Part shown: piece by piece, positions 1 through 64,000 of the stretch
Layout: each line of letters begins with the position of its first letter
How positions within the stretch are numbered: the stretch's first letter is position 1
Program-made: the position numbers and the translations under genes
Notes under the pieces: model-generated
Told to the model about the DNA's origin: nothing
Seen by the model: the letters and a program-made list of their open reading frames with translations, nothing else
Database searches by the model: none
Assembly: GCF_023716465.1 (NCBI RefSeq)
Contig: NZ_CP092415.1
Span: 2,147,501 to 2,211,500 of the forward strand
DNA length: 64,000 nucleotides
DNA from: Flagellimonas marinaquae
GTDB taxonomy: Bacteria > Bacteroidota > Bacteroidia > Flavobacteriales > Flavobacteriaceae
Reading direction: 5' to 3'

Positions 1-57
1 AAAGCCAAAAGCCACGGTTGGCCAATGGTGTTTGTAATTGATGAATTGCTATGTTAA
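1..57 (+). CDS. C-terminal end of an unidentified CDS (partial)
   Basis: Frame 1 is open from the window edge to a TAA at 55-57 and encodes 18 residues ending in VFVIDELLC. A strong hairpin terminator follows within 10 bases, as expected for the 3' end of a plus-strand gene. The fragment is too short to assign a family, and the reading frame is chosen only because of the terminator. Confidence 0.3.
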   Translation, partial: KAKSHGWPMVFVIDELLC

Positions 58-64
58 TGATTGT

Positions 65-90
65 AAAAGGCACCATATGGTGCCTTTTTT
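65..90. terminator. Rho-independent terminator, probably bidirectional
   Basis: A perfect 6-bp stem GGCACC/GGTGCC (69-74 and 79-84) with an ATAT loop is followed by six T and preceded by four A. It can end the partial gene to its left and also stop transcripts coming leftward from the thioredoxin-like gene. Confidence 0.8.
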
Positions 91-123
91 AATTTTTGAA
101 GTTTTAATTTTAGGGTGTGGGTG

Positions 124-393
124 TTATCTCCCACCAAGGCGTTTTAGTTTGTCCAACACCTCATATACTGCAAAACTTCGGGCAAAGCGGGCCATTTCCC
201 TGCCGTCTACTTTAATGATAACAACTGGCAGGGTAAATACCATGGACTGTCCTGTAAACTCAACTTCTTCCTCCACATCAACTACACGAATATTCACATT
301 TGGAAAGTTTCCCTGTACAGCTTCCAACAGTTTTGGTTTTAGCGCCTTGCAGACACCGCAGGTTTTTCCGGTAAAAAATAGAAGTTCTATCAT
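124..393 (-). CDS. Thioredoxin-like protein, CxxC active site
   Basis: An 89-residue protein of bare thioredoxin-fold size, with no signal peptide, so cytoplasmic. The redox motif TCGVC (Cys12 and Cys15) follows the first beta strand (IELLFFTG), and a later LPVVIIKVDG stretch carries the expected cis-proline. The likely role is thiol-disulfide exchange; the partner is unknown. It lies 69 bp downstream of the MFS gene on the same strand and could be co-transcribed with it. A glutaredoxin-like role is possible. The fold call is safe and the specific function is not. Confidence 0.75.
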   Translation of the reverse strand: MIELLFFTGKTCGVCKALKPKLLEAVQGNFPNVNIRVVDVEEEVEFTGQSMVFTLPVVIIKVDGREMARFARSFAVYEVLDKLKRLGGR

Positions 394-462
394 TGCACAT
401 TACATTGGTCGGGAATGAAAATCCAGATAATTGGAATGAAAATTACTTAATTTAAAATATAG

Positions 463-1641
463 TTAGAGTATCGCTTTGTTTTTTGATGACAAGGCAATCA
501 ATCCCAAAATTGGACCTGCGGCCAACATCATATAAACCATATTGGAACTTGTCCAGATTCGCATTTCATTGAGTAGCAGAATGCTGGCGATGGTAATGGC
601 AAAACCGATGCTGTTTACTATAGTCAATGCCGTTCCCTTTATTTCTGGTAATGCACTTTGTGCCACCAAGGTGGAAAATAGGGGAGAGTCTGCAATCACC
701 ACCATGCCCCAAAAAAGAAGAAAAGCAACAAAAACCACTTCGGAACCCTGTACAAAAAGCAAGGGAGAGATCAAGCAACAAATACAGGAAAGCAGCAGGG
801 CCATAAATGCCACCTTTTTAGTTCCGAATACTTGTGCTAAATAGCCGCCCAATACACATGCCAAACCACCGATAGCAATAATTAAAAACGACAATAAGGG
901 GATATTGAAGGTAGCGTTCGGGTGAACCATCGTATAGGTTTGCAACATAATTGGAACAAAGGCCCAAAAGGTATAAAGTTCCCAACAGTGACCAAAATAT
1001 CCGAAGGCTGCCGAGCGGAAGCTTCGGTTTTGAAACACTTTTAGAAATGCGGACAGGTAGATTTTTTGACCCGGTTTTCGGAATGGGCCATTGGGAACTA
1101 AAATTACCATTAAAGTGCCCCCCAAAACGGCCAGGATTGAGGTGGCCACCAACACCGCTTTCCACGACAATGTATGGGTCATCTCTTTTAATAAATGTGG
1201 AAACGCTGTGCCGACCACAAGCGCCCCGACCAGAAAACCCAAAGATCTACCCAGTCCTTTTTCGTAATAATCGGCAGCTATCTTCATGCCTACGGGGTAG
1301 ATGCCCGCAAGAAAGAATCCCGTAAAAAAACGAAAGGATAGGATGCTCGCCAGTCCGTTTTCGTCCCAAATGACGCCCAAATTGAACAATGCTCCCAAAA
1401 GGGCGCAGCTAAAAAATACTTTGGATGGCGAAAACCGATCGGCAATCGATAAAATGGCAAACACCAAAGTGCCGGCTATGAATCCAAATTGTACCGCTGA
1501 GGTCAAATGTCCCACGGCACTTTCGTTTAACCCAAAGGTGGATACCAAATCGCCCATTACCCCATTGCCCGCAAACCAAAGCGAGGTGCAGCAAAATTGT
1601 GATAGTACGATGACGGGGAGAATGCGTTTGGAGGGGTTCAT
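463..1641 (-). CDS. Major facilitator superfamily permease
   Basis: A 392-residue inner-membrane protein with about twelve hydrophobic segments in two halves, separated by a polar stretch near residue 185-205 (PNGPFRKPGQK). The N-terminal half has the MFS loop 2-3 type region SIADRFSPSK, and the LGRSLGFLVGALVVGTAFPHL segment is typical of the fourth and fifth helices. Substrate cannot be read from the sequence. The nearest relatives by feel are the CynX/NimT-type or drug/metabolite permeases. The ATG start at 1641 gives a normal first helix (ILPVIVLSQFCCTSLWF). Confidence 0.8.
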   Translation of the reverse strand: MNPSKRILPVIVLSQFCCTSLWFAGNGVMGDLVSTFGLNESAVGHLTSAVQFGFIAGTLVFAILSIADRFSPSKVFFSCALLGALFNLGVIWDENGLASILSFRFFTGFFLAGIYPVGMKIAADYYEKGLGRSLGFLVGALVVGTAFPHLLKEMTHTLSWKAVLVATSILAVLGGTLMVILVPNGPFRKPGQKIYLSAFLKVFQNRSFRSAAFGYFGHCWELYTFWAFVPIMLQTYTMVHPNATFNIPLLSFLIIAIGGLACVLGGYLAQVFGTKKVAFMALLLSCICCLISPLLFVQGSEVVFVAFLLFWGMVVIADSPLFSTLVAQSALPEIKGTALTIVNSIGFAITIASILLLNEMRIWTSSNMVYMMLAAGPILGLIALSSKNKAIL

Positions 1642-1684
1642 TTGGTGTTTTCAACTATATATGCTGATCAGAGTAATAAAAGGG

Positions 1685-3115
1685 TTACATATTTTTCTTT
1701 TTCTCCAAGGTGTTTTTGCCGACTGTATAGGCGTAAGATGAGGAAGGAAGAAACTGAATATTTATTCCTTTAAATTCCTTTTCTCCTTCTTTGTCAATTG
1801 TAGTAACTATCGGGTTGTTCAAATTACTTTCATTGCAAAACTTATATAGACTCTTCAATCCACTAGGTTTATCGAAATATCTATTGGACCATTTGATTTC
1901 AAGGGCCCATAGGGGTTTTAATGTTGATTCACTTAAACCTACCATATCAACTTCGCCACCAGTCCATCTAGCATACCAAGGTGTAAACCAATCACGATGC
2001 ATCCATTGTGCAAAAATTGCAGTTTCCACCATATTGCCCATCATTTCATCAGTGGTTGACATTGGTGAAAATAATGCGCTCCTTAATGAGGGATTGGTCA
2101 AATAGATTTTAAAAAAATTGTCTCTTTTGAAACGTTTCCCGCTTTGGTCAATACGTCTAACTTGCTTTATCAAATAAGCAGCTTCTAAATATTCTATATA
2201 TTTTTTTAGAGTATTCTTTGGAACTTGTGATTGTTTACTGAGTGTTTCCAGTGAAAACTCTCCACCACTATTATAGGCAATAGTTGTAAACAAAGAATTC
2301 AATTCCCGCGTGTCACTTATTCCATAAAGACTAGGAAGGTCTCTAAGAAGCACCTTGTCCACAATATCTTGTCTAATGTACCTGCCAGGATTGGCTTGTA
2401 TTTTTTCCGAAAAGATGACTTCGGGGTATCCACCAAAGTTTATATAATCCAGAAAATGTTTGTTCAATTCATCAAGGTGTGAAGAGGTGTAAAACTCGGT
2501 TATATGTTCTTTCCATTTCAATTTTGTAGTAGTGATAATCCTATCTAATCCTTTTAAGGAGATATATTCATTAAAGGTCAAGGGTGGCAGCAAAAAATCT
2601 GTGAATCTTCCAGCACCACTTTCATTACTGGCGAACTTAAGTGCAGCAGCAGCGGAACCTGAAACGATAAACTTATCTTTCCTGTAGCTATCAACCAATG
2701 ACTTTAAGTGAACTTCCCAATCTCTACAATACTGAATTTCATCATATATAATGTGCCAATCATTTTTATCCTCAAGGCCAGTAGCCTCTTTGGCATAGGT
2801 AAAAAGCTGTTCTAGCGGTATATTGTTGTATATAGGGTTTTCTATAGTGATGAAGATAATTTTTTTAGGATTCACTCCGTTCTGAATCAAATCCTCAACC
2901 AAATGGAAGAGCATAACAGTTTTTCCTACCCTTCGTGGTCCCATCAAAACAACGGCCCTGCGGATATCCCGCTCATAAACCAGAGGTTTGAACAGTTCAA
3001 AGTAAAGCCTTCTGGGCATTTGGTTATAATCATCTTCAATATGACCATCTACCCACCAAGGATTTTCAAATCTAATCCTATCCAGTACTTGCTTTTTAGA
3101 GATTTCTTTTATCAT
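1685..3115 (-). CDS. AAA-type ATPase with DUF4143 domain
   Basis: A 476-residue protein counted from the ATG at 3115; an in-frame ATG ten codons upstream (3145) is less likely because family members begin close to MIKEISKKQ. The N-terminal AAA_14 module has a Walker A (GPRRVGKT) and a Walker B-like IIYDEIQ. The middle shows the LRDLPSLYGI stretch, and the C-terminal DUF4143 part has the conserved GGEVDMVG and LWALEIKWSNR, resembling a PD-(D/E)xK nuclease-like fold. Such proteins are frequent in Bacteroidota, often as lone genes in variable spots, and their function is not established. It stands alone between the MFS gene and polA, with more AT-rich codons than polA, consistent with transfer. 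Confidence 0.85.
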   Translation of the reverse strand: MIKEISKKQVLDRIRFENPWWVDGHIEDDYNQMPRRLYFELFKPLVYERDIRRAVVLMGPRRVGKTVMLFHLVEDLIQNGVNPKKIIFITIENPIYNNIPLEQLFTYAKEATGLEDKNDWHIIYDEIQYCRDWEVHLKSLVDSYRKDKFIVSGSAAAALKFASNESGAGRFTDFLLPPLTFNEYISLKGLDRIITTTKLKWKEHITEFYTSSHLDELNKHFLDYINFGGYPEVIFSEKIQANPGRYIRQDIVDKVLLRDLPSLYGISDTRELNSLFTTIAYNSGGEFSLETLSKQSQVPKNTLKKYIEYLEAAYLIKQVRRIDQSGKRFKRDNFFKIYLTNPSLRSALFSPMSTTDEMMGNMVETAIFAQWMHRDWFTPWYARWTGGEVDMVGLSESTLKPLWALEIKWSNRYFDKPSGLKSLYKFCNESNLNNPIVTTIDKEGEKEFKGINIQFLPSSSYAYTVGKNTLEKKKNM

Positions 3116-3229
3116 TGATTTGCTTAAATCTAAGTAAAAATACAAAATAGAGTCAAATATTTAACTCTATTTGTAATAAATTATCTAAATAAGAAATAAA
3201 CTTGTTTTGGATGGGTTTATTTAATGATT

Positions 3230-6064
3230 TCAATGCGCCTCTAACCAATTCTCGCCAATACCCACTTCCACATCTAGCGGCACGGAGAGTTTATAGGCGT
3301 TTTCCATTTCGGTTTTAATGAGTGCTTTTATTTCCTCTAACTCAGGTTTGTAACAATCGAACACCAATTCATCATGCACCTGTAACAACATCTTGGTTTT
3401 GTATTTTCCTTCGGAAAGCTTTTTATGGATGTTGATCATTGCAATCTTAATAATATCTGCTGCACTTCCTTGGATGGGAGCGTTTACGGCGTTACGTTCC
3501 GCTGCCCCGCGCACCACTTGGTTACCTGCATTAATATCCTTTAAATAGCGACGTCGGCCCAATACGGTTTGCACGTACCCATGCTCTCGCGCAAAATCAA
3601 TCTGCTCGCTGATGTAATTGCGCAATTTGGGATAGGTCTTGTAATAGGTGTCGATCAGTTCCTTGGCCTCGGAGCGGCTCAAATCCGTTTGGTTGCTCAA
3701 TCCGAAGGCGGAAACCCCGTAAATAATCCCAAAGTTCACCGTTTTGGCATTGCTACGTTGTTCGCGGGTCACTTCCTCAATGGGCACATTAAATACCTTG
3801 GATGCCGTGGATGCGTGGATGTCCTCCCCATTTTTAAAAGCAGAGATCATGGTGTCCTCCTCGCTCAATGCTGCAATAATGCGCAATTCTATTTGGGAGT
3901 AATCCGCTGCCAACAAAACATAGTTTTCATCCTTAGGGACAAAAGCTTTTCGTACTTGTCGTCCGCGTTCGGTGCGAATGGGGATGTTTTGCAAGTTCGG
4001 ATTGTTACTGCTCAAACGGCCCGTTGCGGCCACCGTTTGCATATAATCGGTATGCACCCGACCCGTTTTTTGCTGGACTTCGTTGGGCAGCGCATCCACA
4101 TAGGTGCTTTTTAGTTTTGCCAATCCGCGGTAGTCCAGGACATTTTGGATGATTTCATGGTCCTTCGCTAAATAAGAAAGTACATCTTCCGAAGTGGAAA
4201 ATTGACCTGTTTTGGTCTTTTTTGGTTTATCCACCAACTTTAACTTGCCAAAAAGAATTTCTCCCAACTGTTTTGGGGAGGCAATATTGAATTCTTCGCC
4301 AGCTTCTTTATAAATTTTCTGTTCCAGTGTTTTGATGTCCTTGTCCAATTGCTCCGAAAGGCCGTTCAAATAATCTTTATCCAGATTGATGCCTTCCAGT
4401 TCCATATCTGCCAATACCCGTAGCAAAGGAATCTCTATTTCATCGAACAATTTATCGGTATGTGCTTCTTTGAGCTCTGGAGTAAATTTTAATCCCAACT
4501 GAAAGGTGATGTCGGCATCTTCCACGGCATATTCCGTTTGCTTTTCCAAAGGAACATCGCGCATACTGAGTTGGTTCTTGCCCTTTTTGCCAATAAGTTC
4601 GGTTATGGAAATAGGTGTGTAGTTGAGGTAAGTTTCTGCCAGTACGTCCATATTATGGCGCATATCGGGGTTGATAAGGTAGTGGGCCAACATGGTATCG
4701 AACAACTTGCCCTTGACCTCCACGCCATAGTTTTGCATTACCTTGATATCGTACTTGAGATTTTGCCCCACCTTTTCTATGTTTTCCGATTCAAAAAACG
4801 GACGCAGTTTTTCGATCATAGGTCGGGCATCGTTCTCATTATCGGGAAAGGGAACATAAAAACCCTTGCCTGGGGACCAGCTAAAAGCTATGCCCACCAA
4901 TTCAGCTTCCAAAGGATTAAGGGAAGTGGTCTCTGTATCGAAACAGACGGAAGGTTGCTTCATTAGCATTTCCAAAAATAGGTCCAAGCCCAATCCGCTT
5001 TGTACATTTTGATAAAAGTGAGATACATCGCCGATGTTTTTTCTACTGTTTACATCCTTTAGGGTCGCCGCGGCTTCCGAGGGATCGCCGCCAAAGAGCG
5101 TAAACTGTCCACTACCGGCAACATTGGCCTCTTGCTTGGCTGTTTTAGTGCTGGTTGCCGTGGAGCTGGCTTCTGCTTCTTCCGTAAATAGTTTGATGAA
5201 TTGGTCCTTTAGCCTGCGGAATTCAAGTTCTTCGAATATTTCTTGCACCTTTTCGGCATCTGGAGGGCACATTTCATAATCCTCGGCATGGAACTGCACG
5301 TCACAGTCGACCTTGATCTCTGCCAATTTTCGGGATAAACGTCCCAGTTCGGCATTTTCCTCCACTTTTTCTTTCATTTTGCCCTTGAGCTGGTCGGTGT
5401 TGGCCAATAGACCTTCCATGGAATCGAATTGTTCCAAGAATTTTTTGGCCGTTTTGTCGCCCACACCAGGTAATCCCGGGATATTGTCACTGGCATCGCC
5501 CATCATGCCCAAATAATCGATTACTTGCTCGGGACGCTTGACCCCGAAGCGTTTTTGTACCTCTGGGATTCCCCAAATTTCGATACCGTTGCCCATCCGG
5601 GCCGGACGGTACATAAAAATATTTTCGCTCACCAATTGCCCAAAATCCTTGTCGGGCGTAACCATAAATACTTTGTAATTTTCTTTTTCGGCCTGCTTGG
5701 CCAAAGTGCCGATAAGGTCATCTGCCTCGTAGCCCTCCAATTCTACCACGGGAATCTTCATGGCTTCCAGAATTTGTTGGATATAGGGCACGGCGATTCG
5801 GATGGCATCGGGTGTTTCATCCCGGTTGGCTTTGTAGTCTTCGAACAATTCGGTACGTTCCACGCTACCTCCCTTATCAAAGGCCACGGCCAAATGGTCG
5901 GGCTGTTCCCGTTTGATCACATCAAAAAGAGAATTTACAAACCCCATGATCGCGGAGGTATCCATTCCCTTGGAGTTGATTCGTGGGTTTTTTATTAGGG
6001 CGTAATAGCCTCGAAAAATAAGTGCGTAGGCATCTAAAAGAAACAGTCGTTTTTGCTCGGACAT
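3230..6064 (-). CDS. polA: DNA polymerase I
   Basis: A 944-residue enzyme for Okazaki-fragment processing and repair synthesis. Residues 1 to about 300 are the 5'-3' exonuclease (LFLLDAYALIFRGYYAL, then the GDASDNIPGLPGVGDKTA helix-hairpin region). About 360-550 is the 3'-5' proofreading domain with an intact DTET metal motif. The C-terminal half is the polymerase, with the ADYSQIELRI motif A, the RSNAKTVNFGIIYG finger helix and the LQVHDEL motif C. Length and motifs are normal for Bacteroidota. It is monocistronic, with a repeat-containing spacer upstream. Confidence 0.98.
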   Translation of the reverse strand: MSEQKRLFLLDAYALIFRGYYALIKNPRINSKGMDTSAIMGFVNSLFDVIKREQPDHLAVAFDKGGSVERTELFEDYKANRDETPDAIRIAVPYIQQILEAMKIPVVELEGYEADDLIGTLAKQAEKENYKVFMVTPDKDFGQLVSENIFMYRPARMGNGIEIWGIPEVQKRFGVKRPEQVIDYLGMMGDASDNIPGLPGVGDKTAKKFLEQFDSMEGLLANTDQLKGKMKEKVEENAELGRLSRKLAEIKVDCDVQFHAEDYEMCPPDAEKVQEIFEELEFRRLKDQFIKLFTEEAEASSTATSTKTAKQEANVAGSGQFTLFGGDPSEAAATLKDVNSRKNIGDVSHFYQNVQSGLGLDLFLEMLMKQPSVCFDTETTSLNPLEAELVGIAFSWSPGKGFYVPFPDNENDARPMIEKLRPFFESENIEKVGQNLKYDIKVMQNYGVEVKGKLFDTMLAHYLINPDMRHNMDVLAETYLNYTPISITELIGKKGKNQLSMRDVPLEKQTEYAVEDADITFQLGLKFTPELKEAHTDKLFDEIEIPLLRVLADMELEGINLDKDYLNGLSEQLDKDIKTLEQKIYKEAGEEFNIASPKQLGEILFGKLKLVDKPKKTKTGQFSTSEDVLSYLAKDHEIIQNVLDYRGLAKLKSTYVDALPNEVQQKTGRVHTDYMQTVAATGRLSSNNPNLQNIPIRTERGRQVRKAFVPKDENYVLLAADYSQIELRIIAALSEEDTMISAFKNGEDIHASTASKVFNVPIEEVTREQRSNAKTVNFGIIYGVSAFGLSNQTDLSRSEAKELIDTYYKTYPKLRNYISEQIDFAREHGYVQTVLGRRRYLKDINAGNQVVRGAAERNAVNAPIQGSAADIIKIAMINIHKKLSEGKYKTKMLLQVHDELVFDCYKPELEEIKALIKTEMENAYKLSVPLDVEVGIGENWLEAH

Positions 6065-6129
6065 TTTATTTGTTTGTCAATTATCAATGTTCAATAAACA
6101 ATATGAAGAACCCAAAATAGGGTTGGGGA

Positions 6130-6425
6130 TTAAAAGTACGAATTGCAGTTTAAAAAGATGTTAGAATTGGGATATTAGATTTGAGGGGATTTGATTTTAG
6201 CACGAATAGACGAGAGACAATAGAGAAGAGACGAAAGTCGAGAGACAGAGATGGGTGACAAGAAACAGGAGACAAGAAACAGGAGACAAGAAACAGGAGA
6301 CAGGAAACAAGACCTTTGAAAGAATAAAAAACAATTTTAAACGCAATCAAGTCCGTCTTGACTCTTAAATCTAAAAGCGAAGCGTTCTGGTATCTAACCT
6401 CTAACAACAGAGCGTTCTAATATCT
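6130..6425. repeat. Repeat-rich intergenic spacer upstream of polA
   Basis: This spacer between polA and the glycosylasparaginase gene carries purine-rich simple sequence. GACAAGAAACAGGA occurs three times perfectly and once degenerately at 6257-6312 (14-bp period). A second direct repeat, AGCGTTCTRRTATCT, occurs at 6381-6395 and 6411-6425. ATATTAGA at 6171-6178 is the inverse of TCTAATAT at 6417-6424. No gene is supported here. Such GAGACAAGA-type tracts look like non-coding, fast-changing DNA. Confidence 0.8.
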
Positions 6426-7422
6426 ATTCATAGAAACTCGTTACCTTTCGGTTCTCATGTCCATTCTCGGAATACTCCCGATACGTAAAGCCAGGATGCA
6501 CACAATATCCGCCCGTTTCGCCATTTTTGTTGATGGCCAAAAATCCGATTTGGAAATCTTTGCGGCCTTCGTTTTTCTTCATAATGCGTTTTACACCTTC
6601 CTCACAAGCTTCTTGTGGACTTTTTCCCTGTCGCATCAACTCCACGATCAAAAAACTGCCCACGGTGCGAATGACTTCCTCGCCAACCCCAGTGGCCGTG
6701 GCGCCACCGACTTCGTTGTCAATAAACAACCCTGCCCCAATAATAGGGGAGTCCCCAACGCGCCCTGCTACCTTGTAGGCCATTCCGCTTGTGGTGCATG
6801 CCCCGGCCATATCTCCGTTTTCATCGATTGCCAACATGCCGATGGTGTCGTGGTTCTCTATATTGATCGTTGTCTTGTACTCCGATTTTTTTAGCCACTC
6901 TTCATATTGTTTTTTGGTACTTTCGGTAAGCAGGTCCTCTTTTTTAAACCCCTGTTCGTAAGCAAATTTCTCTGCGCCTTTTCCTGCCAATATAATATGT
7001 GGGGTTTCTTCCATTACCTTACGTGCCACCGAAATGGGGTGTACTATGTTTTCCATGCAGACCACAGAACCGCAATTGCCATCCTTGTCCATAATACAGG
7101 CATCCAGGGTAACGTTTCCGTCCCTGTCCGGCCTACCGCCTTTGCCCACGGTCTCGTTGGTTTCATCCGCTTCCTCGACCCTAACGCCCTGCTCTACGGC
7201 GTCTAGAGCATTTCCGCCCGATTTTAGTACTTCCCAAGCTTTATTTGTAGCATTCATAAAATTCCAGGTACATACCACAATGGGTTTGGTTGGGTTAGAC
7301 GTGGTTGGTTCGGATATGGCTGTTTCCAGTTTAGTATCGGTTTTACAGGCCATCAAAGTGGAGGTGGAAAGCAGTCCTGCCGCCGAAAGGCTGGAATTTT
7401 TAAGAAATTTGCGTCGTTCCAT
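6424..7422 (-). CDS. Exported N4-(beta-N-acetylglucosaminyl)-L-asparaginase family protein
   Basis: A 332-residue Ntn-hydrolase of the glycosylasparaginase/isoaspartyl peptidase family, which self-cleaves before a catalytic threonine and removes Asn-linked sugars or isoaspartyl residues. The autoprocessing motif NHDTIG places the nucleophile at about Thr193, with GRVGDSPIIGAGLF and ATGVGE binding motifs after it. The N-terminus combines a twin-arginine motif (ERRKFLK) with a lipobox-like LMAC, so it is probably a Tat-exported lipoprotein. It is divergent from cutC with 40 bp between the starts. The true substrate, glycopeptide or isoaspartyl peptide, is not decided by the sequence. Confidence 0.9.
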   Translation of the reverse strand: MERRKFLKNSSLSAAGLLSTSTLMACKTDTKLETAISEPTTSNPTKPIVVCTWNFMNATNKAWEVLKSGGNALDAVEQGVRVEEADETNETVGKGGRPDRDGNVTLDACIMDKDGNCGSVVCMENIVHPISVARKVMEETPHIILAGKGAEKFAYEQGFKKEDLLTESTKKQYEEWLKKSEYKTTINIENHDTIGMLAIDENGDMAGACTTSGMAYKVAGRVGDSPIIGAGLFIDNEVGGATATGVGEEVIRTVGSFLIVELMRQGKSPQEACEEGVKRIMKKNEGRKDFQIGFLAINKNGETGGYCVHPGFTYREYSENGHENRKVTSFYE

Positions 7423-7462
7423 AGGTTGGTATGTTTATTTTTAGGGTTCATAAATATACAAT

Positions 7463-8182
7463 ATGCTGGTAGAAGTCTGTGCCAATTCCTTAGCGTCTGC
7501 AAGATATGCCGAAAGAGCGGGAGCAGATAGGGTCGAACTTTGTTCGGAACTTGGGGTAGGAGGCGTTACCCCATCGACTGGCCTTATTCAATTGGTTAAA
7601 GGTGAGCTAAATATTCCCGTTCATGTTTTGATTCGTCCAAGAGGAGGGCATTTCACGTATTTCGACGCTGAATTTGAAGTAATGAAAGCCGATATTTTGG
7701 CATGCAAGGAATTAGGTGTTGATGGTGTTGTTGCTGGGGTTTTGAGGGATGATTTTTCTATTGATGTTAAAAGAACCAAAGCACTGGTGGAATTGTCCCA
7801 AGGAATACATTTTACATTTCACCGTGCTTTTGATTGGGTGGCAAAACCTTTGGAAGCCATAAAGCAACTTGAGGATATTGGCGTGCAGACTATTTTAACG
7901 TCCGGAGGCAAGCCCTCATCCGAAGAAGGGATATTAAACCTAAAGGTTTGGCAACAGCGTTCCAAAATAACTATAATGGCTGGGGGAGGAGTTTCGCCCG
8001 GTAATGCATCAAAATTTAAAGAAATAGGTCTCAGCGCTATTCATTGTTCGGGAACAAGCTTTGAAAACCCTTTAGATTTGGAAGGGAAAATCAGTATGAA
8101 TTCCAGTAAGCATTTGGTGGAGGATAAAGTGGCGGTTTCGAATTTAGATATCCTCAATTCAATAGTTCGAGCCGTTAAATAA
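7463..8182 (+). CDS. cutC: CutC family protein
   Basis: A 239-residue TIM-barrel protein of the CutC family, linked historically to copper homeostasis; its biochemical role is still unclear. The start MLVEVCANSLASARYAERAGADRVELC is the family signature, and PVHVLIRPRGGHFTY, FHRAFDW and LTSGG blocks follow in normal order. Cytoplasmic, with no signal peptide. It is followed after 54 bp by a separately promoted metallophosphoesterase gene. Length is normal. Confidence 0.93.
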   Translation: MLVEVCANSLASARYAERAGADRVELCSELGVGGVTPSTGLIQLVKGELNIPVHVLIRPRGGHFTYFDAEFEVMKADILACKELGVDGVVAGVLRDDFSIDVKRTKALVELSQGIHFTFHRAFDWVAKPLEAIKQLEDIGVQTILTSGGKPSSEEGILNLKVWQQRSKITIMAGGGVSPGNASKFKEIGLSAIHCSGTSFENPLDLEGKISMNSSKHLVEDKVAVSNLDILNSIVRAVK

Positions 8183-8208
8183 ATTTAAAATACACTGTTT
8201 AATAGGAG

Positions 8209-8224
8209 ATTAGCGCTAATTTTG
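8209..8224 (+). promoter_or_regulatory. Predicted -7 promoter element with overlapping palindrome
   Basis: TAATTTTG at 8217-8224 fits the Bacteroidota -7 consensus TAnnTTTG, 12 bases before the metallophosphoesterase ATG. A perfect 12-bp palindrome, ATTAGCGCTAAT (8209-8220), overlaps it and could be an operator. No convincing -33 TTTG was seen. Confidence 0.4.
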
Positions 8225-8236
8225 TAAAAAAATTGT

Positions 8237-9469
8237 ATGTCCCGATTTATCATTTTGGCAATCCTATATGTGGTACTCGCCGTGTATGGTTTTCAAGCCT
8301 TTAAAACATTGTTCAAGAGTCCTTTGTTGCACTGGACCTATATTGTATTGTTTTTAGGAGCCTTGGTTTTTTTGACCGTAAAAGTGGTTACCCACGATCC
8401 AGGTGATGGTTTTAAAGGCACGGCCGCTATAGCGGGAAGTATATTTGCCGCCTTCTTTTTGTTGGCCCTGGTATTGGGTTTCTTTCTACTTTTGGAAGAT
8501 ATTGTACGTTTATTGGGTTTTGGCTACAATAAAATGGTAGGCCTATCCAGTTCTGCCGACGGGTTTTATCCTTCCCGTAGAAAATTTGTGAGCGGCATTG
8601 CCTTGGGCTTGGCGGCCTTGCCTTTTGGGGCTCTGTTGTACGGTATGTACCGCGGTAAATATAATTATCAGGTATTAAAATACGAGTTGGAGTTTGAAGA
8701 CCTTCCCGACGCTTTTCATAATTATCAGATCACGCAGATTTCGGATGTGCACAGCGGTAGTTTTGATGATTATAAAAAGGTGGAATACGGAATTGATCTC
8801 GTGAACGAACAAAAGAGCGATGTTATCTTTTTTACGGGTGATATTGTAAACAACCGTTCAAGTGAACTGGAGCCTTGGAAAGAGGTTTTTTCCCGATTGA
8901 AAGCTAATGATGGTGTATTTTCGGTTTTGGGAAATCACGATTATGGTGATTATGCCGTTTGGGATACCGAAGAAGAAAAAGAACGTAACCTCGAAGATCT
9001 AAAGACGATGCAAAGGGAAATGGGATTTGATCTATTGCTGAATTCCAATCGCTTTTTAGAAAAGCAAGGAGATAAAATTGCACTTGTCGGGGTGGAAAAC
9101 TGGGGACGTGGCGGATTTAAAAAAGCCGGCGATCTGCAAAAGGCCAAGGCAGGTGTTGCCAAGGAAGATTTTAAAATACTTTTGAGCCATGACCCGTCCC
9201 ATTGGGAAGATGTGGTACTACAGGACGATTATCATTTTCACTTGACCCTCAGTGGACATACCCACGGCATGCAGTTTGGGGTGGAAATACCAGGTTGGAT
9301 AAAATGGAGCCCAGTAAAATGGAGGTATAAATATTGGGCGGGTATATACAAAGAATTGGACCAGTTTATCAATGTGAACAGAGGGTTTGGTTTTATTGGT
9401 TATCCCGGCCGTTTTGGTATCTGGCCGGAGATATCCGTTATCACCTTAAAGAAAAAGGGGTTGGCCTAA
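8237..9469 (+). CDS. Membrane-anchored metallophosphoesterase
   Basis: A 410-residue protein. The first ~140 residues hold about four membrane helices, and the remainder is a calcineurin-like phosphoesterase with all dimetal motifs: SDVHSG (about residue 170), FTGDIVNN, GNHDYGD, LLSHDP and SGHTHGMQFG. The YkoQ/YaeI-like architecture suggests hydrolysis of a lipid-linked or phosphodiester substrate at the membrane; the substrate is unknown. A -7 element lies just upstream. Confidence 0.9.
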   Translation: MSRFIILAILYVVLAVYGFQAFKTLFKSPLLHWTYIVLFLGALVFLTVKVVTHDPGDGFKGTAAIAGSIFAAFFLLALVLGFFLLLEDIVRLLGFGYNKMVGLSSSADGFYPSRRKFVSGIALGLAALPFGALLYGMYRGKYNYQVLKYELEFEDLPDAFHNYQITQISDVHSGSFDDYKKVEYGIDLVNEQKSDVIFFTGDIVNNRSSELEPWKEVFSRLKANDGVFSVLGNHDYGDYAVWDTEEEKERNLEDLKTMQREMGFDLLLNSNRFLEKQGDKIALVGVENWGRGGFKKAGDLQKAKAGVAKEDFKILLSHDPSHWEDVVLQDDYHFHLTLSGHTHGMQFGVEIPGWIKWSPVKWRYKYWAGIYKELDQFINVNRGFGFIGYPGRFGIWPEISVITLKKKGLA

Positions 9470-9495
9470 TTTTATTCGCCATGGTGCCAAAGAAA

Positions 9496-9534
9496 TGTTT
9501 AACTGTTAAACATTAACATTTTTTCTTACTTTTG
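9496..9534 (+). promoter_or_regulatory. Predicted promoter with a 17-bp perfect inverted repeat
   Basis: TACTTTTG (9527-9534) matches TAnnTTTG and lies 19 bases before the ATG at 9554. Where the -33 region should be there is TGTTTAAC-T-GTTAAACA (9496-9512), an exact inverted repeat and a likely protein-binding site. Confidence 0.5.
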
Positions 9535-9553
9535 ACTGTAAACCTTAGAATAC

Positions 9554-9850
9554 ATGTCCAAATTCGGAGAACTTATAGATTTACAAGTACCTGTATTATT
9601 AGATTTTTATGCAGAATGGAACGAGCAGTCCACTTCTATGCATCCTGTTTTGAGCGATGTGGCCGCTGCCCTAGGGGATAAAGGCAAAGTAATAAAGATT
9701 GACGTGGATAAAAATAAAGAGCTCTCACAGGCACTGCGTATTAAAGGGTTGCCAACGTTAATGATCTACAAAAAAGGTGAAATGGTCTGGCGCCAAAGTG
9801 GTGAGCAGGACGCCAATACCCTCATTGGTATTTTAAACGAATATATTTAA
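9554..9850 (+). CDS. Thioredoxin-fold protein lacking the CxxC cysteines
   Basis: A 98-residue thioredoxin fold: LLDFYAEW, then KVIKIDVDKNKELSQALRIKGLPTLMIYKKGE with the conserved cis-proline. The active-site WCGPC is replaced by WNEQS (residues 22-26), and no cysteine occurs anywhere in the protein. Canonical disulfide exchange is therefore ruled out. A binding, chaperone or regulatory role is more likely. Family-level knowledge: redox-dead thioredoxins of this type recur in Flavobacteriaceae, but I know of no assigned function. It has its own promoter and terminator. Confidence 0.85.
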   Translation: MSKFGELIDLQVPVLLDFYAEWNEQSTSMHPVLSDVAAALGDKGKVIKIDVDKNKELSQALRIKGLPTLMIYKKGEMVWRQSGEQDANTLIGILNEYI

Positions 9851-9852
9851 AT

Positions 9853-9882
9853 AAAAAAGCGAGGTTTTTACCTCGCTTTTTT
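9853..9882. terminator. Bidirectional rho-independent terminator
   Basis: Stem GCGAGG/CCTCGC (9859-9864 and 9871-9876) is flanked by six A and six T. It separates the convergent thioredoxin-like gene and the DUF2723 gene and can serve both. Confidence 0.9.
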
Positions 9883-9893
9883 ATGCTGTTACC

Positions 9894-12800
9894 TTATTCT
9901 ATCGTGGAGTCAGGCACCCTTTCTATGGTGTCCAACGGAATGGAATCTTCCATATCGGGGTCCAAGGTTATTGGTTCGTCCAAAACATCTTCTTCCTCAT
10001 CAACAAATTGGGAGAACATATCGATGTACTCATTAAAGATAATGGTTTCCGACTCGGCCAGTTCTTTATCTCCGTTTTCTATTAAGATGTCAATATTTCT
10101 GCGGTAGGCCTGCATATCGGTAAGGATGTCGTCAATTTTATCATATTGTTCGTCCAGAGGAATATTGGCATAATATTCCAAATGTTCCTGATATATTTTT
10201 TTGAGTTTTCCGAACAGCTCCCGGGCTTTTTCCGTTTCGCCAACTTTATAATATCCGTCCACAAAAGGTTCAACAAAGGCGTAAAAATAGAAGTGTTCCA
10301 CCGGAATATTTTCCATGGCAATATTGATCACATCCTTGGCTTTATCAATTTTGTTTTCTGCAATAAGGGTTTCCATTAAACGGGCCAAATTACTACGGAA
10401 AGATAATCCTTGTGAACGAGTCTGTGGGTCGTGGTAAATATCGTCGCTACCAGAATTGCCCCAATCCCAATCCTTTACGATGTCGTACATCAACTCGGAG
10501 TCGATACGTCCCATTTCAAAGGAATTACGGTTCGGGGTTTTTATGGGCACCAGTTTGTACACCAGACCATCCAATTGCAAGTAATCCTTCATCCAAATAT
10601 ATTCGGCGCTGTCAAAACTGCCTCCCGAGAAGTAGATGGGTCGTTTCCAATCGTTGTTGGCAATTAAGTCCAACATCAAAATTCTGTTTTTAGGAAGTGC
10701 ACCAGTTGGAAGATCAATGTCGATGTAATCCACGATCAAGGCGGAATCCTTTTCTTTTACCAGACCACTTTCGAGAACGTTTTGTTTGTTGACCGGTATC
10801 CTGATTTTATTGGTAGGGTAGTATACAATATCCAAAGTGCTTTCCGAATACTGGCTCAAATCGGCCCCTTGATTGGTTAAAATATGTCGGAACTTGGTCT
10901 GGGGCTTATCGCTACCGATCCAATTCATAAAATCCTTGATATTCCAACGATTTTCGGTTATGCCTTGATAATACACCGCATCCCTTGTGCCATAACTGTA
11001 CTTGTCGTGGGTTAATTGAGATGGTATAGGGTCGCTTTCATAGGCCTTTCGTTTCATTTGGTCAATATACCAATCGGTGGCAAAAAGACTGGTGTTTACA
11101 ATGCGGACGTCGGTCCTGTAATTTTCGATTTCCTGAGCATACCAAAGCGGAAAGGTGTCGTTATCGCCAATAGTGAACAATATGGCCCCCGCATCTTCTT
11201 GACAGGAATCGAGGTAAGCTTTTGCTGTTGATGGCGCAGTATATCGGTTAGACCTATCGTGATCGTCCCAATTTTGGTAGCCCATTAACAAAGGCACGGC
11301 CAAAAGACACAATGTGGTAATGGCAGGTGCAGCGATTTTGGAGGAAATCAGCTTTTTAAATTCATCGAAGAGGCCGTATACGCCAATACCGATCCATATA
11401 CAGAAAACATAGAACGATCCAACGAGCGAATAATCGCGTTCTCGGGGTTGGAAAATGTATGGGTTGGTATAGAATTGAATGGCCAGTCCTGTGAACAAAA
11501 AGAAAATAAACAGCGCCCAAAATTGCTTTGGGTTTTTGGAAATTTGGAATACAATGCCCAAAATACCCAGCAGTAGTGGCAGAAAGAAATAGGTGTTGCG
11601 GCCTTTGTTGTTTTTCCAATCGCTGGGCAGGTTTTCTTGGCTTCCCAACCTAATATTGTCTATAAAATTGATGCCGCTCAGCCAGTTGCCATTTTCATCG
11701 TATCTACCTTGAATGTCGTTTTGCTTGCCAACAAAGTTCCACATAAAGTAGCGCATGTACATGTAGCTGAACTGGAAATCAAAAAGATATTTTAAGTTTT
11801 GGCCCAGGGTCGGGGGCTCAACTTCGATGTATTCCCCAAATTCCCTTAAAAACCGAATGTACTGTTCTGTATCCAATTCTCCTTGGGAGTATGCGGTCTT
11901 AAATTGGTTCACCGCTTCCCTAAGATCGTTGTTGGAAATGTATTCGGATTTTATGCGGAAATCCAGTGCGCCAAAATATCGCATATAGTTTTCGGCATGC
12001 TGGTCGCTCCACATTCGGGGCAAAATACCTACATGTTTCTCATTGGGTCCGGGAATAGCGCCTTTGTAATGGTTAACAATTACATATTTGCCCAACTTGA
12101 GGTCTTTTTCATATTTGGGGCTATCGTCCCGATCTTCTCCAGATGGGGCAAAAGTATCGGAATAGTACGCTCCATATACGGGACTGTCCACACCGGGATA
12201 TTGTTCCCTGTTATAATAGGCCAAAAGGGCACGCGCGTCCGAAGGGTTGTTTTCGTTTACTACGGTTTTTGCATTTGCTCTAATAGGAAGCATCAACCAA
12301 GAAGAAAAGCCGAGGATTAGGAACATCAGGCAGAGGACAACAATATTGGCATTGTAGTAATTATGTTTTCGGGTATATTTCAAACCAAAATAGAAGGCGG
12401 CAACAAACAATAGTCCCATGATTATGGATCCGGAGTTGAACGGAAGCCCAATTTCGTTGATAAAGAAAACCTCGCTCCAGCCAAATAGTTTTAAAACATA
12501 GGTGAGCGAGAATTTATAGACCAATATAAGTATGGCCACTACGATGATATTGGCCAATAAAAAATTCTTTACTGTTGTGGTCTTGTATTTTTTGAAATAG
12601 TACAAGAGCCCAATGGAGGGAATGGCCAAGAATCCCATAAACTGTATCCCGAAGGTTAGGCCGATCACAAAGCAGATGAGCATTAACCAACGATGTCCTC
12701 GTGGATCGTCCAAATTATCTGTCCATTTTAGGCCCAACCAAAGCAAAAGTGCCATTATTAAACTGGCCATGGAGTATACTTCGGTCTCCACTGCATTGAA

Positions 12801-13220
12801 CCAAAAACTGTCCGAGAAAGTAAAAGCAAGTGCCCCTACAAGTCCACTTCCCAAAATAGCGATAGCTTTGCTATTGTTTATTGTCTCTTCTTTGGAAATG
12901 AGTTTTCCGACCAAATTGGTAATGGTCCAAAATGTGAACAATACGGCAAATGCACTGGATACTATGGAAACTGCATTGACCATGAGCGCTATCTTGGTAA
13001 CGTCTCCAAAGGCGAACATGGCAAAAAAAGCACCTATCATTTGGAGCAGCGGAGCTCCAGGCGGGTGTCCTACCTGCAACTTTGCGGAAGTGGAAATATA
13101 CTCCCCTGCGTCCCAAAAACTTCCAGTGGGTTCAACGGTAAGGGCATAAACTATAAACGCGATGGCGAAAGAAACCCATCCGAGGATGGTGTCCCATTTT
13201 TTAAAGTCTTTTGCAAACAT
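9894..13220 (-). CDS. DUF2723 membrane protein (GT117-like, possible protein O-mannosyltransferase)
   Basis: A 1108-residue protein from the ATG at 13220 (MFAKDFKKW); the open frame extends 27 codons further but that part does not look coding. The N-terminal ~650 residues carry a dozen or so hydrophobic helices with the DUF2723 start YALTVEPTGSFWDAGEYISTSAKLQVGHPPGAPL, whose acidic DAGEY is the likely catalytic loop of a GT-C glycosyltransferase. The C-terminal half is soluble, with QEDAGAILFTIGDNDTFPLWY. Bacteroidota homologues are widespread and tied to the general protein O-glycosylation idea; that link is inference here. It is monocistronic. Confidence 0.88.
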   Translation of the reverse strand: MFAKDFKKWDTILGWVSFAIAFIVYALTVEPTGSFWDAGEYISTSAKLQVGHPPGAPLLQMIGAFFAMFAFGDVTKIALMVNAVSIVSSAFAVLFTFWTITNLVGKLISKEETINNSKAIAILGSGLVGALAFTFSDSFWFNAVETEVYSMASLIMALLLWLGLKWTDNLDDPRGHRWLMLICFVIGLTFGIQFMGFLAIPSIGLLYYFKKYKTTTVKNFLLANIIVVAILILVYKFSLTYVLKLFGWSEVFFINEIGLPFNSGSIIMGLLFVAAFYFGLKYTRKHNYYNANIVVLCLMFLILGFSSWLMLPIRANAKTVVNENNPSDARALLAYYNREQYPGVDSPVYGAYYSDTFAPSGEDRDDSPKYEKDLKLGKYVIVNHYKGAIPGPNEKHVGILPRMWSDQHAENYMRYFGALDFRIKSEYISNNDLREAVNQFKTAYSQGELDTEQYIRFLREFGEYIEVEPPTLGQNLKYLFDFQFSYMYMRYFMWNFVGKQNDIQGRYDENGNWLSGINFIDNIRLGSQENLPSDWKNNKGRNTYFFLPLLLGILGIVFQISKNPKQFWALFIFFLFTGLAIQFYTNPYIFQPRERDYSLVGSFYVFCIWIGIGVYGLFDEFKKLISSKIAAPAITTLCLLAVPLLMGYQNWDDHDRSNRYTAPSTAKAYLDSCQEDAGAILFTIGDNDTFPLWYAQEIENYRTDVRIVNTSLFATDWYIDQMKRKAYESDPIPSQLTHDKYSYGTRDAVYYQGITENRWNIKDFMNWIGSDKPQTKFRHILTNQGADLSQYSESTLDIVYYPTNKIRIPVNKQNVLESGLVKEKDSALIVDYIDIDLPTGALPKNRILMLDLIANNDWKRPIYFSGGSFDSAEYIWMKDYLQLDGLVYKLVPIKTPNRNSFEMGRIDSELMYDIVKDWDWGNSGSDDIYHDPQTRSQGLSFRSNLARLMETLIAENKIDKAKDVINIAMENIPVEHFYFYAFVEPFVDGYYKVGETEKARELFGKLKKIYQEHLEYYANIPLDEQYDKIDDILTDMQAYRRNIDILIENGDKELAESETIIFNEYIDMFSQFVDEEEDVLDEPITLDPDMEDSIPLDTIERVPDSTIE

Positions 13221-13409
13221 AGAGTTGGTTGTTAACCGAATTGTGGCGAATTTAGTAAAACTATAATAGAAGATTAGCCATTTTTGGAAAACCTTTAACA
13301 CCCATGCATTGGAAAATTAGCAGGGATTCTTTTAAAAATATTTGTTGAAACCAAAGTTTGTTTTAAATTTGCACGCTCAAAAGCTGAATCAAGTTTAGCT
13401 TTTTGGTAC

Positions 13410-13481
13410 TGGCCTATGGTGTAATTGGTAACACAGCTGATTTTGGTTCAGTCGTTCAAGGTTCGAGTCCTTGTAGGCCAA
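13410..13481 (+). tRNA. tRNA-Gln (anticodon TTG)
   Basis: A 72-nt cloverleaf. Acceptor arms TGGCCTA (13410-13416) and TAGGCCA (13474-13480) pair fully, with discriminator A13481. The anticodon stem CTGA/TCAG encloses the 7-base loop TTTTGGT with anticodon TTG, and the T-arm contains GGTTCGAGTCC. CCA is not encoded. A strong terminator follows directly. Confidence 0.96.
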
Positions 13482-13484
13482 CGG

Positions 13485-13517
13485 AAAGCCCCGCAGATGT
13501 AAATTTGCGGGGCTTTT
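13485..13517 (+). terminator. Terminator of tRNA-Gln
   Basis: An 11-bp perfect stem AAAGCCCCGCA/TGCGGGGCTTT (13485-13495 and 13506-13516) with a 10-base loop runs into T residues. A degenerate copy of this sequence lies at 32830-32864, on the other side of the alginate locus. Confidence 0.9.
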
Positions 13518-13869
13518 GTTTTGTTAGGTGCTTAGGAACTGAATTTTTTCCATGTTAAAATATAGTGCTAGAGACTGGAGGAACACTTTGGTGTGTTTTA
13601 CACAGGACAAACAAAAACATGCAACTTTTCTATTTATAATCTAATACGTATAAAATTCGGTAATTAGGATTTGGTTAAATCTACCTCCTGCTTTAATGTC
13701 GCGAGGGTTCCGTAAAGGTCTCAGTTGTCAATCCTCGCCATAGTGAGTCTTTAAAAATTTGGGTCGTGACCTGATACTTGCGAAATACGTATCAAACGGA
13801 GTTTATAAAGGGGAATCAAAAAATGTTTTAAGGAGCTCATTTCTTTTGTTTATCTGACATATGGTTGTT
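13518..13869. other. Intergenic stretch without a supported gene
   Basis: About 350 bp between the tRNA-Gln terminator and the RraA-family gene. I see no RNA gene or promoter. A minus-strand reading frame around 13695-13785 stays open for about 32 codons but has no good start and no recognisable similarity. It may be the scar of an old insertion at the edge of the alginate locus. Confidence 0.5.
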
Positions 13870-14577
13870 TTACTTTTTCCATTCCTCAAATTCTTTACGT
13901 AAATCATTTGATGTCAACGGGTACAAACCAATTATGGGTGTTCCTTGGTTTACTTTTTCAAGTACAAATTTTTCAAATAGCTCCATTTTCCGGCATTCGC
14001 TTACAACGTCATCGACCAAGTGTTGTGGAATAACCATAACACCATCGTTGTCCCCTACAATATAATCGCCGGGGAAAACCGCTACATCTCCGCACCCGAT
14101 AGGTTCGTTGATGGCAATTGCTTGGTGCAAGGTTAGGTTGGTTGGAGCACTCGGCCTTTGGTGGTAGGCCGGCATAGGTAGATTAGAAATTTCTTCGGAA
14201 TCCCGGAACCCCCCATCCGTTACAACCCCCGCGGCACCTTTTTTCATAAGCCGGGTGGCCAATATGGCTCCAGCGGATGCAGCTCTGGGGTCTTTTCTAC
14301 TATCGATTACCAATACATGGTTCTCTGGGCATTCTTCAACCGCTACGCGTTGTAAATGTTTTTGGTCTTTAAATACTTCAATGGGGTTTAGATCTTCTCT
14401 CGCAGGTATATATCTTAATGTATATGCTCTTCCCGCCATGTTCGATTTCAATTTTTTTAAAGGAGTTACATTTTGTATGTATTGATTGCGCAATCCCTTT
14501 TTAAAAAGACAGGTGGCAATACTGGCCGTACTAATCTTCTTTAATTGCTGTATAATCAATTCTGATTGTGTTTTCAT
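13870..14577 (-). CDS. RraA / HMG-aldolase family protein
   Basis: A 235-residue protein of the RraA-like superfamily (often labelled dimethylmenaquinone methyltransferase), which includes oxaloacetate decarboxylase and 4-hydroxy-4-methyl-2-oxoglutarate aldolase activities. The metal/substrate motif GAAGVVTDGGFRD (about residue 113-125) and the IGCGDVAVFPGDYIVGDNDGVMVIP block are intact. It starts 116 bp from the PL6 lyase in the opposite direction, sharing the intergenic region with the alginate operators, so it may act on a keto acid from uronate catabolism. That link rests on position only. An ordinary aldolase or decarboxylase role is equally possible. Confidence 0.8.
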   Translation of the reverse strand: MKTQSELIIQQLKKISTASIATCLFKKGLRNQYIQNVTPLKKLKSNMAGRAYTLRYIPAREDLNPIEVFKDQKHLQRVAVEECPENHVLVIDSRKDPRAASAGAILATRLMKKGAAGVVTDGGFRDSEEISNLPMPAYHQRPSAPTNLTLHQAIAINEPIGCGDVAVFPGDYIVGDNDGVMVIPQHLVDDVVSECRKMELFEKFVLEKVNQGTPIIGLYPLTSNDLRKEFEEWKK

Positions 14578-14633
14578 AATTTCAAATATTTAGGTGCTAG
14601 GTAATACAGTTTCCATATTTTATTGCCAAAATT

Positions 14634-14686
14634 TTTGCGTACCTCGTAAATATACATATATTTGGTAAACCAAATTGGTAAACCAA
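14634..14686 (+). promoter_or_regulatory. Promoter and two-copy operator of the alginate lyase operon
   Basis: TTTG at 14634-14637 and TATATTTG at 14657-14664 are spaced by 19 bp, a good Bacteroidota -33/-7 pair, placing the start of transcription near 14671, about 23 bases before the PL6 ATG. Two copies of TTGGTAAACCAA, at 14662-14673 and 14675-14686, begin inside the -7 box and cover the start site: the geometry of a repressor site. Between them the half-sites also form ACCAA-A-TTGGT. Confidence 0.75.
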
Positions 14687-14693
14687 TTATATC

Positions 14694-17033
14694 ATGCACC
14701 TAAACAAACTATCCATTTTATTATTATCCGCAATCGTTGTAGTAGGTTGTGGGCCAAAATCGACAAATAAGCAAAACTTGGTCAAGACCGTTGATGAATT
14801 CAACAACGTTGTTTCCAATCTTGAGCCTGGAGATGTAGTGACCCTGGCGAATGGCGTGTGGCAAGATACCGAGCTATTGTTCGAAGGAGTCGGCACTGCT
14901 GCAAAACCTATTAAACTGACGGTTGAAGAAAAAGGTAAGGTAACCTTGGAAGGACAGTCCAATCTGCGAATGGCCGGCGAACATTTAATTGTGGAAGGTC
15001 TTGTTTTTAAAAATGGGTTTACCCCCACCACTGAGGTTATTTCATTCAAAAAAGATAAAAATACCTTGGCCAACAATAGTAGGTTAACTGAGTGTGTAAT
15101 AGATAATTTTAATAATCCAGAACGGCACGAGCCCGACACTTGGGTGGCCATTTATGGTAAAAATAACCGAGTGGACCATAATCATTTGGTAGGTAAAGGC
15201 AATCGTGGAGTAACCATGATCGTACGTTTAAATTCCGAGGCCAGTCAAGAGAACCATAACCAAATAGACCATAATTATTTTGGTCCCAGACAAAACCTTG
15301 GTTCCAATGGTGGGGAGACCTTGAGAATTGGAACAAGTCATTATTCAAGAACAAATTCCAATACCGTAGTGGAATCCAACTACTTTGATCGGTGCAATGG
15401 CGAGCATGAGATTATTTCCAATAAGTCGGGGATGAATACTTATAAAAGCAATGTATTCTTCGAATGTACTGGAACTTTGACCATGAGGCATGGGGAGAAT
15501 ACCCTTGTGGATGGCAATATCTTTATTGGAAACAACAAGCCCAGCACAGGCGGTATACGAGTGATCAACGGTAAGCAGACCGTTATCAATAATTATGGGG
15601 TAGGTTTAACGGGATATCGTTTTCGTGGCGCTTTTGTGATCATGAACGGTATTTATAACTCTCCTATCAACAGATACGATCAAGCTAAAGATGCCATTGT
15701 TCGCAACAACACCTTTATCAATAGTGATCATATCCAACTTTGTGCCGGTGCAGATGCAGAACGAAATGCACCCCCTGTGGATTCTTTTATGGATAACAAT
15801 ATTTTTTACAATGAAAACCGTGACAATCTTTTTACGGTTTACGATGATATTAGCGGAATTACCTTCAACAACAATCTTGTGAGCAAAAATGTAATTCTGA
15901 TCAACGAGGATGGATTTTTTAAACAAGACCTGGACTTGACCAAGAACCAATCTGGGTTGTTGGTGCCGGTGAACGCGCCAGAAGGAGTAGGTGCCGATAT
16001 TCCGGAAAAGATATTGTCCAAAAATGAAACTGGTGTTTCTTGGTATCCCAAAGATGATACCGATGTAGCCTTATCTTCGGGTAGTACTGTTGAGGTGCCT
16101 GCCGCCCTTAACGCTCTTTTTGATGCCGTCAAAGGGGCCAATGCAGGTGATATTTTGGTTTTGGAAGGTGGAGCGTCCTATCCGAACACCAAAACCATAG
16201 AAGTGGACAAGCCCATAAGCATTACCTCCAAAGGGTCGGAGAAGGCCAAGGTGTTCTTTGAGAAAAAGTCATTGTTTCAAATAAACAATGGAGGTAGTCT
16301 AGCATTGTCCAATTTAGTGTTCGATGGGGAAGATGCTCCTGACAGAACAGGCAATTCTGTTATTACAACGAGCAAATATTCCATGAACAAAAATTACAAA
16401 CTTTTCATAGACGATTGCGATTTTGTAAACCTGGACGTTAACCATTCTTACGATGCCATCCGTGTGTACAAAAATACGTTCGCCGATACCATAAGTATCA
16501 AAAATTCCAGGTTCAAGACCATTACCGGCAATGTGATCGCCCTGGATAAGGAGACTGATGATATCGGAATATATAATGCGGAATACGTTATCCTTAAAAA
16601 CAATAGCTTCTCTGATATTGGTGGAGCGGCATTGAGATTACATAGGGGAGGAAAGGATGAGAGTACCTTTGGGCCGTTCTTGGAAATGGAACATAACGTT
16701 TTGGACAACGTAGGATTCGATGATCGTAATAAATACGATGCTGCTGTGTCGCTCTACGGAGTTCAGGTCATAGATGTCCAGAACAATATCTTTGATAAGA
16801 CCAAGGGTGTCAATATGCACTTGGTGGTCGGTGAGCCTATTGTAAATGTACTCAACAATAACTTTTACCAATCCGATAAGCTTACGGTTACCGGTGATCA
16901 AAAATACCGTGCAGAGAATCTGTGGGAAATGGCCCCGGTGTTTGTAAAAGACGGATATGAATTGCAACCAGGTTCCCCATTAAAAGGAAAAGGAACCGAT
17001 GGAAAGGATGTTGGATTATTGTTCGGTCAGTAA
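14694..17033 (+). CDS. Alginate lyase, polysaccharide lyase family 6
   Basis: A 779-residue lipoprotein (lipobox VVVGC, Cys19), probably facing the periplasm or cell surface. Residues ~30-400 form the PL6 parallel beta-helix. The catalytic pair of the family is visible as Lys244 (IISNKSG) and Arg265 (LTMRHG), next to the calcium-binding EHE (about 237-239). Residues ~465-779 are a second beta-helix, the two-domain layout known from AlyGC-type enzymes. It eliminates across 4-linked uronates, giving unsaturated ends. It heads the operon PL6-PL17-kdgF; the next gene starts 1 bp after its stop. Chondroitinase B is a less likely alternative given the alginate context. Confidence 0.92.
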   Translation: MHLNKLSILLLSAIVVVGCGPKSTNKQNLVKTVDEFNNVVSNLEPGDVVTLANGVWQDTELLFEGVGTAAKPIKLTVEEKGKVTLEGQSNLRMAGEHLIVEGLVFKNGFTPTTEVISFKKDKNTLANNSRLTECVIDNFNNPERHEPDTWVAIYGKNNRVDHNHLVGKGNRGVTMIVRLNSEASQENHNQIDHNYFGPRQNLGSNGGETLRIGTSHYSRTNSNTVVESNYFDRCNGEHEIISNKSGMNTYKSNVFFECTGTLTMRHGENTLVDGNIFIGNNKPSTGGIRVINGKQTVINNYGVGLTGYRFRGAFVIMNGIYNSPINRYDQAKDAIVRNNTFINSDHIQLCAGADAERNAPPVDSFMDNNIFYNENRDNLFTVYDDISGITFNNNLVSKNVILINEDGFFKQDLDLTKNQSGLLVPVNAPEGVGADIPEKILSKNETGVSWYPKDDTDVALSSGSTVEVPAALNALFDAVKGANAGDILVLEGGASYPNTKTIEVDKPISITSKGSEKAKVFFEKKSLFQINNGGSLALSNLVFDGEDAPDRTGNSVITTSKYSMNKNYKLFIDDCDFVNLDVNHSYDAIRVYKNTFADTISIKNSRFKTITGNVIALDKETDDIGIYNAEYVILKNNSFSDIGGAALRLHRGGKDESTFGPFLEMEHNVLDNVGFDDRNKYDAAVSLYGVQVIDVQNNIFDKTKGVNMHLVVGEPIVNVLNNNFYQSDKLTVTGDQKYRAENLWEMAPVFVKDGYELQPGSPLKGKGTDGKDVGLLFGQ

Positions 17034-17034
17034 G

Positions 17035-19272
17035 ATGAAGCTCGTAAAACACTTAACGATATTCTTGGTTGTTGCAACGTATTCTTTTGGTTTGATGGCC
17101 CAGGACCACCCAAAACTCATTTTGACCCAAGAAGGTGTAAAAGAAATAAGGGCCAAAATGGGCAATCTGCCCATTTTGGATAAGACACTTGCCACCATAA
17201 AAGAGGAAGTTGACACAGCAATAGAACAAGGTATTGATGTGCCCGTGCCCAAAGATTATTCTGGCGGTTATACCCACGAAACCCATAAGCGCAATTATAG
17301 ACTCATGCAAAAGGCGGGTATTTTGTATCAACTTTTGGATGACTATACATATGCCTTATACGTGCACGAAATGCTCAAGGCCTATGCAGACCTCTATCCC
17401 AACTTGCCCATACACCCTAAAGAGCGCTCATATGCCAGGGGCAAATTGTTCTGGCAATGTTTGAACGATTCCAATTGGTTGGTATATGCAAGCCAAGCAT
17501 ACGATTGTATTTATGATTATTTGAGTAAGAAAGAACGTAAGCATCTGGAAAAGAATTTGTTCAGACCCTTTGCGGATTTTATATCGATAAAAAACCCTCA
17601 ATTTTTTAATAGGATCCATAATCATAGCACCTGGGGCAATGTAGCGGTTGGAATGATCGCCTTGGTCATGGAGGACGATGCATTGTTGGAACGGGCTTTA
17701 TATGGAATTAAAGATGTTGAGCTAAATACAGGAACCAAGGACAACGACGGTGGATTCATTATTGAAGAGGGGAAAGAAGCGGGGTTTTATGCCAATTTGG
17801 ACGAACCTTTTTCTCCAGATGGCTATTATACCGAAGGACCTTACTATCAAAGGTATGCCATGTATCCATTCCTGATTTTTGCCCAAGCTTTGCAAAATGT
17901 AAAACCAGAATTAAAAATTTTTGAGTACAACAACAATGTACTGGTTAAAAGTGTATATGCGTTGTTGGATCTATCGGACATGGACGGGGATTTTTTTCCA
18001 ATTAACGATGGACAAAAAGGAATGTCCTACTACAACACCTCATTGGTCAATGCGGTGGATGTAGCCTATTATTATGGAAATAAAGACCCGAAACTATTGG
18101 ATATAGCGCAAAAACAGGGAACAGTTGTTCTCAACGATGCTGGATTGTCCGTGGCAAAGGGACTCAAGAATAATCAACAATTGCCCTATGTTAAAAAAAG
18201 TATTGATTTGCGTGATGGTCCAAATGGTGAAGAAGGCGGAATCTCAGTGTTGAGAAAAGATAAGTTGGAACTTGTTTTTAAATACACCGCACAGGGATTG
18301 AGTCATGGGCATTATGATAAATTGTCCTATTCTTTTTATGAGAATGGAGACGAAGTTGTACAAGACTATGGACTTGCCCGTTTTGTGAACATAGAGCAAA
18401 AAGGTGGAGGCAATTATTTAAAGGAAAATAAAACTTGGGCCAAACAGACTGTGGCCCATAATACACTGGTACAGGATCAAACCTCCCATTTTGGCGCAAA
18501 ATATGAGGTTGGAAGCAAAAATCACTCAGAACATTATTTGTTCAATATAGAAGACCCTAAAATTCAGGTGGTAAGTGGTATCGAGAAAAACGCGTATCCC
18601 GGCACCAAAATGCATCGTACCATGGCCATAATACAAGATGAGGGTTGGCAAAAACCTATTGTATTGGATGTGTTACAGGTGGAATCGGATATGCCCCATC
18701 AGTATGACATGCCTTTTTATTACTTGGGCCAGTTAATGACCTTGAACGTTCCATATAAGGCCGAGGATACGTTGCGACCTTTGGGAGGGGATTTCGGTTA
18801 TCAACATATCTATAAGGAAGGCAGCGCCCAGTTGACCGACGATAATCTTAAGTTTTCTTGGATGGCCAACAACAAATTTTACACCTTGACATCTCTTGCC
18901 ACGGCAAAGGATAGTTTGATTATGGGTAGGGTAGGGGCTGGCGATCCAGAATTCAATTTACGGAGGGACCCTGTTCTAATCCATAGAAAGAACGATCGAT
19001 CAAATACCATGTATGCATCCGTATTGGAGTCGCACGGAACCTATAGTCCGGTCACGGAATTGGCGGTAAATGCCACGTCAAATATTAAAAAGTTGTATAA
19101 ACTATATGAACAGGATGGCTATTGGGCCGTTGGCATTGAAACTGTGGATGGACGTACTACTGTCTTTGTGTTTTCAACATTGAACAATACATCAGATAAA
19201 TATCATAGTATCAATATAGAAGGTCGAGAATTAAAATGGAAAGGACCTTTTACTCTAATCAATTTAAATTAA
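17035..19272 (+). CDS. Exolytic oligoalginate lyase, polysaccharide lyase family 17
   Basis: A 745-residue exported enzyme releasing unsaturated monouronate from oligoalginate. The ATG at 17035 is preferred because it gives a clean signal peptide (MKLVKHLTIFLVV...MAQ) right after the PL6 stop; an ATG 12 codons upstream lies inside PL6. The N-terminal alpha/alpha toroid has the PL17 motif RIHNHSTWGN (Asn196-His197) and DGYYTEGPYY with the catalytic Tyr. The C-terminal heparinase II/III-like beta sandwich has GLSHGHYDKLSYSFY. It works after PL6 in the periplasm. Confidence 0.93.
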   Translation: MKLVKHLTIFLVVATYSFGLMAQDHPKLILTQEGVKEIRAKMGNLPILDKTLATIKEEVDTAIEQGIDVPVPKDYSGGYTHETHKRNYRLMQKAGILYQLLDDYTYALYVHEMLKAYADLYPNLPIHPKERSYARGKLFWQCLNDSNWLVYASQAYDCIYDYLSKKERKHLEKNLFRPFADFISIKNPQFFNRIHNHSTWGNVAVGMIALVMEDDALLERALYGIKDVELNTGTKDNDGGFIIEEGKEAGFYANLDEPFSPDGYYTEGPYYQRYAMYPFLIFAQALQNVKPELKIFEYNNNVLVKSVYALLDLSDMDGDFFPINDGQKGMSYYNTSLVNAVDVAYYYGNKDPKLLDIAQKQGTVVLNDAGLSVAKGLKNNQQLPYVKKSIDLRDGPNGEEGGISVLRKDKLELVFKYTAQGLSHGHYDKLSYSFYENGDEVVQDYGLARFVNIEQKGGGNYLKENKTWAKQTVAHNTLVQDQTSHFGAKYEVGSKNHSEHYLFNIEDPKIQVVSGIEKNAYPGTKMHRTMAIIQDEGWQKPIVLDVLQVESDMPHQYDMPFYYLGQLMTLNVPYKAEDTLRPLGGDFGYQHIYKEGSAQLTDDNLKFSWMANNKFYTLTSLATAKDSLIMGRVGAGDPEFNLRRDPVLIHRKNDRSNTMYASVLESHGTYSPVTELAVNATSNIKKLYKLYEQDGYWAVGIETVDGRTTVFVFSTLNNTSDKYHSINIEGRELKWKGPFTLINLN

Positions 19273-19285
19273 AACAAGAAGTAAG

Positions 19286-19636
19286 ATGAAATCATTTGGA
19301 TCAAGTAAGGAATTCATTTTTGGGGATGAAATGGAATGGGAAACCGTAGGTGAGGGGGTGAAAAGAAAAATAATGGCTTACGATGACAAAATTATGCTCG
19401 TAAATGTACAGTTTGACGAGGGGGGTGTCGGGCCCATGCACGACCATTATCATTCACAGACTACTTATGTGGTAAGTGGTGAATTTGAACTTACTATAGG
19501 CAAAGAGACTAAATTAATGAAGGCTGGAGATGCCTTTTATATTCCGCCCCATGTGAGTCACGGAGCTATTTGTAAAAAAGCAGGTGTTCTTATTGATGTA
19601 TTTAGTCCAATCAGGGAAGACTTTATGGAGAAATAG
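19286..19636 (+). CDS. kdgF: KdgF, cupin that linearises unsaturated monouronates
   Basis: A 116-residue single-domain cupin. The metal ligands sit in MHDHYHSQTTYVVSGEFE (motif 1) and FYIPPHVSHG (motif 2). KdgF converts the cyclic 4,5-unsaturated monouronate made by PL17 to the open keto form (DEH), a step that can otherwise occur slowly without enzyme. It has no signal peptide, so cytoplasmic. Third gene of the lyase operon, 13 bp after PL17. Confidence 0.88.
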   Translation: MKSFGSSKEFIFGDEMEWETVGEGVKRKIMAYDDKIMLVNVQFDEGGVGPMHDHYHSQTTYVVSGEFELTIGKETKLMKAGDAFYIPPHVSHGAICKKAGVLIDVFSPIREDFMEK

Positions 19637-19731
19637 TCAAAAATTGGCAGCATAAAATAAGGTAAAGACATTTTTGAACCCCTTAAAATAGGATATCAAC
19701 AAAAACTTTAACACTTTTTTCCTACAATAAC

Positions 19732-19797
19732 TTTCATTTAACATTTTTATCACATATATTTGGTAAACCAATTTGGTAAACCAATTTGGTAAACCAA
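19732..19797 (+). promoter_or_regulatory. susC promoter with three-copy operator
   Basis: TATATTTG (19755-19762) is the -7 box; TTTC (19732-19735) at 19 bp spacing is a weak -33. TTGGTAAACCAA is repeated exactly three times at 19760-19771, 19773-19784 and 19786-19797, a strict 13-bp period. The first copy overlaps the -7 box exactly as in the lyase operon promoter. It is most likely bound by the GntR regulator encoded at 24810. Confidence 0.75.
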
Positions 19798-19830
19798 TTC
19801 AAAACAACAAAGACGATATGATTTGAATAA

Positions 19831-19864
19831 CAAAAAAAAGGATAGGTGCACGCCTATCCTTTTG
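19831..19864 (-). terminator. Hairpin in the susC leader, stronger as a minus-strand terminator
   Basis: Stem GGATAGG/CCTATCC (19840-19846 and 19853-19859), extendable by AAA/TTT. On the plus strand it is followed only by four T, but on the minus strand by eight. It may be a weak terminator or attenuator of the plus-strand transcript, or the end of an antisense RNA from the susC leader. Confidence 0.6.
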
Positions 19865-20051
19865 GAATATCACTTCTTAGGAGGGAAGTAATATGTAACA
19901 AATACACTTTTAGTGTACATGTAGAATTCAAAATTACTAAAATTCGATTGATTTTGACTTTTCATTTGCCTAAAGGTGGGATTGGACAACTATCATAGCC
20001 GCACACTATGAATGAATTTTTTTAAACTAATAATTCTAACTAGCTAAACAA

Positions 20052-23000
20052 ATGAAATTTAAGTTAAAACTATTGCTTGCAATAGTATGTTTATTCAACC
20101 TGCAGTTGTTTGCACAAGACGCTTACACGGTTTCCGGTACAGTGTTCGATGCCAACGACGTTCCGATCGCGGGTGCCAATGTATTGGTGGTAGGTACTAC
20201 CAATGGAACTCAAACAGATTTTGACGGGAATTATACCATAGAGGTGTCCCCTGGTGACGTCCTTAGATTTTCCTATATAGGTTTTGCGACTCAAAATATT
20301 ACCATTAATCAGAGCCAAACCCTAAATGTAGTACTGCAAGAGGATATGGCACTTTTGGATGAAGTAGTGATCGTGGGATACGGTACACGTAAAAAATCCC
20401 ATTTAACGGGTGCAGTGGCCAAAGTAGGAGGGGATGACGTCGCAGCAATCCAGGCAACGCGGGTAGACGATGCCTTGGCGGGAAAATTGCCCGGGGTACT
20501 GATCCAGAATCAAAATGGATCCCCTGGAGCTGACCCAAAAATTCAGATTAGGGCGGCATCGTCCATATCCGGTGATTCCAACCCATTGATCGTTGTTGAC
20601 GGTTATCCAATTTCTGGAAGCCTTGCTACGGTGAACCCAAACGATATTGAGAGTTTGGAGGTACTAAAAGATGCCGCATCTGCTGCCATATATGGATCTA
20701 GGGGGGCAAATGGGGTTATTTTGGTTACCACCAAAAAAGGTAGGTCCGGCAAAGCTAGCTTTAGCTACAATGCCTACACCAGTTTTTCCAGTAAATACCG
20801 TGATAACATAATGAAATCCGGACCCGAATGGGCTGCATACTCCAGAGAACAGATTGCAGCAGGGAATTGGGACCTTTCTCAAATAGACCCGGACTTTGTG
20901 GAGTTTAGGCTCAATGCCTACGAAAATTCGCCCGGAGCCATAAGCCCAGAGGATTGGCTTTTCCAGAGTGGCAGTATAATGAGTCACGATTTTAGCATGA
21001 GCGGTGGAACAGATGATGTAAACTACTTTGCTTCAATTGGTTATCAGAATACCGAGGGTATTATTATTACAGAAGGCTTCGAAAGATTGAATGCTAGGGT
21101 AAATGTGGATGCCAAGTTGGGCGAAAAGTTCAAAACAGGTATAAACTTTAACGGGTTTACTTCGCACAGAGATATCTTGGGCCATGACATGCGGGATTTA
21201 TTAAGATCTTATGGGGTGCACCCCGTATATCACACCGAAGAATCCATTGCGTTTGTTCAGGCCTTGGATGCAGAAGCACAGGCTTTGGGGCTGTCCCCAT
21301 TTGATGATGGTTTTAGAGGTTCTACCTATGAAGCCAGTAGCATTTATGATTTGGTTCCTGGCATGGCGGCGCAAGATTGGCATTATGGAAGGGCCAATAA
21401 TGGTATCGGAGGTTCGGGCGATGCTGGCCCAGCAGCAAAATTGGACAATACGGAACGATGGGAAAAAACCTTCTTTGGTAATGTAAGTTCGTATTTGCAA
21501 TACAATATATTGGATGGGCTCAACATAAAAACGGTTTTGGGGGGTGATCTGCGTGATACCCAGTTCTATGAGCATAGATTGTTGGGGTACGATTCTAGGG
21601 CAAGAACAAGTCAAACCTACATGGACCAGACCGATCTAAAAGTAACCACGGTATTGAGCGAAACTACCCTTAACTATTCTAAAGTAATCGGGAAACATGA
21701 TATATCGGCAGTGGCCGGTATCGAATTTCAAACGACAAGATTGGTAGGTACGGCCTTGGATGGTGCCAATGTCCCCGATACGGACATACAAAATTATAAC
21801 CTCTTTGAGCCAGCGGATATTACCGTTACCGAGCGCGATGAGAAGAGAGTACGGGAAAGTATATTTGGTAGGGTACAATATGCCTACGACAATAAGTATT
21901 TGTTTTCTGCGTCCTTAAGAAGGGATGGGGATTCGCGTTTCGGTGCGAACAACCGTTACGAAACCTTTCCGGCTCTTTCATTGGGTTGGAACGTCCACAA
22001 CGAGGCATTTTTGGCGGATAACGAAACACTTAGTCAGTTAAAATTGAGGTTCAGTACAGGTTCATTGGGAACAACTTCATTTTTGGGCTCTTACGACTCT
22101 CTGAGCCTATTGGACCCCAGTGCGACCATATTCGGAACAGGATATTTAATTCCATCCAACATCGCAAACCCAGATTTAACCTGGCAGACCAATACAGAGA
22201 CCAACTATGGTGTGGACCTAGGCTTTTTCAGCAATCGCTTAAGATTGGGCGTAGATTACTATACATCCGATATTGAGGATATTTTAATCAATCAAAGTGT
22301 TTCAGAAGTATATGGAACAACCTCCATCGTACTTAATTCTGGTGATGTTCGAAGTTCTGGTATGGAATTCGAGTTGAATGCCAATGTTATCAATAAAGAT
22401 AATTTTTCTTGGAGTTTCAACGCTAACCTATCCACAGTTGAAACAGAGATCAAGGAATTGGGCGGACTCGAAGAATTGCCACAGGCCATCTATGGTGTAA
22501 GTGGTAGAGGCCCTGTCTTTAGAAACTATGTTGGTGGCGAAATAGGAGAAATGTGGGGGCTGGAAACCACTGGGGAGGTAGAAATGATCTATCTGGAAGA
22601 CGGGACACGGCACCCAAATAACACCACGGGAGAATCCTATGTGGTAGATCAAAATGGCGATGGTGTGATCGATGCCACAAGAAGTGTTGAAGATGGTGGG
22701 GATTTGGTCAAAATTGGTCAAAATACGCCAGATTTTTACTGGGGTATGGCTCACAATTTTCGATATAAGAATTTTGATATGTCCATGCAGTTTCAAGGAT
22801 CACATGGAGCAGAGGTGTACAATATAGATCCTCTTTATTACGAATCGCAGTGGAGTGGCAGATTGGTGGATAGTTTTGATGCCAACAGTGATGGTATAGC
22901 CGACCACAATGGAGAATACTATATAGGAAACAGATACCAGACCGATGCCATGATACAGGATGCCTCATACATTGCATTGAGAAACCTGACAATTGGGTAT

Positions 23001-23225
23001 ACACTGGATCAAGATTTGATCAGTTCAATAGGTTTAAATTCTGTTAGACTTTATGCAGCGGCCACTAATTTATTGTACTTATGGGCAGATGACTATACCT
23101 CGTACAATCCAGAAGGTGTGCAGACATCGGGAAGCGATTATTTAGGGCCTACTACGTATGGATCCCAATTTGGTGCAGCTCCGGTTGTGAGAAGTTTTAC
23201 ACTAGGTTTAAATGTTAATTTCTAA
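20052..23225 (+). CDS. SusC-like TonB-dependent receptor for alginate oligosaccharides
   Basis: A 1057-residue outer-membrane transporter. A signal peptide ends at about residue 21 (LQLFAQ). Next come a carboxypeptidase-regulatory-like domain (VSGTVFDANDVPIAGANV), the EVVIVGYG TonB-box region, the plug with DAASAAIYGSRGANGVILVTTKKG, and a beta-barrel ending in FTLGLNVNF with a terminal aromatic residue. It imports oligoalginate with its SusD lipoprotein partner, encoded 10 bp downstream. The leader is long (about 280 bases from the predicted start), with a hairpin. Alginate as the ligand is inferred from the neighbouring lyases. Confidence 0.95.
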   Translation: MKFKLKLLLAIVCLFNLQLFAQDAYTVSGTVFDANDVPIAGANVLVVGTTNGTQTDFDGNYTIEVSPGDVLRFSYIGFATQNITINQSQTLNVVLQEDMALLDEVVIVGYGTRKKSHLTGAVAKVGGDDVAAIQATRVDDALAGKLPGVLIQNQNGSPGADPKIQIRAASSISGDSNPLIVVDGYPISGSLATVNPNDIESLEVLKDAASAAIYGSRGANGVILVTTKKGRSGKASFSYNAYTSFSSKYRDNIMKSGPEWAAYSREQIAAGNWDLSQIDPDFVEFRLNAYENSPGAISPEDWLFQSGSIMSHDFSMSGGTDDVNYFASIGYQNTEGIIITEGFERLNARVNVDAKLGEKFKTGINFNGFTSHRDILGHDMRDLLRSYGVHPVYHTEESIAFVQALDAEAQALGLSPFDDGFRGSTYEASSIYDLVPGMAAQDWHYGRANNGIGGSGDAGPAAKLDNTERWEKTFFGNVSSYLQYNILDGLNIKTVLGGDLRDTQFYEHRLLGYDSRARTSQTYMDQTDLKVTTVLSETTLNYSKVIGKHDISAVAGIEFQTTRLVGTALDGANVPDTDIQNYNLFEPADITVTERDEKRVRESIFGRVQYAYDNKYLFSASLRRDGDSRFGANNRYETFPALSLGWNVHNEAFLADNETLSQLKLRFSTGSLGTTSFLGSYDSLSLLDPSATIFGTGYLIPSNIANPDLTWQTNTETNYGVDLGFFSNRLRLGVDYYTSDIEDILINQSVSEVYGTTSIVLNSGDVRSSGMEFELNANVINKDNFSWSFNANLSTVETEIKELGGLEELPQAIYGVSGRGPVFRNYVGGEIGEMWGLETTGEVEMIYLEDGTRHPNNTTGESYVVDQNGDGVIDATRSVEDGGDLVKIGQNTPDFYWGMAHNFRYKNFDMSMQFQGSHGAEVYNIDPLYYESQWSGRLVDSFDANSDGIADHNGEYYIGNRYQTDAMIQDASYIALRNLTIGYTLDQDLISSIGLNSVRLYAAATNLLYLWADDYTSYNPEGVQTSGSDYLGPTTYGSQFGAAPVVRSFTLGLNVNF

Positions 23226-23235
23226 AAAAAGAACT

Positions 23236-24576
23236 ATGAAATCTATATATAAATTATTGGGGCTGTTGTTACTGATAACAGCATGTGATAGTGATTTAGA
23301 TCAATTTCCGCCCAATATTGCAAGCTCAAACTCATTGACCAATTATGATGGGGTTTTAAATGCAGCTTATTACTATCAATTGGGATCTGTGACCCCAATG
23401 GCGGTTATGGGAGAATTTAGATCGGACAATGCATTTATGTTCGAACCTCCCTACACGGAATTTGATGAATACGATAACGGACTTACGGCCATGGAAGATC
23501 AATTTTTTGGACCGTTCTATACCGCAATGTACAAGTCGATACTGAGTGCAAACAATGTAATAGAAAACTCTACCGATGCTACATTGGTAGGTGAGGCAAA
23601 GTTCCTTAGGGCCCTGTCTTACTTTAAGTTGGTACAGGTATTTGGAGATGTTACCGTAAATCTTGAGGCAGATCCAAGTATAACGGACTCATCCATTTTG
23701 GTAAGACAACCGGCAGATGAAGTTTACAATAACGTAATTATACCCGATTTGCAAGATGCAATTGCAGCTCTAGATTCAGAAATAACGAACGGGAGAGCTT
23801 CCAAATATGCAGCACAAGGCCTTTTGGGAAAAGTTTATGTTACCAGAGGTGACTTTGCCAGTGCCGAAACACATTTGGCCGCCGTAGTAAACGGAGCTGC
23901 ATCGGCAGGAATAAGTCTAAAGGAAAACTTCAACGAAATTTTTGGTGCCGCCAATGAGGTCGAAAACCCGGAAATTATATACTCCACCCAAATATCAAGT
24001 TCAATAACCGACGAATATAACTTTGGTTCTGATTTTTGGAATTGGTTTGTTGGGGACGACTCAAAGTCCGATTTACCTGTAGACCAAGATTTGGTAGCTG
24101 CTTTCGATGAGAGCGATGCCAATGGTGGGGGCACCGATCTACGCAGGGCGGTAACCCTTAGCGAGGATGGATTGACCGCGGTCAAATTCCCAAAAGACGG
24201 AGGTCTAGGGGCAGAACATGATTGGATAGAGCTTAGATATGCCGATATTATTCTGATGTATGCCGAAACACTGAATGAAAATGGTAGTTCGGCCGAAGAT
24301 GTACTTGATTTGCTAGACCCCATAAGGACAAGAGCAGGGTTAAATCCATTAGATCATACTGTGTTGAATACCCAAGCTCTGGTTAGGCAGGCAATTTTAG
24401 ATGAAAGAAGATTGGAGTTGGCATTTGAGGGACAACGTTGGTTCGATTTGGTAAGAACAGGAACTGTCGATGCGGAAATGGGACAAACTATAAATAGTAA
24501 CTATCATGTTTTTCCGATCCCGGTATCGGAAATCCTGGCAACAGACGGTGTAATAACGCAAAATCCGGGGTATTGA
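23236..24576 (+). CDS. SusD-like glycan-binding lipoprotein
   Basis: A 446-residue surface lipoprotein counted from the ATG at 23236, which gives a typical signal and lipobox (LLLLITAC, Cys17). An in-frame ATG eight codons earlier lies within the end of susC. The TPR-rich SusD fold is recognised by AEAKFLRALSYFKLVQVFGDV, the RLELAFEGQRWFDLVRTG block and the C-terminal VFPIPVSEI. It caps the SusC channel and captures the glycan. Co-transcribed with susC. Confidence 0.95.
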   Translation: MKSIYKLLGLLLLITACDSDLDQFPPNIASSNSLTNYDGVLNAAYYYQLGSVTPMAVMGEFRSDNAFMFEPPYTEFDEYDNGLTAMEDQFFGPFYTAMYKSILSANNVIENSTDATLVGEAKFLRALSYFKLVQVFGDVTVNLEADPSITDSSILVRQPADEVYNNVIIPDLQDAIAALDSEITNGRASKYAAQGLLGKVYVTRGDFASAETHLAAVVNGAASAGISLKENFNEIFGAANEVENPEIIYSTQISSSITDEYNFGSDFWNWFVGDDSKSDLPVDQDLVAAFDESDANGGGTDLRRAVTLSEDGLTAVKFPKDGGLGAEHDWIELRYADIILMYAETLNENGSSAEDVLDLLDPIRTRAGLNPLDHTVLNTQALVRQAILDERRLELAFEGQRWFDLVRTGTVDAEMGQTINSNYHVFPIPVSEILATDGVITQNPGY

Positions 24577-24667
24577 TACATTGGGGCAAGTCAAAACATA
24601 TTGGCATGGTCCACATGGTAAAGTACATATATTGAGTTAGTTGGTTTAGTTATTTTTAGAAAGTTTA

Positions 24668-24697
24668 CTGGCCATGGGATTGGCCAGTGGACTTTTG
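24668..24697 (+). terminator. Probable terminator after susD
   Basis: A perfect 8-bp stem ACTGGCCA/TGGCCAGT (24668-24675 and 24682-24689) with a 6-base loop is followed by GGACTTTTGTT. The T-run is short and offset, so termination may be partial. It separates susCD from the regulator gene. Confidence 0.6.
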
Positions 24698-24763
24698 TTC
24701 TAAACATTAATTTTCACATTGTTGAGATGCATGAAAAAGCTATGCTGATTGGACTTTTTTTCA

Positions 24764-24793
24764 TAAATTTAACAAACCAATCTGGTTAACCAA
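24764..24793 (+). promoter_or_regulatory. Degenerate operator at the gntR promoter (autoregulation)
   Basis: TAAATTTA (24764-24771) sits where the other two alginate promoters have TATATTTG. It is followed by TTAACAAACCAA (24769-24780) and CTGGTTAACCAA (24782-24793), again with a 13-bp period. One half-site of the first copy is lost. Expected meaning: weaker binding, giving mild self-repression. Confidence 0.65.
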
Positions 24794-24809
24794 TTTTTAA
24801 ATCGAAGGC

Positions 24810-25517
24810 ATGAAGTTAGAAGTGCTCACCAAAGGTGAAAATACAGATGTGCAACAAGCAATAATTGCAGGTTTAAGGGACTATATCGAGTATAAAAACT
24901 TGGAACCAGGAGATAAGCTCCCTTCGGAGAGAATGCTTTCGGAGAAATTTGGTGTAAGCCGCAGCAATATAAGGGAAGCTATCCAAAGACTTGAATTTTA
25001 TGGCATTTTAAAATCAAGACCGCAAAGTGGAACCTTTATCGCCGATATAGGTAGGGTGGCCATGAAGGGTATGATAGATGATATCCTAAAGCTGGAAGAA
25101 CCAAGCTTTAAATCATTGGTGGAAACCCGAATTTTGTTGGAATTGAAGACGGTAAAATTGGCGTCGTTAAGAAGAACGGAAAAAGACTTGATCAACATGC
25201 GGGAGACCTTGGATGCCTATAAAGAGAAGGTCATGAATGGTCAGGATGCCGTCGAAGAGGATTTGCTTTTTCATTTGGCCATAGCCAAGGCCAGTAAGAA
25301 CAGTACAATGAATACGTTCATGTTGATAATTACACCTGAAATCATTACCAATTTTGAGAAGTACCATGTCTGCGATAAAAATCAATCAAAGATGGCGATC
25401 AAGGAGCACGAAGATATTTTTGAAGCAATAAAAGATCAAGATCCGCAGAGGGCAAGAGAAAAAATGAAGATACATTTCAAGGTTTTATATCAATATTGTT
25501 ACAATACATCAGACTGA
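24810..25517 (+). CDS. FadR-type GntR family regulator of alginate catabolism
   Basis: A 235-residue DNA-binding protein. Residues ~12-80 are the GntR winged helix (GDKLPSERMLSEKFGVSRSNIREAIQRLE), and ~95-225 the all-helical FCD effector domain, with metal/ligand positions in LLFHLAIAKAS and IKEHEDIFEAI. In Zobellia galactanivorans a GntR repressor of the alginate operon (AusR) is known and is relieved by a catabolic intermediate; this gene is its likely counterpart by position and type. Its own promoter has a weakened copy of the operator. It stands as a single gene between the susCD and catabolic operons. Confidence 0.88.
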   Translation: MKLEVLTKGENTDVQQAIIAGLRDYIEYKNLEPGDKLPSERMLSEKFGVSRSNIREAIQRLEFYGILKSRPQSGTFIADIGRVAMKGMIDDILKLEEPSFKSLVETRILLELKTVKLASLRRTEKDLINMRETLDAYKEKVMNGQDAVEEDLLFHLAIAKASKNSTMNTFMLIITPEIITNFEKYHVCDKNQSKMAIKEHEDIFEAIKDQDPQRAREKMKIHFKVLYQYCYNTSD

Positions 25518-25523
25518 ATATAA

Positions 25524-25733
25524 TGTAGCGTCAAGGATAAAAAGTGCACGATTTTGTCTTTGGTCGATCAATGGGAGGGAATTAAAATAGAACAAAGAAC
25601 ACTTTGGGTGTCAAATATGCACTTCAATTGCAAACAGGGGCATTATTATCCTGATCGCCCAGAGCTCAAAGTACACCAAATGGAAACTTCAAAAGGTTTT
25701 CAAAGATGGTTCTATGTGCCCTCGCTCCCGTAA
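25524..25733 (+). other. Unassigned open stretch between gntR and the permease gene
   Basis: A reading frame stays open for 69 codons and ends with TAA at 25731-25733. Its only ATG starts are internal (about 38 residues, from MHFNCKQGHYYPDR). I recognise no family. It could be a gene remnant or chance. No TAnnTTTG promoter for the following catabolic operon was found here either. Confidence 0.25.
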
Positions 25734-25750
25734 CCAATAAATACAAAAGA

Positions 25751-27061
25751 ATGAAAATTAAAGGCTTAAGGTGGTGGGTAATTGCTTTGATCGCACTTGC
25801 AACGGTCATAAATTATATTGATAGACAGTCGATTACAGTATTGTGGCCGCAAATTGCCGAGGAGCTATATCCCGATAAATCAGGAGATGAGCGCAAGGAA
25901 ATCTATTCATGGATTTCAATAATCTTTGTGTTCAGCTATGCATTCGGACAAGCCATTTTTGGTAAAATATTCGACTGGATAGGTACCCGATTGGGGTTTG
26001 CCCTGTCCATTGGGGTTTGGTCCATTGCCACTGCCCTACATGCAATTTCAAAAGGGTTTTTGAGCTTCGCTGTTTTTCGTTCAATTCTCGGTGTGGCCGA
26101 AGCAGGTAACTGGCCTGGCGCGGCCAAGGGAAACGCGGAATGGTTTCCAACAAAGGAAAGAGCATTTGCGCAAGGGCTTTTTAATTCCGGGGCCGCAGTT
26201 GGTGGAATTATCGCAATTCCGGTAATAGCATATTTGACAATCTATTTTAGTTGGCAATCCATCTTTGTTTTAGTGGGATTAACAGGATTGTTGTGGCTAA
26301 TTCCATGGATGATTATTGTTAAGGCACCTCCAAAGTACCATTCTTGGATAACTGATGAGGAAAAAAAATATATCCTCGATGGGCAAAAACACCAAGAACA
26401 GGACAAAGAGGGGAACTTAGTTGAACAAGAAGCCTATAATCCGGATACCAAAGAACTTTTGTCACGAAAGCAAAGTTGGGGGGTAATTGTAGCTTCCGCT
26501 GCCATTGACCCGATTTGGTGGCTATTTGTTTTCTGGATTCCAATTTACCTTTTTGAAGTATATGGAATGGATGTAAAAGCTATCGGTATTTACGGATGGG
26601 TGCCCTATGTAGGTGCAATGTTGGGTGCATGGTTCGGGGGATTATTGGCGCAAAGTTTCCTGAAAAAAGGATGGACCGTAAACAAAACACGAAAAACGGT
26701 AATAACCATAGGATGTTTGATCATGTTGCCCTCTTTGTTGGCCATGGCCAATCCGGGAGCACCGGTAATGGCAGTTATCATTATGGCAATTATACTTTTT
26801 GGTTTCCAAACTGCCATTGGTAATGTACAAACACTGCCTAGTGATTTCTTTAGTGGTAAAACAGTAGGAACCTTGTCCGGTTTTTCTGGAATGGCGGCAA
26901 AATTGGCTGCTGTAGGATTGACCTATTTGGTGCCGATCCTAACCAAGGGAGGAAATTATACACCTGCTTTCATTATTGGAGCAGTATTGGCAATTCTTGC
27001 CTTGATAAGTGTATGGGTGCTCTGTGGAAAAATTGAACCGTTGAAGGCAAAAATTCAATAA
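25751..27061 (+). CDS. MFS permease, probable uronate (DEH) importer
   Basis: A 436-residue inner-membrane protein of the anion:cation symporter (ExuT/hexuronate) branch of MFS. Signs are RWWVIALIALATVINYIDRQSITVLWPQIAEEL in helix 1, GKIFDWIGTRLG in loop 2-3, and LGVAEAGNWPGAAKGNAEWFPTKERAFAQGLFNSGAAVGGI over helices 4-5. The ATG at 25751 is preferred to one 15 codons upstream because it begins just before helix 1. It heads the catabolic operon and most likely moves unsaturated monouronate into the cytoplasm. Confidence 0.88.
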   Translation: MKIKGLRWWVIALIALATVINYIDRQSITVLWPQIAEELYPDKSGDERKEIYSWISIIFVFSYAFGQAIFGKIFDWIGTRLGFALSIGVWSIATALHAISKGFLSFAVFRSILGVAEAGNWPGAAKGNAEWFPTKERAFAQGLFNSGAAVGGIIAIPVIAYLTIYFSWQSIFVLVGLTGLLWLIPWMIIVKAPPKYHSWITDEEKKYILDGQKHQEQDKEGNLVEQEAYNPDTKELLSRKQSWGVIVASAAIDPIWWLFVFWIPIYLFEVYGMDVKAIGIYGWVPYVGAMLGAWFGGLLAQSFLKKGWTVNKTRKTVITIGCLIMLPSLLAMANPGAPVMAVIIMAIILFGFQTAIGNVQTLPSDFFSGKTVGTLSGFSGMAAKLAAVGLTYLVPILTKGGNYTPAFIIGAVLAILALISVWVLCGKIEPLKAKIQ

Positions 27062-27098
27062 GAAAATTTAAAAACATAATAACTATAATAACTTAGTA

Positions 27099-27863
27099 AT
27101 GAGTAATTCTAAAGAGAAAATAGCATTGATTACCGGCGCAACCGGAGGTATTGGGTTCGCAGTGGCCAAAAGACTTGGAAAAGATGGTTTTACGGTTATT
27201 TTGAACGGTATCGAGGATGAAGCCGGAGCCAATAGGGTCAAAGAACTGGAAGCAGAGGGCATAACCGCCGAGTATTATGGGTTTGATGTGACGGATGAGG
27301 AAGCCGTAAACACCAATATCCAAAAAATCGGGGATAAATATGGAAAAATCGATGCGCTGATCAACAATGCAGGAGGTCTTGGAGGAAGGTCGAGATTCGA
27401 AGAAATGACCACAGAATTCTACAGATTCGTTATGGCTTTGAATTTGGACTCTACATTTTTCGCTTCAAGAGCCGCTATACCTTATCTTAAAAAAGGAGAT
27501 AGTCCAACAATTATAAATTATACTTCAATCGCAGGTTGGAACGCAGGTGGTCCAGGAGCTGGTATTTATGGAACATCAAAGGCAGGTGTACACGCCATAA
27601 CAAGAGCATTGGCAAAAGACCTTGCTGAATATGGAATTAGAGTAAACGCAGTATCACCAGGTACCATAGATACCCCTTTTCATACACAAATCAAATCCAC
27701 TAAACCAGAAGTGTTCGCATCTTGGAAGAACAATATTCTTTTAGGACGATTGGGGCAGCCCGAAGACGTTGCATCGGTAGTTTCATTTTTAGTGAGTGAA
27801 GATGCCGCCTTCTTAACTGCAGAAACCATTCAAGTAGGTGGTGGTCAAGGATTGGGAATCTAA
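27099..27863 (+). CDS. Short-chain dehydrogenase/reductase (first of two in the alginate operon)
   Basis: A 254-residue classical SDR with the cofactor motif TGATGGIG, the NNAG motif (INNAGG), catalytic Ser in NYTSIAG and YxxxK in IYGTSK. After the first beta-alpha unit it has LNGIEDEAG, without an obvious NADP-binding Arg pair, so NADH is possible. The reaction expected in this pathway is DEH to KDG. Which of the two adjacent SDRs does it cannot be told from sequence. Lies 37 bp after the permease. Confidence 0.88.
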   Translation: MSNSKEKIALITGATGGIGFAVAKRLGKDGFTVILNGIEDEAGANRVKELEAEGITAEYYGFDVTDEEAVNTNIQKIGDKYGKIDALINNAGGLGGRSRFEEMTTEFYRFVMALNLDSTFFASRAAIPYLKKGDSPTIINYTSIAGWNAGGPGAGIYGTSKAGVHAITRALAKDLAEYGIRVNAVSPGTIDTPFHTQIKSTKPEVFASWKNNILLGRLGQPEDVASVVSFLVSEDAAFLTAETIQVGGGQGLGI

Positions 27864-27887
27864 AATTCAAAAAAAACAAAACAAAGT

Positions 27888-28637
27888 ATGCTAAAAGGTA
27901 AAGTAGCGGTAGTAACAGGAGGATCAAGAGACATTGGTCGTGCCATTTCGATTAAACTGGCCAAACAAGGAGCTAAAGTGGTGGTGAATTACCATAGTTC
28001 GGAAAAAGGAGCCAACGAAACAGTGGCCGAGATCCAATCGTTGGGACAAGAAGCAATTGCGGTAAAAGCCGATGTTTCCAAAATGAATGAAATTATTCAT
28101 TTAAAAGAGAAAACTGTGGAGGCTTTTGGTGATAAAGTAGATATTTTGGTCAACAATGCAGGCGGTCTTTTCGAAAGACGATCTCTTGAAGAATTTGATG
28201 AGGATTTTTATGATTTGGTCATGGGAGTTAACTTTAAGTCGACCGTGTTCGTAACACAAGCTTTCGAGCCTTTAATGGAAGAGGGCGCCTCAATAATCAA
28301 CCTTTCTTCACAAGCAGCTCGAGATGGCGGCGGCGCAGGATCAACACTATACGCATCCTCCAAAGGAGCCGTGAGTACATTTACCAAAGCAATGGCAAAA
28401 GAATTGGGACCAAAAGGCATACGAACAAATGCAATATGTCCTGGATTGATCGGAACCAAGTTCCATGATGATTTTACCAAGGATGAGGTAAGGGCCAAAG
28501 TTGCTGCGAGTACCCCCTTGCGCAGGGAAGGTAGTGCAGAGGAAGTGGCGGATTTGGTAGCTTATTTGGCATCGAACGAGTCATCTTTTGTAAATGGAAA
28601 TAATATTGATATTAATGGAGGTTTGGCCTTTAGCTAA
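27888..28637 (+). CDS. Short-chain dehydrogenase/reductase, likely DEH reductase
   Basis: A 249-residue SDR with TGGSRDIG, VNNAGG, the catalytic Ser in NLSSQAA and LYASSK (Tyr/Lys). The residues after the cofactor loop (NYHSSEKG) resemble FabG/KduD-type enzymes and the DEH reductases of alginate-degrading flavobacteria. Function: reduce 4-deoxy-L-erythro-5-hexoseulose uronate to 2-keto-3-deoxygluconate. It is 24 bp after the first SDR and 27 bp before kdgK. The pair could split NADH and NADPH use or handle different uronate products. Confidence 0.88.
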   Translation: MLKGKVAVVTGGSRDIGRAISIKLAKQGAKVVVNYHSSEKGANETVAEIQSLGQEAIAVKADVSKMNEIIHLKEKTVEAFGDKVDILVNNAGGLFERRSLEEFDEDFYDLVMGVNFKSTVFVTQAFEPLMEEGASIINLSSQAARDGGGAGSTLYASSKGAVSTFTKAMAKELGPKGIRTNAICPGLIGTKFHDDFTKDEVRAKVAASTPLRREGSAEEVADLVAYLASNESSFVNGNNIDINGGLAFS

Positions 28638-28664
28638 GCCTTAAACGATAAGTAATACATAAAA

Positions 28665-29711
28665 ATGAAAAAAGTAGTAACGTTCGGGGAGATCATGCTT
28701 CGTTTGGCCCCTCCGGGATTTTTAAGGTTTTCACAAACAAACTCATTTGATGTGGTCTATGGCGGCGGAGAGTCTAACGTAGCGGTTTCCCTGGCCAATT
28801 ATGGAGTTCCGGTCGATTTTGTGACGCGTTTGCCCAAGAACGACATAGGGGAGTGTGCCCTTATGGAAATGCGCAAGCGCGGTGTTGGTACGGACAAGGT
28901 CATATTTGGAGGCGATCGTCTGGGTATCTATTTTTTGGAGACCGGTGCCGTTACCCGTGGCAGTAAGGTGGTCTACGACCGAGCACATTCGGCCATGGCC
29001 GAGATCGAGCAGGGCATGGTAGATTGGAAAGCTGTCTTTGAGGGTGTGGAATGGTTCCATTGGACAGGGATCACCCCTGCGATTTCCCAAGGCGCGGCCA
29101 ATGCCTGTCTGGAGGCTGTAAAGGTGGCCAGTGATATGGGAGTTACCATATCCACGGACCTTAACTACCGCGCCAAACTCTGGAAATACTGTGATGATGC
29201 CAAACGTGAGGAGATCATGTCGGAGCTCACCTCCTACTGTGACATCGTCCTTGGGAACGAGGAAGATGCGGAGAAGCATTTCGGGATCAAGCCCGAAGGG
29301 CTGGACATCACCACCCAGGGAGAGCACGTAAAGGCCGAGGCCTTCCTATCGGTCTGTGAGCAGATGATGAAACGTTTCCCACGGGCCAAGAAGGTGATCA
29401 CCACACTAAGGGGCTCCCTATCGGCATCGCACAACACATGGGCAGGAGTACTTTATGATGGGAAGACCATGTACAAGTCCCCCGAATACCAGATCACCCA
29501 CATAGTGGACCGTGTCGGAGGAGGGGACTCCTTTATGGGCGGATTGATCTACGGACTGCTCAAGTACCCTGAGGACGACCAGAACGCACTGGATTTTGCC
29601 GTAGCTGCATCCTGCCTAAAGCATACCATAAAGGGAGATGCCAACTTGGCAACAGTGGCCGAAGTAGAAAAATTGATGAGTGGCGATGCCTCCGGAAGGG
29701 TGGCCAGATAA
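28665..29711 (+). CDS. kdgK: 2-keto-3-deoxygluconate kinase
   Basis: A 348-residue PfkB-family kinase making KDPG from KDG and ATP. It has the N-terminal VYGGGESNVA sugar-binding motif, the NxxE-type motif in LGNEEDAEKHFG, DLNYRAKLW, and the C-terminal anion hole/base VDRVGGGDSFMGGL, in which the usual DTxGAGD is changed to DRVGGGD while the base Asp is kept. Codons are noticeably richer in G+C than in the SDR before and the kinase after it, together with the following aldolase gene. Both may be highly expressed or of separate origin. Confidence 0.92.
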   Translation: MKKVVTFGEIMLRLAPPGFLRFSQTNSFDVVYGGGESNVAVSLANYGVPVDFVTRLPKNDIGECALMEMRKRGVGTDKVIFGGDRLGIYFLETGAVTRGSKVVYDRAHSAMAEIEQGMVDWKAVFEGVEWFHWTGITPAISQGAANACLEAVKVASDMGVTISTDLNYRAKLWKYCDDAKREEIMSELTSYCDIVLGNEEDAEKHFGIKPEGLDITTQGEHVKAEAFLSVCEQMMKRFPRAKKVITTLRGSLSASHNTWAGVLYDGKTMYKSPEYQITHIVDRVGGGDSFMGGLIYGLLKYPEDDQNALDFAVAASCLKHTIKGDANLATVAEVEKLMSGDASGRVAR

Positions 29712-29732
29712 AAAATCACAAAGCACATAAAA

Positions 29733-30401
29733 ATGGCACAATTTTCAAGAATTGATGTAGTGAACGCAATGAGGGATACAGGAATGGTCCCTCTTTTTTA
29801 CCACCCCGATATAGCGTTGGGCAAAAAGGTGCTCAAGGCCTGTTACGATGGCGGGGCAAGATTGATGGAGTTCACCGCCCGGGGCGATTATGCCTATGAA
29901 GTGTTCTCCGAGCTGAACAAGTATACGATCAAAGAACTGCCCGGTATGATCATGGGAGTCGGTTCCATAACGGATGCAGCAGCAGCATCGCTGTACATGC
30001 AGATGGGGGCCAATTTTATAGTGACCCCTTCCTTAAGGGAAGACATAGCGCTGGCCTGCAACCGCAGAAAAATACTTTGGTCCCCTGGCTGCGGATCTTT
30101 GACGGAGATCAACCGTGCGGAAGAGCTTGGCTGCGAAGTCATCAAGCTTTTTCCTGGTTCTACCTACGGCCCCGGGTTCGTGAAGGCAATCAAGGGCCCC
30201 CAGCCCTGGACGAGCATCATGCCCACCGGTGGTGTGAGCACCGAGGAGTCCAATTTAAAAGGATGGTTCGATGCGGGTGTTACCTGCGTGGGCATGGGAT
30301 CCAAACTGATCAGCAAGGATATTTTGGCCAATAAAGATTTTGAAGGTCTTGAACATTTGGTCAGGGAAACTTTGGCTACCATTATCAAAATAAGAAACTG
30401 A
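29733..30401 (+). CDS. eda: KDPG aldolase (2-dehydro-3-deoxy-phosphogluconate aldolase)
   Basis: A 222-residue class I aldolase of the KDPG/KHG family, splitting KDPG to pyruvate and glyceraldehyde-3-phosphate. The substrate-binding start GMVPLFYHPD, the Glu in LMEFTARGDY, VTPSLREDIA, and the Schiff-base Lys region EVIKLFPGSTYGPGFVKAIKGP are present, with TGGV and GMGSKL for phosphate binding. It ends the core pathway, 21 bp after kdgK, and shares its G+C-rich codon usage. It is one of the clearest enzyme calls here. Confidence 0.95.
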   Translation: MAQFSRIDVVNAMRDTGMVPLFYHPDIALGKKVLKACYDGGARLMEFTARGDYAYEVFSELNKYTIKELPGMIMGVGSITDAAAASLYMQMGANFIVTPSLREDIALACNRRKILWSPGCGSLTEINRAEELGCEVIKLFPGSTYGPGFVKAIKGPQPWTSIMPTGGVSTEESNLKGWFDAGVTCVGMGSKLISKDILANKDFEGLEHLVRETLATIIKIRN

Positions 30402-30428
30402 TAGCCCTAAACGGATTTTCCTAAAAGT

Positions 30429-31433
30429 ATGTCCAAAAAACTAGTCACCTTCGGAGAAGTAATGATGCGCTTATCTCCGCCAGGATATTCAAAATTTGCA
30501 CAGGCAACATCATTGGAGCTAGTGTATGGCGGAGGTGAGGCCAATGTAGCTATTTCCTGTGCCTATCTTGGCATGAAAGCCTCTCATGTTACGCGATTTC
30601 CCGATAATGCCCTTGGAAAAGCCGCAACGCAATTTCTACGGCAACATTGGTTGAGCACGGAGCACGTGATCTATGGAGATGAAATGATAGGTAAGTATTT
30701 TCTTGAAAAAGGAGCAGTACACCGATCTAGTGAGGTAATTTATGAAAGACAAGGTTCCGCATTTTCATTGATCGAACCGAAAATGGTGGATTGGGAAGAA
30801 GTGCTTAAAGATGCGGATTGGTTTCATTGGACAGGTATTACACCTGCTATTTCCGATGGAGCCGCCAAATGTTGTCTTGAGGCAATTAAAACCGCCAATA
30901 AATTGGGCATTAAGGTTTCTGGCGATATTAATTCCCGAGATAATATGTGGAAGTATGGCAAGACTATGCAAGAGGTAATGCCAGAATTGGTAAAACATTG
31001 TGACATTGTAATCACCAGTAGTCATGGTATCCAAGAAATGTTTGGTCTAGGTGATCCCGAGGGCAAGTTTCGTTTTGCTGCCAAAGACCTCATGGATGCC
31101 TTTCCAAATATAGAAAAGGTTGTGGGAAAGACAAGGAAGTCTATCAGTGCATCACACCAACAAATACAGGGTAAGGTATGGAACGGGGAAACCTATACCA
31201 AAACAAGGACCTTGAACATAACCCATGTGATAGATCGTGTTGGAACAGGCGATGCATTTGCATCGGGTCTTATTTACGGCCTGCTCCATTATGATGAAGA
31301 TATCAAAGCACTGGATTTTGCCACTGCGGCATGTGCATTAAAACACACAGTTCCCGGAGATGTAAACATGGTGTCGTTGGAAAATGTTACCAGCTTAATG
31401 GATGGTAACACTTCTGGAGCCATAAAAAGGTAA
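30429..31433 (+). CDS. PfkB-family kinase, diverged paralogue of kdgK
   Basis: A 334-residue protein clearly homologous to the kinase two genes upstream (shared VYGGGEANVA, FHWTGITPAIS, DRVGTGDAFASGLIYGLL, CALKHTVPGD). It differs in two active-site blocks: DLNYR is DINSR, and the NEED segment (NxxE motif) is TSSHG, so a conserved Mg/phosphate position is lost. The base Asp (GTGDAF) remains. It could phosphorylate a related sugar acid, be regulatory, or be a weaker KDG kinase. Codon usage is AT-richer than in kdgK-eda. Confidence 0.85.
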   Translation: MSKKLVTFGEVMMRLSPPGYSKFAQATSLELVYGGGEANVAISCAYLGMKASHVTRFPDNALGKAATQFLRQHWLSTEHVIYGDEMIGKYFLEKGAVHRSSEVIYERQGSAFSLIEPKMVDWEEVLKDADWFHWTGITPAISDGAAKCCLEAIKTANKLGIKVSGDINSRDNMWKYGKTMQEVMPELVKHCDIVITSSHGIQEMFGLGDPEGKFRFAAKDLMDAFPNIEKVVGKTRKSISASHQQIQGKVWNGETYTKTRTLNITHVIDRVGTGDAFASGLIYGLLHYDEDIKALDFATAACALKHTVPGDVNMVSLENVTSLMDGNTSGAIKR

Positions 31434-31471
31434 AGCCATCAAATCCCGATATTTAAAGCTAAATCCATACC

Positions 31472-32755
31472 ATGAAAAATACAGCTGCCAAAACTTCTAT
31501 TTTTAAAAAACTACTAGGTATAATACTTGCTTTTGGACCAGGTATTTTTGCCATTGGATACACGATTGGAACCGGTAGTGTTACATCGATGACCGTTGCA
31601 GGTAGTACCTATGGAATGCAGCTTTTATGGGTTTTGGTGCTGAGCTGTTTGTTTTCTGGGGCGTTGATCTATGCTTATGGACAATTTGCTTTGGTTACCG
31701 GAGAAACGGGCCTCTATGCTTTTAGGAAACACTTGAAATGGGGTAAATTGGTCGCCATTTTGGTGCTTGTAGGTATTTCTTTTGGTCAATGGAACTCCCT
31801 AATGGGAATATTGGGAATTTCATCAAGTATCTTTTTTGAAATTTCAGCAATTTATTTTCCAAGTATAGAAGAAGCTGGTATAAATGTGCCTTTTATTATC
31901 GCAGCGCTTATTATTGTGATTATGTATGCGCTTTTATTGCAAGGAAAGTACACTTTCTTTGAAAAAATACTGGTCATATTCGTCACAATTATGGGGTTTT
32001 CGTTCTTGTTTTCCCTGTTTTTCGTTCATCCATTACCTACGGAGGTTTTAGAAGGATTGGTACCAAGTATTCCTAATGTAAAAGGTGGTAAAATGATGGT
32101 TGCGGCATTTGTGGGAACTACCATGGCGTCTGCCACCTTTTTATCAAGACCTTTATTTGTTAGGGGCAAAGGGTGGAACTTAAAGGAAAATGAAGGACAG
32201 CAGAAAAAAGATGCTATTATAGCTGCATTTTTGGTTTTTATGATCAGTGGGGCGATTATGGCTGTAGCCTGTGGAGCATTGTTCCACGATGGAAAACCGG
32301 TGGTTACAGTTTTGGATATGGTGGGTACTTTAGAGCCTGTGGCAGGAAAATTTGCCCTTACCCTCTTCTTTTTTGGAACCTTAAGTGCGGGGCTTTCGTC
32401 TATATTCCCTTGTTTGTTGATTGCACCTATTTTGTTGGCCGATTATCAATCGGGCGAACTGGATACTACATCCAATCAGTTTAAGATCATTACCGCGTTT
32501 GCCTGTTTATTTGCCTTGATAGGCCCCGCAATAGGAGCGGATGCTATAGAAGTTCAGATTTTATCCCAAGTATTCAATGTTTTTGTATTGCCTTTGGTTG
32601 TTATTGCTATTCTTATTTTATTGAACAAAGCTTCTTTAATGAATGGCTATAAGCCTCATTGGTTGCTAAATACTCTTATTGGTGCAGCTTTTATTTTTGC
32701 TTGTGTTATTTCGTTCAATGGCGTTATAGCTTTATTGGAATACTTCAACGCTTAA
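31472..32755 (+). CDS. Nramp-fold membrane transporter without canonical metal ligands
   Basis: A 427-residue protein with about eleven hydrophobic helices and the Nramp-type start FGPGIFAIGYTIGTGS. The metal-binding DPGN of helix 1 is GTGS (residues 33-36), and the MPH motif of helix 6 reads MAS in VGTTMASATF, so Asp, Asn, Pro and His are missing. Transport of a divalent metal by the usual mechanism is therefore doubtful. As the last gene of the alginate catabolic operon (38 bp after the second kinase) it may carry a uronate or keto acid, or a different cation. Annotation pipelines will probably call it an Nramp divalent metal transporter. Confidence 0.75.
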   Translation: MKNTAAKTSIFKKLLGIILAFGPGIFAIGYTIGTGSVTSMTVAGSTYGMQLLWVLVLSCLFSGALIYAYGQFALVTGETGLYAFRKHLKWGKLVAILVLVGISFGQWNSLMGILGISSSIFFEISAIYFPSIEEAGINVPFIIAALIIVIMYALLLQGKYTFFEKILVIFVTIMGFSFLFSLFFVHPLPTEVLEGLVPSIPNVKGGKMMVAAFVGTTMASATFLSRPLFVRGKGWNLKENEGQQKKDAIIAAFLVFMISGAIMAVACGALFHDGKPVVTVLDMVGTLEPVAGKFALTLFFFGTLSAGLSSIFPCLLIAPILLADYQSGELDTTSNQFKIITAFACLFALIGPAIGADAIEVQILSQVFNVFVLPLVVIAILILLNKASLMNGYKPHWLLNTLIGAAFIFACVISFNGVIALLEYFNA

Positions 32756-32829
32756 GTTAAAGACGGATATAAGAAGAGTTGATGTGGGGTGAAATAGATT
32801 AATTGTATTCTATGTACTTTTAGATAAAA

Positions 32830-32864
32830 GGAAAGCCCTACAGATGTAAATTTACGGGACTTAT
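32830..32864 (+). repeat. Degenerate copy of the tRNA-Gln terminator
   Basis: This stretch matches 13483-13517 at 30 of 35 positions, including the identical loop CAGATGTAAATTT. The stem is partly broken, so termination would be weak, though a T-run follows. It lies just after the last alginate gene. No tRNA sequence precedes it. Confidence 0.65.
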
Positions 32865-32942
32865 TTTTTCAGAATACCAAATGGCTTACACATATCCATT
32901 TTTGGGGTTTTGGTGTCTTCGACAAGATTGAAGTATCAAGAA

Positions 32943-33323
32943 TTAGTAGTTCTGCTGTATGTAGGCAATCTTCAATTGGAACATTTCCGCCATTTTAGTA
33001 GCTCTGAATTTGGCTTCTTGTGCTTTCTCGCCTGAAAAATTATCATCGATGGTCTCAAAAAACAATTGTTTCCAACGATCAAAATGCTCGGCTTTGACCG
33101 GCAGTTGTGCATGTGGGGCAAAGGGACTGCCGTGATAGGTGTGCTCCTGCAGTAAAACGGTTTGCCAAAACCGATACATTTTTTCCAAGTGTAATGGCCA
33201 ATTATCTTTTATTGCTCTATTAAAAATATCGGCAAGTAAAGGGTCCCTGCGTACTTTGTCATAAAAAAGGTCTACCAGTAGTTTAATTTCTTCTATAGTT
33301 GTGATCTCTTTTCTTTCAGTCAT
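32943..33323 (-). CDS. Group III truncated haemoglobin
   Basis: A 126-residue globin of the trHbIII group. FYDKVRRDPLLADIFNRAI and KMYRFWQTVLLQEHTYHGSPF are the group markers, and the proximal-His region is LPVKAEHFDRWKQLFFETI. It is probably involved in NO or oxygen chemistry. Last gene of a minus-strand NO-defence group rrf2-ric-hemerythrin-membrane protein-trHb, 24 bp after the small membrane protein gene. Confidence 0.92.
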   Translation of the reverse strand: MTERKEITTIEEIKLLVDLFYDKVRRDPLLADIFNRAIKDNWPLHLEKMYRFWQTVLLQEHTYHGSPFAPHAQLPVKAEHFDRWKQLFFETIDDNFSGEKAQEAKFRATKMAEMFQLKIAYIQQNY

Positions 33324-33347
33324 GGCAAATTTATACTTGGTGTTTGA

Positions 33348-33698
33348 TTAAAATAAGTGGGCGAGTATCACCAAAGTGCTAAAAACAACACTTAGGATCA
33401 ATAAATTAAAGGTAGCCTTTGCTTTTAATTGTGCCAAAACGGCTCCATTGAAAGCCATGCAGAATATGGTCACAAAGAAGAGTATGATCATTTTTAGCAG
33501 CATAGTCGTTTCTCCCATTAATAAAATCATCGCTGCACCAGAACCCAGGCAACTTTGTCCGATAATTGCTATGGTAGAATATCCAAGTTGTTTCTTTTTA
33601 AACTCCAGATACATCTGTTGGTATAGATTCCTTGGATTTTTTGTCTTGAATTTAGAGCCAGAACTGGTCATGGGTATTGTCGTTAAATTTTTCGCCAT
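33348..33698 (-). CDS. Small membrane protein of unknown function in the NO-defence cluster
   Basis: A 116-residue protein: about 40 polar residues, then three likely helices (YSTIAIIGQSCLGSGAAMILL, MLLKMIILFFVTIFCMAFNGAVLA and TFNLLILSVVFSTLVILAHLF). It overlaps the 3' end of the hemerythrin gene by 47 bases if the first ATG is used; MTSSGS ten codons later shortens the overlap. I recognise no named family. Position between hemerythrin and truncated haemoglobin suggests a link to NO or oxygen stress. Confidence 0.65.
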   Translation of the reverse strand: MAKNLTTIPMTSSGSKFKTKNPRNLYQQMYLEFKKKQLGYSTIAIIGQSCLGSGAAMILLMGETTMLLKMIILFFVTIFCMAFNGAVLAQLKAKATFNLLILSVVFSTLVILAHLF

Positions 33699-34113
33699 TA
33701 TGTTGTTTATTGATCAGGTCCAGTTGGGCAGAGTCGGCAACCTCTTGTATGTGATTGAAAAGTTGCCGTTCTTCGAACCTAATATGTTCCTCAAGTTTTT
33801 TTTCGATTTGTTCCAATGTGTTCACGTCCAATTTTGAAGAGGTGAACCAATTTTTTAATATATCATGGTCGCTAAGTGCTTTTTGTACCCAAGGATGTCC
33901 ATTTCCAATAATGGGGAAGAGGTATGTTTCTTCCATATGGAAATGAGGGGCCAAATGGTTTTGATAGAACCAATCCATATATTTTTTGATTCTTTCTGGT
34001 GCAATATTTTTCGACAGCCCTGTTCTGATCTTCCAGGATAAGAGCAACCCATGATGATGCTCACGGCTCACTCCCTGTAGGGCTTTGTGTCGTTTTATTG
34101 GTTTAAATCCCAT
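33652..34113 (-). CDS. Hemerythrin-like domain protein
   Basis: A 153-residue four-helix protein with di-iron ligands spread as SREHHHGLLLSW, HFHMEETYLFP, LSDHDILK and HIRFEERQLFNHIQ. Probably binds O2, NO or stores iron in the cytoplasm. Its start directly abuts the stop of ric (34114/34113), so translation is likely coupled. It may work with Ric in nitrosative stress. Confidence 0.88.
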   Translation of the reverse strand: MGFKPIKRHKALQGVSREHHHGLLLSWKIRTGLSKNIAPERIKKYMDWFYQNHLAPHFHMEETYLFPIIGNGHPWVQKALSDHDILKNWFTSSKLDVNTLEQIEKKLEEHIRFEERQLFNHIQEVADSAQLDLINKQHNGEKFNDNTHDQFWL

Positions 34114-34845
34114 TTAATTATGGTTGAGTAAGTGGGCTTCGAGCAACTCTGCTTTTGGAAAAAGAATATTGTTTTCCAAATGGATGTGACGATGTAGATC
34201 GTCCTCAAATTCTTGTAATAATGCGAATGCTACGCGATAGGTATTGCATGCATCCGAGGGCGGGGTATAGTCCTCGCTCAACTTAGCGATTTTTCTAAAC
34301 CTTTCCCCTTCGTTATCGTGTTCTTGCATCATGCCAGCAATGGGATTGCGTACCGAACCAAAGCGGGGAGCTTCCAAATGGGCATCGGCCTCTGGCCCGT
34401 TCACCATTTTTTTTATGTAGGGAAAAAGAACAAGTTCTTCTTTCTTCATGTGCATGGCCAACTCTCCGGCGGAAACATTGAAATGTTCGGAAATCTGGAA
34501 CAGCTCGGGGTGTCGTTCACCATGAACCTTGCAAAGTTTGGACAGATACTGTTTTAGAACCGGTATTTGTTTTTCCACATATCGATGGTGCTTTTTTTCT
34601 ATGTAATCAATTAAAAGATCTAAGGGCCAGGTTTTAAAGTTGGGTTGGTCGGTTTGGTTTGCTTCCGAAACCGCAGCGAGCTCTTCCAAAATTACTTCTA
34701 GTTGTAATCCTTTTTTTGAGGCAGCTTCGGCTAGGGTCCTGTTGCCGTTGCAACAAAAGTCGATTTTGTGGGCCTTGAATATTTCTGCGGTTCTGTAGTT
34801 GTCCACTACCATTTGTCCGATGGTTTTTTCTTTTGTTCGGGTCAT
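34114..34845 (-). CDS. ric: Iron-sulfur cluster repair di-iron protein Ric/ScdA
   Basis: A 243-residue protein from the ATG at 34845. The upstream ATG (34869) would overlap the palindromic operator at 34861-34880, which argues for the shorter form. The N-terminal ScdA_N/DUF542 domain has the DFCCNGNRTL cysteine motif. The C-terminal hemerythrin domain supplies di-iron ligands (HHRYVEKQ, HGERHPEL, MHMKKEELVLFP, EHDNEGE, HIHLENNILFP). Ric repairs Fe-S clusters damaged by NO or oxidants. It is followed without a gap by the hemerythrin gene. Confidence 0.92.
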   Translation of the reverse strand: MTRTKEKTIGQMVVDNYRTAEIFKAHKIDFCCNGNRTLAEAASKKGLQLEVILEELAAVSEANQTDQPNFKTWPLDLLIDYIEKKHHRYVEKQIPVLKQYLSKLCKVHGERHPELFQISEHFNVSAGELAMHMKKEELVLFPYIKKMVNGPEADAHLEAPRFGSVRNPIAGMMQEHDNEGERFRKIAKLSEDYTPPSDACNTYRVAFALLQEFEDDLHRHIHLENNILFPKAELLEAHLLNHN

Positions 34846-34860
34846 ATCGATTATTTTTAT

Positions 34861-34880
34861 AAAGGACAATTTTATCCTTT
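34861..34880 (-). promoter_or_regulatory. Palindromic operator before ric
   Basis: AAAGGACAATTTTATCCTTT is a 20-bp inverted repeat (AAAGGAC/ATCCTTT arms with one mismatch, 6-base spacer). It lies 16-35 bases before the ric ATG and contains a -7-like TAAAATTG on the minus strand. The same layout occurs at 44088-44107 and, degenerately, at 35372-35391. Confidence 0.65.
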
Positions 34881-34896
34881 TTTTGAATAAATTTTT

Positions 34897-35334
34897 TTAG
34901 CGTTTTAAATATGTCAATCCAACTTCCAGGCCGGTTGCAAGTTCATATAAACTGGTGCTTGTAAGCATTTTTCTGAGGTTGCTTCTAATATCAACAAATT
35001 TGTCGTGCAAGGGGCAGGGCTGGTCTGCATTACATTTCTTAAGCCCAAGGCCACAGCCTACATATATTTGGTCTCCGTCTATGGCTTTTACGATCATGCT
35101 GAGTTTAACAGAGTCCATGTCTTCCCTTTCTATTTCAAACCCCCCATTGGGACCCTTTATGGATTTTACGATGTTATTACGTGTGAGCAGTTGCAATGTT
35201 TTTGCGGTAAAGGCTACTGGTGAGTCTATTTCATCTGCAATTTCTGCAACGCTTACCCGTCTTCCTTCCAAAGACTGCAAAGCAATATACACTGCTGCTC
35301 GAATACCATACTCACAAGCTTTTGAAAACATCAT
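34897..35334 (-). CDS. Rrf2 family regulator, probably NO or Fe-S sensing
   Basis: A 145-residue winged-helix protein. The helix-turn-helix spans VSVAEIADEIDSPVAFTAKTLQLLTRNNIVKSIKGPNGGF. Three cysteines follow in C-x6-C-x5-C (Cys94, 101, 107; VGCGLGLKKCNADQPC), the pattern by which Rrf2 proteins such as NsrR and IscR hold an Fe-S cluster. The setting, directly upstream of ric, hemerythrin and truncated haemoglobin, points to an NsrR-like role. The start could be Met2. Its own promoter carries a degenerate form of the candidate operator. Confidence 0.9.
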   Translation of the reverse strand: MMFSKACEYGIRAAVYIALQSLEGRRVSVAEIADEIDSPVAFTAKTLQLLTRNNIVKSIKGPNGGFEIEREDMDSVKLSMIVKAIDGDQIYVGCGLGLKKCNADQPCPLHDKFVDIRSNLRKMLTSTSLYELATGLEVGLTYLKR

Positions 35335-35350
35335 GGATAATTTTATTGTA

Positions 35351-35391
35351 CAAAGATAGTATTAAAAATATTTAGGACAAAAAAGTCTTTT
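35351..35391 (-). promoter_or_regulatory. rrf2 promoter with degenerate palindrome
   Basis: On the minus strand TATCTTTG (35351-35358) is a perfect TAnnTTTG box, and a TTTTTTG lies 19 bp upstream as the -33. The -33 overlaps TTAGGACAAAAAAGTCTTTT (35372-35391), whose AGGAC-N6-GTCTT arms match the ric operator design. This suggests self-repression by Rrf2. Confidence 0.55.
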
Positions 35392-35419
35392 ATATATAAT
35401 TTCACGTGTAATCCATAAC

Positions 35420-36625
35420 TCAAACTTTACGGTAATTTTGATAGCTCAGTATTGCCAGTGCAAAAAGAATGAGTGTTGAGCCACTGAACAATACTGTTGT
35501 ATATTCTCTAAAAACCGGCCATTTGATCCAGGCAGCAAGCCCTTTATAAAAAATCAGCAGTTCAGTAAGCATAAAACCAACAAGGTACATTCCCATGGAT
35601 AAGTTGGACAACCTGATTAATTTGAAATAATCGCTTAGAAATAAAATTCCTAAACTTATTACCCCTAAAAATGTTAGGTGCAAGTAACCAATGGTCAGGT
35701 CCAGATAAGTTGCGATCAATTGGGCAAAATAGGGCAGGGCGGATATAATTTGCAATGTGATTTTTATCGTTAACAAAATCACTACCGTCTTGAGCAGTAG
35801 CTTTTGTTTTCCTGTTAATTTTAGTTTGAAGACAGTGCTTTTGATCATACTCCAGAAGTGGACAAAAGCGAACCATTGTAACATGGCCCCCAATCCCGCC
35901 AAAATATTGAGCCAAATGGATGCATTGGTCCAAAGTGCGGACAACAGAAAGCTCAACACTATGCTTAGGTTGATACTGATGAAGAAAATGGAGAAGGTTT
36001 TTTGGTGCAATTCCAGGTCCAATCGTTCCAATAGGTACATAAACATTCCCAGTATCGCAAGAACCATCCAGCCGTTATATTGAAAATGTAGATAGAAATA
36101 GATGGACAACCGGTACCAGACCGATTCAGGACCTACAGTGCTCATTATGGCACCTAGGGCCCATGGCCCTATACTGGAAATTATCATATAGATCAATGCA
36201 GCTTTTACTATTCTCAAGCTTTTTCTTCTTGTATGGACAGGGTCAATGTTTTTCCAAAAATGATAGGTGTAGATATAGGACAAAACCAAAAAGAGGGTGG
36301 AAAAAACTATGGAGGGAACGGCGTACCCTTGAAATGGAAAAGTCAGCAGCATACCAATGAGTGTGCCTTGGGTGCCCCAAAATAAACATTGGTACTTTTT
36401 TTTTGAGAAAACTTTTCGGTCTACAAAAAGGTAGTGGAGCATTGTGGTCAATGCAACATAGACCCAACCTAAAAGAGCAATGTGCGAGTGCCCATGTACC
36501 ATATACTTATAATTGAACCCGAACGGAAAAACGGCGTAGGAGCGGAGCAATAAGCCCAACAAGGCGGCAATCCCAAAATATAAAATTGCTATTTGTATAT
36601 GGCGGTTATATTTGTTTGCCTTCAT
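35420..36625 (-). CDS. Polytopic membrane protein of the nos cluster, possibly haem-binding
   Basis: A 401-residue protein with about twelve hydrophobic helices. Helix 2 carries YMVHGHSHIALLGWVY, and a central helix has YLHFQYNGWMVLAIL; histidines in such membrane positions resemble haem ligands of heme-copper oxidase subunit I and NnrS-like proteins, though no standard family signature is complete. It is the last gene after nosY (22 bp gap). The idea that it passes electrons or handles NO is inference. Similar unnamed genes are, from memory, found in other Bacteroidota nos clusters. Confidence 0.6.
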   Translation of the reverse strand: MKANKYNRHIQIAILYFGIAALLGLLLRSYAVFPFGFNYKYMVHGHSHIALLGWVYVALTTMLHYLFVDRKVFSKKKYQCLFWGTQGTLIGMLLTFPFQGYAVPSIVFSTLFLVLSYIYTYHFWKNIDPVHTRRKSLRIVKAALIYMIISSIGPWALGAIMSTVGPESVWYRLSIYFYLHFQYNGWMVLAILGMFMYLLERLDLELHQKTFSIFFISINLSIVLSFLLSALWTNASIWLNILAGLGAMLQWFAFVHFWSMIKSTVFKLKLTGKQKLLLKTVVILLTIKITLQIISALPYFAQLIATYLDLTIGYLHLTFLGVISLGILFLSDYFKLIRLSNLSMGMYLVGFMLTELLIFYKGLAAWIKWPVFREYTTVLFSGSTLILFALAILSYQNYRKV

Positions 36626-36646
36626 GCATTGCTATTGTGGTCCGTG

Positions 36647-37429
36647 TTAAAAATCCTTTCTTTTGGTTTTGTACCGTATTCCCAAAATGGGCAGAATGGT
36701 CCAAACGAGAAGTATGGCCATAGAGACCAAGAACCCGATATTTGTACCGAAAAAGCTTTTAAAAATGGCACCGGTGTATCCCAAAAGCGCAGAAATGTCC
36801 AATTTTAGGAGAATCAAAATTCGTGAAAGATCTATGGGGTTGAGTGCTGTGGCCACTAACGAAAAGTTATCCAAAGGATATTCTTCAAACATAATAAGGG
36901 ACATAAGAAACAGGCCATCGTAGACTACGGCCAAAAAGAGCCATAGCAACACGGCATACCCAAATCCTTTTATCTTGTTTTCGTTGCTTATGGCAATCAC
37001 AAAGGACAAGCCCACAAATATAAAGGTTAAAAATGCTCCCGTAACCAATAAAAGGGTGAAGTCGAATATGGCATTGCTCCGTAACAACCCGTACAATAAG
37101 AAGGGGATGCCCAGTCCCAATACCAAACTGAGGGTCAAAGAACCGGCCACACCAAAATATTGTCCCATAAATATGGAACTCCGTTTTATGGGCTGTGCCA
37201 ATAAGAGTTCGGTAAATTCGCGTGAATTGTAATAGTACATTACTCCAAAAATGGTACCTATTAACGGGATGAGAACAATAATAACATTCATTAATGTGAT
37301 CACTGCTTTGGATACATCGTTGTTAAGGAACAGCAAAACAAATCCGAGTGAAAGGTAAAAAAGAAAATAAACATAGCTCCAACGGCTACGGATAAGATCG
37401 TAAAAACTATATTTTAAAATTTTAAGCAT
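36647..37429 (-). CDS. nosY: NosY, ABC transporter permease for NosZ maturation
   Basis: A 260-residue permease with six hydrophobic helices (ABC-2 type). It begins MLKILKYSFYDLIRSRWSYVYFLFYLSLGF and has FGVMYYYNSREFTELLLAQPIKRSSIFMGQ, a NosY-typical block. With NosF and NosD it serves copper-site assembly of nitrous oxide reductase. Its start overlaps the end of nosF by 8 bases. Confidence 0.92.
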   Translation of the reverse strand: MLKILKYSFYDLIRSRWSYVYFLFYLSLGFVLLFLNNDVSKAVITLMNVIIVLIPLIGTIFGVMYYYNSREFTELLLAQPIKRSSIFMGQYFGVAGSLTLSLVLGLGIPFLLYGLLRSNAIFDFTLLLVTGAFLTFIFVGLSFVIAISNENKIKGFGYAVLLWLFLAVVYDGLFLMSLIMFEEYPLDNFSLVATALNPIDLSRILILLKLDISALLGYTGAIFKSFFGTNIGFLVSMAILLVWTILPILGIRYKTKRKDF

Positions 37430-38135
37430 GGCTGTCCGAAGTTGTTAGGGCCGCAATGGCATGTTCAAACGTGTTTTGGCGGGTCTGTTCCATCAATGTG
37501 TCGATACTACCTTTAAAATAGATTTCCCCCTCTAGCAGGTACAAAATCTCATCGGCAATTTCTTCAACAAATTGCATAATATGCGATGTGATCAAAATGG
37601 TTTTGCCCTGTTCTTTTTCCTTTTTTATAATTTTTTTTAGACTGATAAGGGCTTTGGGTTCCAATCCTGTTGTTGGTTCATCCAAAATAATAAGGGGACT
37701 ATCGAACATAAAGGTCAGAACAAGGTTTACTTTTTGTTTGGTTCCCCCGGAAAGTGTTGAAAGTTTTTTGTCCATAAAAGCTTCCAGGCCAAATTGTTCG
37801 ATCAAGGCTTGCTCACTGCTTGGACTGTTTCTTAGGTCCTTGATCATGCCGATCAATTCCTTTACCCTAATGTTGGGCGGAAAATTGGCAATTTGGGGGA
37901 GGTAGTCTATTTTTTTGCGGTATTTCCAATCTTTTTTAATGGTTTTGTCCAGTACCTTAATACTGCCCTTATCGGGGATTACCATGCCCAGTATACTTTT
38001 GATCAATGTGGTTTTTCCTGAACCATTGGGACCTAAAATAGCATAGATGCGCCCTTCGTCCACAGAGACATCAACTCCTTTTAGAACTGTATTTTTTCCG
38101 AATTTTTTATGTAGGTTTTTTATAGCAATGGTCAT
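37422..38135 (-). CDS. nosF: NosF, ABC transporter ATPase for NosZ maturation
   Basis: A 237-residue ABC ATPase with Walker A GPNGSGKTT (about residue 34-42), the signature LSGGTKQKV, Walker B LIILDEPTTGLEP and the switch His in TSHIM. It powers the NosDFY complex. It overlaps nosD by 4 bases (ATGA) and nosY by 8, so the three are translationally coupled. Confidence 0.95.
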   Translation of the reverse strand: MTIAIKNLHKKFGKNTVLKGVDVSVDEGRIYAILGPNGSGKTTLIKSILGMVIPDKGSIKVLDKTIKKDWKYRKKIDYLPQIANFPPNIRVKELIGMIKDLRNSPSSEQALIEQFGLEAFMDKKLSTLSGGTKQKVNLVLTFMFDSPLIILDEPTTGLEPKALISLKKIIKKEKEQGKTILITSHIMQFVEEIADEILYLLEGEIYFKGSIDTLMEQTRQNTFEHAIAALTTSDSHA

Positions 38136-39382
38136 GGTCGTTTGTGCATTAGTGGTTGTGGATCTTTTAGGTTGTCCGGAGTAAATACCGGAGATACTCT
38201 TTCCGAAAAGTCAATAATATCCATAAAAAGGCTTCGCAAAAGAACAATGGTCTCCGGAGTTCGGTTTACTACATAGGAGAATAATTTTACAGGTCGGTAA
38301 GGAACGTCGCCTATACCATCTTTGTCCAGGTCATATCCGGTGTAGCCACTCCAAAAATTTCCTTCGAACACATTGTCGTTCAATTTACTGTTATAAGAAA
38401 TATCAAAGGAGTTGTAAAGGAAGTTGTTACTCTTGAAACTATTAGTGTAACAGGCGCCGATTACCCGAATGGCCCATCCATTGCCAATAAAATCATTGTT
38501 GGTATAGTCAATGCGATTGGACCCCTCTATATTTATGCCGATGGTATTTTCCTCAAAGGTGTTTCCACTGATTTCTGCATCATTGATTTCCTTTAAAAGC
38601 ATACCATAGGCCGCGGTGCCCCAATTTTTTCGGAACGTATTGTTCCTCATGGTAATAAATTTGGAAAACATCACTGCCACTCCTGCACCGTTGTTTTCGA
38701 AAGTATTGTTTGCGTAAATATCGTTGTCGGAAAACATAAAATGCAAACCGTAGCGAAGGTTGTCCATGCTAACATTGTTGGTAATGGTAATGTGATCGGA
38801 GAATTCCAGATAGATACCGTCCCGGGTGCCTTGTACATGGTTTTTTAGTACTTCCACATCGGTGGAATACCAAAGTTGAATCCCGTTCCCGGAATTATAC
38901 TCGTCCACGGCTTCACCGATAATGCGGTTGTGGTACACTTTGCCATGGGAAGACTTTTCCAGATAGATACCAAAAAACAATTCCTCCAAAACCAAATGTT
39001 GGAGTAAGAAATTCTTGCTCTGGACCACCCGTATGGCGGCATTGTCCTTGGTATAACTAACACCAACATTGATGATGAACAGTCCATCCAAGGTTACATT
39101 GTCGGAGGTTATCCTAAAAATTTCACCTTTCTTTTCGCCGTCCACCACAGGGTAATCGATCCCTTTGATGACCAAAGGCTTGTCCACCAATATATCGAAC
39201 TCCTTGTAAGTCCCTTTTTGAACCAATAAGGTGTCTTGGGCACTGGCCATTTGAATGGTTTTTTTAATGGAGTTATGCTCACAGGTAGGGCAGATCGTCC
39301 AGCTTTTTGCCCAGACCATTTGTCCAAAAACGAGCAGGATGATCCATATTAAATTGGTGCGATGTGGATTGTTGAGTGCCAT
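38132..39382 (-). CDS. nosD: NosD, periplasmic copper-handling beta-helix protein
   Basis: A 416-residue exported protein (signal peptide ending near MVWAKS). It is made of right-handed beta-helix CASH repeats rich in N-N turns (ITNNVSMDNLRYGLHFMFSDND, MRNNTFRKNWGTAAYGMLLKE), the NosD pattern, and ends with SGYTGYDLDKDGIGDVPYRP, the conserved NosD tail. It delivers copper to NosZ with NosL and the NosFY transporter. Confidence 0.95.
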   Translation of the reverse strand: MALNNPHRTNLIWIILLVFGQMVWAKSWTICPTCEHNSIKKTIQMASAQDTLLVQKGTYKEFDILVDKPLVIKGIDYPVVDGEKKGEIFRITSDNVTLDGLFIINVGVSYTKDNAAIRVVQSKNFLLQHLVLEELFFGIYLEKSSHGKVYHNRIIGEAVDEYNSGNGIQLWYSTDVEVLKNHVQGTRDGIYLEFSDHITITNNVSMDNLRYGLHFMFSDNDIYANNTFENNGAGVAVMFSKFITMRNNTFRKNWGTAAYGMLLKEINDAEISGNTFEENTIGINIEGSNRIDYTNNDFIGNGWAIRVIGACYTNSFKSNNFLYNSFDISYNSKLNDNVFEGNFWSGYTGYDLDKDGIGDVPYRPVKLFSYVVNRTPETIVLLRSLFMDIIDFSERVSPVFTPDNLKDPQPLMHKRP

Positions 39383-39437
39383 GGTGTCTTTCAGATCAAA
39401 GAATTTTGATTTTAATTTCTTGAATGGGTACCCGGTT

Positions 39438-39737
39438 TTATCTGATAATCAAAAATTTGGCATCTTCCTTGGCAAGAACCCAATGTTCCACTTCTTTGGA
39501 AAAACTAAAATGTTGTTGCTCTTTTAAGTTAACGGTTTGATTTTGTATGTGAAAATTTATGTTGCCTTCCAAAACTATCAAATGGGCATCCTTGGGGGAA
39601 ACGTGCTTTGGGAACATCGCATTTTTAGCCAAGCTGATGCTCAATATTTCCAAGGTATTGTTCTTGACCAATTGCTCTATTTGAAGGTCGTTGAATGGTT
39701 GCTGGGCAATGGTATTGTCTATATCGATCATATACAT
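39438..39737 (-). CDS. Small cupin-like protein in the nos operon
   Basis: A 99-residue single cupin barrel (LIVLEGNINFHIQNQTVNLKEQQHFSFSKEVEHWVLAKEDAKFLII), with only partial metal motifs: His in PKHVSP and VEHWVL. No signal peptide. It lies 18 bp after nosL and 55 bp before nosD on the same strand. Role unknown; redox or ligand sensing, or metal handling, would fit the setting. Confidence 0.65.
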   Translation of the reverse strand: MYMIDIDNTIAQQPFNDLQIEQLVKNNTLEILSISLAKNAMFPKHVSPKDAHLIVLEGNINFHIQNQTVNLKEQQHFSFSKEVEHWVLAKEDAKFLIIR

Positions 39738-39754
39738 TGGTTTGTGATTTTTGG

Positions 39755-40195
39755 TTAGTCTTGGTATTGTTTTTTTAATTCGTTCCAGTTAAGTAGTTCC
39801 CCACCATTGGCGTCCAAGGTGTTCTTGGCCGCTTGTTCTTCGGAAAATGCACTTAAAAATGCACCCATGGGGCTGGGAATATTTTTGCTGATCAAATATG
39901 TAGCTTTGGTGGCATCTGTAAGTTCCCCGGGTCGATCAAAATCATTGGCCAGGAATAGGGCGACTTCATTTTCATCGAACTCCTTTAATTGGTTCATCAT
40001 ACATTCCACGGCATCAAAATTGTACACCTTTCCTTTTTTGGTTACCATTTGTGCAGCATGTTGCTTGTCCACGATTGTCATGCTACAATAGTGGCAGCCC
40101 ACATGGCCATAATCAATTGGTTTAGGTCCGATGGAACAACCGTACATACAGCCGAGTAGTACTAAAAATATGGAAATAGAAGGTTTCATACTCAA
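39755..40195 (-). CDS. nosL: NosL, copper-binding lipoprotein
   Basis: A 146-residue lipoprotein (LLGCMYGCS, lipobox near Cys16-20). The NosL motif GCHYCSMTI (CxxCxM, copper(I) site) is followed by FDAVECMM. NosL passes copper to NosD and the NosZ site. The start may be Met3. It follows the 203-residue membrane protein by 4 bp. Confidence 0.93.
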   Translation of the reverse strand: MSMKPSISIFLVLLGCMYGCSIGPKPIDYGHVGCHYCSMTIVDKQHAAQMVTKKGKVYNFDAVECMMNQLKEFDENEVALFLANDFDRPGELTDATKATYLISKNIPSPMGAFLSAFSEEQAAKNTLDANGGELLNWNELKKQYQD

Positions 40196-40199
40196 GGTT

Positions 40200-40811
40200 T
40201 TATTGTGTTTTAGTGCTTTTCCAACCTAGATAGCCTGCTGTTAGGGTTAGCATCATTCCTACGAACATGAGCCAGGCACCGGTAGATGGCAAAGAGGTTA
40301 CATCAAAATTCAACATTTTTACATGTCCCAACAATGGGGGCTTATAGGTCATTGGGGTTCCATCAGGGTTGGTCAACTTCATAATGGCATTAGGATCTAA
40401 GTTGGTGCCGTAATCGACCAACCATTCGTTAAAATCGTACATGCCCAATATTCCGAGGATGGACATCAAAATAAACCAGCCAAAAAACCATTGGTAGCTT
40501 ACTTTTTGGAGATAGCCAAGAATACCGATTAGAACTCCAAAGGCGACCATAAACCCTATGATCATAGGGAATGTGCCGAACTCCCACATATCCTCAGGCT
40601 TGGGCAATGTGTGCATACCTATATAATGGTTGAGACCATCTATATTCTGGATGTCGAATTCGTTGACACCTCGTAGTCCACTAATATGGATGTTCAATCC
40701 AAGTGGGTCTGGATATTGTGGAGCTCCCAACATAATGTTCCATAAAGGGAAGATGTACAGCCCCAATAAGAACAATGGGCCAAGGATCATTAAAATACTT
40801 GCCTTTTTCAT
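40200..40811 (-). CDS. Membrane protein of clade II nos clusters, unnamed
   Basis: A 203-residue protein with an N-terminal anchor (ILMILGPLFLLGLYIFPLWNI), a periplasmic part (GLRGVNEFDIQNIDGLNHYIGM), two central helices, a loop with YDFNEWLVDYGTNLDPNA, and a last helix (GAWLMFVGMMLTLTAGYLGW). Uncharacterised proteins of this type sit next to nosZ in Bacteroidota clusters (from memory). The N-H-Y and acidic stretches may be metal-binding; unproven. It is separated from nosZ by a terminator. Confidence 0.7.
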   Translation of the reverse strand: MKKASILMILGPLFLLGLYIFPLWNIMLGAPQYPDPLGLNIHISGLRGVNEFDIQNIDGLNHYIGMHTLPKPEDMWEFGTFPMIIGFMVAFGVLIGILGYLQKVSYQWFFGWFILMSILGILGMYDFNEWLVDYGTNLDPNAIMKLTNPDGTPMTYKPPLLGHVKMLNFDVTSLPSTGAWLMFVGMMLTLTAGYLGWKSTKTQ

Positions 40812-40870
40812 TTTATAAGATTTATAGGTTACAAACTGATTGTGGCTTTTTGGAGGTGGTTGATGTTCAA

Positions 40871-40910
40871 TTTGTAAAAAAGCGGGCAGGTCTAGGACAC
40901 GGCCCGCTTT
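40871..40910 (-). terminator. Terminator after nosZ, inside the nos cluster
   Basis: On the minus strand, AAAGCGGGC/GCCCGCTTT arms (40902-40910 and 40879-40887) with a 14-base loop run into TTTTTTA. It lies 24 bp after the nosZ stop and should reduce read-through to the maturation genes, giving more nosZ than nosDFY mRNA. Confidence 0.8.
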
Positions 40911-40933
40911 GATCGTTGGTGGGTCAATCCGAA

Positions 40934-42886
40934 TTATTCACCAAGAGACCATTTTAACTCTATATTGGAATTGGCAGGGGAAACCCTAACATACCCTTGC
41001 ATTTCTTGGTGCAATGCAGAACAGAAATCTGTACAATAGAACGGCCATACACCGACCTGCTTGGGTTCCCAGACCGATGTTTTGGTCTGGCCGGGCATGA
41101 TCAGTAACTCTGAGGTATTTTGACCCAAGATGGTAAATCCGTGCGGTACATCGAAATCCTGCTCATGATTGGTAATGTGGAAATATACTTTGTCACCTAC
41201 TTTGATACCCTCTATATTGTCCGGTGTAAAGTGGCTACGGATCATGGACATGTAAACATGTACCTCATTGCCGTCACGTACAACTTTTGAGCCGTCTGCC
41301 GTGGTTACCGCATAAGGGTGCTTGTTCTCGTCCAAGCGATATATTTTTTTGGACTTGGGGGCCAAAAGTTCAGCTGGGCACCCTGCTGCGTAATGGGGTT
41401 CTCCGTGTGTTGGAAAATCGTAGATCAATTCCATTTTGTCCCCGGAAATATCGTACAACTGTGCTGAGTGTTCCATTTCTGGGCCGGTGGGCAAGTAGCG
41501 ATCTTTGGTGATCTTGTTCATGGCCACTACATATTTGCCAAAGGGTTTTCTGGAGTTGCCTCCAGGAATCATAAGGTGCCCTACAGAGTAGTAAGTAGGT
41601 TTTCTATCTATTACTTCCCAAGTTCCCAGCTTCCATTTTACCACCTCGGAAGAAATAAAGAAGGTGGTATAGGCGTTGCCTTTGCCATCGAATTCGGTAT
41701 GCAATGGGCCAAGGCCTCCGCTCTTTACTTGTCCGGCCATAATATCCTCGAATTTAAGGATTGGGATACCATAGGCTTCGCCGTCGAATTTTTCACCCTC
41801 GATTGCGGCCAGCATTTTGTCGAATGAATGAACGGTTAAATCTGCGGATAGTTTCCCATTTCCAATTATATACTCACCGGTTGGGTCAACATCGCATCCA
41901 TGAGGCGATTTTGGTGTTGGCAAAAAGTAAACGGCTCCTGGAACTTTGGTAGGATCTACGGTAAGCACTTCTTTTTTCATGGTAGTGGTCCCGGTATGTG
42001 TCTCCTCCTCGTACACGTTATGTGCATAATTGGCCGGTATTTTGGTGCCGCCGCCATTGTTTACATATTCTTCAATTTTCTTCCAGTTAATGGCTGCAAT
42101 AAAATCTTTGTCGTTTTGGGAGGCATTCACCTCTAAAAGGGAGTTGGCCTCTTCTGTGTTGTAAGTGGTAAAGAAGAACCATCCATGGGATTTACCTCTA
42201 CCCGGATGAGAAAGATCATAATTGAAACCAGGCATCAATAGTTGGAATTTAATGTCCATCTCGCCGGTTTCTGGAGCAACACTGATAAACGTCAGGGCAC
42301 CTTTAAAGTTTCCTTTATATTCATTTATGGGCATGTCGCGCTGGGGTACGGGAACTGCAAAACGTGTACCGGCAACAACGTACTCGGTATTTTCTGTGAT
42401 AAAGGAAGAACTGTGGTTCCCTGCACTGTTGGGCACTTCAATAATTTCCTCCGTTTCAAAAGTGCTTAGACTGATACGGGCTATACGTGGGGTGTTGTTG
42501 CCATTGATAAATATCCAGCGACCGTCCAATTCGCCATTGGTCTGGGAGATATCTGGGTGGTGGGCATCGTCCCAAGGAACAAACCCATGAGATGTATTTA
42601 GCATGGGCTTCGTCTCTTCCGAGTATCCATACCCGGAGGTGGGAAATTGGGAGAATACTGGAATCTCCTTGAACATCCTGCCCGAAGGCAACCCGTAAAC
42701 GGTAAGATTTCCACTATATCCGCCGGAGAGGAAGGCATAGTACTCGTCCTGCTCGCCAGGAGCAACATATACTTTTTCGGCAGCGCTCGATGAGAGGGCG
42801 CCATTGGAACTCTGATTTTGCTGACCACATGAGATCAACATAAGCGCCGATCCAAGGGTGATGGTTAAATAACGATATATTTTCAT
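40934..42886 (-). CDS. nosZ: Nitrous oxide reductase, clade II
   Basis: A 650-residue multicopper enzyme reducing N2O to N2, the last step of denitrification. The N-terminal seven-bladed propeller carries CuZ histidines, beginning with DDAHHPD (His109-110). The C-terminal cupredoxin CuA site is complete: CTDFCSALHQEM gives Cys618, Cys622, His626, Met629. The signal is Sec-type with a lipobox (LMLISC, Cys20) rather than Tat, as in clade II. It lies 32 bp after the fasciclin gene and is followed by a terminator. Confidence 0.97.
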   Translation of the reverse strand: MKIYRYLTITLGSALMLISCGQQNQSSNGALSSSAAEKVYVAPGEQDEYYAFLSGGYSGNLTVYGLPSGRMFKEIPVFSQFPTSGYGYSEETKPMLNTSHGFVPWDDAHHPDISQTNGELDGRWIFINGNNTPRIARISLSTFETEEIIEVPNSAGNHSSSFITENTEYVVAGTRFAVPVPQRDMPINEYKGNFKGALTFISVAPETGEMDIKFQLLMPGFNYDLSHPGRGKSHGWFFFTTYNTEEANSLLEVNASQNDKDFIAAINWKKIEEYVNNGGGTKIPANYAHNVYEEETHTGTTTMKKEVLTVDPTKVPGAVYFLPTPKSPHGCDVDPTGEYIIGNGKLSADLTVHSFDKMLAAIEGEKFDGEAYGIPILKFEDIMAGQVKSGGLGPLHTEFDGKGNAYTTFFISSEVVKWKLGTWEVIDRKPTYYSVGHLMIPGGNSRKPFGKYVVAMNKITKDRYLPTGPEMEHSAQLYDISGDKMELIYDFPTHGEPHYAAGCPAELLAPKSKKIYRLDENKHPYAVTTADGSKVVRDGNEVHVYMSMIRSHFTPDNIEGIKVGDKVYFHITNHEQDFDVPHGFTILGQNTSELLIMPGQTKTSVWEPKQVGVWPFYCTDFCSALHQEMQGYVRVSPANSNIELKWSLGE

Positions 42887-42918
42887 TGTGTTAGGGTTTA
42901 TTTTTTGGATTTATTGAG

Positions 42919-43500
42919 CTATTGACTTGGAGGCAGGATTACTTTGTCCACCACATGGACAATTCCGTTTCCTGCCGGTACGCTACCAATTATTTTAGCG
43001 CCACCGATAAAAACATCATCCCCTTTTACCTCCACAGCTACATTTTGATTGTTCGCCTGCCCAAGTTTTTTAAACTTTTTTAGAAAATCCTTGGAGTAGT
43101 TGCCAGGGGTAACGTGATACTTCAAAATATTGGCCAGTGCATCTTTGTTTTCAGGTTTTAGTAAATCTTCTACGGTACCTTCGGGCAATGCATCGAAGGC
43201 GGCATTGGTTGGAGCAAATACCATTAAAGGTCCTGCATTTACCAATGCATTTTCCAAACTTGCGGCCTGTACCGCGGCCACTAAAGTGGTGTGGTCTTCC
43301 GAGCCTATTGCAATTTGAAGTACATTGGGCGTTGATCCATCATCTTCGATAAAAGCTTGTCCCTTGTTACTTTCCACAACAGTCGTGGATTCTTCTGGCT
43401 CTGCTGCCGTCGTAGTATTTTGGGACTTTTCCTTACATCCCATACTGAGTGCCAGTAGTAAAGAAAATCCCAGTGCAGTGAGTTTAATGGTTGATTTCAT
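42919..43500 (-). CDS. Fasciclin-domain lipoprotein
   Basis: A 193-residue lipoprotein (LALSMGC, Cys22) with one FAS1 domain from about residue 60 to 190: DHTTLVAAVQAASLENAL, GPLMVFAPTNAAFDALPEGTVEDLL, LKYHVTPG and GNGIVHVVDKVILPP. FAS1 domains mediate adhesion or protein contacts. Placed between cytochrome c and nosZ with gaps of 6 and 32 bp, it may scaffold the periplasmic N2O-reducing complex; that role is inference. Confidence 0.88.
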   Translation of the reverse strand: MKSTIKLTALGFSLLLALSMGCKEKSQNTTTAAEPEESTTVVESNKGQAFIEDDGSTPNVLQIAIGSEDHTTLVAAVQAASLENALVNAGPLMVFAPTNAAFDALPEGTVEDLLKPENKDALANILKYHVTPGNYSKDFLKKFKKLGQANNQNVAVEVKGDDVFIGGAKIIGSVPAGNGIVHVVDKVILPPSQ

Positions 43501-43506
43501 ATAGCT

Positions 43507-44016
43507 TTAATTTAAAGTTCTAAAGTACTCTAGGATGGCCCTTGCCTGTTCTTCCGTTAATCCTTGGTTGGACATAGGAGAACCGTTGAATTCTTGTAAA
43601 AGGTCACGGGCCAATGGGTCTTTCTGGACCATTTCCTGAGGGTTCAAGATCATGTTCATTACCCATTCCGGGGTTCTTCTTTCCAATATTCCGTTGGGTG
43701 CCGGACCAATGAATTTTTTGCCGATCCTGTGGCATGCCAGGCACATTTGGTCATAAACTTCCTTTCCTTTGGTAGCCATCGCTTGGTCAATATCTGCAGG
43801 TAACTCCACGGAAGTTACAGGACCAACGCCCTTGGTGCTCATATCTACCCTTTCGGAAGCTTTTACGGTGTTGGTGGTAGTTTCAACTGGTTGCTCCGTA
43901 GTTGTTTTTTTTCTCTGGACGCTAAATCCTTCTTCTTTTTGTTCTTTTTCCTTGCCGCCACAGCCAACAACCGCTAGGGCAAAGAATAGGGCCATTCCTT
44001 TCAGTAAATTATTCAT
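43507..44016 (-). CDS. c-type cytochrome lipoprotein, likely electron donor to NosZ
   Basis: A 169-residue lipoprotein (VVGCGG, Cys19) with one class I haem c domain: CLACH at about residue 93-97, the Lys-rich KKFIGPAPNGI after it, and a Met ligand in GSPMSNQG. A long charged linker precedes it. As first gene of the nos operon it probably passes electrons from the quinol chain to NosZ. Confidence 0.92.
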   Translation of the reverse strand: MNNLLKGMALFFALAVVGCGGKEKEQKEEGFSVQRKKTTTEQPVETTTNTVKASERVDMSTKGVGPVTSVELPADIDQAMATKGKEVYDQMCLACHRIGKKFIGPAPNGILERRTPEWVMNMILNPQEMVQKDPLARDLLQEFNGSPMSNQGLTEEQARAILEYFRTLN

Positions 44017-44035
44017 GTATAGGTTTTTTAAAATT

Positions 44036-44107
44036 TTGTCTCAAAAGTAAATAGGCAATTCAATTCAAAACATGATTTTAATCATAAAAAGGATATTAAT
44101 GTCCTTT
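44036..44107 (-). promoter_or_regulatory. nos operon promoter with FNR-like box and NO-type palindrome
   Basis: On the minus strand TACTTTTG (44042-44049) is the -7 box and TTTTG lies 16 bp upstream. TGAT-N4-ATCA (within 44072-44085, arms ATGATT/AATCAT) fits the FNR/CRP core, and its centre falls about 42 bases before the predicted start near 44036, the classic activator position. AAAGGATATTAATGTCCTTT (44088-44107) is centred near -61. Confidence 0.65.
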
Positions 44108-44326
44108 AATCTTTTATTAATTATTAATTAATGTTTAGGATGTATGGGTGTGTTTTAATTTAGATTGCTAATTATCATAAAATGAGATTTGTATGGTTTT
44201 TTTTAGATGAAATAGGTAATCCATATCAATTGATTTTTGGAACCAAAAATAGAAATCCATAATAGGGTGATCAGGTGTCGAAAAGATTGGAGCAGGTTGC
44301 TTATCTTTAAGGGATTTTTCACCCGA

Positions 44327-45181
44327 ATGACTCGAGATTTTATAGACATCAACGATTTTACCATTTTGGTCGAAGAGGCAACGAGTGATACATTGATTGT
44401 GGACACTTGCCACTTTGATGAGCCAGTGGTCTCGGTCGCTTTTTATGGCTCCGGAAATGTAGATCTTAATGTAAAGTATGGGGAGAGAACCAAGACATAC
44501 AGCCATACCAAAGGGCTTGCATTATCCTTTTATGCTGATTCCAATGTTGAATTTGAGCATACGGTTTCCGCACAAAGACCATTAAAGTGTATTTTAATTG
44601 CGACCGCTTTGCGCAACCTTGAGAATTTGCCCAATGAAGAAGGGGAAATCTTTACTTCGCTTTTAAACGAACTCGTGAATCCATCCGATCATTATGTGGA
44701 AGGCCCTCGCTTTTTTATGACGCCGGAGATGGATCGTATTGTGAAATCCGTTTTCGATATGAAGTACCATGGAAAAACCAAAATGATGTTTTTTAGGAGC
44801 CAAATGACGGTTTTGTTGTCTCATTTTTTTGGGCAACTGGCCAGTCTGCAAACCGAAAAGATAAATACCACGGAACGTGAAAAACTGTATAGGGCCAAAG
44901 AAATTTTAATCAACAATTTGGACAGCCCGCCATCACTTTCCGAGATTTCACGACAAATTGGCCTGAACAGTTACAACCTTAAAAAGAATTTTAAAGAACT
45001 TTTTGGTGTGCCGGTTTTTAAGTATCTGCAAAACGAGCGTCTAAAAACTGCCCATAAGTTGATCAGTAACCATGAGGCCACTGTGCAGGAGGCGGCATGG
45101 CATGTTGGATACGATAGCTTAAGTTCTTTTTCCAATGCCTTTGAGAAAAAGTTCGGTTACCGCCCTAGTCAGATCAAGTAA
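44327..45181 (+). CDS. AraC family transcriptional regulator
   Basis: A 284-residue regulator, counted from the ATG at 44327 (MTRDFIDINDF); an in-frame ATG at 44237 gives 314 residues, but the extra part looks non-coding. The C-terminal ~100 residues hold two helix-turn-helix units (SLSEISRQIGLNSYNLKKNFKELFGVPVFKYL and TVQEAAWHVGYDSLSSFSNAFEKKFGYRPSQ). The N-terminal part is the less conserved sensor. It is divergent from the nos operon and upstream of the DUF5367-DUF1772-NmrA genes, which it likely controls. Confidence 0.9.
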   Translation: MTRDFIDINDFTILVEEATSDTLIVDTCHFDEPVVSVAFYGSGNVDLNVKYGERTKTYSHTKGLALSFYADSNVEFEHTVSAQRPLKCILIATALRNLENLPNEEGEIFTSLLNELVNPSDHYVEGPRFFMTPEMDRIVKSVFDMKYHGKTKMMFFRSQMTVLLSHFFGQLASLQTEKINTTEREKLYRAKEILINNLDSPPSLSEISRQIGLNSYNLKKNFKELFGVPVFKYLQNERLKTAHKLISNHEATVQEAAWHVGYDSLSSFSNAFEKKFGYRPSQIK

Positions 45182-45272
45182 ACTCCATTTGCAACAAATT
45201 ATACTCCTTTTGGAATAAATAAAGGATAGGAGGTCCATGTAGTTTTGTCCTGTAATCAATAAAAACAGGATA

Positions 45273-45674
45273 ATGAAAACTATAAAAGCATTGGTTTTGG
45301 GTTTTTTGGTGTGGATTTTTGGCGTAGTCGCTTTTGGCTCCATTTATCAGCTTCCAATTCTCAGAGATCGCTATTTACAGGCCAACATTGGGCTTGCCTT
45401 ATTGGTGCCTCCGCTGATTTGGATAGCGGCAAAGCTTTATTATGAGAGAAACGGCACCATGCATGGGTTAAAACTTGGAGTACTCATGTTGATCACCAGT
45501 ACGATAATGGATGCTTTGGTAACGGTGCCGATTATGATTGTTCCCTATGGGGGAAGTTATGCCAGTTTCTTTGGCTCTTTGGATTTTTGGTTGATAGCCT
45601 TTGAGTTTGTGGCCATTGCTACACTTTATTGGTGGTTTAATGTACGTCCAACACATACTGGATCTAGCTGCTAA
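45273..45674 (+). CDS. DUF5367-like membrane protein
   Basis: A 133-residue protein with four predicted helices (ALVLGFLVWIFGVVAFGSIYQLP, IGLALLVPPLIWIAAKLYY, LKLGVLMLITSTIMDALVTVPIMIV and FWLIAFEFVAIATLYWWF). The overall look matches small membrane proteins found next to AraC and DUF1772 genes in Bacteroidota. Function unknown. It is 12 bp before the DUF1772 gene. Confidence 0.65.
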   Translation: MKTIKALVLGFLVWIFGVVAFGSIYQLPILRDRYLQANIGLALLVPPLIWIAAKLYYERNGTMHGLKLGVLMLITSTIMDALVTVPIMIVPYGGSYASFFGSLDFWLIAFEFVAIATLYWWFNVRPTHTGSSC

Positions 45675-45686
45675 CACGGGACAATT

Positions 45687-46202
45687 ATGGAATTTTCAGT
45701 GAACACCATTACAACGATCAGCACTATTTTGCTAACCGGTCTGTCTGCAGGCCTGTGTTTTACTTGGACCAATGCTATAACACCGGGAATCGGTCGCTTG
45801 GATGACCTCGGTTACTTACAATCTTTTCAAGAAATGAACAGGGCCATTATAAACCCAATATTTCTGATTGTGTTTTTTGGGCCGTTTTTTTCGCACATCA
45901 TCAATGTTTATCTCAATAGAAATCAACCTAGCGCTATTTTCTGGATGGTTTTTACCGCTGGCATATTGTACATCGCCGGTGTGATCGTAATAACCATTTT
46001 TGGAAATATTCCCCTAAATGAACTATTGGAAAACGCTGAACTCGAAATGTTATCACCAGATAGTTTAAAACAATTGCGGAACAACTTCGAGAACAAATGG
46101 AACCTGCTGCACTTGATCAGGACCATTACGGCCGTACTATCTTTTGTATTGCTGATCATAACGCTTTTACAAAATCAAATTAATTCAAATACAACAATAT
46201 AA
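45687..46202 (+). CDS. DUF1772 (anthrone-oxygenase-like) membrane protein
   Basis: A 171-residue protein with four helices. The DUF1772 pattern is clear: a first helix with LSAGLCFTWTNAITPGIG, FQEMNRAIINPIF, and a late NLLHLIRTITAVLSFVLLI. Some family members are annotated as anthrone oxygenases, but the bacterial role is unknown. Located 2 bp before the NmrA-like gene, so co-translated. Confidence 0.82.
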   Translation: MEFSVNTITTISTILLTGLSAGLCFTWTNAITPGIGRLDDLGYLQSFQEMNRAIINPIFLIVFFGPFFSHIINVYLNRNQPSAIFWMVFTAGILYIAGVIVITIFGNIPLNELLENAELEMLSPDSLKQLRNNFENKWNLLHLIRTITAVLSFVLLIITLLQNQINSNTTI

Positions 46203-46204
46203 TT

Positions 46205-47047
46205 ATGAAAAAAGACAATTATTTAATCATTGGTGGAACAGGGAAAACAGGTAGAAAAGTTGTTGATAGTTTACGATTGCTCAACCAAAATGTTAAAGTG
46301 GGTTCAAGGTCGTCCATCCCTTCTTTTGATTGGAACAGAGCCGATACATGGGAAAACGCACTTGTTGGGGTCGATAAAATGTACATCACCTATCAACCTG
46401 ATCTTGCAGTGCCCGGGGCTTTGCAGTCTATTAAGGAATTGGTAAGACTTGCCAAGAAAAATAATGTAAAGAAAGTGGTTTTGTTATCCGGTAAAGGCGA
46501 ACGGGAAGCAGAGCTTTGTGAGCAAGCAGTTATAAGTTCCGGGATGGATTATACGATTGTTCGGGCAAGTTGGTTCAATCAAAATTTTAGTGAAAGTTTC
46601 TTTTTGGAACCGATCCAGCAAGGTGTGGTTGCTTTGCCTCAAGCCAATGTGCAAGTGCCCTATGTGGACACCGGGGATATTGCCGATGTTGTGGTAGAGG
46701 CTTTATTGCATGAAGAGCACAATGGTAATATTTATCAATTGACGGGTCCCACAACCTTATCGTTCAAAGAAGCTATTCAAGAAATTGCCAAGGCCACAGA
46801 GAGGAACATAAGCTTTGTTCCCATTTCCATTGAAACTTATGTGGCGGCCATGAAAGAACAGAGCATTCCCGCGGATTTTGTTTGGTTGGTAGAGTACTTG
46901 TTTACCGAAGTATTGGGCAATCCCATGGTCTCCGAAATTACCAACGATATCCAAAAAGTGCTCAAACGTAAACCCAAAAGTTTTTCAGAGTATGTGATCG
47001 AAACAGCCAAAACAGGAGTATGGTCGGGTGTAAAAGAGCCCATATAG
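46205..47047 (+). CDS. NmrA-like NAD(P)-binding protein
   Basis: A 280-residue atypical SDR with the nucleotide motif GGTGKTGRKV, the RSS-type cofactor region (KVGSRSSIPSFDW) and the block VVLLSGKGEREAE, IVRASWFNQNFSESFF, VPYVDTGDIADVVVEAL. The catalytic YxxxK is absent, as in NmrA/HSCARG-type sensors and quinone reductases. It could sense the NAD(P) state or reduce a quinone-like compound. Last gene of the AraC-linked group. Confidence 0.85.
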   Translation: MKKDNYLIIGGTGKTGRKVVDSLRLLNQNVKVGSRSSIPSFDWNRADTWENALVGVDKMYITYQPDLAVPGALQSIKELVRLAKKNNVKKVVLLSGKGEREAELCEQAVISSGMDYTIVRASWFNQNFSESFFLEPIQQGVVALPQANVQVPYVDTGDIADVVVEALLHEEHNGNIYQLTGPTTLSFKEAIQEIAKATERNISFVPISIETYVAAMKEQSIPADFVWLVEYLFTEVLGNPMVSEITNDIQKVLKRKPKSFSEYVIETAKTGVWSGVKEPI

Positions 47048-47094
47048 AAATCAAAGGCCCATTTTATGGATTTGATTTGTGTTTAGGGATGTTT

Positions 47095-47114
47095 CAAAAG
47101 TAATTTTATCCTTT
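47095..47114 (+). promoter_or_regulatory. Half-copy of the NO-type palindrome
   Basis: CAAAAGTAATTTTATCCTTT matches the ric operator at 15 of 20 positions. The spacer and right arm (13 bases) are identical and the left arm is lost. It lies 120 bases before the small gene at 47234. The match may be chance in AT-rich DNA. Confidence 0.25.
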
Positions 47115-47233
47115 CTTTTGAGACTTATGTTTAACATGGTAACGAGGTGAAATAGAAATTGCTTTGGATTGCGAACCATCTAAACCAATGGACACCAGAA
47201 ATACAGTTTGTTAATCGACTTTTAAAAAAGAAA

Positions 47234-47518
47234 ATGACACAAGAGGAACGAAACCAATTGATAAAGACCAGTTGGGAACTACATAATCGGGTCGAAACGG
47301 CCTATTTTAACCATCCGGCCAACAAAATGGATGCGGATTGGCTGGAAAAGCAGCGATTGTTGTTGGCGGACATGGCGCTTCATTTGTTACAGACCGCTAT
47401 GTCTCCCGAATCCATAAAGTTAGATAGATTACGGGATAACATCCATTCTATTTTAACCATTTCCGATCAGTTTTTGCCCGAAGTGGACCTAAAACGGATG
47501 ACAGAGGAACTTTATTGA
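47234..47518 (+). CDS. Small helical hypothetical protein
   Basis: A 94-residue acidic, helix-rich protein from ATG 47234 (MTQEERN); the frame is open upstream but lacks coding character there. It has no signal peptide or cysteine. Heptad-like leucines appear in WLEKQRLLLADMALHLLQTA and LDRLRDNIHSIL, so it may form a helical bundle. I do not recognise a family. It stands alone between the NmrA gene and a pseudogene. Confidence 0.6.
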   Translation: MTQEERNQLIKTSWELHNRVETAYFNHPANKMDADWLEKQRLLLADMALHLLQTAMSPESIKLDRLRDNIHSILTISDQFLPEVDLKRMTEELY

Positions 47519-47573
47519 GAATTTTAGAGCCTGACTATGTATAAAAACTATCCATACTCAAAAAAAAAGAGAA

Positions 47574-47850
47574 ATGCCAATTTATAAATTATTGCCGTTG
47601 GTTTTTAAGTTGCTTGCCTTTGTAGTACGGGGGCAAATGGCAGAACGTATAGATAGCTTGTCCAAGGTTTATCTAACCGAGGGTTTTAACGGAAATATAC
47701 TTTATTCTAAAAACGAATCCATTGTATTTGCCAAAAACCAATGGGTTTCTTGTGACCTTGAGTAACAACCCCTATGGAGAGACCTATAGATCTTTCGAAA
47801 ACGATCTATATAAGCTCATAGAGCAAACAAATCGCCAGAGTGCGGAGTAA
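47574..47850 (+). pseudogene. Internally deleted serine hydrolase (beta-lactamase family) remnant
   Basis: The first 63 codons (47574-47765) encode an N-terminus typical of exported beta-lactamase-like hydrolases (RIDSLSKVYLTEGFNGNILYSKNESIVFAK). A stop then follows. In the +1 frame, LSNNPYGETYRSFENDLYKLI, ending with TAA at 47848, looks like the C-terminus of the same family. The catalytic middle of several hundred residues is missing, so the gene was cut down by a deletion with a frame change. Confidence 0.65.
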
Positions 47851-48185
47851 CTATTACAGTTGGGGTCCGCACCGGTACCCATCTGGATTTTAAATCCCCT
47901 AAATACTTGTATTTTAGCAGTGCGCATCTGTTGTTTTATATCCAAGGGTAGAAACAATAGTGGAATCATCAATCAAATCAACGAACATGGAATACATACG
48001 CACAATTTTTTTATCGACTTTTTATATTTTTCTTGTTTTATCTTGTCGGGAAGAAAGGAAATTAAACCTAACATTGTTAAGCGACCAAATTCCAATAGAT
48101 ATCCCACTGGTATTTGGAGAGGCAAATTAAATTTAACTAAGGTAGCTTATAATACTCAACACACAAGTTCCAATAAAACATCACG
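47851..48185 (+). other. Decayed stretch with a 47-codon lipoprotein-like ORF
   Basis: ATG 47987 to TAA 48130 encodes 47 residues that begin like a lipoprotein (MEYIRTIFLSTFYIFLVLSC) and stop soon after, perhaps a truncated exported protein. Before it a short open piece (47859-47951; DFKSPKYLYFSSAHLLFYIQG, then TAG) also looks like coding debris. Together with the hydrolase remnant this suggests several deletions here. The amidohydrolase gene begins at 48186. Confidence 0.4.
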
Positions 48186-49664
48186 ATGAACAAAATAATA
48201 GGATTATTGCTCTTTACCCTCACTTTGATTTCATGTAAAACCAGCGAGGTCGAAATTGTAGTGGATAATGGATTGTTGCTTAAAAATGCACAGATCATAT
48301 CACCAGAAGATCAAACCATATCCTCTAATGATTTTATTGTAACTGCAGGAGACAGTATCGTGTATGTAGGAGAGAAAAAGCCCAAGGTAAAAGGGGCGTT
48401 TACCACTATTGATGCAAAAGGAAAATACATAATTCCGGGCCTGATCGATAGCCATGTGCATGTAACCGGGACCGATGCACTATCCGACGACGAGGAACTG
48501 CAACACCCCGAACTAGTAAAATTATTTAGGGAACAACTTCCAAAAAGCTATTTATATTTTGGATATACCACCTTGATCGATTTGGGGACCGCCAAACCCG
48601 ACAGATTGGTCGATTTTCAAAAAATGGAAGTAAGGCCAGATCTATATTATGCAGGGGGAGGCGCTGTAATCGGAAACGGCTATGGACTGTCCAATTGGGA
48701 AGATGAGGTTCCCAATTTTGTTTATCAGGAGAACGAGGCCTATCCCTTTCCGGATAATTATGTAAAAGAAAACCATACCCCAGAGGCCGTGGCGAAAAGA
48801 ATAGCTGAATACGGTGCAATTGTTTTAAAAACCTATTACGAGCCAGGGTTTGATCCTGCACAGCCGCGTTTTCCCACACCTTCTCAAAAATTGATGTCTA
48901 ATTTGAAAAAGGAAGCGCACAAAAATAACTTGGTTTTGGCGGTTCATGGAAATTCGTTGGAGGCCCACGGATTTTTGGCAGAAGCAGAAGTAGATGTTAT
49001 GGCCCATGGATTGTGGAACTGGGGCAACCATAGGTTGGATTCCACTATGGTGCTTCCTATGGAGATAAAAGAGGTACTGGATGCGGAAATTAAAAGTAAG
49101 ATAGGGTATATGCCAACCCTACAAGTGATCAATGGACTTTGGGAACTAACCAATGCCGAATATCTGGACAATACGGAGTTGGAACATGTGCTGCCAAAGC
49201 CGTTGCTCGATTACTACAAGGCAAATTCCAATATAATGTATGCCAATGTATTTGGTAATGCCCCAAAACATATTATCGCAACCAATTTTAACCGTATCTC
49301 TGAACAAGGCAAGCTCAGCATGAAATATATGAATGACAATGGTGGAAAGTTGCTGTTCGGCACAGATACACCATCCTCACCCACCTATGGAAATCCTCCG
49401 GGCTATAATGGATATTTGGAAATGTTGGAAATGGCAAATGCAGGAATTCCCTTGAACAAAATTTTGGCTATGGCGACCATAGAAAATGCAAAAGCATTCC
49501 ACCTTCAAAAAAGATACGGTACGGTAGAAGTGGGTAAAAAAGCCAATCTTCTTATTCTTAACAAGAATCCATTACGGGATATCACGGCTTATAATGATAT
49601 TTCGCAGGTTGTTATCAACGGTCGTCCAATGAATAGGGAAACACTCTCTGCCCATAAAGATTAA
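48186..49664 (+). CDS. Exported amidohydrolase family protein
   Basis: A 492-residue lipoprotein (LTLISC, Cys17) of the metal-dependent amidohydrolase superfamily. GLIDSHVHVTG gives the HxH metal site, a Lys in AIVLKTYYEPG could be the carbamylated ligand, and LAVHGNS, DVMAHGLWNWG and LLFGTDTPSSPTYGNPPG supply the other metal residues. The C-terminal GTVEVGKKANLLILNKNPL is standard for imidazolonepropionase/prolidase-like members. Substrate unknown, perhaps a peptide or cyclic amide in the periplasm. Confidence 0.88.
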   Translation: MNKIIGLLLFTLTLISCKTSEVEIVVDNGLLLKNAQIISPEDQTISSNDFIVTAGDSIVYVGEKKPKVKGAFTTIDAKGKYIIPGLIDSHVHVTGTDALSDDEELQHPELVKLFREQLPKSYLYFGYTTLIDLGTAKPDRLVDFQKMEVRPDLYYAGGGAVIGNGYGLSNWEDEVPNFVYQENEAYPFPDNYVKENHTPEAVAKRIAEYGAIVLKTYYEPGFDPAQPRFPTPSQKLMSNLKKEAHKNNLVLAVHGNSLEAHGFLAEAEVDVMAHGLWNWGNHRLDSTMVLPMEIKEVLDAEIKSKIGYMPTLQVINGLWELTNAEYLDNTELEHVLPKPLLDYYKANSNIMYANVFGNAPKHIIATNFNRISEQGKLSMKYMNDNGGKLLFGTDTPSSPTYGNPPGYNGYLEMLEMANAGIPLNKILAMATIENAKAFHLQKRYGTVEVGKKANLLILNKNPLRDITAYNDISQVVINGRPMNRETLSAHKD

Positions 49665-49754
49665 GAGCGAGCAGAAGGGACATTTTTTGTATTGTATTTT
49701 TGTAAGCAGTAGCCACAGCACTGGACATAGTAGTAAACTTTAACGATCAATACA

Positions 49755-50645
49755 TTGAAAAAAGTAAAAACCTTAATCAGTGCGATTTTAGTATTTGGCT
49801 TTATTGCTTCATGCAAGAAAAGTGACAGTCATAAATCCATTACCCATCCGATTGCTTACTCGTCAAATGAATCAGGTAACAGAGAAATTTACCTAACCGA
49901 TACCGAAGGTAAATCAAAAATAAAAATAACGAATTACTCAGGTAGTGATGGTTACCCTGAGTGGTCTCCAAACGGAAAGCGAATTGCTTTTTATGCAAAA
50001 TATGATAAAAATAAAACATGGTCTATCCATACAATGAATAGCGATGGTACCGATAGAAAGCGATTGACTCATGCAAAAAATACATGGGACGCTTCACCTA
50101 CGTGGTCCCCGGACGGAAAGAAAATTGCTTTCGGCAGGCATTATAAAAATGCAGAGGGTATAGATCAGGAAGAAATTTGGATCATGAATGCAGATGGTAG
50201 CGAACAGACTCGGATAGAACCACTAACTGGCGGGTCCCCTTGTTTTATGAAAGATGGAAGGATACTTTTTCATTCTAAATCCGAAGACAGTGAAATTTGT
50301 ATCGCTAATAGCGATGGTAGTAACATTATTACATTGACCAATAATACCGCAGAGGATTGGTGGCCTAAAATTTCACCAAATGGTAAGCAAATAGCCTATT
50401 CTTCGGATAGAGATGGCAATTTTGAAATTTATGTTATGAACACGGATGGTTCCAATCAAAAACGATTGACGTTTAATACTATCCTAGATGGTGATGTATC
50501 CTGGTCACCTGATGGCAACAAAATTATTTTTATATCGGACACCGAAGATTATTTTGATATCTACCTGGTCAATAAGGATGGCTCAGGATTAAAAAAAATA
50601 ATTGATAATGGTTCACAGCCCTCATGGTTTAAAGCTATGAGATAA
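49755..50645 (+). CDS. TolB-like PD40 beta-propeller lipoprotein
   Basis: A 296-residue lipoprotein (FGFIASC, Cys20), starting with TTG at 49755. It is built from about six WD40-like PD40 blades (YPEWSPNGKRIAFYAKYDKN, PTWSPDGKKIAFGRHY, WPKISPNGKQIAYSSDRDG, DVSWSPDGNKIIFISD). Such propellers bind proteins or sugars; some fuse with peptidases. A -7 like TATTTTTG lies at 49695-49702. Its stop overlaps the ATG of the next gene by one base. Confidence 0.88.
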   Translation: MKKVKTLISAILVFGFIASCKKSDSHKSITHPIAYSSNESGNREIYLTDTEGKSKIKITNYSGSDGYPEWSPNGKRIAFYAKYDKNKTWSIHTMNSDGTDRKRLTHAKNTWDASPTWSPDGKKIAFGRHYKNAEGIDQEEIWIMNADGSEQTRIEPLTGGSPCFMKDGRILFHSKSEDSEICIANSDGSNIITLTNNTAEDWWPKISPNGKQIAYSSDRDGNFEIYVMNTDGSNQKRLTFNTILDGDVSWSPDGNKIIFISDTEDYFDIYLVNKDGSGLKKIIDNGSQPSWFKAMR

Positions 50646-51103
50646 TGATATTGAAAAATATAATTACTATATACCTATTTGTCTTCACATTTGTGGCATC
50701 GGCACAAACAGGCGAAACAAAAACAAGTTTGATTGAAAGGGCAACGTCGTTTATCAACGCTTACAGTGCCAAACAACAGCCAAATGGCAATGTAGATCAC
50801 TTCCTAGCTTTTTTTATGGATGATTTTAAGCATGAATACATAAAATACGTTGTGATTGTCGAGGATAAAAAGGAGTTCAAAAAGGGGTTGGTGGACAAAC
50901 TACAGAACAAAGTGCATTTTCACAGGGTAACCATAGAGGATATGATAATTGGAAACAATGGTATTTTTGTCAAAATAAAAATATGGGCCAAGGTAGAACC
51001 TTTTCACATGGATACCATTGTGGAACATACCGCCGACCAAATCATGTCCATGGAATTTGATGAAAAAAGATTAATAAAACACTTAAGGAGACATCATAAT
51101 TAA
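50645..51103 (+). CDS. Exported NTF2/SnoaL-like protein
   Basis: A 152-residue protein with a signal peptide (ITIYLFVFTFVASAQT). The pattern TSLIERATSFINAYSAKQ...DHFLAFFMDDFKHEYI followed by beta strands is that of the SnoaL/DUF4440 alpha+beta cone fold, which often has enzyme-like or binding roles. No catalytic residues are clear. Translation is coupled to the PD40 gene through TAATG. Confidence 0.65.
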   Translation: MILKNIITIYLFVFTFVASAQTGETKTSLIERATSFINAYSAKQQPNGNVDHFLAFFMDDFKHEYIKYVVIVEDKKEFKKGLVDKLQNKVHFHRVTIEDMIIGNNGIFVKIKIWAKVEPFHMDTIVEHTADQIMSMEFDEKRLIKHLRRHHN

Positions 51104-51110
51104 AAAACAA

Positions 51111-52055
51111 ATGAATAGAAAATATTTGCTACTATCTATAATAGGATTCAATTTAATGTTCTTTGGCTTTGGCCAAACCAACGTCAATAAATTGTATATA
51201 GATCAAGAGCCGCCCCAAGCTGGTCCTAAATTATTTGCTCCCTCAATCGTGAACACGGACAGTATTGAAATCAATACAGTATTTAACCCGTCATTCACGG
51301 AACTGTTTTTTACAAGAATAATCGATAAGAAATTTGTCATCCACCATGCTGAACTCATTGAGGGTAAATGGAGTGAACCGAAACCCCTACAAATGTTTAA
51401 AGAGCAAGATAAAGAATCCGTTGCCATAGACCCTTCCATTAGTCAAGATGGAAACACCATGTATTTTCTTGGTATAAGTCCAGAAGATAACTCCAAAAAA
51501 TCCAAACCTGATATCTACAAAAGCCAGAAAATAGATGGCAATTGGCAATTGGCCAAAAAAGTTGGGTATCCCGTATCCACTCAGGAATATATAGAATCGT
51601 ACCCGGTTGTGGTCGCCGATGGCAGCTTGTATTTTACATCCAACAGACCTGGTGGCCTGGGGAAGGGAGATATCTATCGTGCTCAATATTTAGGAAATGG
51701 AAAGTTTGATACACCAGTGAATATTGGTCCACAAGTCAACTCTGAAAAAGGAGAAAGAAGCACTTATGTCTCTCCGGATGAAAGTTTTCTGATCACTGCA
51801 AATACGTACACTGATGAAAAAGGATTTGCGGTCTCGTTCAAGAAAAATGGCAAATGGCAGAGACCTGTTCCTTTTGAGCTTGGTGAGAATATAGATGAAA
51901 ATTGGGTGTACTATTGCCCTTATATGTCACCGGATAACAACTATTTTTTCTTCTCAAAAAGATATAGTTCCCCACCAAACAGTGGTTGGAACGGGGTTAC
52001 AAAAGGAGAAGTATACTGGGTGAATTCCGATGAAATTTTTAAAAAAGATAATTGA
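51111..52055 (+). CDS. Exported PD40-type beta-propeller protein
   Basis: A 314-residue secreted protein (signal peptide ending near GFGQT). Propeller repeats are visible as SIVNTDSIEINTVFNPSFTELFFTR, SQDGNTMYFLGISPEDN, ADGSLYFTSNRPGGLGKGDIYRA, SPDESFLITANTY and SPDNNYFFFSKRY, typical of PD40/OmpA-linked flavobacterial proteins. It follows the NTF2-like gene by 7 bp. The three genes (49755-52055) look like one exported unit, function unknown. Confidence 0.85.
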   Translation: MNRKYLLLSIIGFNLMFFGFGQTNVNKLYIDQEPPQAGPKLFAPSIVNTDSIEINTVFNPSFTELFFTRIIDKKFVIHHAELIEGKWSEPKPLQMFKEQDKESVAIDPSISQDGNTMYFLGISPEDNSKKSKPDIYKSQKIDGNWQLAKKVGYPVSTQEYIESYPVVVADGSLYFTSNRPGGLGKGDIYRAQYLGNGKFDTPVNIGPQVNSEKGERSTYVSPDESFLITANTYTDEKGFAVSFKKNGKWQRPVPFELGENIDENWVYYCPYMSPDNNYFFFSKRYSSPPNSGWNGVTKGEVYWVNSDEIFKKDN

Positions 52056-52090
52056 AAAGGAGTTGATAAAAATTAGGACGGGTAATAATT

Positions 52091-52543
52091 ATGAAATTCA
52101 GAAAAGCTAGCATCAACGATGTCCCGAACATCATAGAAATGATTGCGGACGATACATTGGGCAGCAAACGGGAAAATTATACCATCCCATTGCCAAAAGC
52201 CTATTATGATGCTTTTGAACGAATCGATACTGATAAAAACCAAGAACTCACCGTGGTTGAAAACGAAGTTGGAGAGGTGATTGGAGTTTTTCAAATGACG
52301 TTTATTCCCTATCTCACCTACCAAGGCGGTATTCGGGCCCAAATTGAAGGTGTACGTGTGCATAAGGAACATCGTGGTATGGGAATAGGTAAAAGTGTAT
52401 TCGAATGGGCCATAAATAGGGCAAAGGAACGTAATGCGCATCTATTGCAGTTGACCACGGATAAAAAACGGCCAGATGCCATTCGGTTTTACGAATCACT
52501 AGGGTTTAAAGCCAGCCATGAAGGTATGAAAATGCATTTTTGA
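52091..52543 (+). CDS. GNAT family N-acetyltransferase
   Basis: A 150-residue acetyl-CoA-dependent transferase. Motif A is EGVRVHKEHRGMGIGKSVFEWAI (Q/R-x-x-G-x-G as HRGMGIG), and motif B is AIRFYESLGFKASHEGMKMHF. The substrate cannot be predicted. It is 35 bp after the propeller gene and convergent with the cyclase gene (7 bp between stops). Confidence 0.9.
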   Translation: MKFRKASINDVPNIIEMIADDTLGSKRENYTIPLPKAYYDAFERIDTDKNQELTVVENEVGEVIGVFQMTFIPYLTYQGGIRAQIEGVRVHKEHRGMGIGKSVFEWAINRAKERNAHLLQLTTDKKRPDAIRFYESLGFKASHEGMKMHF

Positions 52544-52550
52544 ACCCGAC

Positions 52551-53651
52551 TTATACCTTATTTTTAGGAGTATAAAGCTCCATAGGTTCATGCCTTCCTT
52601 CGAGTTCTATATTGCCCAACGGAACAAATTCTATATCACTAAACTTCCAAAGCGATACCAATTTTTCCGAAACAATGATCTCCTGCTCCATGGGCTTGCA
52701 TAATTTTTGAATGCGAGCGGTAACATTGAGAACATCACCGGTATAGAAAATCTCTTTTTTTAGAGCACCGATCTCCCCTGTGGTAACCTTGCCCATATGC
52801 AACCCGGCCCTAAAAGAAGGAACAACGCCATATGTCTCTTCAAAATATATTGATTTTTGTTGTAGACTCTTCCGCATGGCGTAAAAGCATAACAAACAGT
52901 TTTGGTTTTCAATGCCCTTCTGTAATTCCCAAGTAATTACAATTTCATCCCCAATATATTGATAGACCTCGCCCGTGTGTTCGATAATCGCATTGGACAG
53001 TTGATCATAATAATCCCTTAAAAATTTAAAATATAGCTCGTGTCCCAGTTGTTCAGCGAAAGAGGTGGAAGACTTCATGTCCAAAAACATAAAAATCCGG
53101 GATTCCTCCTTTGGAGTATGGTATTTTCCGGTTATGAGATTGATCATAAAGGTATGGCCCAGATATTCATTGATGTCCGAATACAGTAAGGACAAGAATA
53201 TACTGAACGATAAAGAAGTAAATGTGCTCAAAAATGTAATGCTAGCAACGTATTTGGAAAACTTTTGCCAAACCTCGGTGTCCAAAATGGATGTGCCAAG
53301 TTCAATACTTGCCGCCAAGGGAAAGGTAACTAGGTTGATAATAAGTATAAACAATAAGTAAAATCCCATTTTATAAAGGATTTTCTTCCAAAACGATTTG
53401 TTCTTGAATCGTTTGTCCAACCAAAGTACCTCTACTGCCCCCATTACGGTTCCCATTAAAAAAACGGCCAGGGAGGCAAAAATCAGAATGTCCCAAGATA
53501 GCGTAATGTCCGTTTCCGGTCGTTGATTTTGGTACTCGGTTGCCATGGATTCGATCAGGAGGATGAACCAACTCAATATCAACCAAATTGCCCCAAAGGG
53601 AAAAATTCGTTTAAAAAGATAACGCTGTTTGGGGTTTAAGAGTGGTTTCAT
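52551..53651 (-). CDS. Membrane-bound class III adenylate/guanylate cyclase
   Basis: A 366-residue protein from ATG 53651 (MKPLLNPKQRY); the open frame extends 24 codons upstream but the signal there is poor. The N-terminal ~190 residues contain four membrane helices and a helix-loop region. The C-terminal catalytic domain has IFMFLDMKSSTSFAE (first metal Asp), YQYIGDEIVITW (second Asp), LHMGKVTTGEIG and TGDVLNVTARIQ. It probably makes cAMP near the membrane. No CRP gene is in the window. Confidence 0.9.
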   Translation of the reverse strand: MKPLLNPKQRYLFKRIFPFGAIWLILSWFILLIESMATEYQNQRPETDITLSWDILIFASLAVFLMGTVMGAVEVLWLDKRFKNKSFWKKILYKMGFYLLFILIINLVTFPLAASIELGTSILDTEVWQKFSKYVASITFLSTFTSLSFSIFLSLLYSDINEYLGHTFMINLITGKYHTPKEESRIFMFLDMKSSTSFAEQLGHELYFKFLRDYYDQLSNAIIEHTGEVYQYIGDEIVITWELQKGIENQNCLLCFYAMRKSLQQKSIYFEETYGVVPSFRAGLHMGKVTTGEIGALKKEIFYTGDVLNVTARIQKLCKPMEQEIIVSEKLVSLWKFSDIEFVPLGNIELEGRHEPMELYTPKNKV

Positions 53652-53893
53652 ATGGTAAAGGTATATGGAAATAGCATATGTATGGACCATTTGATTGCTA
53701 TAAACCTTAAGATTTACCATCAAAAAATTATAGGTATATCAATTTAGCGATATTTATCGGTGCTCCAGTACTATAAATTACTACTTTAGGAGAATATGCT
53801 CTCAAGGATTTCATTATCAGTTTGTTGAAATTGTATGTGTAATGAGTTCCATGTTGCGCATGCACATAAAAAAACTATTCAAACAATACTATA

Positions 53894-55822
53894 ATGGAGA
53901 AGATCATGTACGATCGGGAATTTAATAGGTCTATAAAAGACCCCGAGAATTTCTGGATGGAACAAGCAGCAAATATCAGTTGGTTCCAAAAACCGCAAAG
54001 GGCATTGACCAAAGATGAAAATGGATTTTATCGTTGGTTCAAGGGAGGAAAACTCAATACCTCATATTTGGCATTGGATGCCCATATAGAAAACGGTCGG
54101 GGTGAGGAAATTGCACTTATTTACGATTCTCCAGTTACGCAAACGATGGAGAAAATTACCTATTTAGATCTAAGGGACAGGGTAAGCCGTTTGGCAGGCG
54201 GAATGAAGCGGCTCGGTGTTGAAAAAGGAGATACCGTGATCATTTATATGCCGATGATACCACAGGCAGTGATTTCCATGTTGGCCTGTGCCCGCTTGGG
54301 TGCCATCCATTCGGTAGTATTTGGTGGTTTTGCGCCCCACGAACTTGCTATTCGCATCGATGATGCCAAACCTAAATTGATCATTACGGCAACCTCCGGT
54401 ATAGAAGTGGATAGAATAATACCCTATAAACCTATGGTGGACGAAGCTATAGGTTTGGCAGCGCATAAGCCAGAGCACGTAATTGTTTACAACAGACGTT
54501 TGGGAGCAGCGCGTCCGGATGGAGAAAACGATATAGACTACTCCACTTTAATGAAGATTGCCGACCCGGTTCGGTGTACCGAGGTAGATGCCACAGACCC
54601 CTTGTACATATTGTACACCTCCGGAACTACGGGGAAACCAAAAGGAATCATTCGGGATAATGGAGGACATGCCGTAGCCATGTACTATAGTATGAAAAAT
54701 GTGTACGGTATTAATCCCCGCGAAGTATTCTGGGCCGCCAGCGATGTGGGTTGGGTAGTGGGGCACAGCTATATTGTTTACGCCTCCTTGATATATGGTT
54801 GCACAACGGTTCTTTTTGAAGGGAAGCCGGTCCGTACTCCGGATGCCTCAACTTTTTGGCGTGTGGTCAGTGACCATAATGTAAAGGTGATGTTTACCGC
54901 CCCAACAGCAATTCGAGCAATCAAGAAGGAAGATCCCCAAGGCTCATTTATAGATCAATTCGATATGAGCGGCCTTCGGTATTTGTTCCTGGCAGGTGAA
55001 CGATGCGATGTTTCCACCTTAAAATGGGCAGAAGGGAAACTTAAAGTACCGGTAATCGATCATTGGTGGCAAACAGAATCAGGTTGGCCCATTGTGGCCA
55101 ACATGATGGGCTTTAAAGAACATTTCAAAGTAAAACCGGGGTCTGCCACGAAACCGGTATGTGGTTATGATGTACAGATTTTGCGTGCAGATGGTACGGC
55201 AGCCGATAAAGGAGAAGAAGGCTATGTTGCGATAAAACTACCTCTGCCCCCAGGAACTTTGCCCAATTTATGGGGCGATACCAACAGATTTGAAAAAGGG
55301 TATCTTGACAAGTTCGATGGCTACTATTTTTCAGGGGATGGGGGATATTTGGATGAAGATGGATATGTTTTTATAACTGGGAGAGTAGACGATATTATCA
55401 ATGTGGCAGGTCACCGATTGTCCACTGCAGAAATGGAAGAGGTGGTAGCCAAGCATCCGGATGTTGCCGAATGTTGTGTTGTGGGAATTGAGGATGATTT
55501 AAAAGGACAGATTCCCTTGGCCATAACCGTGCTTAAAGCAGGTGCGGACATCGAAAGTTTTCAGTTGCAGGCCGAAGTCGTGGCCGATGTAAGAAAGGAG
55601 ATTGGTCCGGTGGCGTCTTTAAAAAAGGTGGTGGTGGCCGAACGATTGCCTAAAACCCGATCGGGCAAAATTTTGCGCAAAGTGATACGCGCCATTGCAG
55701 ATGGAAAACCATATACAACACCTTCCACCATTGATGACCCCGTTATTTTACAGGAAATCCATGATCTATTTGAAGAGCAAATGGTAGGTTCATTTGAGCA
55801 AAAGGCGAAACAGTCGAGCTAG
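53894..55822 (+). CDS. Propionyl-CoA (or acetyl-CoA) synthetase, PrpE-like
   Basis: A 642-residue AMP-forming acyl-CoA ligase: YILYTSGTTGKPKG (P-loop, about residue 237-250), WWQTESGWPI (motif A5, where PrpE has Gly-Trp-Pro and Acs has Gly-Gly), GDGGYLDEDGYVFITGRVDD, and PKTRSGKILRK with the acetylatable Lys near the end. The GWPI form favours propionate over acetate. It activates short-chain acids for central metabolism. The ATG at 53894 may be replaced by M5. Confidence 0.9.
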   Translation: MEKIMYDREFNRSIKDPENFWMEQAANISWFQKPQRALTKDENGFYRWFKGGKLNTSYLALDAHIENGRGEEIALIYDSPVTQTMEKITYLDLRDRVSRLAGGMKRLGVEKGDTVIIYMPMIPQAVISMLACARLGAIHSVVFGGFAPHELAIRIDDAKPKLIITATSGIEVDRIIPYKPMVDEAIGLAAHKPEHVIVYNRRLGAARPDGENDIDYSTLMKIADPVRCTEVDATDPLYILYTSGTTGKPKGIIRDNGGHAVAMYYSMKNVYGINPREVFWAASDVGWVVGHSYIVYASLIYGCTTVLFEGKPVRTPDASTFWRVVSDHNVKVMFTAPTAIRAIKKEDPQGSFIDQFDMSGLRYLFLAGERCDVSTLKWAEGKLKVPVIDHWWQTESGWPIVANMMGFKEHFKVKPGSATKPVCGYDVQILRADGTAADKGEEGYVAIKLPLPPGTLPNLWGDTNRFEKGYLDKFDGYYFSGDGGYLDEDGYVFITGRVDDIINVAGHRLSTAEMEEVVAKHPDVAECCVVGIEDDLKGQIPLAITVLKAGADIESFQLQAEVVADVRKEIGPVASLKKVVVAERLPKTRSGKILRKVIRAIADGKPYTTPSTIDDPVILQEIHDLFEEQMVGSFEQKAKQSS

Positions 55823-55831
55823 ATATTATTT

Positions 55832-58800
55832 TCAGTTTTTGTTGACTCTGAACGTTACACCTCTGTTGGTTATCACTCTTCCCGTTTTCAAGGTCAAGAG
55901 GGCTTCATCAGAAATGATCGGGGTACAGCTTCCACTGCTGTTCGAAACAAGTACACGGTAAATAAATCCGTTGGAGTTCACATCCGGAGTGTTCAAAATA
56001 AGATTGGCGGTTTGCGTTCCGGTGTATTCGGAGCCATCGATTATGGTGCTAAAATTACTGCCCCCATCCGTGCTCACTTCCCACTGATAGGTGTCCGCGT
56101 TTGTTGTTGCCACGGTAAAACTTCCACTATTGCCCACTACTACCGTTTGATCTGTTGGTTGTGTGGTTATGGTGAACGGCGTTACCGTTATGGTTTGTTG
56201 CACATCAATACTGTTCCCGGCATCATCGGTAACCCTATAGGTACGGGTAATGGTTTCGGGGTTGGTACCTCCATCACTAACGTCACTTATAAAGGTCACT
56301 GTCGGATTTGAGGCACAATTATCGGCCTCATCGGAAATAACCGTAATATCCGCTGCAGGAATATCATCGCTACAATAAACAGAGATAGGTGATGGTGCAC
56401 TGGCAGTTGGGGCAATTGTATCTACCGTAATTGTAGTGGTAGCCGCAATATTTGGATATGGAGGGTCGCCTGCCATACCGCCATATTCCACCAAATACCC
56501 TTTAGGTTGATAACTTCCGCTGGATGCCCCTGTGTTGGAAAGGTCGTTCCAGGAACCATCCAGTCCAACTCCCGGAGCAGTGATATGGGCATAATCCTCA
56601 TCTCCAGATTGATTGGGTTCCCCTGTATTCCAAAATTCATACCCAAAGGCTGTTCCTCCAGAGGTTCCTCTCCAAAAGAGAGTTCCAGCTTCCGGTCCGG
56701 TTACCCAATACCAATCACCTTCGGTGGCGGCATCGCTGGCACCTATCCAACCGGCACCGGGGGCTTGAGCACCCAATAGATCGGATTCGTCCTGCACCGT
56801 AATAGTGGCCAAGTAACCTTGTAAACCATAAAATGTCCGTAAGGCAGCGGCATCCCTAGCTGCTGTCCAAGTAATGCCCAAAGAGGGAACATATTCGTAA
56901 TAGTGGCCTGTAGACTCCAAATAATTGGCCTCGTTCAATACTATGGAAAAAGTCCGGGTATCTCCAGAACTTACCGTGGCCGTAGTCTGGAATTCAACGG
57001 CCGAGATCGCTGCTTCAAATTCGGCCAAGGTAGCAGGTCCGTTCAACAATAATCTTCCTTCGGAAGTATCCCAGCTTGCAGTGATGTTGGGGTGTGTGCC
57101 GGTAAGGTTCAAGACATCGCCCGAAACATCGTAGTTGGAGGTTATTTGAATATAAACAGCATCCACTGTACTGCTATCGGGATCTGTAATACTAATCGAT
57201 TCCACTACTTGTATGGCATTTCCTGGGCAATATAATTGGTCTCCGGTTGCGGTTATGCTCGGTGGGTCGTCTGCGTCCACGGTGTCATCCCTAAAATCCA
57301 GATCGCCGCCGGATCCAAGATCTCCATCGGAATCGGGTAATATCAAGGAACCTCCAATGGCATTCGTAGGGTCGTCAATATCCCCTCCGGGGTCACCATA
57401 GCCTGTTGTGGTATCCACGGTATTATCTAGTCCGTCATTATCGTTATCCGACCCTGATAGTGTTAGGGATGCTTCTGTCGTGTCACCTGTGCCATCATTG
57501 TCGCTATCGGTATCCAAAAAATCGGGAGTACCGTCACCATCCGTATCAATTGCGGACAAGCCAATGCTTTCATAGGCATCGTCGAGACCATCGTTGTCGG
57601 TATCATTGCCCGACGGTGCCGTATACCCTGTCGATGTTTGGGCCTCCACATTATCGGGAATGCCATCGCCATCACTATCCAGGTCTTGATAGTTAGGAAT
57701 GCCATCACCGTCGGTATCTACTGTGGTGCAGTCTACCGTACCGGGGTAACTGGCACCATGGACCCTTGCGCCAATCTGATAGGCCATGACCCTAAACGAT
57801 TGGAAATTATTGGTGCTGACATTAAATGTAATCTCTGTAATTGAACCCGATGGTATTCCATTGGCGCTTGCCAACCAGCTTCCATTATTGTATTGTATTT
57901 GCATATCGGAGGTGGATACTACCGGGTCGGCACTTAAGAATACACTTACCGTGGTGCCGATGGGGATCACTTGTGAAAATTGAAATGAAATGATCGATTG
58001 CCCCGGATATGTGGTCGTAGAGTTATAGGCATACGTGGTGCTTGGGTTTCCTTCGGCATTGGAAGCATCACTGAAGTTTTGAATATTTGTTGCGGTCTGT
58101 ACAAAATTTCCCGTAGCTCCACCACATTCATCCACATCCAGGACGCCATCATTGTCATCATCCACATCGCTGGCATCGTCAATGCCATCACCATCTACGT
58201 CGGCACTGCCTACACTGCAAGTAGAGTACAATTTGGAAAATGGAATGTTCTGTTTGGAAATAGAGGGGCCTTGGTAGGCAACCGATAGGTTTTCCCCTCC
58301 GCCATTTTCAAAGAAAAGTACCTGGATATCGTGCAAACCGGTTGTTAGTGTAATGTTCCCTGATCGCTCTCGGGAACTATGTGCCCCATCGTTATTGACC
58401 ACCTGGGTCCCATTTATATATAATTTGGAGCCATCGTCCGATGTGGTATAAAAAGTATACGAGCCCGGAGTGTCTATTTGGATAAAACCGGTATACCGAA
58501 TACTAAAGTTATCTCTATCGCCCGGGTCTTCTTGGTTTTGCAGATTATCCACATTAAAATTGGTGTACGTGCCGGATCCAATATATCCAGTCGTTGGGAT
58601 ATTGTCAACAGTACTTCCGGAAGGTGAACTATCGTAGAACTCAAAATCCACTTCACCTACGCATAAATTCAGGGTTCCTTCAACTACAATGTTATCAATA
58701 TAGTAGTACTCATTACCAGCAGTATTGTAAAATCGGACCCTTATTTCCAGAATAGAACCTGAAGTTGCCAAGTTCACGGTGTAATTTGGATTTAAAAGGT

Positions 58801-59245
58801 CAGATGGGTTGGAGTCTCCCGATGCATTTTCGAATTCTATCCAAGAACCTCCATCCACTCGATATTCACCTATAAAATAATCAGTGCCGGCCTCAAACTG
58901 ATGTGTCTGTGTCTGTGTGGCCACATCAAAACTAAAATTTACAGACTCATAACCATTTATGTTAATGGGGTTAGTTTGCCAAATGCCTTCGGCATTAAGA
59001 TTGTTGGCTTCTATACGATTGTCCTGGACCCATACATCTCCAGTTAAGGTTGTTGTCCATCCAGAAGACGAAGGGCCTGTAGCCGTTCCATTTTCTGTGC
59101 CGTTGGGGTAGCTATCAAAGTTTTCGCTCCAAATAGTGGTTTGCGAAAAAGAAAAAAAAGTGCCTAAAAGGAAAAATGCAAGTATTAGCATCCATCCAGT
59201 CGGGAAATGGTTCATTTTCTTTTTGGAGACTGAGGTTGTGCCCAT
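55832..59245 (-). CDS. Large secreted multidomain protein: PA14, calcium repeats, C-type lectin, Ig-like
   Basis: A 1137-residue exported protein (signal near residue 18-35). From N to C: a discoidin/concanavalin-like part ([15 protein letters not shown]), a PA14 domain at about 195-340 ([20 protein letters not shown]), thrombospondin-3-like Ca2+ repeats ([38 protein letters not shown]), a region with adhesion-type sheets, a C-type lectin-like domain ([19 protein letters not shown]...NDLS) and an HYR/Ig-like tail. It ends [16 protein letters not shown], without a normal T9SS sorting domain. Probably a surface adhesin or glycan binder. Confidence 0.88.
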
Positions 59246-59483
59246 GTAGATTTTAGATATGGTACAAAATTATAAGCCTAAGGCGCGGTGCAAAATAATT
59301 GTTGTGAAAGACGGTAAAAGGAAGGTTAACCCTGTAAATATGTGGACAATGTTGAAAATTGATTGGACTTGCCAAAAGCCAACGGGCGGTGAAAAACGGA
59401 AATTGAACATCATTTAATAGACTTTGTTATGGTAATTGGTTGAAAAATAGATGGACTAACCTCTATTTTTGTTTGTGGCGAGG

Positions 59484-59515
59484 TTGCACAAGCGATATAA
59501 ATTGTTGTATATTTG
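59484..59515 (+). promoter_or_regulatory. Predicted promoter of rimP-nusA-infB
   Basis: TATATTTG at 59508-59515 is a -7 match with TTG at 59484-59486, 21 bp before it; transcription should start near 59521. TATTTTTG at 59464-59471 is a second candidate. The region 59246-59480 has no gene I can support. Confidence 0.6.
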
Positions 59516-59544
59516 CAAAACTGAACGGATATAAAAGTATTCAT

Positions 59545-59571
59545 GAGGGGACCTTGAGTCCCCTCTTTTAT
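59545..59571 (+). terminator. Hairpin terminator or attenuator in the rimP leader
   Basis: Perfect 8-bp stem GAGGGGAC/GTCCCCTC (59545-59552 and 59558-59565), loop CTTGA, followed by TTTTATT. It lies between the predicted promoter and the rimP ATG (59584), so it can cut transcription early. NusA, encoded in this operon, is a known termination factor. Confidence 0.75.
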
Positions 59572-59583
59572 TACTCATTTCTT

Positions 59584-60045
59584 ATGTTGAAGGATAAAGT
59601 AGAATCATTGTTGAACCAAGCGTTGGAAGAGTATCAGTCCTTGTTTTTGGTCGATTTTACCGTAGGGGGCGATAATGGGATCAAGGTTGTTTTGGATGGG
59701 GATAATGGAGTTAGCCTACAGGATTGTATGAACGTGAGCAGGGCCATTGAGCACAACCTAGATCGCGAAGAGGAGGATTTTTCTCTGGAAGTTACATCTG
59801 CGGGCGCTACGTCGCCCTTAAGATTGCCGCGTCAGTACAATAAAAATGTTGGAAGAAAATTACAGGTCAAGACCAACTCCGAGGAATTGGAAGGTACGCT
59901 GGTCGAAACCTCGACAAATAGCATTACCCTAGAGTGGAAGGCCCGCGAGCCAAAACCAGTGGGTAAAGGAAAAGTTACGGTGCAGAAAACGCAGGAAATT
60001 GCCTTTTCTGACATTAAAGAAGCAAAAGTTAAATTAAAATTTTAA
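59584..60045 (+). CDS. rimP: Ribosome maturation factor RimP
   Basis: A 153-residue protein from ATG 59584; the longer frame from 59440 passes through the promoter and hairpin and is not credible. RimP folds as an N-terminal alpha/beta domain (VESLLNQALEEYQSLFLVDFTVGGDNGIKVVLDGDNGVSLQDCMNVSRAIE, with the SREI-like VSRAIEH) and a C-terminal SH3-like barrel. It helps 30S subunit assembly. It is 12 bp from nusA, the conserved order rimP-nusA-infB. Confidence 0.93.
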   Translation: MLKDKVESLLNQALEEYQSLFLVDFTVGGDNGIKVVLDGDNGVSLQDCMNVSRAIEHNLDREEEDFSLEVTSAGATSPLRLPRQYNKNVGRKLQVKTNSEELEGTLVETSTNSITLEWKAREPKPVGKGKVTVQKTQEIAFSDIKEAKVKLKF

Positions 60046-60057
60046 TTGTAGTAGAAT

Positions 60058-61290
60058 ATGGAAAACCTAGCGCTCATCGAATCCTTTTCGGAGTTTAAGG
60101 ACGATAAGTTTATTGACAGGGTGACCCTTATGGCGATTTTGGAAGAAGTCTTTCGAAGTGCGCTCAAGAAAAAATTTGGTTCTGACGACAATTTTGATAT
60201 CATTATCAACCCCGATAAAGGTGATTTGGAAATTTGGAGAAACCGAATCGTGGTCGAAGATGGCGAGGTAGAGGAGCCAAATGAAGAAATTTCCTTGTCC
60301 GAGGCCAGGAAAATAGAGCCGGATTTTGAGGTGGGTGAAGATGTTTCCGAAGAAGTGAAATTGATCGATTTGGGTAGGCGAGCGATATTGGCATTGCGCC
60401 AAAACCTGATTTCTAAGATCCATGAGCACGATAATACCACTATCTATAAGCAATTTAAAGACTTGGAGGGTGAGATTTATACGGCAGAGGTGCATCATAT
60501 TAGGCACCGTGCCGTAATTTTGTTGGATGACGAAGGCAACGAGATCATTCTTCCAAAAGAAAAACAAATCCCGGCCGATTTTTTCCGTAAAGGGGATAAC
60601 GTACGCGGTATTATTGAAAGCGTGGAACTTAAAGGAAACAAGCCGGCGATCATTATGTCCAGAACTTCCCCGAAATTCTTGGAGCAATTGTTCTTTCAGG
60701 AAATTCCTGAAGTTTTCGATGGTTTGATCTCCATTAAAAAAGCCGTTCGTATTCCAGGCGAAAAAGCAAAGGTCGCTGTGGACTCTTACGATGATAGGAT
60801 CGATCCCGTTGGGGCTTGTGTAGGTATGAAAGGTTCAAGAATCCATGGAATTGTCCGTGAATTGGGTAATGAGAACATCGATGTAATCAACTGGACCAAT
60901 AATCCCCAACTAATGGTTACCCGGGCACTAAGTCCTGCCAGAGTATCATCCGTTAAGTTGAACGAGGAGAAGAAAACAGCTCAAGTTTATCTAAAGCCAG
61001 AGGAAGTGTCCAAGGCTATTGGTAGAGGAGGTCATAATATTAGATTGGCTGGTCAATTAACTGGTTATGAGATAGATGTGTTTAGGGAAGGTGTAGAGGA
61101 AGATGTTGAGCTTACAGAGTTCTCCGATGAAATAGAAGGCTGGGTAATAGAGGAGTTCAAGAAAATAGGATTGGACACTGCACGCAGCGTTTTGGAGCAA
61201 GACGTAAAAGATTTGGCGAAACGAACAGATCTTGAAGAAGAAACAATCCAAGAGGTAGTTCGTATCCTCAAGGAAGAATTTGAAGATTAG
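60058..61290 (+). CDS. nusA: Transcription termination/antitermination protein NusA
   Basis: A 410-residue protein. Residues 1-~125 are the RNA-polymerase-binding domain (RVTLMAILEEVFRSALKKKFG), then an S1 domain (VHHIRHRAVILLDDEGNEIILPKEKQIP) and two KH domains (VGACVGMKGSRIHGIVRELGNENIDVI and AIGRGGHNIRLAGQLTGYEIDV). The tail holds acidic EVDV repeats and stops early, without the AR repeats of E. coli; normal for Bacteroidota. It controls pausing, termination and antitermination. Confidence 0.95.
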   Translation: MENLALIESFSEFKDDKFIDRVTLMAILEEVFRSALKKKFGSDDNFDIIINPDKGDLEIWRNRIVVEDGEVEEPNEEISLSEARKIEPDFEVGEDVSEEVKLIDLGRRAILALRQNLISKIHEHDNTTIYKQFKDLEGEIYTAEVHHIRHRAVILLDDEGNEIILPKEKQIPADFFRKGDNVRGIIESVELKGNKPAIIMSRTSPKFLEQLFFQEIPEVFDGLISIKKAVRIPGEKAKVAVDSYDDRIDPVGACVGMKGSRIHGIVRELGNENIDVINWTNNPQLMVTRALSPARVSSVKLNEEKKTAQVYLKPEEVSKAIGRGGHNIRLAGQLTGYEIDVFREGVEEDVELTEFSDEIEGWVIEEFKKIGLDTARSVLEQDVKDLAKRTDLEEETIQEVVRILKEEFED

Positions 61291-61332
61291 GCTTATATTA
61301 GCAGCGAAAAATTAGGGCAAGTAAAATAATTT

Positions 61333-64000
61333 ATGGCAGAAAATCCAACAATACGACTTAATAAAGTTCTTAGAGAATTGAACATTTCACTGGATAGAGC
61401 GGTCGACTATCTCAACTCGGAAGGGCATGAGGTAGAGGCACGTCCTACCACCAAGATTTCCAATGAAGTGTATCAAGTTCTGTTGGATGAATTCCAAACG
61501 GATAAGAGCAAAAAGGTTGCTTCCAAGGAAGTTGGTGAAGAAAAAAGAAAGGAGAAGGAAGCTATCCGAATGCGAATGGAGAAAGAGCAGGAGGAGCGCA
61601 GATTGGCCAAAGAAAAGAAAGAAGCCGAGCAGCAGGTCGTGAAGGCCAAGGCCGAATTATCCGGTCCAAAAACTGTGGGTAAAATTGATTTGGACAAAAA
61701 ACCCGAACAACCTAAAAAGGAGGAGCCCAAGAAAGAGGAAGCTCCAAAACCCGAACCGGAAAAGGTTCAGGAAAAAGCTCCTGAAAAAGAAACGCCAAAA
61801 GTCGAGGCTCCAGCTCCCGTAAAAGAAAAGCCAGAAGAGAAAACAGAGCAAAAGGTCGAGGTAAAAGAGGAAGAAAAGCAGTCTACGGAAGAGGTAGGCA
61901 CAGGAACCATAAAGACCAATTATCAAAAACTTTCCGGACCAAAAATAACCGGGGACAAAATAGACTTATCGCAATTTAAAAAGCCTGCGAAAAAGAAAAA
62001 AGAAGATACCCAAAAGTCAAAAACTGGCGGAGGATCTTCCGATGGGGCAGAGCGTAAAAAGCGAAGAAGGAGAATAGTTAAGAATGGCCCACAAGCTGGT
62101 GGAGGTCGTAATAACAGAGGAGGCGCGGGTAGAAAAGGACAGCGTTCCAATGCACCCAAGGTAGAGCCTACCGAAGAAGAAGTACAAAAACAAGTACGTG
62201 AGACCCTCGAAAAACTACAGGGTAAATCCAACAAAGGGCGAGGAGCAAAATATAGAAGGGAGAAAAGAGATCAGCACCGTCAGCAAACGGAAAAAGATCT
62301 TGAACAACAGGAATTGGAAAGCAAGATTTTAAAGGTGACCGAATTTGTTACCGTGAACGAACTTGCCACGATGATGAATGTATCCACTACCCAGATAATT
62401 TCAGCGTGTATGTCTTTGGGCATCATGGTAACCATGAATCAGCGATTGGATGCTGAAACACTTTCCATTGTAGCAGACGAATTTGGTTATGAGGTCGAGT
62501 TTGTAACGGCCGAGATCGAGGAAACCATCGATGAGGTGGAGGATGCTCCAGAAGACTTGAAACCAAGGGCGCCCATTGTTACTGTAATGGGGCACGTAGA
62601 CCACGGTAAAACATCGCTTCTGGATTACATTCGTGAAGAAAATGTAATCGCAGGGGAAAGTGGAGGAATTACGCAGCATATTGGAGCCTACGGTGTATCA
62701 CTGGAAGATGGTCAAAGAATTGCTTTCTTGGATACTCCGGGTCACGAAGCGTTTACCGCAATGAGGGCTCGTGGAGCACAGGTAACCGACATTGCCATTA
62801 TCGTAATTGCAGCGGATGACGATATCATGCCGCAAACGAAAGAAGCAATCAGCCATGCCCAAGCGGCCGGGGTGCCCATAGTATTCGCGATCAACAAAGT
62901 GGATAAGCCTACGGCAAATCCTGATAAGATAAAAGAAGGATTGGCGCAAATGAACCTTTTGGTCGAAGATTGGGGGGGTAAAGTGCAATCGCACGATATT
63001 TCCGCAAAAACTGGTCAAGGCGTTCAAGAACTTTTGGAAAAAGTTTTGCTTGAGGCCGAGTTATTGGAATTGAAAGCAAATCCAGAACGTTTGGCAACGG
63101 GAACCGTGGTAGAAGCATTTTTGGACAAAGGCCGGGGTTATGTGGCGACCATTTTGGTCCAGACCGGTACATTGAACATTGGTGATTATGTATTGGCGGG
63201 AACCTGTAGCGGTAAAGTTAAGGCCATGCAAGATGAAAGAGGACATAATATTACAAGTGCCGGACCCTCCACGCCAATATCTATTTTGGGATTGGACGGG
63301 GCGCCGCAGGCAGGTGATAAGTTCCATGTGTTGGAAGATGAGCGGGAAGCCAAGCAAATTGCGGCAAAGCGTTCCCAATTACAACGCGAACAATCCGTAA
63401 GAACACAACGTCACATTACATTGGACGAAATTGGACGTAGAATTGCGTTGGGCGACTTCCAGGAGCTGAACATTATCCTAAAAGGTGATGTAGATGGTTC
63501 TGTAGAAGCTTTAACGGATTCCTTCCAAAAATTGTCCACAGATGAGATACAAGTCAACATCATACATAAAGGCGTAGGAGCGATAACAGAATCAGATGTA
63601 TTGTTGGCTAGTGCCTCCGATGCGATTATAATCGGATTTAACGTAAGGCCGATGGGCAATGCTCGAACCATTGCTGATAAAGAGGAGATCGATATCAGGA
63701 CCTACTCCATTATTTATGACGCCATCAACGATCTTAAAGATGCGATGGAAGGCATGTTGTCTCCAGAGATGAAAGAAGAAATCACCGGTAATGCCGAGAT
63801 TAGGGAGACTTTCAAGATTTCGAAAGTGGGAACCATTGCAGGATGTATGGTCACCAGTGGTAAAATCTTTAGAAACTCCAATATTAGGCTGATCAGGGAT
63901 GGTGTAGTAATCTATACCGGGGAGCTCGCCTCGTTGAAGCGATTCAAGGATGATGTAAAAGAAGTTTCCAAAGGGTACGACTGCGGACTACAGATCAAGA
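61333..64000 (+). CDS. infB: Translation initiation factor IF-2 (partial, runs off the end)
   Basis: Open from ATG 61333 to the window end (889 codons). The first ~60 residues match the IF-2 N-domain ([22 protein letters not shown]). Next is a long Lys/Glu/Pro-rich linker to about residue 320 with an RRRR-containing basic block. The G domain starts with GHVDHGKT at residues 420-427, then DTPGHEAF (switch II) and NKVDKPTA. Domain II and the start of the C-terminal fMet-tRNA-binding part follow ([19 protein letters not shown]). It delivers initiator tRNA to 30S. Only the last few dozen residues should be missing. Confidence 0.97.

Follow-up and report, generated by a model that had tools for sequence, protein, structure and literature searches.

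A conserved palindrome as candidate operator of an Rrf2-family regulator at the ric and nos loci of Flagellimonas marinaquae

Three copies of a palindrome are present in a 64-kb stretch of Flagellimonas marinaquae DNA (the window), upstream of ric, at the promoter of the adjacent Rrf2-family regulator gene (rrf2-A) and upstream of a clade II nos operon. Sequence comparison indicates that this palindrome, conserved beside nitric oxide (NO) defence genes, is very probably the docking site of the adjacent Rrf2 protein, and that it may also contribute to the control of nitrous-oxide respiration. The reading that we favour, and hold to be likely, is that the palindromes are operators of Rrf2-A, which would act as an NO-responsive, autoregulated repressor and would have taken over the nos operon after loss of a paralogue, Rrf2-B. 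The sites, their conservation and fixed geometry, their linkage to Rrf2-A and their NO-gene neighbours were observed directly in the genomes compared.

Table 1. Features of the window discussed in the text
Feature	Position	Strand	Basis or remark
Truncated globin	32943..33323	-	PF01152; first labelled gene after rrf2-A in 10/56 non-genus loci
Hemerythrin-domain protein, downstream of ric	33652..34113	-	PF01814; synteny at part of loci
ric, iron-sulfur cluster repair di-iron protein (ScdA/YtfE family)	34114..34845	-	TIGR03652 251 bits, cut-off 204.7
ric palindrome	34861..34880	-	rrf2-ric gap, upstream of ric; AAAGGATAAAATTGTCCTTT on ric strand; exact motif match
Weak -7-like box TAAAATTG, uncertain	34867..34874	-	inside ric palindrome; reading only
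Rrf2-A, Rrf2-family regulator, 145 aa	34897..35334	-	PF02082, TIGR00738; C-x6-C-x5-C
rrf2-A -7 box TATCTTTG	35351..35358	-	spacing from palindrome conserved
rrf2-A operator (predicted)	35372..35391	-	AAAAGACTTTTTTGTCCTAA on rrf2 strand; core conserved at rrf2-A loci
TTG of -33 element	35378..35380	-	inside rrf2 palindrome; 19 bp to -7 box
401-aa protein, working label nnrS	35420-36625		no Pfam or NCBIfam match
nosD	38132-39382	-	PF05048
nosL	39755-40186	-	PF05573
nosZ, Sec-dependent (clade II) nitrous-oxide reductase	40934..42886	-	TIGR04246 941.8 bits, cut-off 625
First nos operon gene, c-type cytochrome	43507..44016	-	PF00034; synteny
nos -7 box TACTTTTG	44042..44049	-	TACTTTTG or TACATTTG in most nos promoters compared
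FNR/CRP-like box ATGATTAAAATCAT	44072..44085	-	2 bp downstream of nos palindrome
nos palindrome	44088..44107	-	upstream of nos operon; AAAGGACATTAATATCCTTT on nos strand; conserved
AraC-type regulator divergent from nos	44330..45181	+	PF12833; place of Rrf2-B in 12/15 congeneric loci

Results

The first-pass annotation had reported palindromes at ric, nos and rrf2, and all three were found where it had placed them. The ric and nos copies, reading AAAGGACAATTTTATCCTTT and AAAGGATATTAATGTCCTTT respectively, match AAAGGAY-N6-RTCCTTT exactly, and the rrf2 copy (TTAGGACAAAAAAGTCTTTT) carries 3 mismatches, a level at which matching is uninformative in the 64-kb window (21 matches vs 15.1 expected). 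When the 3.78-Mb genome was searched with the exact motif, 2 sites only were retrieved, those of ric and nos, with none for the reversed control. A search of the 35 other genus genomes gave 9 exact matches, 2 of them at the rrf2/ric locus (G008 and G012) and the remaining 7 elsewhere (about 0.2 per genome). The relaxed form RRGAY-W6-RTCYY gave 14 sites against 7 for the control; judged against ORFs of at least 90 aa, the only promoter-proximal ones are the 3 palindromes at ric, rrf2 and nos, the others falling within coding sequence (9, one of them by our reading in murG) or between convergent ORFs (2).

At rrf2 the palindrome covers the -33 element, as had been proposed, the TTG being located inside it and exactly 19 bp from the -7 box. 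The analogous proposal for ric holds in terms of position, since the -7-like box lies within the palindrome, but the box itself is weak and unproven; a clear TAnnTTTG at ric was not found in the congeners whose rrf2/ric loci were compared. The ric palindrome occupies the same place in congeners. The nos site fits the suggested location near -61, provided that transcription starts just after the nos -7 box.

The palindrome core was present at 75 of 80 rrf2-A loci. In 74 of these its first position falls between -54 and -63 relative to the rrf2 start, and in 70 its end is separated from the -7 box by 12–15 bp. Outside the genus (Allomuricauda/Flagellimonas), 42 of 56 rrf2-A promoters exceeded a 99% threshold, derived from 3,360 randomly drawn segments of the same loci, in a held-out test with a matrix trained on genus sites, which included the two of the window and were picked with a consensus of our own choice. 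A symmetry test was passed by 49 of the 56 (7 failed), compared with 61 of 11,200 random segments. Among ric promoters outside the genus, 11 of 39 were over the matrix threshold, 10 of them with ric directly after rrf2-A. The matrix recognized no hemerythrin (0/27), nosF-like (0/26, including weak ABC-transporter matches) or 401-aa protein (0/14) promoter at the same loci, and none of 32 globin promoters; since it penalises spacer G heavily, its counts for globin, CcoN-like and hmp sites may be too low.

A genus-derived pattern, run on 15 of the 19 genomes holding Rrf2-A and 8 of the 17 without it, matched 11 of the former and none of the latter, and 17 of its 18 sites were at rrf2-A/ric, with 0 for the reversed control. 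In a blind search of 395 genomes, a strict form of the motif matched one genome, at an rrf2-A promoter; the reversed control also gave one match, so that the count alone proves nothing. The consensus originally put forward, AAAGGAY-N6-RTCCTTT, is local and too narrow for the relatives: outside the genus the rrf2 site reads TTcGGAT-N6-GTCCgAa, the flanks differ among relatives (TTCGGA..TCCGAA, AAARGA..TCCKAW), and only GAY-N6-RTC with an A/T-rich spacer is stable. Covariation between the arms, examined over 75 loci, was in clear excess only at position 1 (56/75 vs 34.9 expected), with little at positions 2–4 and a deficit at position 7 (27 vs 33.3 expected).

The genes following rrf2-A were compared at the 56 non-genus loci, taking the next labelled gene within 900 bp, so that unlabelled ORFs may intervene (e.g., at L156, L159 and L182). 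This gene was ric in 11 loci, globin in 10, flavohaemoglobin in 2, a quinol NO reductase in 1, a CcoN-like oxidase in 12, a TDO-like protein in 12 and others in 8. The interval from rrf2-A to the next labelled gene contains a palindrome passing the symmetry test at 29 of the 56 loci outside the genus and at 14 of the 24 within it; that of L132, one of the 29, probably passes by chance. A strong site was found in front of nirK in Pseudozobellia, and another in front of norB in Aquimarina. Judged from sites and gene order alone, the NO-related regulon would comprise ric, norB, nirK, hmp and globin.

The nos operon of the window belongs to clade II, its NosZ scoring over the TIGR04246 cut-off with NosD and NosL as neighbours; NosD, NosL and an ABC ATPase exceed their Pfam cut-offs, whereas the nosY candidate stays below. 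An FNR/CRP-like box was found in 23 of the 24 named nos promoters with a picked palindrome, 22 of them with a gap of 2 bp and one with a gap of 3 bp. The form ATGAY-N4-RTCAT, to be compared with the FNR/CRP-type dyad TTGAT-N4-ATCAA, occurs in 23 of 23 nos promoters for which a palindrome had been picked. The window genome codes for three CRP-type domains over cut-off, one with an internal stop. Rrf2-A (77–100% identity) occurs in 19 of 36 genus genomes. A divergently oriented gene for a second regulator, Rrf2-B (34–39% identical to A), flanks nos at 12 of the 15 congeneric loci showing the nos start; Rrf2-B is missing from the window genome. In a quick tree of 149 fragments including duplicates, meant as a rough check only, A-rich and B-rich clades split.

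These data bear on whether Rrf2-A acts at nos at all. The nos palindrome is kept in all 6 genomes that have nos in the fetched stretch and a B-like Rrf2 but lack Rrf2-A, hence Rrf2-A need not be its binder; moreover, nos sites beside Rrf2-B (18 loci, with only 5 distinct sequences) form a submotif of their own, AAAAGAcATTTTTATCCTTT, unlike TTcGGATAAaTTTGTCCgAa at rrf2-A. Together with the divergent position of Rrf2-B, this argues that the nos site was probably the operator of Rrf2-B originally, and leaves room for Rrf2-A controlling ric and rrf2 only, the nos palindrome being an Rrf2-B relic or the site of another factor working with the FNR-like box, an alternative that we take seriously without finding it probable. 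A neutral relic should decay, yet the GAY-N6-RTC core is retained at nos in all of the 8 genomes lacking an intact Rrf2-B whose nos promoter was inspected (the window genome, G007, G010, G012, G029 with a pseudogene, G059 with an interrupted gene, G060 and G061), with arm symmetry of 5–7/7 in six, 4/7 in G061 and 3/7 in G059. Convergence of nos sites to AAAGGA upon Rrf2-B loss was considered and dropped, as the window genome and G007 have AAAGGA but G012, G010 and G029 do not. With Rrf2-B gone from the window genome, Rrf2-A would be the only close candidate for the nos site. Conservation across Bacteroidota gives good support to the earlier assignment of the adjacent Rrf2 as binder of an NO regulon, while the extension of this assignment to nos is less secure.

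Rrf2-A exceeds the Rrf2 superfamily cut-offs (PF02082, 86.6 bits, cut-off 30; TIGR00738, 88.2 bits, cut-off 73.3) and falls below the NCBIfam equivalog cut-offs of both NsrR (33.6 bits vs 182) and IscR (59.2 bits vs 207.55). The C-x6-C-x5-C arrangement previously noticed was retrieved in the translation; C94, C101 and C107 are invariant in 36 homologues and, in a confident predicted structure (mean pLDDT 91.1, pTM 0.83), lie in a loop between two helices. The motif A-K-x-L-Q-x-L, common to Rrf2-A and Rrf2-B, falls within residues 40–52 of Rrf2-A, predicted as helical, in the helix aligning with the IscR recognition helix. In our reading, Rrf2-A would be a dimeric and probably Fe-S-containing regulator of an uncharacterised Bacteroidota subfamily.

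The signal could be other than NO: Rrf2-A might repress at these sites while sensing cluster supply (as IscR), redox or oxygen, which we consider unlikely. IscR is indeed the top-scoring curated equivalog, ahead of NsrR, with both below cut-off, RsrR offers a precedent for a misassigned NsrR (PMC5015018, in excerpt), and the CcoN-like or TDO-like genes which come next in 24 of the 56 loci are not obviously NO genes. Against this, the recurrent neighbours ric, globin, flavohaemoglobin, NorB and nirK share NO as common substrate, product or stress. Finally, that the palindromes are RNA hairpins (attenuator or terminator) is very hard to credit: the ric copy would be transcribed if rrf2 and ric were co-transcribed, but the stem is A/T-rich, and the hairpin is rejected at rrf2 and nos on account of position, the former site being on the -33 element and the latter upstream of the FNR-like and -7 boxes, where both should be outside the transcript.

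Discussion

Rrf2-A resembles NsrR, whose regulon in Proteobacteria includes hmp, ytfE/ric, hcp and nirK, in its Rrf2 family membership, clustered cysteines and ric plus NO-related targets; in Escherichia coli, ytfE is repressed by NsrR (excerpts of PMC1274295 and PMC9268430). It differs in being far below the NsrR model cut-off, in having a site also at a clade II nos operon and in the site itself, GAY-N6-RTC instead of the NsrR operator gATGyAT-N5-ATrCATc given in the excerpt of PMC1274295. The window shows no enrichment of the NsrR pattern (10 matches with up to 3 mismatches vs 9.4 expected, none exact); one of these matches lies inside the ric coding sequence. IscR is also the closest solved structure by sequence (4hf2, E = 9.1e-07), whereas Rrf2-A fails the IscR cut-off and, in the alignment, has A and K in place of E43 and Q44, in what we take to be the IscR residue numbering; no isc/suf genes were found among the annotated neighbours of Rrf2-A.

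RsrR of Streptomyces, an Rrf2 homologue once taken for NsrR, is redox-sensitive (PMC5015018, excerpted text). HcpR, the nitrosative-stress regulator described in Bacteroides and Porphyromonas (PMC1274295 and PMC13370916, both in excerpt), shares with Rrf2-A the link to nitrosative stress in Bacteroidota, but is a haem-binding member of the CRP/FNR family that targets hcp. Clade II nos scaffolds from sediment metagenomes were reported as enriched in Rrf2 regulators, using Flavobacteriales Rrf2 queries, and their role was called hard to predict; the excerpted text gives no operator or regulon (PMC6264515), whereas here two paralogues are told apart, Rrf2-A near ric and Rrf2-B at nos. Among open-licence papers, we recognised no Rrf2 operator or regulon for Bacteroidota.

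Under the favoured reading, Rrf2-A would bind the GAY-N6-RTC palindromes when NO is absent, covering the -33 element in the rrf2 promoter as well as the short rrf2-ric gap, and expression of rrf2, ric and the hemerythrin and globin genes downstream would stay low. Damage to the putative Fe-S cluster by NO would lift this repression, in the manner of NsrR. At nos, where the palindrome lies 2 bp upstream of the FNR-like box, bound Rrf2-A is proposed to hinder the activator on that box or its contact with RNA polymerase, so that NO would then also permit nos expression; after Rrf2-B loss, Rrf2-A would be the only close regulator left for this site. A point against this reading is that searches of the window genome gave no NirK over cut-off and no NorB cytochrome-c-like domain match; NO would need an outside source or other enzymes.

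Tentatively, and with more doubt than conviction, we further suggest that two Rrf2 repressors with overlapping operators ancestrally divided NO defence (Rrf2-A) and nitrous-oxide respiration (Rrf2-B) in Flavobacteriaceae, Rrf2-A taking nos over after Rrf2-B loss; this hand-over would concern the window lineage and several others losing Rrf2-B. If true, NO repair and N2O reduction would both be gated by a single NO sensor, although neither NirK nor quinol-type NorB was found in this bacterium.

Bacteria with clade II nosZ, a group that includes many Bacteroidota, constitute an important biological N2O sink, and to our knowledge the switching-on of nosZ in them is poorly known. With a concrete operator, a likely binder and a set of relatives of which some carry the second regulator and others do not, the proposal is directly testable. 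If it is true, an NO regulon would be spread over Flavobacteriaceae and other Bacteroidota, where HcpR is the regulator described in the excerpted literature.

The shared palindrome in the window and its genome

The two exact copies of the palindrome AAAGGAY-N6-RTCCTTT and the degenerate third, reported by the first-pass annotation before ric, nos and rrf2, were all recovered in the window sequence at the positions tabulated here. When up to three mismatches were allowed, 21 matches were counted in the window against 15.1 expected, which is not remarkable. The genome-wide search proposed in the same annotation retrieved the exact pattern just twice in 3,776,802 bases, both times in the window, with no match for its reversed control. 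A relaxed pattern gave 14 sites in this genome versus 7 control matches; only the sites before ric, rrf2 and nos were promoter-proximal, the other 11 lying in coding sequence (nine, including a murG site assigned as coding by reading) or between convergent ORFs (two).

The genus, Allomuricauda/Flagellimonas, was assigned from the nearest named relatives. In the window, nosZ belongs to the Sec-dependent clade II, and the score of ric exceeds the RIC equivalog cut-off. Neither a NirK above cut-off nor a match to the NorB cytochrome-c-like domain was found in the window genome. A homologue of the 401-aa protein sits between nosY and rrf2-A, the gene of the window regulator Rrf2-A, in the genus loci covering that stretch.

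Features of the nos-ric locus and related loci (window positions unless a contig or locus is named)
Feature	Location	Strand	Remarks
Palindrome, ric	34861-34880		exact
Palindrome, rrf2	35372-35391		degenerate
Palindrome, nos	44088-44107		exact
nos operon		minus	cytochrome, fasciclin-domain protein, nosZ, 203-aa protein (no Pfam match), nosL, cupin, nosD, ABC ATPase, permease candidate
Rest of locus		minus	401-aa protein, rrf2, ric, hemerythrin-domain protein, 116-aa protein, truncated globin
401-aa protein	35420-36625	minus	no Pfam or NCBIfam match
AraC-type regulator	44330-45181		divergent from nos
Rrf2-B pseudogene	G029:C22:23744-24136 (L228)		four stops; divergent from nos
Distant operator match	G018:C1:346599-346618 (L091)		between divergent ORFs (109 aa; 144 aa, lipoprotein-like)
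TDO-like gene	L140:10542-11501		also at 11 other loci
CcoN-like gene	L136:10484-12310		also at 11 other loci

Conservation of the predicted operator

Across the 35 other genus genomes the exact pattern was present at nine places, two at the rrf2/ric locus and seven elsewhere. Rrf2-A (77-100% identity) was found in 19 of 36 genus genomes, including all 17 with a close ric (at least 70%); two further genus genomes have a ric of 42-47%. Aligned congeneric promoters show the palindrome at rrf2, ric and nos, with varying outer bases. The pattern derived from these sites, WAARGACAWWTTKRTCCKAW, was run on 15 of the 19 genomes with Rrf2-A and 8 of the 17 others: 11 of the 15 were matched, at 18 sites, 17 of them at rrf2-A/ric, against none of the 8 lacking Rrf2-A and none for the reversed control. 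The window genome has no match to this narrower pattern. One good operator match in genome G018, away from the rrf2 locus, is possibly an extra target.

By using an alignment of five Rrf2-A proteins, 80 named loci among the matches listed were fetched, 24 from the genus and 56 from outside. The 56 non-genus loci were scored with a matrix built from 32 distinct sites of the genus, and its 99% threshold came from 3,360 segments drawn at random from these 56 loci, true sites included. Among these listed non-genus matches, 42/56 rrf2-A and 11/39 ric promoters exceeded the threshold, together with those of cyt (3/5) and tm116 (1/10); none did for hemerythrin (0/27), nosY (0/18), nosF-like (0/26), nosD (0/2), p203 (0/16), nosZ (0/6), fas (0/2), globin (0/32), the 401-aa protein (0/14), cup (0/10) or nosL (0/13). 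A matrix-free symmetry test was passed by 49 of the 56 rrf2-A promoters at the listed non-genus loci versus 61 of 11,200 random segments.

The core GAY-N6-RTC lies at the expected place in 75 of the 80 listed loci, being absent from it in L126, L142, L153, L178 and L181, and in 70 of those 75 the -7 box begins 12-15 bp past the palindrome. In the window, the proposed overlap of the rrf2 palindrome with the -33 element was borne out, the TTG lying inside it, 19 bp from TATCTTTG. This geometry fits autorepression of rrf2-A, which would act by promoter occlusion.

In a blind search of 395 genomes of the order, the strict form TTCGGAYAWWTTTRTCCGAA matched a single genome. The match lies in the promoter of an Rrf2-A orthologue (71%) that has a CcoN-like gene after it. 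Since the reversed control also gave one match, in a different genome, only the location is telling.

Genes beside rrf2-A

Among the 56 listed non-genus loci, the next labelled gene beyond rrf2-A was TDO-like (tryptophan 2,3-dioxygenase-like) in 12, with a symmetry-passing palindrome in between in 3, a CcoN-like oxidase in 12 (6), ric in 11 (9), truncated globin in 10 (4), cupin in 3 (3), flavohaemoglobin in 2 (2), quinol NO reductase in 1 (1), the 116-aa family in 1 (1), the convergent 401-aa family in 2 and none in 2, so that 29 of 56 carry such a palindrome. For the 24 listed genus loci the total was 14 (ric 14/20, globin 0/3, none 0/1). Neighbour families were checked on representatives. 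Moreover, a strong site precedes nirK in Pseudozobellia, and in Aquimarina rrf2-A is followed by norB with a site, a nirK homologue being divergent on the other side. Together, these neighbours and sites point to NO, and the context for a predicted NO-linked regulon is strong.

NO does not account for the TDO-like and CcoN-like neighbours. The former, nine of 12 from Arenibacter, falls below the NCBIfam cut-off but above that of Pfam; the latter encodes a haem-copper oxidase that scores far short of the CcoN cut-off and might represent an NO reductase or oxidase of a kind not yet described.

Control of the nos operon

The nos site might belong to a paralogue, Rrf2-B (34-39% identical to Rrf2-A), which is divergent from nos in 12 of the 15 congeneric loci where the nos start is visible, a position held in the window by the AraC-type regulator. 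The cysteine spacing of Rrf2-A recurs in six translated Rrf2-B copies, and the nos palindrome is present in all six genomes having a B-like Rrf2, no Rrf2-A and nos in the fetched stretch. Rrf2-B was not found in the window genome, G012, G007, G010, G060 or G061 (G007 and G010 being 83% and 94% complete), and no remnant was detected in the window. From its sequence, the nos-linked paralogue is decaying in two genomes, as a pseudogene in G029 and an interrupted copy in G059.

The core upstream of nos is kept in all eight of these genomes, in which Rrf2-B is absent or not intact. The palindrome was obtained in 23 of 24 named nos promoters, many of them from close relatives, at 2 bp (22 promoters) or 3 bp (one) from the FNR-like box ATGAY-N4-RTCAT. 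Rrf2-A and Rrf2-B have A-K-x-L-Q-x-L in common within the presumed recognition helix, so shared operators would be possible. The losses of Rrf2-B with a kept core, and this common motif, make it likely that Rrf2-A took over nos control in the window genome.

A regulator probably distinct from NsrR

Rrf2-A has a confident predicted structure (mean pLDDT 91.1) with three cysteines in a loop. It is an Rrf2 member, yet far under the NsrR and IscR cut-offs, and the NsrR operator pattern given in PMC1274295 is not enriched within the window. The regulon would thus resemble that of NsrR in its working, but by these tests the protein is not NsrR. PMC6264515 reports Rrf2 genes within clade II nos clusters, their role not being settled there.

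The first-pass annotation had read the shared palindrome as defining a candidate NO/N2O regulon of this Rrf2 protein. The predicted operator and its NO context stand; control of nos by Rrf2-A in the window genome is plausible. On comparative grounds, the palindrome is a real and widely conserved predicted operator of an uncharacterised Rrf2 subfamily.
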